Source: Moraxella sp. (GTDB taxonomy: Bacteria > Pseudomonadota > Gammaproteobacteria > Pseudomonadales > Moraxellaceae). Taken from it: a stretch of DNA of 34,529 nt. The position numbers and the translations under genes were made by a program. Shown piece after piece: positions 1 through 34,529 of this stretch. Position 1 is the stretch's first letter; each line of letters starts with the position of its first letter. The DNA lies in NCBI RefSeq assembly GCF_024227015.1, contig NZ_JAAELD010000088.1, positions 1-34,529 on the forward strand. Reading direction: 5' to 3'. The notes under the pieces were generated by a model, which saw only the letters and a list, made by a program, of their open reading frames with translations, was not told the origin of the DNA and ran no database searches.

Positions 1-1010
1 AGAATGTCTGGGTTGTCATCAGGCTGTACGTCATTACCCTCTTTTAGGATACGACCCCATAGACGCGGCATGACAGTCAGCTTACCCCATTCCATGCCTG
101 CCATCATGTAGGCACGATTCCATGAACGTGACAACCGCTCCCCTTCGCCATTAGAGTGATGCACCAAGCCACCGCCAAGCATTCTTAGACGACCGCCAAA
201 TGGTAAATCCGCCGACACAGGCTGAGTGACAAATACTTCTGGTTCATAATCATGAGCACGGAATGGGCGAGAGTTATCCTCATTATAAATCTGCCAATGC
301 GCCATGTGGGTATAGCCAAACCATAGGTCTGCATTCGTTCCAAAGACATCATCCATCATTTTTGATTTTAATGACACTTGGAATTTTAGCTCTGGCGCAC
401 GCTGATCATTTGGTGTGTAGTTCACGGTTTCTTGATTTGGCGTGCTAGGATGGCGGTTTGGCTTGCCGTGAAAATACATCGGCAAGATATAAACAGGGTT
501 ATGTGGGCGTACGCGCCACAGCCCTGCCTCGCTGTTCTTGTCCAAATCATAGCTTAAAGACAGCGGTGTATAGCTGCTGGCCAGACGCTGCACTTCAGCT
601 TCATTGATTGCTACATTGGCATTGTTATCAGCGGTGTGTTCAATGGCATCTTGAGCGGATGGTTCAGCGAACACCACTTGGCGCTTACCAGTAATGCTAC
701 GAATGGTCTCACCCAATGCAATTGGTTGTTTTTGTTGAAGTACAGCAGGCTTGTTGCCTTTGGCGATCGAATCAAAACACGCCAAACGTGCCGCATCACT
801 AACCACCGCCGCACACTCATAAAACAATGACTCACCCTCAACACGACTCTTAATCGGTGCCTCAATCGCGTCAGTCGTAACATCAATAACCTCCGCCGCT
901 GTCTCAGATGTGGCAGGCAGTGGAGCTTCAACACCATCGTTGGCGATGGCATTCATCGTGATCAATAACGTCGCTGCGAGCGCTGTTTTTGTAAAGATAT
1001 GAGCATTCAT
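1..1010 (-). CDS. pldA: Outer membrane phospholipase A (PldA), C-terminal part outside the window
   Basis: My reverse-strand translation from ATG at 1010 gives MNAHIFTKTALAATLLITMNAIANDG... (signal peptide) then ...YILPMYFHGKPNRHPS...NYTPNDQRAPELKFQVSLKSKMMDDVFG..LWFGYTHMAHWQIYNEDNSRPFRAHDYEPEVFVT..GGRLRMLGGGLVHHSNGEGERLSRSWNRAYMMAGMEWGKLTVMPRLWGRI, with the PLA1-type HHSNG active-site motif. Runs off the window start, so absent from the ORF track. Confidence 0.92.
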   Translation of the reverse strand, partial: MNAHIFTKTALAATLLITMNAIANDGVEAPLPATSETAAEVIDVTTDAIEAPIKSRVEGESLFYECAAVVSDAARLACFDSIAKGNKPAVLQQKQPIALGETIRSITGKRQVVFAEPSAQDAIEHTADNNANVAINEAEVQRLASSYTPLSLSYDLDKNSEAGLWRVRPHNPVYILPMYFHGKPNRHPSTPNQETVNYTPNDQRAPELKFQVSLKSKMMDDVFGTNADLWFGYTHMAHWQIYNEDNSRPFRAHDYEPEVFVTQPVSADLPFGGRLRMLGGGLVHHSNGEGERLSRSWNRAYMMAGMEWGKLTVMPRLWGRILKEGNDVQPDDNPDI

Positions 1011-1046
1011 AATGATACCTAGTTTCTAAAAAATCTTTGATTGCGC

Positions 1047-1529
1047 TCACTCAAAGCGCTCACCTTGATGTTCGATATAGCCACCTTGATGACGACCCGC
1101 TGGATCATGATGCGTCCAATGCACCACACCGCCTTTGTCGGTGTATTCATATTCGCCATAAAAACCTACGTCATCGCCTTTTTTGAGTTTCGCCACCCGT
1201 GGCGCAAGGTCAATGTTATGCGCAATCAACACCTTGTGTTTGCTGTCTTCTAGACGGACGATGAATTTTTGATGGCGTGAGCCTTTGTTGTCATCAGGCA
1301 ATATCGCCGTCACACGACCACAGCCTCGCACTTGGACGTCTGAACGCTGCTGATGGTAGCTGTCAAGAATCGGTTGGTTATTGCAAAACTGGTGTGCGGA
1401 TGATTGCCGAGCCTTGGTGGAAATTGGCTCAGCGACATGTTGCTTTTGGATGGGCTTATCTAATTCGCAGCCTGTCAGCGCCAGTGCGCCTAGGACGAAT
1501 ACAGACAACACCTTAGCCATTACCTTCAT
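1047..1529 (-). CDS. DUF3465-type putative lipoprotein
   Basis: ORF of 160 aa; N-terminal lipobox (ALTGC); body [25 protein letters not shown]...[49 protein letters not shown] resembles DUF3465. Confidence 0.8.
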
Positions 1530-1624
1530 AAGTATGTCATCATTTTTGATAAAATGGGTATATTTTAGCTTAATTTTTATCAGTTTTATATCAAATCTTA
1601 AAGATTTTTAACAAATCACTACAT

Positions 1625-2608
1625 TTAAATGTCGATTGACAGTGCTTTATCTAATAAGATTCGCCCTTTTGGTGTGCGCTGAATGTAGCCTTGCTGAATC
1701 AAATAAGGCTCGATAACATCTTCTAGCGTCCCTCTGTCTTCTGCCATCGCCGCAGCAATCGCCTCCACGCCCGCAGGTCTGCCATCGAAGCGATCTTTTA
1801 GCATGAGCAAATAGCGTCTATCAAGATGATCAAGCCCCTGCTTATCCACTGACAGCATATCTAACGCTGAGCTTGCCATGTGCTCGGTCACCACGCCATC
1901 ACCCTTCACTTCAGCATAGTCGCGCACACGACGCAGCAGGCGATTGGCGATACGTGGCGTACCACGGCTTCGGCGAGCCACCTCGATCGCCCCGCCTTTA
2001 TCCATGGCAATATCCATCAGTCTCGCCGCACGCTCAACAATGGTCGTCAAATCCGCCACATTATAAAATTCGAGTCGCTGCACGATGCCAAATCGATCTC
2101 GTAAAGGCGCGGTTAATAGCCCTGCACGTGTGGTCGCCGCCACCAGAGTAAAAGGCGGTAAATCAAGCTTAATCGAACGCGCGGCAGGGCCTTCGCCAAT
2201 CATGATATCAAGCTGATAATCTTCCATCGCAGGGTACAATATCTCTTCGATGACAGGACTTAGACGATGAATCTCGTCAATGAATAATACATCACCTTCT
2301 TCAAGATTGGTCAGCATCGCCGCCAGATCTCCAGCCCGCTCAAGCACGGGGCCTGATGTCGAGCGCAGATTACCACCCATTTCACGCGCGATGATGTTGG
2401 CAAGCGTTGTCTTGCCAAGCCCTGGCGGTCCAAAAATAAGCGTATGATCAAGGGCTTCTTGGCGCTGTCTGGCCGCCGTAATAAAGACCTCCATCTGCTC
2501 ACGAACCTTAGGCTGTCCGATATAATCAGACAAAGTTGCAGGGCGTATTGCACGATCTAATACGTCGTCTTTTTTTGGATTGGGGTCGATTAGACGGTTC
2601 TGACTCAT
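1625..2608 (-). CDS. ruvB: Holliday junction ATP-dependent DNA helicase RuvB
   Basis: [16 protein letters not shown], Walker [40 protein letters not shown] track starts at a TTG (2626); the internal ATG (MSQNRLIDP) is more likely. Confidence 0.97.
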
Positions 2609-2981
2609 TGTGATTCTTGTTCTCAAAATACTCTAAAAATAGCAAATAGTATAAAGGATTTTTGGTTATTTGTCGCCACCATTCTTGGTAAGGCACTGCC
2701 CGCGCTGCACCTTATAGATAAAGCCAAATCTATCAACTTGTAATCATCCGTTAATGTATAAGACAGATTATCGCCATGGTGATTATTTTAAATCACAAAA
2801 TAATCATAACTTTCAATGATTTATGAATAAATGATTAAAATTAATATTACCAAATTTACACTCGTGTTGCTAATTTTTGAGGAAATAAACAATAACACAA
2901 CACTTTCACCAAGGATTTTATATGACTTTTTTGGTGTAAAGATTTATTATATACGCAACTTAAATTTAGCGTATATTTTGC

Positions 2982-3455
2982 ATGGTCATCACTAAAGTCT
3001 CAAACGCCTTGTCATCGCCATTCATCGCGCACTCATTCGGCATTGTTCGCACTCATCTTAACGTGAAGTCAATCATCTGTTTGATGGTTATCTTGGCGAG
3101 CATGATGAATTTTGCCCACGCCAACCCACGCTTCATGGCGACTCACGGCACGTCTTATCAGTCATCTGAGCCAGATTTGGCGGTGACACAGTATGAGCTT
3201 GCTTTGGTGCAGGTGTTGTCTGAGATCTGTCCGCCCATGCTGACCGCCAATCAGCGCGTTGCATTTACCCGCGCTTACAATCAACAATTACGCTCATTCA
3301 TCCTGACATCCGCCAGCCCAAATGACACGCTGCGACGGATGCATTCACAGCGTAACTATCGTAACGCCCTAAATAGCGTGCGCGCATGGACGGCAAGCTA
3401 TCCAAAAGCTCAAAATCGCAAATTATGTCTACAGTTCGCTGAAGTTGAATTTTAA
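2982..3455 (+). CDS. Hypothetical secreted protein
   Basis: 157-aa ORF. An internal GTG at 3063 would give a cleaner signal peptide (MKSIICLMVILASMMNFAHA). No family recognised. Confidence 0.6.
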   Translation: MVITKVSNALSSPFIAHSFGIVRTHLNVKSIICLMVILASMMNFAHANPRFMATHGTSYQSSEPDLAVTQYELALVQVLSEICPPMLTANQRVAFTRAYNQQLRSFILTSASPNDTLRRMHSQRNYRNALNSVRAWTASYPKAQNRKLCLQFAEVEF

Positions 3456-3470
3456 ACCTATTATTATAAG

Positions 3471-3497
3471 AAGCCGTCTCAAAGTCGGCTTTTTTAT
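3471..3497 (+). terminator. Rho-independent terminator
   Basis: AAGCCG-tctcaaagt-CGGCTT followed by a T run. Confidence 0.75.
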
Positions 3498-3556
3498 TTG
3501 TCAAAATTTTGTTAAGATAAGCATAAAATAATCACATAACAAGACCGAGAATCATC

Positions 3557-4561
3557 ATGTCAAATCACACTTTTAATCGTCAATTTCCCCTAACTCGCAT
3601 GAGACGCCTGCGCGTGTCCGATGGTATTCGAGACATGGTCGCTGAGACGCATCTAAAGCCTTACCATCTCATTGCGCCGCTGTTCGTGATCGAAGGTAAG
3701 AACGAACGCCAAAGCATCAAGAGCATGCCTGATGTTGAACGATTGTCGATTGATCTGACCATAGATTACGTCAAACAGCTATATAGCGAAGGCGTGCGCA
3801 TGGTGGATATTTTCCCTGTGATTGACCCTGCATTAAAAAGCCCCAATGGCGAAAACGCCTATCACTCAGACACGCTTGCTGTGCGCGCCGTTCGCGAGAT
3901 TAAGGACACCTGCCCTGATATGATCGTCATGACCGATGTGGCGCTCGATCCTTACACCACCCACGGGCAAGATGGCATCATTGACGAGACTGGCTACGTC
4001 ATGAATGACATCACCATCGAGACTTTGGTTAAGCAGACGTTGGCTCACGCACGCGCTGGCGCTGATGTCATCTCTCCTTCTGACATGATGGATGGTCGCA
4101 TTCGTGCGATGCGTGAGGCGCTGGAGCTTGACGGCTTTGTCAATACTGCCATCATGGCATATTCTGCCAAATACGCATCCGCCTACTACGGACCATTTCG
4201 CGATGCAGTCGGCTCATCGGGCAATCTAAAAGGGCATAAAAAACAATATCAAATGAACCCCGCCAATCTTGCCGAAGCCCTGCATGAAGTCGCCCTTGAC
4301 ATCAGTGAAGGCGCGGACATGGTCATGGTAAAACCCGGTCAGCCCTACCTAGATGTGGCGCGCGAAGTCAAGGATCAATTTGGTGTGCCCACATTCGCCT
4401 ATCAAGTCTCTGGCGAATACGCCATGCACATGGCCGCAATCCAAAACGGCTGGCTCACTGATGCAGTTATCCTAGAGAGCCTGATTGGCTTTAGACGTGC
4501 AGGCTGCGATGGTATCTTGACCTACTTCGCCCTAAAGGCAAGTCGTATGATGAATGAATAA
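3557..4561 (+). CDS. hemB: Delta-aminolevulinic acid dehydratase (porphobilinogen synthase)
   Basis: RMRRLRVSDGIRDMVAET, DVALDPYTTHGQDGI, SPSDMMDGRI, VMVKPGQPYLD, YQVSGEYAM. Confidence 0.97.
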   Translation: MSNHTFNRQFPLTRMRRLRVSDGIRDMVAETHLKPYHLIAPLFVIEGKNERQSIKSMPDVERLSIDLTIDYVKQLYSEGVRMVDIFPVIDPALKSPNGENAYHSDTLAVRAVREIKDTCPDMIVMTDVALDPYTTHGQDGIIDETGYVMNDITIETLVKQTLAHARAGADVISPSDMMDGRIRAMREALELDGFVNTAIMAYSAKYASAYYGPFRDAVGSSGNLKGHKKQYQMNPANLAEALHEVALDISEGADMVMVKPGQPYLDVAREVKDQFGVPTFAYQVSGEYAMHMAAIQNGWLTDAVILESLIGFRRAGCDGILTYFALKASRMMNE

Positions 4562-4685
4562 GTTTTTAAGGTTCTGTTAACGGGCTAGAATGTAGGTGTG
4601 ATTATTCACACCCATTTATCTATTCATACGATCCAATAAAGACAAAAACTGTCATCTGACTTTACAGGCATTAATAATTTATTCT

Positions 4686-4714
4686 AAAAAACCACGCCAG
4701 ATGAGTGGTTTTTA
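4686..4714 (+). terminator. Rho-independent terminator
   Basis: AAAAACCAC-gccagatga-GTGGTTTTT. Confidence 0.75.
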
Positions 4715-4792
4715 TCATTCAACTCTTAACTTTTTTCTCATTAATTAACAAAAAACACTCATCAATCAGACCTAGCACCACCCCAAAAATCA

Positions 4793-4801
4793 TGCTAGAA
4801 T
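4793..4801 (+). promoter_or_regulatory. Extended -10 promoter element for maeB
   Basis: TGCTAGAAT (TGn + TAgAAT), 37 nt before the ATG; no convincing -35. Confidence 0.5.
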
Positions 4802-4837
4802 AAACCCGTTAATTTCACAAAAAATCAGGAAAATTCC

Positions 4838-7171
4838 ATGTCCCAACAAAATGTCTCAAATCAGGACAAAACACAAGATACCGCATTTCAATCTGACATT
4901 GATGCTCAGCGTTTACAATTCGAACAAAACGCCCTGCATTATCACGAACACCCTCGCCCAGGTAAGATCTCTGTCACCCCAACCAAACAAATCGCCAACC
5001 AACGCGACTTGGCTCTAGCCTACTCTCCCGGCGTTGCTGTACCATGTCTTGAAATCGAAAAAGACCCAAAACTTGCCGCCAAATACACCGCTCGCTCCAA
5101 CCTAGTTGGCGTCATCACCAATGGTACCGCCGTACTCGGTCTGGGCAACATTGGCGCACTGGCATCAAAACCTGTGATGGAAGGTAAAGGTGTACTGTTT
5201 AAGAAATTTGCAGGCATTGATGTATTCGACATCGAAATCAACGAAAACGACCCAGACAAATTCATCGAAACCGTTGCAAGCTTAGAGCCGACTTTTGGCG
5301 GTATTAACCTAGAAGACATCAAAGCACCAGAGTGCTTTAAAATTGAGCGTGAACTTCGTAGCCGCATGAACATCCCTGTGTTCCATGACGACCAACATGG
5401 CACAGCGATTATCTCGGCAGCCGCTCTGCTTAACGCCCTAAAATTAAACGGCAAAAACATCAGCGACATCACGCTGGTCTGCTCAGGCGCAGGCGCAGCA
5501 GCGATCTCATGTCTTGATCTGGCGGTAGCACTGGGCGTTCGTAAAGAAAACATCTACGTACTAGATTCAAAAGGCGTCATCACCACCAGCCGCGAGAACC
5601 TAGACGAGTCAAAACAACGCTACGCACGCGACACAGACAAGATCACCTTGGCAGAAGTCATGGTAAATGCGGACGTATTCTTAGGCCTGTCAGGTCCTGG
5701 CGTCGTCTCTCAAGACATGGTGCGTTCGATGGCCCGAGATCCGATCATCTTCGCCCTGGCCAACCCAACCCCAGAGATCATGCCAGAGCTTGCCCACGCC
5801 GTACGTTCGGACGTGATCATGGCGACAGGTCGTTCAGATTATCCAAACCAAGTAAATAACGCGCTTTGCTTCCCGTACATCTTCCGTGGTGCGCTGGATG
5901 TGGGTGCAACGGTCGTGAACGAAGAGATGAAACTTGCCTGCGTGCACGCCATCGCAGCCATGGCACACACAGAATCTACCGAGCTAGAAGATGATGGCAA
6001 ATCTGCCAAATCATTCGGTCGTGAGTATCTAATCCCTGGCCCGCTAGAGCCAAACCTAATCCTAGAGATTGCTCCTGCCGTTGCAAAAGCGGCGATGGAC
6101 ACAGGCGTTGCGACATTGCCTATCGAAGATTTCGATGCGTATCGTCAGACGCTATCTGAATTCGTCTACAACACCGCTCTTGCGATGAAGCCTGTATTCA
6201 ACAAGGCCAAACGCAATCCAAAACGCATCGTGTACGCAGAAGGCGAAGACATCAACGTACTGCGCGCTGTGCAAGTTGTGGTCGATGAGAAGATCGCTAC
6301 GCCAATTCTTGTTGGTCGCCCTGATGTTATTAAGCAAGAAATCAACGCACTTGGTCTGCGCCTGATCGACGGTGAGAACATCACCATCATCGACCCAAAC
6401 AACAACCCACGCTACGAAGAATACAGCCAGCATCACTATACCACCAACCAACGTAACGGTGTCAGCCTAGAATTGGCTCGCCGTGATGTGCGTCGTAAGA
6501 CGACATTGATCGCATCATTGATGGTAGAGCTTGGCGACGCTGACGGTCTGATCTGTGGTACGTTTGGTTTCTATCACCTACATCTAAAATACCTAAACCA
6601 AGTCATTGGCAAAAAAGAAGGTGTCAGCAACTTCTACGCGATGAGCGCCGTATTGATGCAAAACCGCAACCTATTCATCGCCGATACCTACATCAATGAC
6701 GACCCAACCGCTGAGGAGTTGGCTGAGATGACCATCTTGGCAGCCAAGAGCGTGCGTCGCTTTGGCATCACACCAAAAGTTGCCCTACTGTCACACTCAA
6801 ACTTCGGCACGTCAGACCGCGAATCTGCTGTGAAGATGCGCAAGGTTCACGACATCCTAACTCAGATGAATGTTGATTTTGAATTTGATGGTGAAATGCA
6901 CGGTGACATCGCACTAGATGAGCGCATGCGCAAGCAAAGCTATCCATTTAGCTCACTTCAAGGCTCAGCGAACCTGCTGATCCTACCGACGCTAGATGCT
7001 GCTAACATCGCTTTCAACCTTCTAAAAACTGCTACAGGCTCGGCCGCACTAGGTCCGATTCTACTGGGCGCAGACAAGCCTGTACACATTCTTACCCCAT
7101 CAGCTACCGCACGTCGTATCGTCAACATGACGGCGCTGACTGTGAACGATGTTCAAGAAATGCAAGCTTAA
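4838..7171 (+). CDS. maeB: NADP-dependent malic enzyme with C-terminal phosphotransacetylase-like domain
   Basis: 777 aa; [41 protein letters not shown]-terminal PTA-like domain ([30 protein letters not shown]). Confidence 0.96.
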
Positions 7172-7185
7172 GCAATCTCATAGAC

Positions 7186-7216
7186 AAAAGACCTTGCCAC
7201 GCAGGGTCTTTTTTTT
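7186..7216 (+). terminator. Rho-independent terminator after maeB
   Basis: AAAGACC-ttgccacgca-GGGTCTTTTTTTT. Confidence 0.85.
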
Positions 7217-7264
7217 ATGTCAAAAAAACAGTACAATCAAACAAATTTCAATGGTGATTCATCG

Positions 7265-8434
7265 ATGCAAATTTATCTGGTAGGCGGTGCGGTGCGCGAT
7301 ACCCTGTTAAACCTCCCCATTAAAGACAAGGATTTTATGGTTGTGGGTGGTTCGGTAGAGCAGATGCTGGCACAAGGCTTTGAGCAGGTGGGCGCGGATT
7401 TTCCTGTATTCTTACACCCCATCACACACGCTGAATATGCCCTAGCCCGCACCGAAAGAAAAAGCGGACACGGCTATCAAGGCTTTAGCGTAAGCACGAA
7501 TAACGTCAGTCTAGAAGACGACCTCATGCGCCGCGACCTTACCATCAATGCGATGGCGATGCCTGTGCGCTCGCTTTTTGATGACACATTGACAGGGCAG
7601 ATCGTCGATCCTTATGATGGTCAAGATGATCTTGATAAAAAAGTATTGCGCCACGTCTCGCCTGCCTTTAGTGAAGATCCGCTTAGGGTGCTTAGGGTAG
7701 CGCGGTTTTATGCGCGGTTTTATGACATGGGCTTTGTGGTGGCAGATGAGACCGCTACACTAATGCAAAGCATCGCTAGAGACGGCGAGCTCAACCATCT
7801 AAGTCGCGAACGCATTTGGAGCGAATCGGCGCGAGCCCTGGGTGAGAAGCACGGATACGCGTATTTTAAGCTGCTATTAGAGCTTGCTATTTTAAAACAC
7901 ATCTTGCCAGAGCTGTCTGACAGCCTACAAGACAAAGTGCGACGAGAATCTGCATTTAATGCGTTAAAACGCTGTCCAGATGCACCCTTGACCATCAAAT
8001 TCGCCTTACTCATGTCGGTATTTTTAGATGATCCTGATGCTTTGGACAAGCTACAACACACCACCAATCGCCTGATGACGCCCAATCACATCAAGAACTT
8101 TGCCAAGGCGTTCATCACGCATTATGACAACATTCTAAAGCTGCCAAATGTGGATGCAGATACTCTGCTGTCTTTGATCGAACAGACACGCGCGCACAAA
8201 GACGATGAAACGATACGCCTATTGATGCAGGTGGTAAATGCACTACACAAGATTAACATATCAATGGAATTCATGATAAACGCCATCAAAATCTACAATA
8301 AAATTGGCATTAATGACGTCAATCCCAACCTAAAAGGCAAGGCAATCGGTGATGAGCTGACACGCTTAAGAAAAATCCAGCTCGCAGATTATTTAGATCG
8401 GTATTTAGAAGATACGACAAGGAAGCACTCATGA
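7265..8434 (+). CDS. cca: Multifunctional CCA protein / tRNA nucleotidyltransferase
   Basis: [56 protein letters not shown]-track start 7217 lies in the upstream terminator; ATG 7265 is the conserved start. Confidence 0.95.
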
Positions 8435-9207
8435 ATTCATCTAAAGTCGCCCTAGTCACAGGTGGTGCCAAGCGTATCGGGCATGCGATCACTCAGGCAT
8501 TGCACACACAGGGCTATGATGTCATCATTCATCACAATCACAGTCAAGATGCTGCCAAGGCACTTCGCGATGAGTTAAATGCCATTCGCCTAAATTCTGC
8601 CAACACCATCCAGGCCAACCTTAGCATCATTAATGACAGCGCCCTACTAAATCAATTCACCAACGATGTCATGTCACTGTTTGGACAGTTAGATCTATTG
8701 GTACATAACGCGTCTAGCTTCTATTCGACCTCGCTGAATGACGATCATGCAAATTGGCAGACACACTGGGATGATTTGTTCTTGACTAACGCCAAAGCGC
8801 CACTTTTTTTGAGTGTGGCTTTTAAAGATGAGCTTGCCAAGCAACACGGCGCCATCATCAGCCTGCTGGACATTCATGCGCGCGATAAGCCCTTTGTCGG
8901 CTACCCGATTTATAACATGGCAAAGGCTGCCCACCACATGATGGTGCAAAGCCTTGCGCTTGAGCTTGCGCCCAACATTCGCATCAATGGCGTATCGCCA
9001 GGCGTGAACATCTTTCCTGATGATAATCAAAACAGCGAATTAAACGACAGCACAAAACAAGCCCTAACCGACTCTGTGCCACTCGGTAAAATCGGCACAC
9101 CTCAAGACATCGCAAATGCCGTGGCGTTCTTGGCAGGTGCCGATTATATTACAGGTCAAGTGCTTGCCATTGATGGCGGGCGCAGCCTCACCCTAAAAGG
9201 TGGATGA
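8431..9207 (+). CDS. Short-chain dehydrogenase, pteridine/dihydromonapterin reductase (FolM)-like
   Basis: [25 protein letters not shown] in place of YxxxK context; [15 protein letters not shown]; 4-bp overlap with cca stop. Confidence 0.85.
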
Positions 9208-9365
9208 CATTCTTGTATGTTTTGCTGACATATTTTGGCAATCATTAATGCGATGACAACCGCCCAAATACAAAACCCTTGCAATAACAAGGATTTAAAA
9301 TCCACCAATTTCCCGCTCAAGTTACAAAATTGTTGCCAAATGTGGCTTGTTTTTATCAAAAATAG

Positions 9366-9394
9366 CTGACAATGCTATTTTTTTACGGTACAAT
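9366..9394 (+). promoter_or_regulatory. Sigma70-type promoter
   Basis: CTGACA (9366-9371), exactly 17-nt spacer, TACAAT (9389-9394). Confidence 0.75.
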
Positions 9395-9420
9395 GCGCTT
9401 CTATTTTTCATCTGAAAAAT

Positions 9421-9459
9421 CCCAAATCTGCCACATCGGCGTTTTTGGGTTTTATTTTG
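9421..9459 (+). terminator. Promoter-proximal terminator-like hairpin in the permease leader (possible attenuator)
   Basis: CCCAAA-tct-GCC-acatc-GGC-gtt-TTTGGG followed by TTTTATTTTG. Confidence 0.5.
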
Positions 9460-9611
9460 TAAAAAATTCTTGGAGTTGATAGCTTAATCAAATCTCAAAC
9501 ACGCCCAAATCAGATTATCCCGATCTGTCATTAGCACGTTTGAAACAGTATTACGCACCCCAACGCCTTTTCTCTTTTTTGCGTTTACGCACGCTTTTGG
9601 AGGATAATACG

Positions 9612-10997
9612 TTGAGTATTTCACCTGTTCCTGCTAATGCTGCCAAGTTGCAGCGTAATCTTGGTCTATGGCACGTCATCATTATTGGTCTTGCCTATAT
9701 TCAGCCGATGACACTACTTGATACCTTTGGTATGGTATCTCGCGACAGTGGCGGTCATGTCCCCATGTCCTATATCTTTGCCCTGATTGCCATTTTGCTG
9801 ACATCAATTAGCTACGGTCATATGATACGGGCATACCCATCCTCAGGCTCTGCCTATACCTACACCCAAAAAGCAATCAACCCATCAATGGGCTTTATGG
9901 TCGGCTGGTCGAGCTGGCTAGACTACCTGCTTTCGCCGATGGTTAATATCATCTTGGCGGTGCTATATCTTGAAGCTCTATTCCCCTCGGTGAACCATTG
10001 GGTTTGGGTAATTGGCCTGACAGGTCTGATGACCATCGTCAATATTTTTGGCTCAAAGACCGTTGCCTACTTTAACAGCTGGATCGTAGCGGTGCAGTTG
10101 GTGGTTATTGCTGTATTCACCTATTTGATCTATAGCAAGCTACAAATGGCACAGTACGCTGCCAACACTCGCCCTGAAGACATCTATGAGCTGTGGAGCT
10201 TGAAGCCATTCTGGGATGAGATGACCAGCGTTGGTGCGTTGATCACAGGTGCGACCATTCTATGCTTCTCGTTCACAGGCTTTGACTCGATTTCTAGCCT
10301 TGCTGAAGAGACCAAAGACGTTAAAAACACCCTGCCAAAAGCAATGATTCTAACAACGCTGATCGCAGGTATGGTATTTATCATCAGCGGCTACTTCATG
10401 CAAGCTTACCTACCAAGTAGCCCTGAACTGTACTTTGAAGCGGTGGATGAGACTCAAGCAGAGATCTTGCTACTTGTGGGTGGTTCGGCATTCCAAGCGA
10501 TCGTACTGGGCTTTGCAATTGTCACAGTAATGGCGTCTGGTATCTCAGCTCATGCTGGCGTATCTCGTCTGATGTATGTGATGGGTCGTGACGGCGTGAT
10601 CAGCAATAAGATTTTTGGCCAATTAAGCCCGAAATTCTTCACTCCAGTGAACAACATCCTGATCGCAGGTGGCGTGGCATTGACCGCAGGCTTTATTAGC
10701 CTAGAGACAGTGGTAAACCTAATCAGCTTCGGTGCGTTGACTGCATTTAGCTTTGTGAACCTGTCGGTAATCTTCCGCTATGCCATTCGGGATAAACGCA
10801 TCAAAACCCCAAAAGAGATTTTTAACTACGTCATCATACCTACACTTGGCTTTATCAGCATCTTCTTGATGTGGCTAGAAGTGGATAGCATCACCTTTGG
10901 TGTGGGTATCTTCTGGGCATTCTTAGGCTTTATCTGGCTAAGCATCAAGACAGGCGGCTTCAAAAAGCCAGTACCTCAATACCGCGAAGACGTGTAA
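9612..10997 (+). CDS. APC-family permease, PuuP (putrescine importer)-like
   Basis: LWHVIIIGLAYIQPMTLLDTFGMVS..SGGHVPMSYIFAL..ILLTSISYGHMIRAYPSSGSAYTYTQKAINPSMGFMVGWSSWLDYLLSPMVN closely resembles PuuP as I recall it. The TTG at 9612 has a strong SD (GGAGG, 8-nt spacing); the track start at TTG 9540 does not. Confidence 0.82.
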   Translation: MSISPVPANAAKLQRNLGLWHVIIIGLAYIQPMTLLDTFGMVSRDSGGHVPMSYIFALIAILLTSISYGHMIRAYPSSGSAYTYTQKAINPSMGFMVGWSSWLDYLLSPMVNIILAVLYLEALFPSVNHWVWVIGLTGLMTIVNIFGSKTVAYFNSWIVAVQLVVIAVFTYLIYSKLQMAQYAANTRPEDIYELWSLKPFWDEMTSVGALITGATILCFSFTGFDSISSLAEETKDVKNTLPKAMILTTLIAGMVFIISGYFMQAYLPSSPELYFEAVDETQAEILLLVGGSAFQAIVLGFAIVTVMASGISAHAGVSRLMYVMGRDGVISNKIFGQLSPKFFTPVNNILIAGGVALTAGFISLETVVNLISFGALTAFSFVNLSVIFRYAIRDKRIKTPKEIFNYVIIPTLGFISIFLMWLEVDSITFGVGIFWAFLGFIWLSIKTGGFKKPVPQYREDV

Positions 10998-11011
10998 TGC
11001 GTTTCACATCC

Positions 11012-11042
11012 AAAAACCCTGTCAAGTTGGCAGGGTTTTTTG
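11012..11042 (+). terminator. Rho-independent terminator
   Basis: AAAACCCTG-tcaagttgg-CAGGGTTTTTT. Confidence 0.85.
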
Positions 11043-11114
11043 TTAAAATAATCATACAATTTTTCTTAAAAATCGTATTATAATAATAAAATAATCCCAC
11101 CCTTAGGTGACATC

Positions 11115-11558
11115 ATGAAAAAACCAATACTCCTATCTGCATTCGTCCTAGCCCTCGCCATGACAGGCTGTGCCACGAAACAGCCACAGCTCAACGTCAA
11201 TGACTGCGCAACTGCAGACTGGCAAACTATCGGCATCAAAGACGGTCAAAACGGCTACAGCGCCCAACGCATTCTAAGCCATCAAAAAACCTGCCAAGCA
11301 GCTGGCATTAGCCCGAACCGAGCAGCTTGGGAAGAAGGTCGTCAGATCGGCCTACAAAGCTACTGCACGAAGTCGAATGCCTACGAGATGGGCAGACGCG
11401 GCTATGAATTGACCGGTGTCTGCGATCACAACCTAGAAGAGCTGCACCATGCCAACATGATGGGACTTCAACAATATGAGATGAGTCAGCGCATTCACCG
11501 CCCTTATGGGTATGGCTACTATGGCGGCTATCCGTTTTTGCCTTGGTATTTTTATTGA
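11115..11558 (+). CDS. DUF2799-type lipoprotein
   Basis: Lipobox AMTGC; DCATADWQTIGIKDGQNGYS..R...H...C...GI.P....W..GR..GL..YC....AYEMGRRGYELTGVC. Confidence 0.82.
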   Translation: MKKPILLSAFVLALAMTGCATKQPQLNVNDCATADWQTIGIKDGQNGYSAQRILSHQKTCQAAGISPNRAAWEEGRQIGLQSYCTKSNAYEMGRRGYELTGVCDHNLEELHHANMMGLQQYEMSQRIHRPYGYGYYGGYPFLPWYFY

Positions 11559-11568
11559 TTCACACAAG

Positions 11569-11594
11569 CCCCAATGGTATTCATTGGGGTTTTT
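11569..11594 (+). terminator. Rho-independent terminator
   Basis: CCCCAATG-gtatt-CATTGGGG-TTTTT. Confidence 0.9.
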
Positions 11595-11672
11595 CGTTTA
11601 TAGATGATTTTTGCAACCTTGCTCTTTATGGGAAAATTATAAATTCTTAAATCCCAACCAAGCTAGTTGATA

Positions 11673-12002
11673 TTAAGCATTGAATGCCATAATAACAATA
11701 CCCACGAACACGATCGCCAGCATCAGCCAGCCCAGTCGCTTTGCGCTTTGATTAACTTCAACCAAATCCACATCTTGCTTTAATTTTGTTGCAATCCAGC
11801 GCCTCGTCAGATATCCTGATACCATCCCAAATACCGCCAAGCATACCGCATGTAGCAGCCCAGCCCAGATGCCTTCAAGGTTAAAGATCTCAAGCTCTGG
11901 ACGACAATACCAAAGCACAAACAAAATCAACGCATAAAGCGCAACGCCAAACCCACGCCCAGCGTCAAGAATGTGCTTATAGGTCTCATCTGAACAGCTC
12001 AT
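11673..12002 (-). CDS. Small membrane protein, unknown function
   Basis: 109 aa with about three hydrophobic segments; divergent from metR. Confidence 0.65.
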   Translation of the reverse strand: MSCSDETYKHILDAGRGFGVALYALILFVLWYCRPELEIFNLEGIWAGLLHAVCLAVFGMVSGYLTRRWIATKLKQDVDLVEVNQSAKRLGWLMLAIVFVGIVIMAFNA

Positions 12003-12105
12003 TATTCACCCATCCCTATTATCTTTAAATAAAATTTAAGAGCAATTTACAATGGTTTATGCCCACAAACAACAACATTTTAACATGAAAAAATTTTAAA
12101 TCTTA

Positions 12106-12114
12106 TGCTAAAAT
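12106..12114 (+). promoter_or_regulatory. Extended -10 promoter element for metR
   Basis: TGCTAAAAT 36 nt before the ATG; shares 13-mer TTATGCTAAAATA with the metX upstream region. Confidence 0.5.
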
Positions 12115-12149
12115 ATTGAATAATTTTAAATCATTAGGTTAAGATTATC

Positions 12150-13037
12150 ATGTTAGAAATCCGCCACCTACAGATGCTCTCTACGCTGGCTCGTCATGGC
12201 TCGCTGGCGACCACCGCCGATGAGCTGAATCTGACCGCATCCGCCATCTCTCATCAGCTAAAAGAACTTGAAAGCTTTTATAACATCTCTTTGGTGAATC
12301 GTCGCACGCGCCCTGTCAGCTTCACGCCTGCAGGCAAGCTCTTACTGCAGCTGGCCGACAGCATTCTACCGCAGGTCGCCCGCACCAAATCCGACATCAA
12401 ACGACTGGCGCACGGTCAGGCAGGACAATTAAGACTTGCCAGTGAATGCCACAGCTGCTTTGATTGGCTGATGCCAATTTTAAATGTTTATCGTAAAGAA
12501 TACAGCGATGTTGAGCTGGACTTTACTTCAGGGTTTGAACCTGAGCCGCACCAGATGCTCATTGATGGCGACATTGATCTACTGATCACCGCAAGCAACC
12601 TGCCCATTGAAGGCATCCTGTACGAGCCACTATTTACTTACGAAAGCCGCCTGGTGCTCTCGCCTTCACATCTGCTCGCCAGCCATAACACCATCGAACC
12701 TGACGACCTCATCAATGAGACGCTCATCGCTTATCCTGTAGAACAAAAACGTCTAGACATCATCGCTAAGTTCTTGGAGCCTAACGGTGTCATGCCAAAG
12801 CAAATCCGCACTACCGAACTTACCGCCATGCTCATACAGTTGGTCGCCAGTGAACGTGGTGTGGCGGCACTGCCTGACTGGGTGGCGAGCGAATATGAAA
12901 AAAAAGGCTGGGTGGTTAGCCGTCCGCTGGGCGCTGGCGTGTACTGCCAACTGTATGCAGCGATTCGTAGCGACAGTCAGGAATTGGCTTATATGAAAGG
13001 TTTTCTAAGCTTACTAGAAAACATTCAAAAACCTTAA
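12150..13037 (+). CDS. metR: LysR-family transcriptional regulator, MetR homologue
   Basis: Full-length LTTR; LEIRHLQMLSTLARHGSLATTADELNLTASAISHQLKELE, RLASECHSCFDWLMP, ETLIAYPVEQKRLD, similar throughout to recalled E. coli MetR. Confidence 0.85.
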   Translation: MLEIRHLQMLSTLARHGSLATTADELNLTASAISHQLKELESFYNISLVNRRTRPVSFTPAGKLLLQLADSILPQVARTKSDIKRLAHGQAGQLRLASECHSCFDWLMPILNVYRKEYSDVELDFTSGFEPEPHQMLIDGDIDLLITASNLPIEGILYEPLFTYESRLVLSPSHLLASHNTIEPDDLINETLIAYPVEQKRLDIIAKFLEPNGVMPKQIRTTELTAMLIQLVASERGVAALPDWVASEYEKKGWVVSRPLGAGVYCQLYAAIRSDSQELAYMKGFLSLLENIQKP

Positions 13038-13138
13038 ACTAATGAATGATGATAGACAATTTAAATGATAGTATTTTTTAAATAAATGATAATAGCAGTT
13101 TTATCATCCAAACAATATAGTTATGCATCCGTCAAAGA

Positions 13139-13147
13139 TGGTATAAT
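13139..13147 (+). promoter_or_regulatory. Extended -10 promoter for icd
   Basis: TGGTATAAT (perfect TATAAT plus TGn), ~110 nt leader. Confidence 0.65.
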
Positions 13148-13243
13148 AGCCACGCGACAAATGGATTTAGCTGCAAGTCATCCGCTTGCAGCGATTGAAT
13201 GATGTGTGACATTAGGCGCATCAACCATTCACCCTATTTATGA

Positions 13244-15487
<2,244 letters not shown>

Positions 15488-15498
15488 TTCATCCTCAC

Positions 15499-15527
15499 AA
15501 AATGCCATCTTTTTAGGTGGCATTTTT
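15499..15527 (+). terminator. Rho-independent terminator after icd
   Basis: AAAATGCCA-tctttttagg-TGGCATTTTTA. Confidence 0.8.
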
Positions 15528-15538
15528 ATTTCTGTATT

Positions 15539-16027
15539 ATGAAAAACATCACCTTAAGCACATTAAAATATTTAATGATCTTCATCGTCATCTATATGGT
15601 GGTGAATCTTTGGCGCGCACCCACCTTACCCGACACGCCAGAGCTTCGCTATCAGACCAATCAAGGTCAGATCATTGATGCCGTCGCCCAAAGTCATGAT
15701 GCACCTGTATTGGTGTATTTTTGGGGTACGTGGTGCTCGATCTGTCGCATCACCACGCCGAATGTCGAGACATTACACGAGAATGGTACGCCTGTGATCA
15801 CCGTTGCCACACGATCGGACAGCACGACAGAATTGGCGGAGTACCTCACCAAAAATCAGCTTGATTTTATGGTGATTAATGACTTGGATGGTCGGGTTTT
15901 TCAGGATTGGCAAGGCAAAGTAACGCCATCGTTCGTCATCCTAAAAGATGGTAAAATCCATCAAAGCTTTACCGGCATCGCACCACTTTGGTCGTTAAAA
16001 TTAAGGCTTTGGATGGCGCGCCTTTAA
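15539..16027 (+). CDS. Membrane-anchored thioredoxin-like protein (ScsD/TlpA type)
   Basis: N-terminal TM segment, VLVYFWGTWCSICRITTP (CxxC = CSIC), VTPSFVILKDGKI. Confidence 0.85.
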   Translation: MKNITLSTLKYLMIFIVIYMVVNLWRAPTLPDTPELRYQTNQGQIIDAVAQSHDAPVLVYFWGTWCSICRITTPNVETLHENGTPVITVATRSDSTTELAEYLTKNQLDFMVINDLDGRVFQDWQGKVTPSFVILKDGKIHQSFTGIAPLWSLKLRLWMARL

Positions 16028-16059
16028 TGAGATTAACATTAGGCGGGTTTTTAGGCTTA

Positions 16060-16068
16060 TGTTATAAT
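16060..16068 (+). promoter_or_regulatory. Extended -10 promoter for gmk
   Basis: TGTTATAAT (TGn + TATAAT) 35 nt before the ATG. Confidence 0.55.
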
Positions 16069-16103
16069 AATCGTTTTTATTCTGTATTCATCAAGAGCAC
16101 CCC

Positions 16104-16724
16104 ATGAGCGCACAAGGCACATTATTCATCATCACCGCCGCATCAGGCACCGGCAAAACCAGCCTCGTCAAAGAGCTACTCGCCACTACGGACAACCTAA
16201 AAGTTAGCATCTCGCACACCACCAGACAGCCACGACCTGCTGAGGCTGATGGCGTGCATTATTATTTTACTGACAAAGCGGCTTTTGAGCAGCTGATCGC
16301 GAAAGGTGCTTTTTTTGAATATGCTGAAGTCTTTGGCAATTATTATGGCACAAGCAAGCAAGCCGTGGATGACTTACTTAACCAAGGCATCGATGTCATC
16401 TTAGAGATCGACTGGCAAGGCGCATTACAAGTCAAAGAAAAATCCCCGCAAGCTGTAATGATCTTCATTCTGCCACCAAGTCGTGACGCGCTGCGCAGCC
16501 GATTGTCTAATCGTGGTCAGGACAGCAGCGATGTCATCCAGACACGTCTGGCGGGTGCGGTCACTGAGATGAAGAATTACCACCACTTTGATTATGTTGT
16601 AATTAATGATGACTTTAGCACCGCATTGAGTGATCTGCAGACCATCATCAAGGCGCAGCGCCTAACCTTAACGCAGCAGGCAGCTCGTCAAAACGCACTC
16701 ATCGAATCTCTACTAAGCGACTGA
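16104..16724 (+). CDS. gmk: Guanylate kinase
   Basis: [57 protein letters not shown]. Confidence 0.97.
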
Positions 16725-16731
16725 TCGCCCG

Positions 16732-17692
16732 ATGGCTCGCTTGGTGCTGCTTGGGCTGCTTGCAGGGTTATTTTTTAGTACGACGTTTGTACTTAACGAG
16801 CTAATGGCAAGCCAAAACGGTCATTGGTTCTGGTCGGCAAGTGGTCGCTACATCTTTATGTGGTTCATATTAAGCGCGCTCATCGCCCTAAAAGACGGCG
16901 TTAAGACCTTAGTTGGTCTTGTTGCACTGTTTACAGATCACTGGAAATTCTGGTGTGTGGCAGGCGGTATTGGCTTTGGTGGGTTTTATGCGTTTTTGTG
17001 CTTTGGTGCAGATCACGCACCCGGCTGGATCATCGCTGCGACTTTTCAGTTTACCGCTGTGGCAAGCTTGATTGTCTTGGCTGTATTTGGCGAGCGTCTA
17101 AGTAAGCGCATCATTGGCACAAGTCTGCTGATATTCACAGGTGTGCTAATTACCAACCTTGGCGAAGGACTACATCACGCCACAGGCAGCACAAGTACTT
17201 TATTACTGATGGGTACTACCTGCATTCATAGCAGGGTTTTGTTTCCCTGTGGGCAATCAGCTAGTCTGGTATAGCACTGCCAAGCCCACTCATCATAACG
17301 CATTGACCCAAGCCATCCCACACATCACATCACCACTCATGCGCAGTGCCTTAAATAAAGTATGGCTACTGACCACAGGTTCTCTGCCGCTTTGGCTCGT
17401 GCTTGGCTTGTTCATACAGCCAGATTTTCCCAGCACATCTCAAGTGTTTAATACGTTTTTGGTGGCGTTATTTGCAGGTGTGATCGCAACGAGCATTTTT
17501 CTGTTTGCGCGTTCCAAAGCCACAACCAGCGCGCAGATCGCTGCCATCGACGCCACCCAAGCAAGTGAAGTGCTGTTTGCCGTCTTGGGTGGTATGGCTC
17601 TATTGGGGACATCGGCACCGTCGCTCATCAGCATGATTGGGGTGTTGATGGTTGTGGTGGGTTTATTTGGTTTTGCCAAGATACAGGCTTAA
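16732..17692 (+). pseudogene. DMT-superfamily multidrug-efflux-like transporter interrupted by a frameshift (ORFs 16732-17274 and 17249-17692)
   Basis: Two overlapping ORFs in different frames form one ~320-aa multi-TM protein; homology switches frame near 17215-17240 (frame 2 reads ..FIAGFCFPVGNQLVWYSTAK). Confidence 0.75.
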
Positions 17693-17695
17693 TTC

Positions 17696-18346
17696 ATGAT
17701 GAATATTATCTTTGAGAGCATCACGCCTGATTTTATGATTTACCTGCTGGACATGGTGGGCGTGGTGGCGTGTGCGATCGCAGGCACGACGCTTGCGCTT
17801 CATAAGAAATTTGATTTTTTTGGTTGTATCTTGGTGTCCATGGTGAATGCTATCGGCGGCGGTACGATTCGTGATGTCATGCTCGACCGCCATCCGCTAT
17901 TTTGGATGACCGATTTGAATTATGTCATTGTGATTACATTAACTTCGCTCATCTGTCAGGTGTTGTTTAATTATTATCAAAAAATCGACTGGACGCTCAA
18001 GTTCTTCGATGCGATCGGGTTGGCAGCATTTAGCGTGATCGGGCTCAAAGTCGGTCTTACCCTCGGGGCGCATCCGATGATCGCTGTGATGATGGCGGTC
18101 TTAACCAGCATCGCCGGTGGCATCATGCGCGACATGATCTGTAACGAGATTCCACTTGTTCTACAAAAAGAAATCTACATCAGTGCAAGCATCACGGGCG
18201 CGTTGCTTTATTTTATGCTTGGGCAAATTGGCGCATCGGACGCGATTCAGGACACTTTGACACTCGTTACGATCTTCGGGGTGCGGATGTTGGCGATTCG
18301 CTTTGATTGGCATTTACCCTCTATCCGCCTAAATTCCGATACATAA
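17696..18346 (+). CDS. TRIC/UPF0126-family cation channel-like membrane protein
   Basis: LDMVGVVACAIAGTTLALHKKFDFFGCILVSMVNAIGGGTIRDVMLDRHPLFWM and duplicated GGIMRDMICNEIPLVL. Confidence 0.88.
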   Translation: MMNIIFESITPDFMIYLLDMVGVVACAIAGTTLALHKKFDFFGCILVSMVNAIGGGTIRDVMLDRHPLFWMTDLNYVIVITLTSLICQVLFNYYQKIDWTLKFFDAIGLAAFSVIGLKVGLTLGAHPMIAVMMAVLTSIAGGIMRDMICNEIPLVLQKEIYISASITGALLYFMLGQIGASDAIQDTLTLVTIFGVRMLAIRFDWHLPSIRLNSDT

Positions 18347-18350
18347 TAAA

Positions 18351-18376
18351 AAAACCTGCCAAATTTAGCAGGTTTT
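18351..18376. terminator. Bidirectional terminator between convergent genes
   Basis: AAAACCTGC-caaattta-GCAGGTTTT with flanking A/T runs. Confidence 0.9.
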
Positions 18377-18382
18377 CTTTGG

Positions 18383-19345
18383 TTATAAATATCGTCCGAC
18401 CACGTCCGCCATCAGCTCAATGTGCAGCGCATCGGTGTTCAGCGCAGGGATATACTCATAAGATTTACCGCCTGCATTCATGAAGTTATCACGGTTCTCC
18501 ACTGCAAGCTCCTCTAGAGTCTCCAAGCAATCAGCCGAGAAAGCAGGGCTTAGCACCTGCACAGACATGCCTTTAGCCCCCCACTCGCCAAGCAGCTCAT
18601 CGGTATAGGGCTTAAGCCATTCTTGCGCGCCGAAACGCGACTGAAAACTTATCGCCCATTCATCAGCGCCCAACCCTAGCTCACTGGCAACCAGCACGGC
18701 GGTCTTTCGGCATTGCTCAGCATAGGGATCGCCTTTATCTGCATAAGGCTTAGGAATGCCATGAAAGCTCATTAGCAATTTATCAGCTCGCCCATGCCCC
18801 GCCCAGAACTTACGAATGCTATCCGCTAACGCCTTGATGTACAGTGGATGATCATGATAATCACGCGTGAACTGAATGGCAGGCATGTTGCGCTTATCCA
18901 TGCAGTATTCCGCCACCTTGTCGAATACTGCTGCCGTGGTGGTCGCCGAATACTGTGGATAGAGTGAGAAGATGATAAAGTCATCGTAGCCTTTATCTTG
19001 AAGCTCCTTCATCACATGCTTGATGTTCGGATTGCCGTACGTGGTGGCAGGAAACACAGGGGTTGGCGTGCCATTGTCGATAAGTTTGTCTTGTAGTAGC
19101 GCAGCTTGCTGTTTTAGGATTGCAAGTAGCGGCGAACCGTCTGCTGTCCAGACACTTTCATAAGCATGAGCCACTCGCTTGGGACGCGTGGTCAATACGA
19201 ATAGGTTTAAGATGATTTGCCAAATAAATGGCGGAATCTCAATCACACGAGTGTCGGACAAGAACTCACGCAAATAGCGGCGTACACCTTGAGGTGTGGG
19301 CTCGTCTGGCGTACCTAAGTTCACAAGAATAATGGCGGTTTTCAT
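18383..19345 (-). CDS. hemH: Ferrochelatase
   Basis: AIILVNLGTPDEPTPQGVRRYLREFLSDTRVIEIP, FSLYPQYSATTTAAVFD, LLMSFHGIPKPYADKGDPY, ISFQSRFGAQEWLKPYT. Confidence 0.97.
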   Translation of the reverse strand: MKTAIILVNLGTPDEPTPQGVRRYLREFLSDTRVIEIPPFIWQIILNLFVLTTRPKRVAHAYESVWTADGSPLLAILKQQAALLQDKLIDNGTPTPVFPATTYGNPNIKHVMKELQDKGYDDFIIFSLYPQYSATTTAAVFDKVAEYCMDKRNMPAIQFTRDYHDHPLYIKALADSIRKFWAGHGRADKLLMSFHGIPKPYADKGDPYAEQCRKTAVLVASELGLGADEWAISFQSRFGAQEWLKPYTDELLGEWGAKGMSVQVLSPAFSADCLETLEELAVENRDNFMNAGGKSYEYIPALNTDALHIELMADVVGRYL

Positions 19346-19489
19346 GAATGTTTATCATTTAAAAATTTGGTTTAGTTTAACATTTTTTGGCAAAAATAGC
19401 AGTTTATTTTATCAATTAACGCATTCATAGATAACAAATATTCTTATTTGCATTGTTAAGTAGCATCACATTCTGCTTGCAATTTATCT

Positions 19490-19504
19490 TGTTATAGAAT
19501 AACA
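19490..19504. promoter_or_regulatory. Zur-like operator (perfect palindromic half-sites)
   Basis: TGTTATAGAATAACA: TGTTAT-N3-ATAACA, overlapping an extended -10-like TGTTATAGA, 36 nt before the SBP start codon. Confidence 0.6.
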
Positions 19505-19540
19505 TAAGCCAAATTTTTTATACTCTCACGGGATAATTTT

Positions 19541-21106
19541 ATGAAAACCACCAATTGGCTACGCCCTACAGCCCTTGTGATCGCTCTCATCAGCTTAACC
19601 GCCTGCGGTAATGAAGACAAGGCGACTACCGCCACAGACAACACCACGCCTGCCACGAGCGATAAGACACTCACAGTCGTTACCCCTTGGGAAATTACCA
19701 ATGCCGACCCCAGTACGTCAGGCTTTGTCTATCAACGTATGGGTATTGGCGAGACGCTGGTGGACGTGGACGACAAGGGAGCGATTATCCCTGCCCTAGC
19801 TGAAAAATGGGAAACAAAAGACAACGGCAAAACATGGGTGTTTACGTTGCGTGATGATGTCAAATTCCATGACGGCACGCCGATGACCGCCAAAGAAGTG
19901 GTAAACAGCCTAACGCTTGCCCTAAACAAGCCCACCGCCCTAGAAAGTGCTAATATCGAGCTTATCAAGGCAGTTGATGATAAAACGGTAGAATTCAATC
20001 TTGCCGAGCCTTTGACCACCCTACCTTCTTATTTGACACACGCCACCGCCATTATCCTAGCCCCTGCGTCTTTTGATGACAAAGGGCAAGCCACCAAAAT
20101 CATCGGCACAGGGGCGTATCGGGCGGATAAGGTTGAGCCACCACAAAAGATTGAGCAGTCCGCTTATGCCGACTATTGGGGACAAAAAGCCCACATCAAT
20201 CGCATTAACTACCTTGCCAACTCTCGCAGTGAGACCCGTACTCTGCTCGTGGAAAGTGGCGATGACCATTTGGTGTACACCCTAGACAGTGCCAGTCTAA
20301 AACGCCTACAAAACAACAGCGACCTACAAGTGGCAACCCAAACGCTCGCTCGTACCATCGCCATTAAGATGAACATCGCCAACCCGCTCTTTGCCGATAA
20401 AACCACCCGCCAAGCCCTATCTGATGCCATAGACCGTGAAGCCATTGCCAAATCGGTGCTACGCATTGGCGACGCGGGGGCGTATGAGCTACTACCGCCC
20501 ATGTTTGGCGGTTGGCAGGCAGGCGTGGCAAAATCCACTCCTAATTATCCTGCCATTAAAGCCAAGCTGCTTGCCAATGGCTTTACCGAAGGGGCAAATG
20601 GCGTGCTACAAAAAGACGGCAAGCCCTTTACCATATCGCTCATCACCTTCTCTGACCGCCCAGAGTTACCGCTTATCGCCACCGCCTTGCAAGACCAATG
20701 GCGTAAAATCGGCGTGGATTTACAAGTTAATATCACCAACTCATCAGAAATTCCCAAGGCTCATCAAGACGGCTCACTGCAAATGGCTCTGTACGCTCGT
20801 AACTACGGCAACACCCCAGACCCATTGGCTTCACTACAATCCGACCTAAGCCCACAAGGCAGCGACTGGGGCGTGATGAATTACCAAAACTCTACGCTTA
20901 CCCAAGCCTTGCATGACATCGCCACCACAGCCGATAATGTCAAGCGAGATGAACTCAAAAAACAAGTCGCCACCATTTTGGCAGATGAGCGTCCGCTTAT
21001 TCCTGTCGTGTACTACCAACAAAGTGCGTCCGCTCACAAGTCGCTACAAGGCTTGACGCTTGACCCCTTTGAGCGTAAATACAACCTAAATCAGCTTAAA
21101 TGGTAA
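19541..21106 (+). CDS. ABC transporter substrate-binding lipoprotein, NikA/DppA/OppA family (SBP_bac_5)
   Basis: Lipobox SLTAC; TLTVVTPWEITNADPSTSGF, LAEKWETKDNGKTWVFTLRDDVKFHDGTPMTAKEVVNSL. Confidence 0.92.
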   Translation: MKTTNWLRPTALVIALISLTACGNEDKATTATDNTTPATSDKTLTVVTPWEITNADPSTSGFVYQRMGIGETLVDVDDKGAIIPALAEKWETKDNGKTWVFTLRDDVKFHDGTPMTAKEVVNSLTLALNKPTALESANIELIKAVDDKTVEFNLAEPLTTLPSYLTHATAIILAPASFDDKGQATKIIGTGAYRADKVEPPQKIEQSAYADYWGQKAHINRINYLANSRSETRTLLVESGDDHLVYTLDSASLKRLQNNSDLQVATQTLARTIAIKMNIANPLFADKTTRQALSDAIDREAIAKSVLRIGDAGAYELLPPMFGGWQAGVAKSTPNYPAIKAKLLANGFTEGANGVLQKDGKPFTISLITFSDRPELPLIATALQDQWRKIGVDLQVNITNSSEIPKAHQDGSLQMALYARNYGNTPDPLASLQSDLSPQGSDWGVMNYQNSTLTQALHDIATTADNVKRDELKKQVATILADERPLIPVVYYQQSASAHKSLQGLTLDPFERKYNLNQLKW

Positions 21107-21121
21107 TACGCCATGACACCC

Positions 21122-21146
21122 AAAGAGCGACACACCATCGCTCTTT
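21122..21146. other. Intergenic hairpin between SBP and permease genes
   Basis: AAAGAGCGA-cacacca-TCGCTCTTT, perfect 9-bp stem. Confidence 0.7.
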
Positions 21147-21203
21147 GCCTTGTTTTTGACCCTCTTTTCGCTTCATGCCTAAGTTTCTGGTAACCACATC
21201 ATT

Positions 21204-22139
21204 ATGCTAAAACTACTCACATCACGGCTTATCCAACTGCTCTTGGTCGTCTGGTCGGTCGGCACTTTGACCTTTGTTCTTATGCGAAGCCTGCCCGGCG
21301 ACATGGCGTATCGTATCGCTGCGTCTCGCTATGGCTACGACCAAGTAACGGCAAGCTCTGCCGACCAAGTGCGAGCCGAACTGGGTCTTGATTTGCCATG
21401 GTATGAGCAGTATATAGCATGGTTTGGCGACCTGCTCCGCTTGGATTTGGGTAATTCGCTCGTCAGTGGGGTAAGCGTGTGGGGCGAGATAGCTCACCAG
21501 TTTGGGCACACGCTGGCGTTGGCTTTTGTCGCTTTGATTATCTCGCTCATCATCGCCCCACCGATAGGCATACTCTCTGCCCTGCGACCTAATGGGGTCT
21601 TTGACCGTTTTACCTTATTTATCGCCACACTGCTCCGCTCCGCCCCTGCCTTTATCATTGGCGTGCTACTCATCACCATTTTTGCGGTGCATTTAAAATG
21701 GCTACCTGCCATCGGCTACGGCAAGCCGATTAACTACATCCTGCCTGCTCTCACACTCGCCTTGGGTCTGTCGGCGGTGTCCATTCGGGTCAGTCGTAAT
21801 GCGGCAGTGGCGGTGCTTGATTCTACGTTTTATGAATTTGCCAAATTAAAGGGGCTAACTCCTTGGCAGGCATTTAGACGGCATGGCGTGCGTAACATTG
21901 CCATTCCCATTGTCGCCTATCATGGGGTGCAGCTCATCTATCTCATCGAAGGCGTGGTCATCGTGGAGAGCCTGTTTGCATGGCCGGGTATCGGTCACGC
22001 CCTAGTTCACGCCATCATAGCCCGAGACATTCCAATGATACAAGGCTCGGCTTTGGTCATGGGCGGGCTGTTCGTGGTGTTAAACGCCATCTTGGATGTC
22101 ATCAATCGCTACATTGACCCCCGTTATGAAGCTCACTAA
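21204..22139 (+). CDS. ABC transporter permease, DppB/NikB type
   Basis: LLVVWSVGTLTFVLMRSLPGDMA, AELGLDLPWYEQY, HGVRNIAIPIVAYHGVQLIYLIEGVVIVESLFAWPGIG. Confidence 0.92.
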   Translation: MLKLLTSRLIQLLLVVWSVGTLTFVLMRSLPGDMAYRIAASRYGYDQVTASSADQVRAELGLDLPWYEQYIAWFGDLLRLDLGNSLVSGVSVWGEIAHQFGHTLALAFVALIISLIIAPPIGILSALRPNGVFDRFTLFIATLLRSAPAFIIGVLLITIFAVHLKWLPAIGYGKPINYILPALTLALGLSAVSIRVSRNAAVAVLDSTFYEFAKLKGLTPWQAFRRHGVRNIAIPIVAYHGVQLIYLIEGVVIVESLFAWPGIGHALVHAIIARDIPMIQGSALVMGGLFVVLNAILDVINRYIDPRYEAH

Positions 22140-22184
22140 GCCCTATCAGCATTTGCCAAACCCCGTTATCAATTTGCCAATATT

Positions 22185-22985
22185 ATGATGAAATACTTAA
22201 AAAACCTAACCCCCACTCAGCTTATCGGACTTATCATCTTGGCGGCACTCCTCATCTTTGCCTATGGTAGTCCACTCGTACGCCCCCATGACATGGCACT
22301 GCAAAACCTAGATGTTATCCTATCTGCCCCCAGTGGCGAACACCCCTTTGGTACTGACCATCTAGGGCGTGATATGATGGCGCGACTGGCGTCCGCCATT
22401 CGCTTGTCTTTTTCGCTCATTGTCGGCTCAGTGGGGGTGTCGCTCATCTTTGGGCTACTGTTTGGCTTGCTGGCGGGGATTTTTGGGGGGATTTTGGATA
22501 AGTTTTTTAACTTTATCTGTGATTGTATCATGGCATTGCCTGGTTTATTGTTTATCCTACTGTTTGCGTCTATCGCCCCCAACAGTTTTTGGTCACTGTA
22601 TCTGGGCGTATCACTTGTCATGTGGGTGGAGTTTTTTAAGATGACCCGTGCGATGAGCCTAAACCTACGCAAATCAAGCGAAGTACAAGCCAGTACACTC
22701 ATGGACATGGGGCTGTGGTACATCATCAAACGCCACTATCTGCCACGGCTTGCCCCTGTCATGTGGACACTCTCGGCATTTGGGGCGGGTAATGCGGTGC
22801 TAGCCCTTGCCACGCTTGGCTTTGTCAATGTCGGTCTTAAACCACCGACCGCCGAGCTGGGTCTGATGATGACCGAACTGTTTCCTTATTATTATGAAGC
22901 GCCTTTGGTGTTCTTTTTGCCGATTATCACCGTGTTTTTACTCGTGCTTTCATTTCAATTATTATCAGGCAAACAGGACGGCTAG
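22185..22985 (+). CDS. ABC transporter permease, DppC/NikC type
   Basis: PSGEHPFGTDHLGRDMMARLASAIRLSF, RKSSEVQASTLMDMGLWYIIKRHYLPRLAPV. Confidence 0.92.
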   Translation: MMKYLKNLTPTQLIGLIILAALLIFAYGSPLVRPHDMALQNLDVILSAPSGEHPFGTDHLGRDMMARLASAIRLSFSLIVGSVGVSLIFGLLFGLLAGIFGGILDKFFNFICDCIMALPGLLFILLFASIAPNSFWSLYLGVSLVMWVEFFKMTRAMSLNLRKSSEVQASTLMDMGLWYIIKRHYLPRLAPVMWTLSAFGAGNAVLALATLGFVNVGLKPPTAELGLMMTELFPYYYEAPLVFFLPIITVFLLVLSFQLLSGKQDG

Positions 22986-22987
22986 TC

Positions 22988-24433
22988 ATGCAAAACACCC
23001 AACCATCACAAGATATTTTAATCCAAATCAATAACTTATCCGTCCACACCACAGACGGTGCTACCTTAGTTGAGCCCATTAGCCTTAGCATAAAAAAGGG
23101 GCAAAATTTGACCATCTTAGGTGAGACAGGCTCGGGCAAAAGCCTGCTTGCTCAAGCGGTCATGGGGGCATTGCCTAAGGGCTTGACAGTCAAAGGACAA
23201 ATTCTCATCAACGGCAAAACGCTCCATGACGGACAAGGCGAGCTTGATGAACATCAATTTGCCAAGCTGTGGGGGCGTGATTTGACCATGCTCCCCCAAG
23301 AGCCAGTGCGTTCGCTTGACCCCACCATGACGGTGTTTCGCCAGATTTGGGAGAGTCTGCATTTTGTCAAACGAACCGATAACTCTGCCGCCAAAGACGC
23401 CACCCTACGCACCTTAGAGCAACTCTCCTTAGCCCACGCCAAAGACTACTACCCCCATGAGCTGTCAGGGGGCATGGCACAACGTGCATCCTTTGCGTCT
23501 GCCACCGTAAGTGGGGCGTACATGGTTATCGCCGATGAACCCACAAAAGGGCTTGACCACACCAATAAAATCGCTGTCGTGGACATGCTCGCCCAAGTCG
23601 CCAAACAAGGCGGCTGCCTTTTGACCATCACGCATGACATCGAAGTCGCCAACCGTCTAAGTGGCGATAACGACCTGCTTATGGTCATGAAAAAAGGTAA
23701 GCTCTTAGAGCAAGGGCAAGCCACCGATGTCCTACAAAATCCCAAATCCGACTACGCCAAAGAGCTGATGAGTGCCAACCCTGCCACATGGACAAAGGCG
23801 GACATCACGCCTGCTGAGTCACCCCTTTTGACCTTAAAAGACGTGGCCATCAGTCGTGGCAACAAAGAGCTGTTTAGCGGGCTTAACATCACACTCCACA
23901 CAGGGCAAGCGGTGGGACTCATCGGCGATAGCGGTATCGGCAAAAGCTCACTCGGGGACGCCATTTGCGGTCTTATTACCCCGTCCAAAGGGAGTATGAC
24001 ATGGCACACCAAGCCCAAACGCCACCAAGCGCTAAAACTCTACCAAGACCCACCGTCCGCTTTCGCCCAAAACATCACGCTAGGCACGCTTATCGATGAC
24101 GTGGTCAAACGCCATAACCTTGATAAATCACAAATCGCCCCGCTCATGGAAGCCTTACAGCTCCACCCCGACCTACTACACCGTACAAGCGAGAGTGTCT
24201 CTGGGGGCGAGCTTCAACGCATTGCCATCATGCGAGCCTTGATGATGAAACCTGTGCTACTGTTTGCCGATGAAGTCACCAACCGCCTAGACCCCATTAC
24301 CCAAAAAACCACATTAGATTTACTCACGCACGCCTGTCGCACCCAAAACTGCACGCTCGTCATGGTGAGCCACGACCACGATTTGACACGGCATTATTGT
24401 GATACAGTGGTGGATTTGACGGATTATCGTTAG
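22988..24433 (+). CDS. ABC transporter ATPase with two fused nucleotide-binding domains (DppDF/NikDE-like)
   Basis: Two Walker A (GETGSGKS, GDSGIGKS), two signatures (LSGGMAQR, VSGGELQR), two Walker B (YMVIADEPTKGLD, LLFADEVTNRLD). Confidence 0.93.
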   Translation: MQNTQPSQDILIQINNLSVHTTDGATLVEPISLSIKKGQNLTILGETGSGKSLLAQAVMGALPKGLTVKGQILINGKTLHDGQGELDEHQFAKLWGRDLTMLPQEPVRSLDPTMTVFRQIWESLHFVKRTDNSAAKDATLRTLEQLSLAHAKDYYPHELSGGMAQRASFASATVSGAYMVIADEPTKGLDHTNKIAVVDMLAQVAKQGGCLLTITHDIEVANRLSGDNDLLMVMKKGKLLEQGQATDVLQNPKSDYAKELMSANPATWTKADITPAESPLLTLKDVAISRGNKELFSGLNITLHTGQAVGLIGDSGIGKSSLGDAICGLITPSKGSMTWHTKPKRHQALKLYQDPPSAFAQNITLGTLIDDVVKRHNLDKSQIAPLMEALQLHPDLLHRTSESVSGGELQRIAIMRALMMKPVLLFADEVTNRLDPITQKTTLDLLTHACRTQNCTLVMVSHDHDLTRHYCDTVVDLTDYR

Positions 24434-24484
24434 TTCGATGTAGAGAGTTTGGTATTTTAGCGGCAAGAATTTTTGTCAAAATTA

Positions 24485-24493
24485 TGCTAAAAT
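24485..24493 (+). promoter_or_regulatory. Extended -10 promoter element for metX
   Basis: TGCTAAAAT; predicted start ~24500. Confidence 0.45.
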
Positions 24494-24532
24494 AAATAGG
24501 TGTCAGTTACTAGCTGGCACCTATTTATTTTA
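24488..24532. repeat. Long inverted repeat upstream of metX
   Basis: TAAAATAAATAGGTGTCAG-ttactag-CTGGCACCTATTTATTTTA: 19-bp stem with one G.U/T.G position. Confidence 0.85.
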
Positions 24533-24547
24533 TTAACAAAAACAACA

Positions 24548-25798
24548 ATGAACGGAACGATCGTGAGCGAACAAGATAATAACACACCTCCCCATTTAGA
24601 CCCCGCTTCTGTCGGTATCGTAACACCTCAAACCTTGCATTTTGATGAGCCATTGACCTTAGAATGCGAGCGGGTATTGCCGTCATTTGACCTAGTCATC
24701 GAGACTTATGGCGAGCTAAATGCCGACAAGTCCAACGCCATTTTAATCTGCCATGCCCTATCAGGCTCGCACCACGCCGCAGGCTATCACAGCGAGAATG
24801 ATACCAAGGCTGGCTGGTGGGATAATTTGATTGGCAATGGCAAAGCGATAGACACGAGCCGATTTTTTGTGGTGTGCCTAAACAACATCGGCTCATGCCA
24901 CGGCTCCACGGGCCCGACAACTGTTAATCCCGCCACAGGCGAGATTTGGGGGGCGGATTTTCCGCTTATCACGATAAAGGACTGGGTAAAAACCCAAGTC
25001 ATGCTCTCCGACCGCCTAGGCATTGCTAAATGGCACGCCATTGTCGGTGGGAGTATGGGCGGTATGCAAGCCTTGCAATGGTCGGTGGATTATCCCGACC
25101 GACTAGAACGTGCCGTCATCATCGCCAGCACGCCCAAGCTGTCCGCCCAAAACATCGCCTTTAATGAAGTCGCTCGCCAGTCTATCCTATCTGACCCCGA
25201 TTTTCATGACGGCTGGTACCTCAAACATGGCACCTACCCCAGACGTGGGCTGATACTCGCTCGCATGGTGGGGCATATCACCTACATCACCGAAGAGGCG
25301 ATGAAAGCCAAATTTGGGCGGGACTTAAAATCAGGAAAATTCATGTACGGCTTTGATGTGGAATTTCAAGTAGAAAGCTACCTGCGTTATCAAGGCGAAC
25401 GGTTTAGTAAAAACTTTGATGCCAACACTTATCTACTCATGACAAAAGCCTTGGACTATTTTGACCCGACACGGGATTATACGAAGGATGAGCTGGACGA
25501 AAAAGAAGCCTTAAAGCAAACGCTTGCCCGCACCCAATGCCAATTTCTCATCGTCTCCTTTACGACCGATTGGCGGTTCACGCCTGAGCGGTCGGTGGAG
25601 ATTGTGGATGCTTTAATGGCAAACGACAAGCGAGTGAGCTTTGTCAATGTGGACGCACCGCACGGGCATGATTCGTTTTTGTTTGATATTCCACGTTATA
25701 CGACTGCCGTTCGGGGTTTTTTGAACGCCCACATTATCGCACGTCAAACCCAAGGCGACATCACGCCCCAAGAGATTTCACAATTGGCAAGACAATAA
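24548..25798 (+). CDS. metX: Homoserine O-acetyltransferase (MetX, alpha/beta-hydrolase fold)
   Basis: [76 protein letters not shown]. Track start 24500 lies in the hairpin; ATG 24548 or GTG 24563 preferred. Confidence 0.94.
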
Positions 25799-25811
25799 AA
25801 TAAGGAAACTC

Positions 25812-26429
25812 ATGAACAACATCGACCACCAACTTGCCGAAAAATGGATAAAACCCAACTCAAAGGTTCTGGATTTGGGCTGTGGGGACGGCACACTATT
25901 GGCTCATCTGCAAGAACGTCTGGGCGTGTTTGGCTATGGCATTGAGATTGACCCTGACAAAATCAATGAAGGCATTGCCAAAGGGCTAAACATCGTGGAG
26001 CAAGACCTAAATGACGGCTTGGCTCGCTTTGCTGACAACAGCTTTGATACTGTGGTCATGGCTCGTGCCTTGCAAGCGGTCAAAAATCCTGAAACCTTGC
26101 TAAACGACATGCTCCGTGTTGCCAAATTTGGCATTGTCACCTTTCCAAACTTTGCCTATTGGCAAAACCGCATTTATCTTGGCATTAAGGGCATCATGCC
26201 GATGAGTGAGACCCTACCCCACCAATGGTACAACACGCCCAACATTCATCTTTGCACCTTTAAGGATTTTGAACGGCTGTGCCACGACAACAACATTCGC
26301 ATTTTAGATACAGTCGCCCTGTGGGACAACCCCAACCCCAAAATCCCTGCCTTTGTCCGTGATAAAATAGTCAAAAAAGCCCCGAATCTCCTGGCGGATG
26401 TGGCGGTGTTTCGCGTGGCACGCACCTAA
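25812..26429 (+). CDS. metW: Methionine biosynthesis protein MetW
   Basis: VLDLGCGDGTLLAHL, GIEIDPDKINEGIAKGLNIVEQDLNDGL, FPNFAYWQNRIYL, HQWYNTPNIHLCTFKDFE; directly follows metX with an SD (AAGGAA). Confidence 0.94.
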   Translation: MNNIDHQLAEKWIKPNSKVLDLGCGDGTLLAHLQERLGVFGYGIEIDPDKINEGIAKGLNIVEQDLNDGLARFADNSFDTVVMARALQAVKNPETLLNDMLRVAKFGIVTFPNFAYWQNRIYLGIKGIMPMSETLPHQWYNTPNIHLCTFKDFERLCHDNNIRILDTVALWDNPNPKIPAFVRDKIVKKAPNLLADVAVFRVART

Positions 26430-26486
26430 AATAATATGCTTAGCAGGCATAGAAATGCAATTTAGTAAGTTTATTTGCCATTTTGT

Positions 26487-26523
26487 AACATCTGTTTGAT
26501 TGAGTTTATCGAATCAAGATGTT
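26487..26523. repeat. Imperfect inverted repeat upstream of the Sel1-repeat gene
   Basis: AACATC-tgt-TTGATT-N10-AATCAA-GATGTT, two 6-bp paired blocks with a 3-nt one-sided bulge. Confidence 0.6.
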
Positions 26524-26620
26524 AATATAGCTCAGGTATGCTTAAATATTTAGAGCACCCCATTTTTATGACTTATCAGCCATTAAGTCATTTTTATTTT
26601 AAAAAATCAGTGGAGTTACC

Positions 26621-27190
26621 ATGAAAGTCCTAAAAGCCGTCTTACTTTCAACCATCCTAGGAACAGCAACGCTTGCAAGCGCACAAAACCCATCATCGAA
26701 TTCGCGCTTTGAGACCATGGACATCGCAAGCCTAACTTCACAAGCCTCTCAAGGCAATCATCACGCGCAGTTTTTCTTAGCCAAACGCCTACAAAAAGGT
26801 GAAGGCGTACAAAAAGACGCCAATCGCGCTGCCTACTGGTACACGCGTGCCGCCGAGCAAAACATCGCCCCTGCACAGCTAAACCTTGGCATCATGTATC
26901 TGCGCGGTGAAGGCGTGAAGGCTGACATGGCGACTGGTCGTAAATGGCTAGAGAGTGCGGCACACCTAGGCGATAACCGTGCAAGCTATGCCCTAGCGAT
27001 GATCGACGAAAGACAGCAGCGCCTTGTTGACGCCTACAAATGGTACGACCTATCTAGCCGTGATGGCATGCTAGACGATAACATCCGCGGTAAAGCTCAA
27101 GCCAAGATCGGTCAGCTTGCCCTAAACCTATCATCAAGCGACATTGAAAAAGCCAAAAACAGCGCCAATCGCTGGTTCCAAAGCCACTAA
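26621..27190 (+). CDS. Secreted Sel1-repeat (TPR-like) protein
   Basis: Signal peptide MKVLKAVLLSTILGTATLASA; Sel1 repeats AQFFLAKRLQKGEGVQKDANRAAYWYTRAAEQ, AQLNLGIMYLRGEGVKADMATGRKWLESAA. Confidence 0.88.
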   Translation: MKVLKAVLLSTILGTATLASAQNPSSNSRFETMDIASLTSQASQGNHHAQFFLAKRLQKGEGVQKDANRAAYWYTRAAEQNIAPAQLNLGIMYLRGEGVKADMATGRKWLESAAHLGDNRASYALAMIDERQQRLVDAYKWYDLSSRDGMLDDNIRGKAQAKIGQLALNLSSSDIEKAKNSANRWFQSH

Positions 27191-27208
27191 TTGCTAATTT
27201 ATACCCAT

Positions 27209-27237
27209 AAAAAACCGCTCAAATGAGCGGTTTTTTT
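27209..27237. terminator. Bidirectional terminator between convergent genes
   Basis: AAAAAACCGCTC-aaat-GAGCGGTTTTTTT. Confidence 0.92.
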
Positions 27238-27248
27238 GTTTGTACAAA

Positions 27249-28793
27249 TCAATCAATCGGCGGGGTATAAGTGCCATTTTTAATATCATCTTTGATACGC
27301 TCGGCTTCTGCCAGCACTTGCGATAGCAGGGCTTGCACGTTTTCAAGCGTGGCGATTGGGCTTAATGTCGTCATTTTTAACGATTGCACATTTTGACGGC
27401 TATCGATCACACGAGTTACGCCAATGTTCGCTTCCCCACGGGCAAACAACTCGTCCGCCACATTTTGATTTAGGCTATCAATAAACTCATCAGGATAACC
27501 AGTTGGTACGACACGGAACAACACAGACGCAAATTGTGGCTCAACAAGCAATTCCAAACCGTCCGTATTGCGAATATAATCCGCCACCTGTTTTGTCAGA
27601 TTTACCCCGTGGTCAATCATTGAGCCGTACAGCTCTTCGCCCAACGCCTCCACCGTGAACCACAATTTTAACGCATCAAATCGGCGAGTGGTTTGCAAGG
27701 ATTTTGACACCAAGTTTGGCACGCCATGCTCTTCATCATAGGCAGAGTTTAGATACTCGGCTTCATAGTGCATAAAGCGGTAATTTTGCTCATCTTTTAG
27801 CAGGAACGCACCGCAAGAAATGCTTTGGAAATAGTGCTTATGAAAATCAAGCGTTACCGAATCGGTCAGCTCAATGCCGTCTAGCATATGGCGGTAATCG
27901 TTGGACAGTAGCAACGCCCCACCCCACGCCGCATCAACGTGTAGCCACGCTCCGAATTTGTCGCACAAGGCGCGGATTGCTTTGATGTCATCAATCGCCC
28001 CTGCGTCGGTCGTTCCTGCCGTTGCCACGACACACGCCACAATGTTGCCTTTGGCGTGCAAGTCCGCCATGATGTCGGCTAGGGCATTGGTATCCATTTG
28101 GGCGTTGTCATTGACAGGCACGGTAACCACTGATTGAAAGCCCATGCCCATCATCGCCATGTTTTTTTGTACGGAGAAATGGGCATTTTCCGAGCATAAC
28201 ACTTTGACTTTTTTCATCGCATCGTTTGGCACACCATCACGCTGCACTGACCACGCTTTGCCGTTGTCGTCTTGGTAATGTTTGCTAATCGCCCAATCAC
28301 GAGCCAACAGTACGCCCATAAGGTTGGACTGCGTACCGCCTGATGTGAACACGCCTGCCTGCCCTGCCCCATAGCCAACCTTTTGGCGTAACCAGTCAAT
28401 GAGCTGAACTTCCATAAGCGAGCCTGCTGGCGACTGATCCCATGAATCCATAGATTGGTTGGTGGCGTTAATCAGCACTTCGGCAATTTGCGATGTTACC
28501 ATGGTAGGACAGTGCAAATGAGCCAATGAATGGGGATGATGAACTTTTAAACTTTTGTTTAAAAACAGCTCCACCAACCGCTCCAACGCCTTATCCACGC
28601 CCAAGCCGTCTTTGGCAGGGTTAAAGGCGATTTGCGAGCGTAGCTCTTTAATGCTACCGCCTGTGTACATTTTGTCGTTTTGGAGCCATGCCGTTACCGC
28701 TTTGACAGCGTCCGTCATCGCACGTTCATAATCGGCGATTGATTGACTGTCATTACAAAATAAGGCTTGGCGGTGCTTGGATAGGTTTGACAT
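27249..28793 (-). CDS. ddc: L-2,4-diaminobutyrate decarboxylase (PLP-dependent group II)
   Basis: [103 protein letters not shown]. Confidence 0.92.
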
Positions 28794-28914
28794 TATTTTT
28801 TTCCTTTTGATTGGTGTTTTAAATGTTTATCATGAATGTGCATTTTGGGCGAATGTGATTCACCCCTACGCCATTGACATTTATAGCACCCAATTTTATC
28901 TTTTAAAACAAAAA

Positions 28915-28950
28915 ACCAAACCAAATCAGGCAACACCCAATCTGATTTGG
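28915..28950 (-). terminator. Terminator after dat, between dat and ddc
   Basis: On the minus strand CCAAATCAG-N12-CTGATTTGG followed by TTTGGTTTTTTG. Confidence 0.75.
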
Positions 28951-28969
28951 TCTTTTAGATTAGGGGGTG

Positions 28970-30346
28970 TTAGCCACGAACCGCTTTCACCGCTTCCCCC
29001 ACCGCCTTTTTAAAGCGAGTGATGACCTCTTCACACTCTTCACGAGTAATGGTAATCGGGCAAAGCAAACGCACCACCGTGCCGCCACGACCACCACGCT
29101 CCAATAACAGCTTATTATCAAAGCACGCTTTTTGGATAGCGACCGCAAGCTCACTGTCGGCAGGGTATGACCCCATATGGTCGGCGGATTTACGCTCGTC
29201 CACAATCTCAATACCCGTCATGAGACCACGTCCACGCACATGACCGATACAGGGGAATTCTTGTACAATTTTACGCAGTTCATCACGCAAAAACTCTCCT
29301 TGAATGCGTGAATTTTCGGCAAGGTTGTTGTTTGTGATTTGATCTAACACATTATAACCTGCCGCCATGGCTAGCTGATTGCCACGGAAAGTACCTGTAT
29401 GACCTGCTGGCGACCATGCGTCAAATTTTTTGTTAATGGCAAGCACCGCAAGGGGCAAACCACCGCCCACCGCCTTAGACATCACGACCACATCAGGGAC
29501 GATTTCGGCGTGTTCAAAGGCGAACATCTTGCCAGAGCGGGCAAAGCCTGCTTGCACTTCATCTAGGATTAGCACAATGTCATGTTTTGCAGTAACTTCA
29601 CGGATTTTTTGGAGCCATTTTTTGGGAGCAGGGACGACACCGCCTTCGCCTTGAATGGCTTCTAGGATAACGGCAGCAGGCTTGACCACGCCGCTTTCTA
29701 CGTCTTCGATGAAGTTTTCGAAATAGTAAGTCAATGCGTCCACGCCAGCTTCACCGCCAAGCCCAAGCGGACAACGGTATTCGTGCGGATACGGCATGAA
29801 CTGTACGCCCGCCATGAGATTACCGACTTTTTCTTTGGCAGACAAGTTACCTGTCATTGCAAGCGAGCCGTGCGTCATGCCGTGATAACCGCCCGAGAAT
29901 GCGATGACATTATCACGCCCTGTGTAGGTTTTGGCAAGTTTAATGGCGGCTTCTGTACCGTCCGCCCCTGTTGGACCACAAAACTGCAAGACAAAATCTT
30001 TTGGGAAAAATGACAACAATTTTTCGGTAAATGCGTCTTTAATCGGCGTGGTGATGTCAAGGGTATGCAGTGGCAAACCGCTTTCTAGCACGTCTTTAAT
30101 GGCGTTGATTGTGGCAGGGTGATTGTGTCCTAGGGCAAGTGTCCCTGCTCCTGCTAGGCAGTCAAGGTATTCGTTGCCTTCTACGTCCACCACCCAGCAA
30201 CCTTGTGCTTTGGCAATGGCTAGGGGGAGTTTGCGGGGGTAGCTACGGACATTTGACTCCATCTGGTTTTGACGAGTCAAGTAGTAGTCGTTGGTTGCAC
30301 CGTCTTTGGGAGTTACAGGGGCATGATTTACAGAATGAACGCTCAT
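28970..30346 (-). CDS. dat: Diaminobutyrate--2-oxoglutarate aminotransferase
   Basis: Class III aminotransferase; [99 protein letters not shown]; upstream of ddc. Confidence 0.93.
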
Positions 30347-30754
30347 ATCGGATTACCATCTCAGATAAGGGTTAAAAGAAAAACCTATGAACAGACAATA
30401 ACAAATCATAATGACGACTTGATGAATGTCCATCCCTAAACCCAAACCCAATTTAATCAATAAAATTTGGGTTTAACAAGGTTTGGCGACGTTCGGCGTG
30501 TGGTTCAATGAAGTTAGGAATGATAGTTAAGAAAAATCCATTGCACACCAGTTTTGCAAGAGCAATTACCCTACTGTCTATATGGAGATAAAATAAGGCA
30601 ATTCAACCGCTTGCACGGCAATACTTTCGAAAATTAAAAACAAATGTAAACTCATTAAAATTCAAAAAGTGGCAAATTATAACACACAAGGGATATTTGG
30701 CAAGGATTTTTATGGTTAAAATCTAAAAAGATTGCTTAAAATACACCCAAATAA

Positions 30755-30788
30755 AAAAAACACCGCCAATCGCTTGACGGTGTTTTTT
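30755..30788. terminator. Terminator downstream of acnB
   Basis: AAAAAACACCG-N12-CGGTGTTTTTT. Confidence 0.88.
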
Positions 30789-30800
30789 GATCAAATCAGA

Positions 30801-33434
30801 TTAGGCAAGTTGTGCTACGCTGATTTTGTCTGATTTCTCGGTGTACTCGCTCATTTGGTCGAAGTTTAGGTAGTTATAAACTTCGGCTTCCATAGACTCA
30901 AGCTTACCTGCGTACGCCATGTACTCTTCAACGCTTGGCAGTTTACCAAGAACAGAAGCGACAGACGCAAGCTCAGCAGAAGCTAGGTAAACGTTCGCAC
31001 CTTGACCCAGACGGTTCGGGAAGTTACGAGTAGAGGTCGATACCGCTGTAGAGTTAGGAGCGATACGAGCTTGGTTACCCATACATAGTGAACAGCCAGG
31101 CATCTCAGTACGTGCACCTGCTTGTGCGTAGGTGTTGTAGTAACCTTCATCCATCAGCTGCTTCTCGTCCATCTTGGTAGGTGGCGCGATCCACAGACGA
31201 GTGGTCAGGCTGCCTGCTGGCACTTCAGACAGAAGCTTACCTGCGGCGCGGAAGTGACCGATGTTGGTCATGCACGAACCGATGAATACCTCATCAATCT
31301 TATCGCCTGCAACTTCTGATAGTAGCTTAGCATCATCAGGGTCGTTCGGGCAGCATAGGATTGGCTCTTTGATGTCAGCTAGGTCGATCTCATACACTTT
31401 GGTGTATTCTGCATCAGCGTCAGCTTTTAGCAGGCTTGGGTTGTCTAGCCATTTTTGCATGTTCTCAGCACGACGAGCTAGGGTACGAGCGTCGCCATAG
31501 CCTTCAGCGATCATCCATTTTAGCATGACGATGTTAGAGCGTAGGTATTCAGCCACTTTCTCTTCTGATACAGTGATCGCACAGCCGGCAGCTGAACGTT
31601 CAGCAGACGCATCAGATAGTTCGAATGCCTGCTCAACAGTTAGGTCGTTTTCCATCTCGGTGAGGTCGATCTCTAGGATGCGGCCAGAGAAGATGTTTTT
31701 CTTACCTTTTTTCTCAACAGTTAGGTCGCCTGCTTGGATTGCATAGTAAGGGATAGCATGCACTAGGTCACGAAGTGTGATACCAGGTTGCATTTTACCT
31801 TTGAACTTAACAAGTACAGACTCAGGCATGTCAAGTGGCATAACTCCAGTTGCAGCAGCGAACGCTACCAGACCAGAACCTGCTGGGAATGAGATACCGA
31901 TTGGGAAACGAGTGTGTGAGTCGCCACCAGTACCTACGGTATCAGGCAGCAGCATGCGATTTAGCCATGAGTGGATAACGCCGTCGCCTGGGCGTAGAGA
32001 CACACCGCCACGGTTCATGATGAAATCAGGTAGCGTGTGGTGAGTTACCACGTCAATCGGCTTAGGATAAGCTGCGGTGTGACAGAACGACTGCATCACT
32101 AGGTCGGATGAGAAGCCTAGGCACGCCAAGTCTTTTAGCTCGTCACGAGTCATCGGACCTGTGGTGTCTTGTGAACCAACAGTAGTCATCTTAGGCTCGC
32201 AGTAGGTGCCTGGGCGGATGCCTTGACCTTCTGGCAGACCACATGCACGACCAACCATTTTTTGAGCTAAGGTGAAGCCCTTACCGGTGTCAGCAGGTTG
32301 ATCTGGGGTGCGGAATAGAGTAGATGGCTCTAGACCTAGCGCTTCACGCGCCTTACCTGTTAGGTTGCGACCGATGATTAGGTTAATACGACCGCCAGCA
32401 CGTACTTCGTCTAGTAGTACAGGCGTTTTTAGTTTAGACTCAGCGATTTGTGAACCGTTTTTGAATGCGGTCACAGTTGCGGTATCGTGGTCGATTTTTA
32501 GGGTAACTTCGTCGCCCATGTTCATGTCAGCAACGTCGATCTCAATAGGTAGCGCGCCTGCGTCTTCCATGGTGTTGAAGAAAATCGGAGCGATCTTACC
32601 ACCCAGACACACACCGCCGTCACGCTTGTTAGGGATGTGCGGAATGTCGTCACCGAAGAACCATAACACAGAGTTAGTCGCTGATTTACGACTAGAACCT
32701 GTACCCACAACGTCGCCCACATAGGCAACAGGATTACCCTTGGCAATCAATTCTTTGATTTGGCTTAGTGGACCAACTTCACCATTTTTCTCTGGGTTAA
32801 TGCCGTCTCTGGCATTTTTTAGCATGGCGTTGGCGTGTAGTGGAATGTCAGGACGGCTCCATGCATCTTGAGCTGGAGATAGGTCGTCTGTGTTGGTCTC
32901 GCCAGTTACTTTAAATACAGTAATGGTCATCTCGCTAGGCACGTCTGGGCGGCTGGTGAACCACTCGCCTTCTGCCCATGATTCTAGTACTGCTTTAGCG
33001 TTGGCGTTGCCTGCTTTAGCTTTTTCTTCTACATCATGGAAAGCATCGAATACAAGCAGAGTCTTCTTCAGTGCTTCAGCAGCCAATCCACCAAGCTCAG
33101 CATTGTCTAGTAGATCAACCAATGGCGCAACGTTATAACCGCCAAGCATCGTGCCTAGTAGATATACTGCACGCTCTTTGGTGATTAGTGGTGAAGTCGC
33201 TTCGCCTTTAACAATGGCATTCAAGAAAGCAGCTTTAACGTAGGCAGCTTGGTCAACACCTGCTGGTACGCGGTTCTCTAATAGATCAACCAAATATTCT
33301 TCTTCGCCAGCTGGTGGGTTTTTTAGTAGTTCTACCAGATCTGCTGTCTGTGCGTCGGTCAATGGCTGTGGGGGTACGCCTAAGGCTTCACGCTCGGCGA
33401 CGTGGGCTCTGTATTCGGTTAGCATTTGCGACAT
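30801..33434 (-). CDS. acnB: Bifunctional aconitate hydratase 2 / 2-methylisocitrate dehydratase
   Basis: MLTEYRAHVAEREALGVPPQPLTDAQTADLVELLKNPP, VGTGSSRKSATNSVLWF, GGDSHTRFPIGISFPAGSGLVAFA, IGSCMTNIGHFRAAGKLL, PGCSLCMGNQAR. ATG 33434 (SD GGAG) preferred over track start 33473. Confidence 0.98.
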   Translation of the reverse strand: MSQMLTEYRAHVAEREALGVPPQPLTDAQTADLVELLKNPPAGEEEYLVDLLENRVPAGVDQAAYVKAAFLNAIVKGEATSPLITKERAVYLLGTMLGGYNVAPLVDLLDNAELGGLAAEALKKTLLVFDAFHDVEEKAKAGNANAKAVLESWAEGEWFTSRPDVPSEMTITVFKVTGETNTDDLSPAQDAWSRPDIPLHANAMLKNARDGINPEKNGEVGPLSQIKELIAKGNPVAYVGDVVGTGSSRKSATNSVLWFFGDDIPHIPNKRDGGVCLGGKIAPIFFNTMEDAGALPIEIDVADMNMGDEVTLKIDHDTATVTAFKNGSQIAESKLKTPVLLDEVRAGGRINLIIGRNLTGKAREALGLEPSTLFRTPDQPADTGKGFTLAQKMVGRACGLPEGQGIRPGTYCEPKMTTVGSQDTTGPMTRDELKDLACLGFSSDLVMQSFCHTAAYPKPIDVVTHHTLPDFIMNRGGVSLRPGDGVIHSWLNRMLLPDTVGTGGDSHTRFPIGISFPAGSGLVAFAAATGVMPLDMPESVLVKFKGKMQPGITLRDLVHAIPYYAIQAGDLTVEKKGKKNIFSGRILEIDLTEMENDLTVEQAFELSDASAERSAAGCAITVSEEKVAEYLRSNIVMLKWMIAEGYGDARTLARRAENMQKWLDNPSLLKADADAEYTKVYEIDLADIKEPILCCPNDPDDAKLLSEVAGDKIDEVFIGSCMTNIGHFRAAGKLLSEVPAGSLTTRLWIAPPTKMDEKQLMDEGYYNTYAQAGARTEMPGCSLCMGNQARIAPNSTAVSTSTRNFPNRLGQGANVYLASAELASVASVLGKLPSVEEYMAYAGKLESMEAEVYNYLNFDQMSEYTEKSDKISVAQLA

Positions 33435-33468
33435 AGCAATTCTCCATGATAGTAGGTCATAAGTGCTT

Positions 33469-33487
33469 GACAATGATTTTCATTATT
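33469..33487. promoter_or_regulatory. Fur-box-like operator upstream of acnB
   Basis: GACAATGATTTTCATTATT matches 15/19 of GATAATGATAATCATTATC by direct alignment; 35 bp upstream of the acnB ATG. Confidence 0.55.
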
Positions 33488-33683
33488 GCAATAATTATCA
33501 AGTGCCTAGACGTTGATTTTAAAGGCAATCTTGCCCAAATTTACTCTTTGTATGATAACCGAAAAATGACATATTTTCAAAAAAATATTTGCCATAACCA
33601 ACATTTTTTTAAAAAATACCACCCATTTGTCAGGGTTTGGCATTGGGTGTGATTTGGGCTTAGGCGACACGTGGAGCATTGGG

Positions 33684-34388
<705 letters not shown>

Positions 34389-34529
34389 TTATTATGTTAT
34401 GGGCCGACTTATAAATACGCCGTCTTATTTTGATTTTCTTATTTTATCAGAACATTATGATTCCGCCAATACGCCCATCAACAACTAGGATTACCATCCC
34501 AAAAACCTTATTATTGACAAGGGTTTGAT

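Follow-up and report, generated by a model that had tools for sequence, protein, structure and literature searches.

The locus lies in a stretch of 34,529 nucleotides of Moraxella sp. DNA (the window) and comprises four intact genes on the + strand encoding a NikA-type substrate-binding lipoprotein (SBP), a pair of permeases, and a single ATPase that carries two ABC domains, which is the operon described in the sequence-only reading. The first gene (positions 19541 to 21106) encodes a NikA/CntA-type SBP of 521 residues with the lipobox LTAC and a match to the Pfam family SBP_bac_5 (4.5e-77). Permease 1 (21204 to 22139) is NikB/DppB-like and permease 2 (22185 to 22985) is NikC/DppC-like. The 481-residue ATPase (22988 to 24433) is a NikD-NikE/YejF-like fusion containing two Pfam ABC_tran stretches, and both of its halves display Walker A and signature motifs. 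The operon thus has the composition of the Opp/Nik type (cluster C), namely, an SBP_bac_5 SBP, two BPD_transp_1 permeases, and ABC ATPase domains. It is flanked in the window by the divergent hemH gene and, downstream, by metX. The dat and ddc genes of the window were considered as a linked function and dropped, as there was no evidence for the link. A terminator-like hairpin (21121 to 21147, + strand), composed of a 10-bp stem and a T-rich tail, separates the SBP gene from the first permease gene. Hairpins also follow the SBP gene in orthologues but are of different sequence. The hairpin of the window is a possible attenuator that would favor production of the SBP over that of the permease.

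Annotation by homology would call the operon a nickel or peptide transporter, as had been anticipated, since the nearest NCBIfam models overall are those of the nickel proteins NikA, NikB, NikC, and NikD, with scores below the cut-offs. The best NCBIfam match of the SBP is Opp5A_nikA, below the cut-off, and the SBP reached 264 of 600 bits and 208 of 393 bits for the nickel equivalogs NF045468 and TIGR02294, respectively. Its score for the CntA equivalog, 163.7 of 800 bits, was also short of the cut-off. Permease 1 scored 289 bits against its best match, the Opp2B nickel permease (cut-off of 350), and permease 2 scored 163 bits against its best match, Opp2C/NikC (cut-off of 300); the ATPase likewise remained under the cut-off of the nickel model. 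The AF2 model of the SBP, computed from an input of 14 sequences, had a mean pLDDT of 85.9, with low values only in the first 39 residues. According to this model, the closest folds in the PDB would be those of Escherichia coli NikA, B. halodurans 3t66, and Staphylococcus aureus NikA, followed by CntA. Transfer of pocket residues from NikA and CntA was left unused because the key residues are ambiguously placed at about 25% identity.

A predicted Zur operator, TGTTATAGAATAACA, is located at positions 19490 to 19504 (+ strand). As reported in the sequence-only reading, this box is an exact TGTTAT-N3-ATAACA palindrome with no deviation in either half-site, and 36 nt separate its end from the ATG of the SBP gene at 19541. 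The match at 14 of 15 positions to the gammaproteobacterial consensus TGTTATAnTATAACA holds if n is counted as a match. The box had also been said to cover a probable extended -10 element: TG-T-TATAGA can be read as such inside it, but a sigma-70 scan did not list this element. With two mismatches allowed, the motif occurs three times in the window versus 1.56 expected, which is unremarkable. In the source genome (1.88 Mb in 409 contigs, about 90% complete), a pattern search returned three exact copies of TGTTATN3ATAACA versus none for the reversed-pattern control. Apart from the box of the operon, one copy (L003) is located in the intergenic region that separates a znuA-like gene from zur-znuC, and the other (L002) immediately precedes a TonB receptor gene, the product of which has ZnuD as its best NCBIfam match. 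Zur is encoded at L003 970-1482, beside znuC and divergent from the znuA-like gene, and its best NCBIfam match is PRK11639 (105 bits, below the cut-off of 167). A zur gene and copies of the motif at known zinc genes, both of which bear on the assignment of the box to Zur, are therefore present in the genome. Other Moraxella genomes contain several exact copies next to genes with no evident connection to zinc, indicating that the bare motif is not specific; exact copies in these genomes were excluded from the regulon evidence. Mismatch-tolerant counts in the AT-rich relatives of other genera equaled those of reversed-pattern controls and were uninformative. Thus, the case for the box rests on the occurrence of only three exact copies in the genome, two of them at zinc genes, and on conservation, and not on the frequency of the motif in the window.

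Conservation of the box upstream of orthologues, as expected for a genuine operator, was observed for 18/18 Moraxellaceae with at most one mismatch. These include all 10 Moraxella orthologues and the 8/8 orthologues (52-58% identical) from two other genera of the family, most of which have two boxes. In contrast, a box with 0 or 1 mismatch was found at 0/15 paralogous SBP genes of Moraxella. The best box no more than 350 nt from the SBP gene was compared with those of other genes in the same stretches; in pooled tests, this gave 7/7 SBP genes versus 0/37 neighboring genes for Moraxella and 8/8 versus 0/58 for the other Moraxellaceae. The SBP of the window is 97% identical to that of M. bovoculi. 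In M. caprae, the operon is located between a thiolase gene and mqo, downstream from unrelated sequence, and the box is still present. The SBP is ~97% identical in M. caprae and M. lacunata, whereas Zur is only ~76% identical across that split. Together with the different locus in M. caprae, this disparity is best read as horizontal movement of the operon within the genus, in which the box would have been kept or regained.

Among 399 sampled Pseudomonadota genomes, 16 from outside the Moraxellaceae encode an SBP of 38-46% identity; a steep drop in E value (1e-111 to 1e-48) sets these matches apart from all the rest. The sampled and plasmid-borne SBPs form one clade with 100/99 support (47 rows in the SBP tree), from which the paralogues of Bacillus, enterobacteria, and Moraxella are separate. 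The pooled box test was positive for 8/16 SBP genes versus 1/128 neighboring genes in the phylum sample and for 4/7 versus 0/56 on plasmids. The lone control match appears to be the gene for an AztB-like zinc permease heading an operon that includes the SBP. Fisher P values for the four pooled tests ranged from 1.7e-10 to 6e-5, values in which shared ancestry leads to an overstatement of independence. Each of the three main branches of the clade includes members with a box; no clear box was detected at the Pasteurellaceae pair (L014 and L156), at L136, or at the high-GC members L164, L168, L169, and L171. The SBP of L104/L125 has a His-rich N terminus.

The genes adjoining the operon in relatives are informative with respect to the cargo. 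In the Pantoea-type members (L134 and L159), the operon is divergent from a gene for ZigA (above the NCBIfam cut-off), and boxes are present in the shared intergenic region. In Phyllobacterium, two COG0523 GTPase genes lie in front of the operon, with alphaproteobacterial-type boxes between them. The AztB-like zinc permease mentioned above adjoins the SBP operon of one relative. In three members (L164, L168, and L171), the gene immediately upstream encodes a TonB siderophore-type receptor, an arrangement suggestive of a chelated cargo. In L162, the operon is divergent from nikR, and the intergenic region contains TTAGTGTGA-N15-TCACACTAA, which looks like a NikR palindrome. The clade is therefore not uniformly linked to zinc, and close relatives of the operon of the window may serve nickel.

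The explanation that best accounts for these observations, and which we consider likely, is that the operon encodes a Zur-repressed inner-membrane ABC importer for zinc, probably in a chelated form. The operator, its conservation, the regulon mates, the gene architecture, and the predicted fold are apparent at the level of sequence, and repression by Zur is nearly certain by inference. Import of zinc, for which a complex with a small chelator is the most likely form, is probable; zinc as the cargo and a chelate as its form are put forward less firmly than Zur binding and repression by zinc. In the presence of ample zinc, Zn-loaded Zur would cover the promoter by binding to the box at 19490-19504 and so prevent transcription. 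Upon zinc starvation, Zur would leave the box, allowing the SBP, the permeases, and the two-domain ATPase to be produced alongside ZnuABC and the ZnuD receptor. The SBP, with its putative NikA/CntA fold, would bind periplasmic zinc, most likely in complex with a small chelator such as a metallophore that the cell has scavenged, or as an amino-acid complex, and hand it to the permease for ATP-driven import. In agreement with the sequence-only reading, the window contains neither a receptor gene nor a gene for chelator synthesis. The opine dehydrogenase family PF10100 had no match in 22 Moraxella genomes, but the search controls were equally silent.

Three of the conditions under which the sequence-only reading would be abandoned were checked (a palindrome not conserved upstream of orthologues, a genome without zur, and a motif absent from its zinc genes), and none of them applied. 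The proposal of a zinc or zinc-chelate importer is further supported by the gene neighborhoods and by the lack of urease and NiFe hydrogenase described below, and it has to be weighed against other cargos. Control of the operon by Zur for the import of something other than zinc, such as peptides, histidine, or nickel or cobalt as substitute metals, is an unlikely alternative. The ligands of SBP_bac_5 proteins include peptides, heme, Ni-His, and opines, and the profile matches of the SBP include OppA and DppA. In addition, Zur regulons include genes outside zinc uptake (PMC6103462). Against a cargo other than zinc, the neighbors in relatives are ZigA/COG0523, zinc permease, and TonB siderophore receptor genes, not peptidase genes, and the top fold matches of the model would be the metal-chelate SBPs NikA, 3t66, and SaNikA. 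Far less probable is that the operon, in line with the label it would receive from homology, imports nickel and carries the box only incidentally. The best NCBIfam matches are indeed nickel models, and one relative adjoins nikR, but every nickel-model score is under the curated cut-off and the box is both Zur-type and conserved. Furthermore, urease alpha and NiFe hydrogenase are absent from the source genome and from the other operon-bearing Moraxella, in searches for which the controls were positive, and the two Moraxella genomes with urease both lack the operon. Nickel import as the main role was rejected on account of the sub-cut-off scores together with the missing urease and NiFe hydrogenase. 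Finally, a chance origin of the palindrome in AT-rich sequence, or its use by a regulator other than Zur, is hardly credible. The exact copies that other Moraxella genomes carry at genes with no evident connection to zinc and the control-like counts in AT-rich relatives might speak for it, but the conservation is position specific in all Moraxellaceae orthologues and in distant members and near zero in controls and paralogues, and the identical motif is present at znuA/zur of the source genome.

Extension of the Zur-repressed zinc importer to the whole clade is more tentative. Its members might be NikA-like importers with a two-domain ATPase, mostly under Zur and sometimes under NikR, for zinc (or nickel) chelates that the cells do not make, i.e., a dedicated route for scavenged zincophores. 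How chelated zinc crosses the inner membrane of Gram-negative bacteria bears on this issue, the step being stated as unknown for pseudopaline in Pseudomonas aeruginosa (PMC10393844, PMC11481552). The clade provides candidate chelated-zinc importers that are marked by a regulator signature and, in some species, by a TonB partner, and it offers a contrast between Zur and NikR members. Since pipelines would label such operons nickel or peptide transporters, accessory uptake under zinc starvation would be overlooked in Moraxella and in Proteobacteria associated with plants and animals.

A Zur-controlled Nik/Opp-type importer is of a kind with experimental precedent in Paracoccus denitrificans. In this bacterium, depletion of zinc induces the pden1341-1344 "Ni/dipeptide" operon, which is linked to COG0523, 13- to 16-fold; a Zur box is located 26-40 nt upstream, and EMSA showed binding of Zur to the promoter (PMC5387054). 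That a cluster C transporter should be regulated directly by Zur was regarded by the authors as "somewhat unusual," and they left the substrate open (PMC5387054). The operon of the window shares with pden1341-1344 the order SBP-permease-permease-single ATPase and a promoter Zur box, predicted in our case; the COG0523 linkage recurs in the Phyllobacterium and Pantoea relatives. The likeness is one of gene order and predicted regulation; pden1341-1344 has the alphaproteobacterial box variant GTAATATAATAACAT and belongs to a seven-gene operon with COG0523. Our literature searches returned no account of this operon in Moraxella or of the clade, which appears to be undescribed; new here are the breadth of the clade and the mix of its partners.

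Importers of the dipeptide/oligopeptide type are a frequent component of opine zincophore clusters (PMC7438024). S. aureus CntABCDF, an importer of the Opp/Nik family with a role in zinc acquisition, resembles the operon of the window by its SBP (25% identity to CntA and a fold match) but has separate CntD and CntF ATPases and staphylopine synthesis genes alongside. ZnuABC and AztABCD share the role in Zur-controlled zinc import proposed here but have a cluster A-I SBP and an unrelated permease family, and the source genome has a separate znuA/zur-znuC locus in addition to the operon. E. coli NikABCDE is similar in the permease families and, according to the model, in the fold of the SBP (TM-score of 0.81-0.83, at 23% identity), but it has separate NikD and NikE ATPases, is controlled by NikR, and supplies nickel for hydrogenase, whereas the operon of the window has a Zur box and a single two-domain ATPase in a genome with no NiFe hydrogenase.

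In the distant clade member L157, the region at positions 5001 to 8264 (SBP-oriented) comprises an exact Zur box, a gene encoding an AztB-like zinc permease, and the SBP operon, in this order, an arrangement that puts a putative cluster A-I zinc permease together with the NikA-like system. Three other distant species (L164, L168, and L171) harbor a gene encoding a TonB siderophore receptor (TIGR01783 score above the cut-off) directly upstream of the SBP gene, heading the same operon; no gamma-type Zur box was seen at these receptor/SBP operons. In L162 (ca. 6655 to 7290, SBP-oriented), which encodes an SBP of the same clade, nikR is divergent from the SBP gene and the intergenic region contains the perfect inverted repeat TTAGTGTGA-N15-TCACACTAA, pointing to an apparent exchange of Zur for NikR as the regulator.

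The exact box-like sequence TGTTATATTATAACA is identical in four other Moraxella genomes (L030 in G010, L038 in G001, L027 in G004, and L029 in G009), where each copy adjoins an integrase or PAIPAIP-repeat open reading frame (ORF). This palindrome is linked to a mobile element rather than to a zinc gene.

One SBP (L125, positions 7670 to 9277, minus strand, and L104) contains an N-terminal His-rich stretch, HNHDGHNHDGHDHSHEQHDE, which is likely to act as a metal-binding tether. Just past the SBP stop codon, an intrinsic-terminator-like hairpin is present in the window (21121 to 21147) and in the Moraxella orthologues L007 to L013, its sequence varying between orthologues. This hairpin may be an attenuator, yielding SBP in excess over the permease.

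Elsewhere in the window, the coding sequence of an EamA/DMT-like transporter (16732 to 17692) is broken, its two parts forming separate ORFs that are out of frame with each other (16732 to 17274 and 17249 to 17692), possibly owing to a frameshift or an assembly error. On the minus strand (27249 to 30346), a gene for a diaminobutyrate aminotransferase (above the NCBIfam cut-off) adjoins a gene for a pyridoxal phosphate (PLP) decarboxylase that resembles diaminobutyrate decarboxylase, and the pair looks like a 1,3-diaminopropane pathway.
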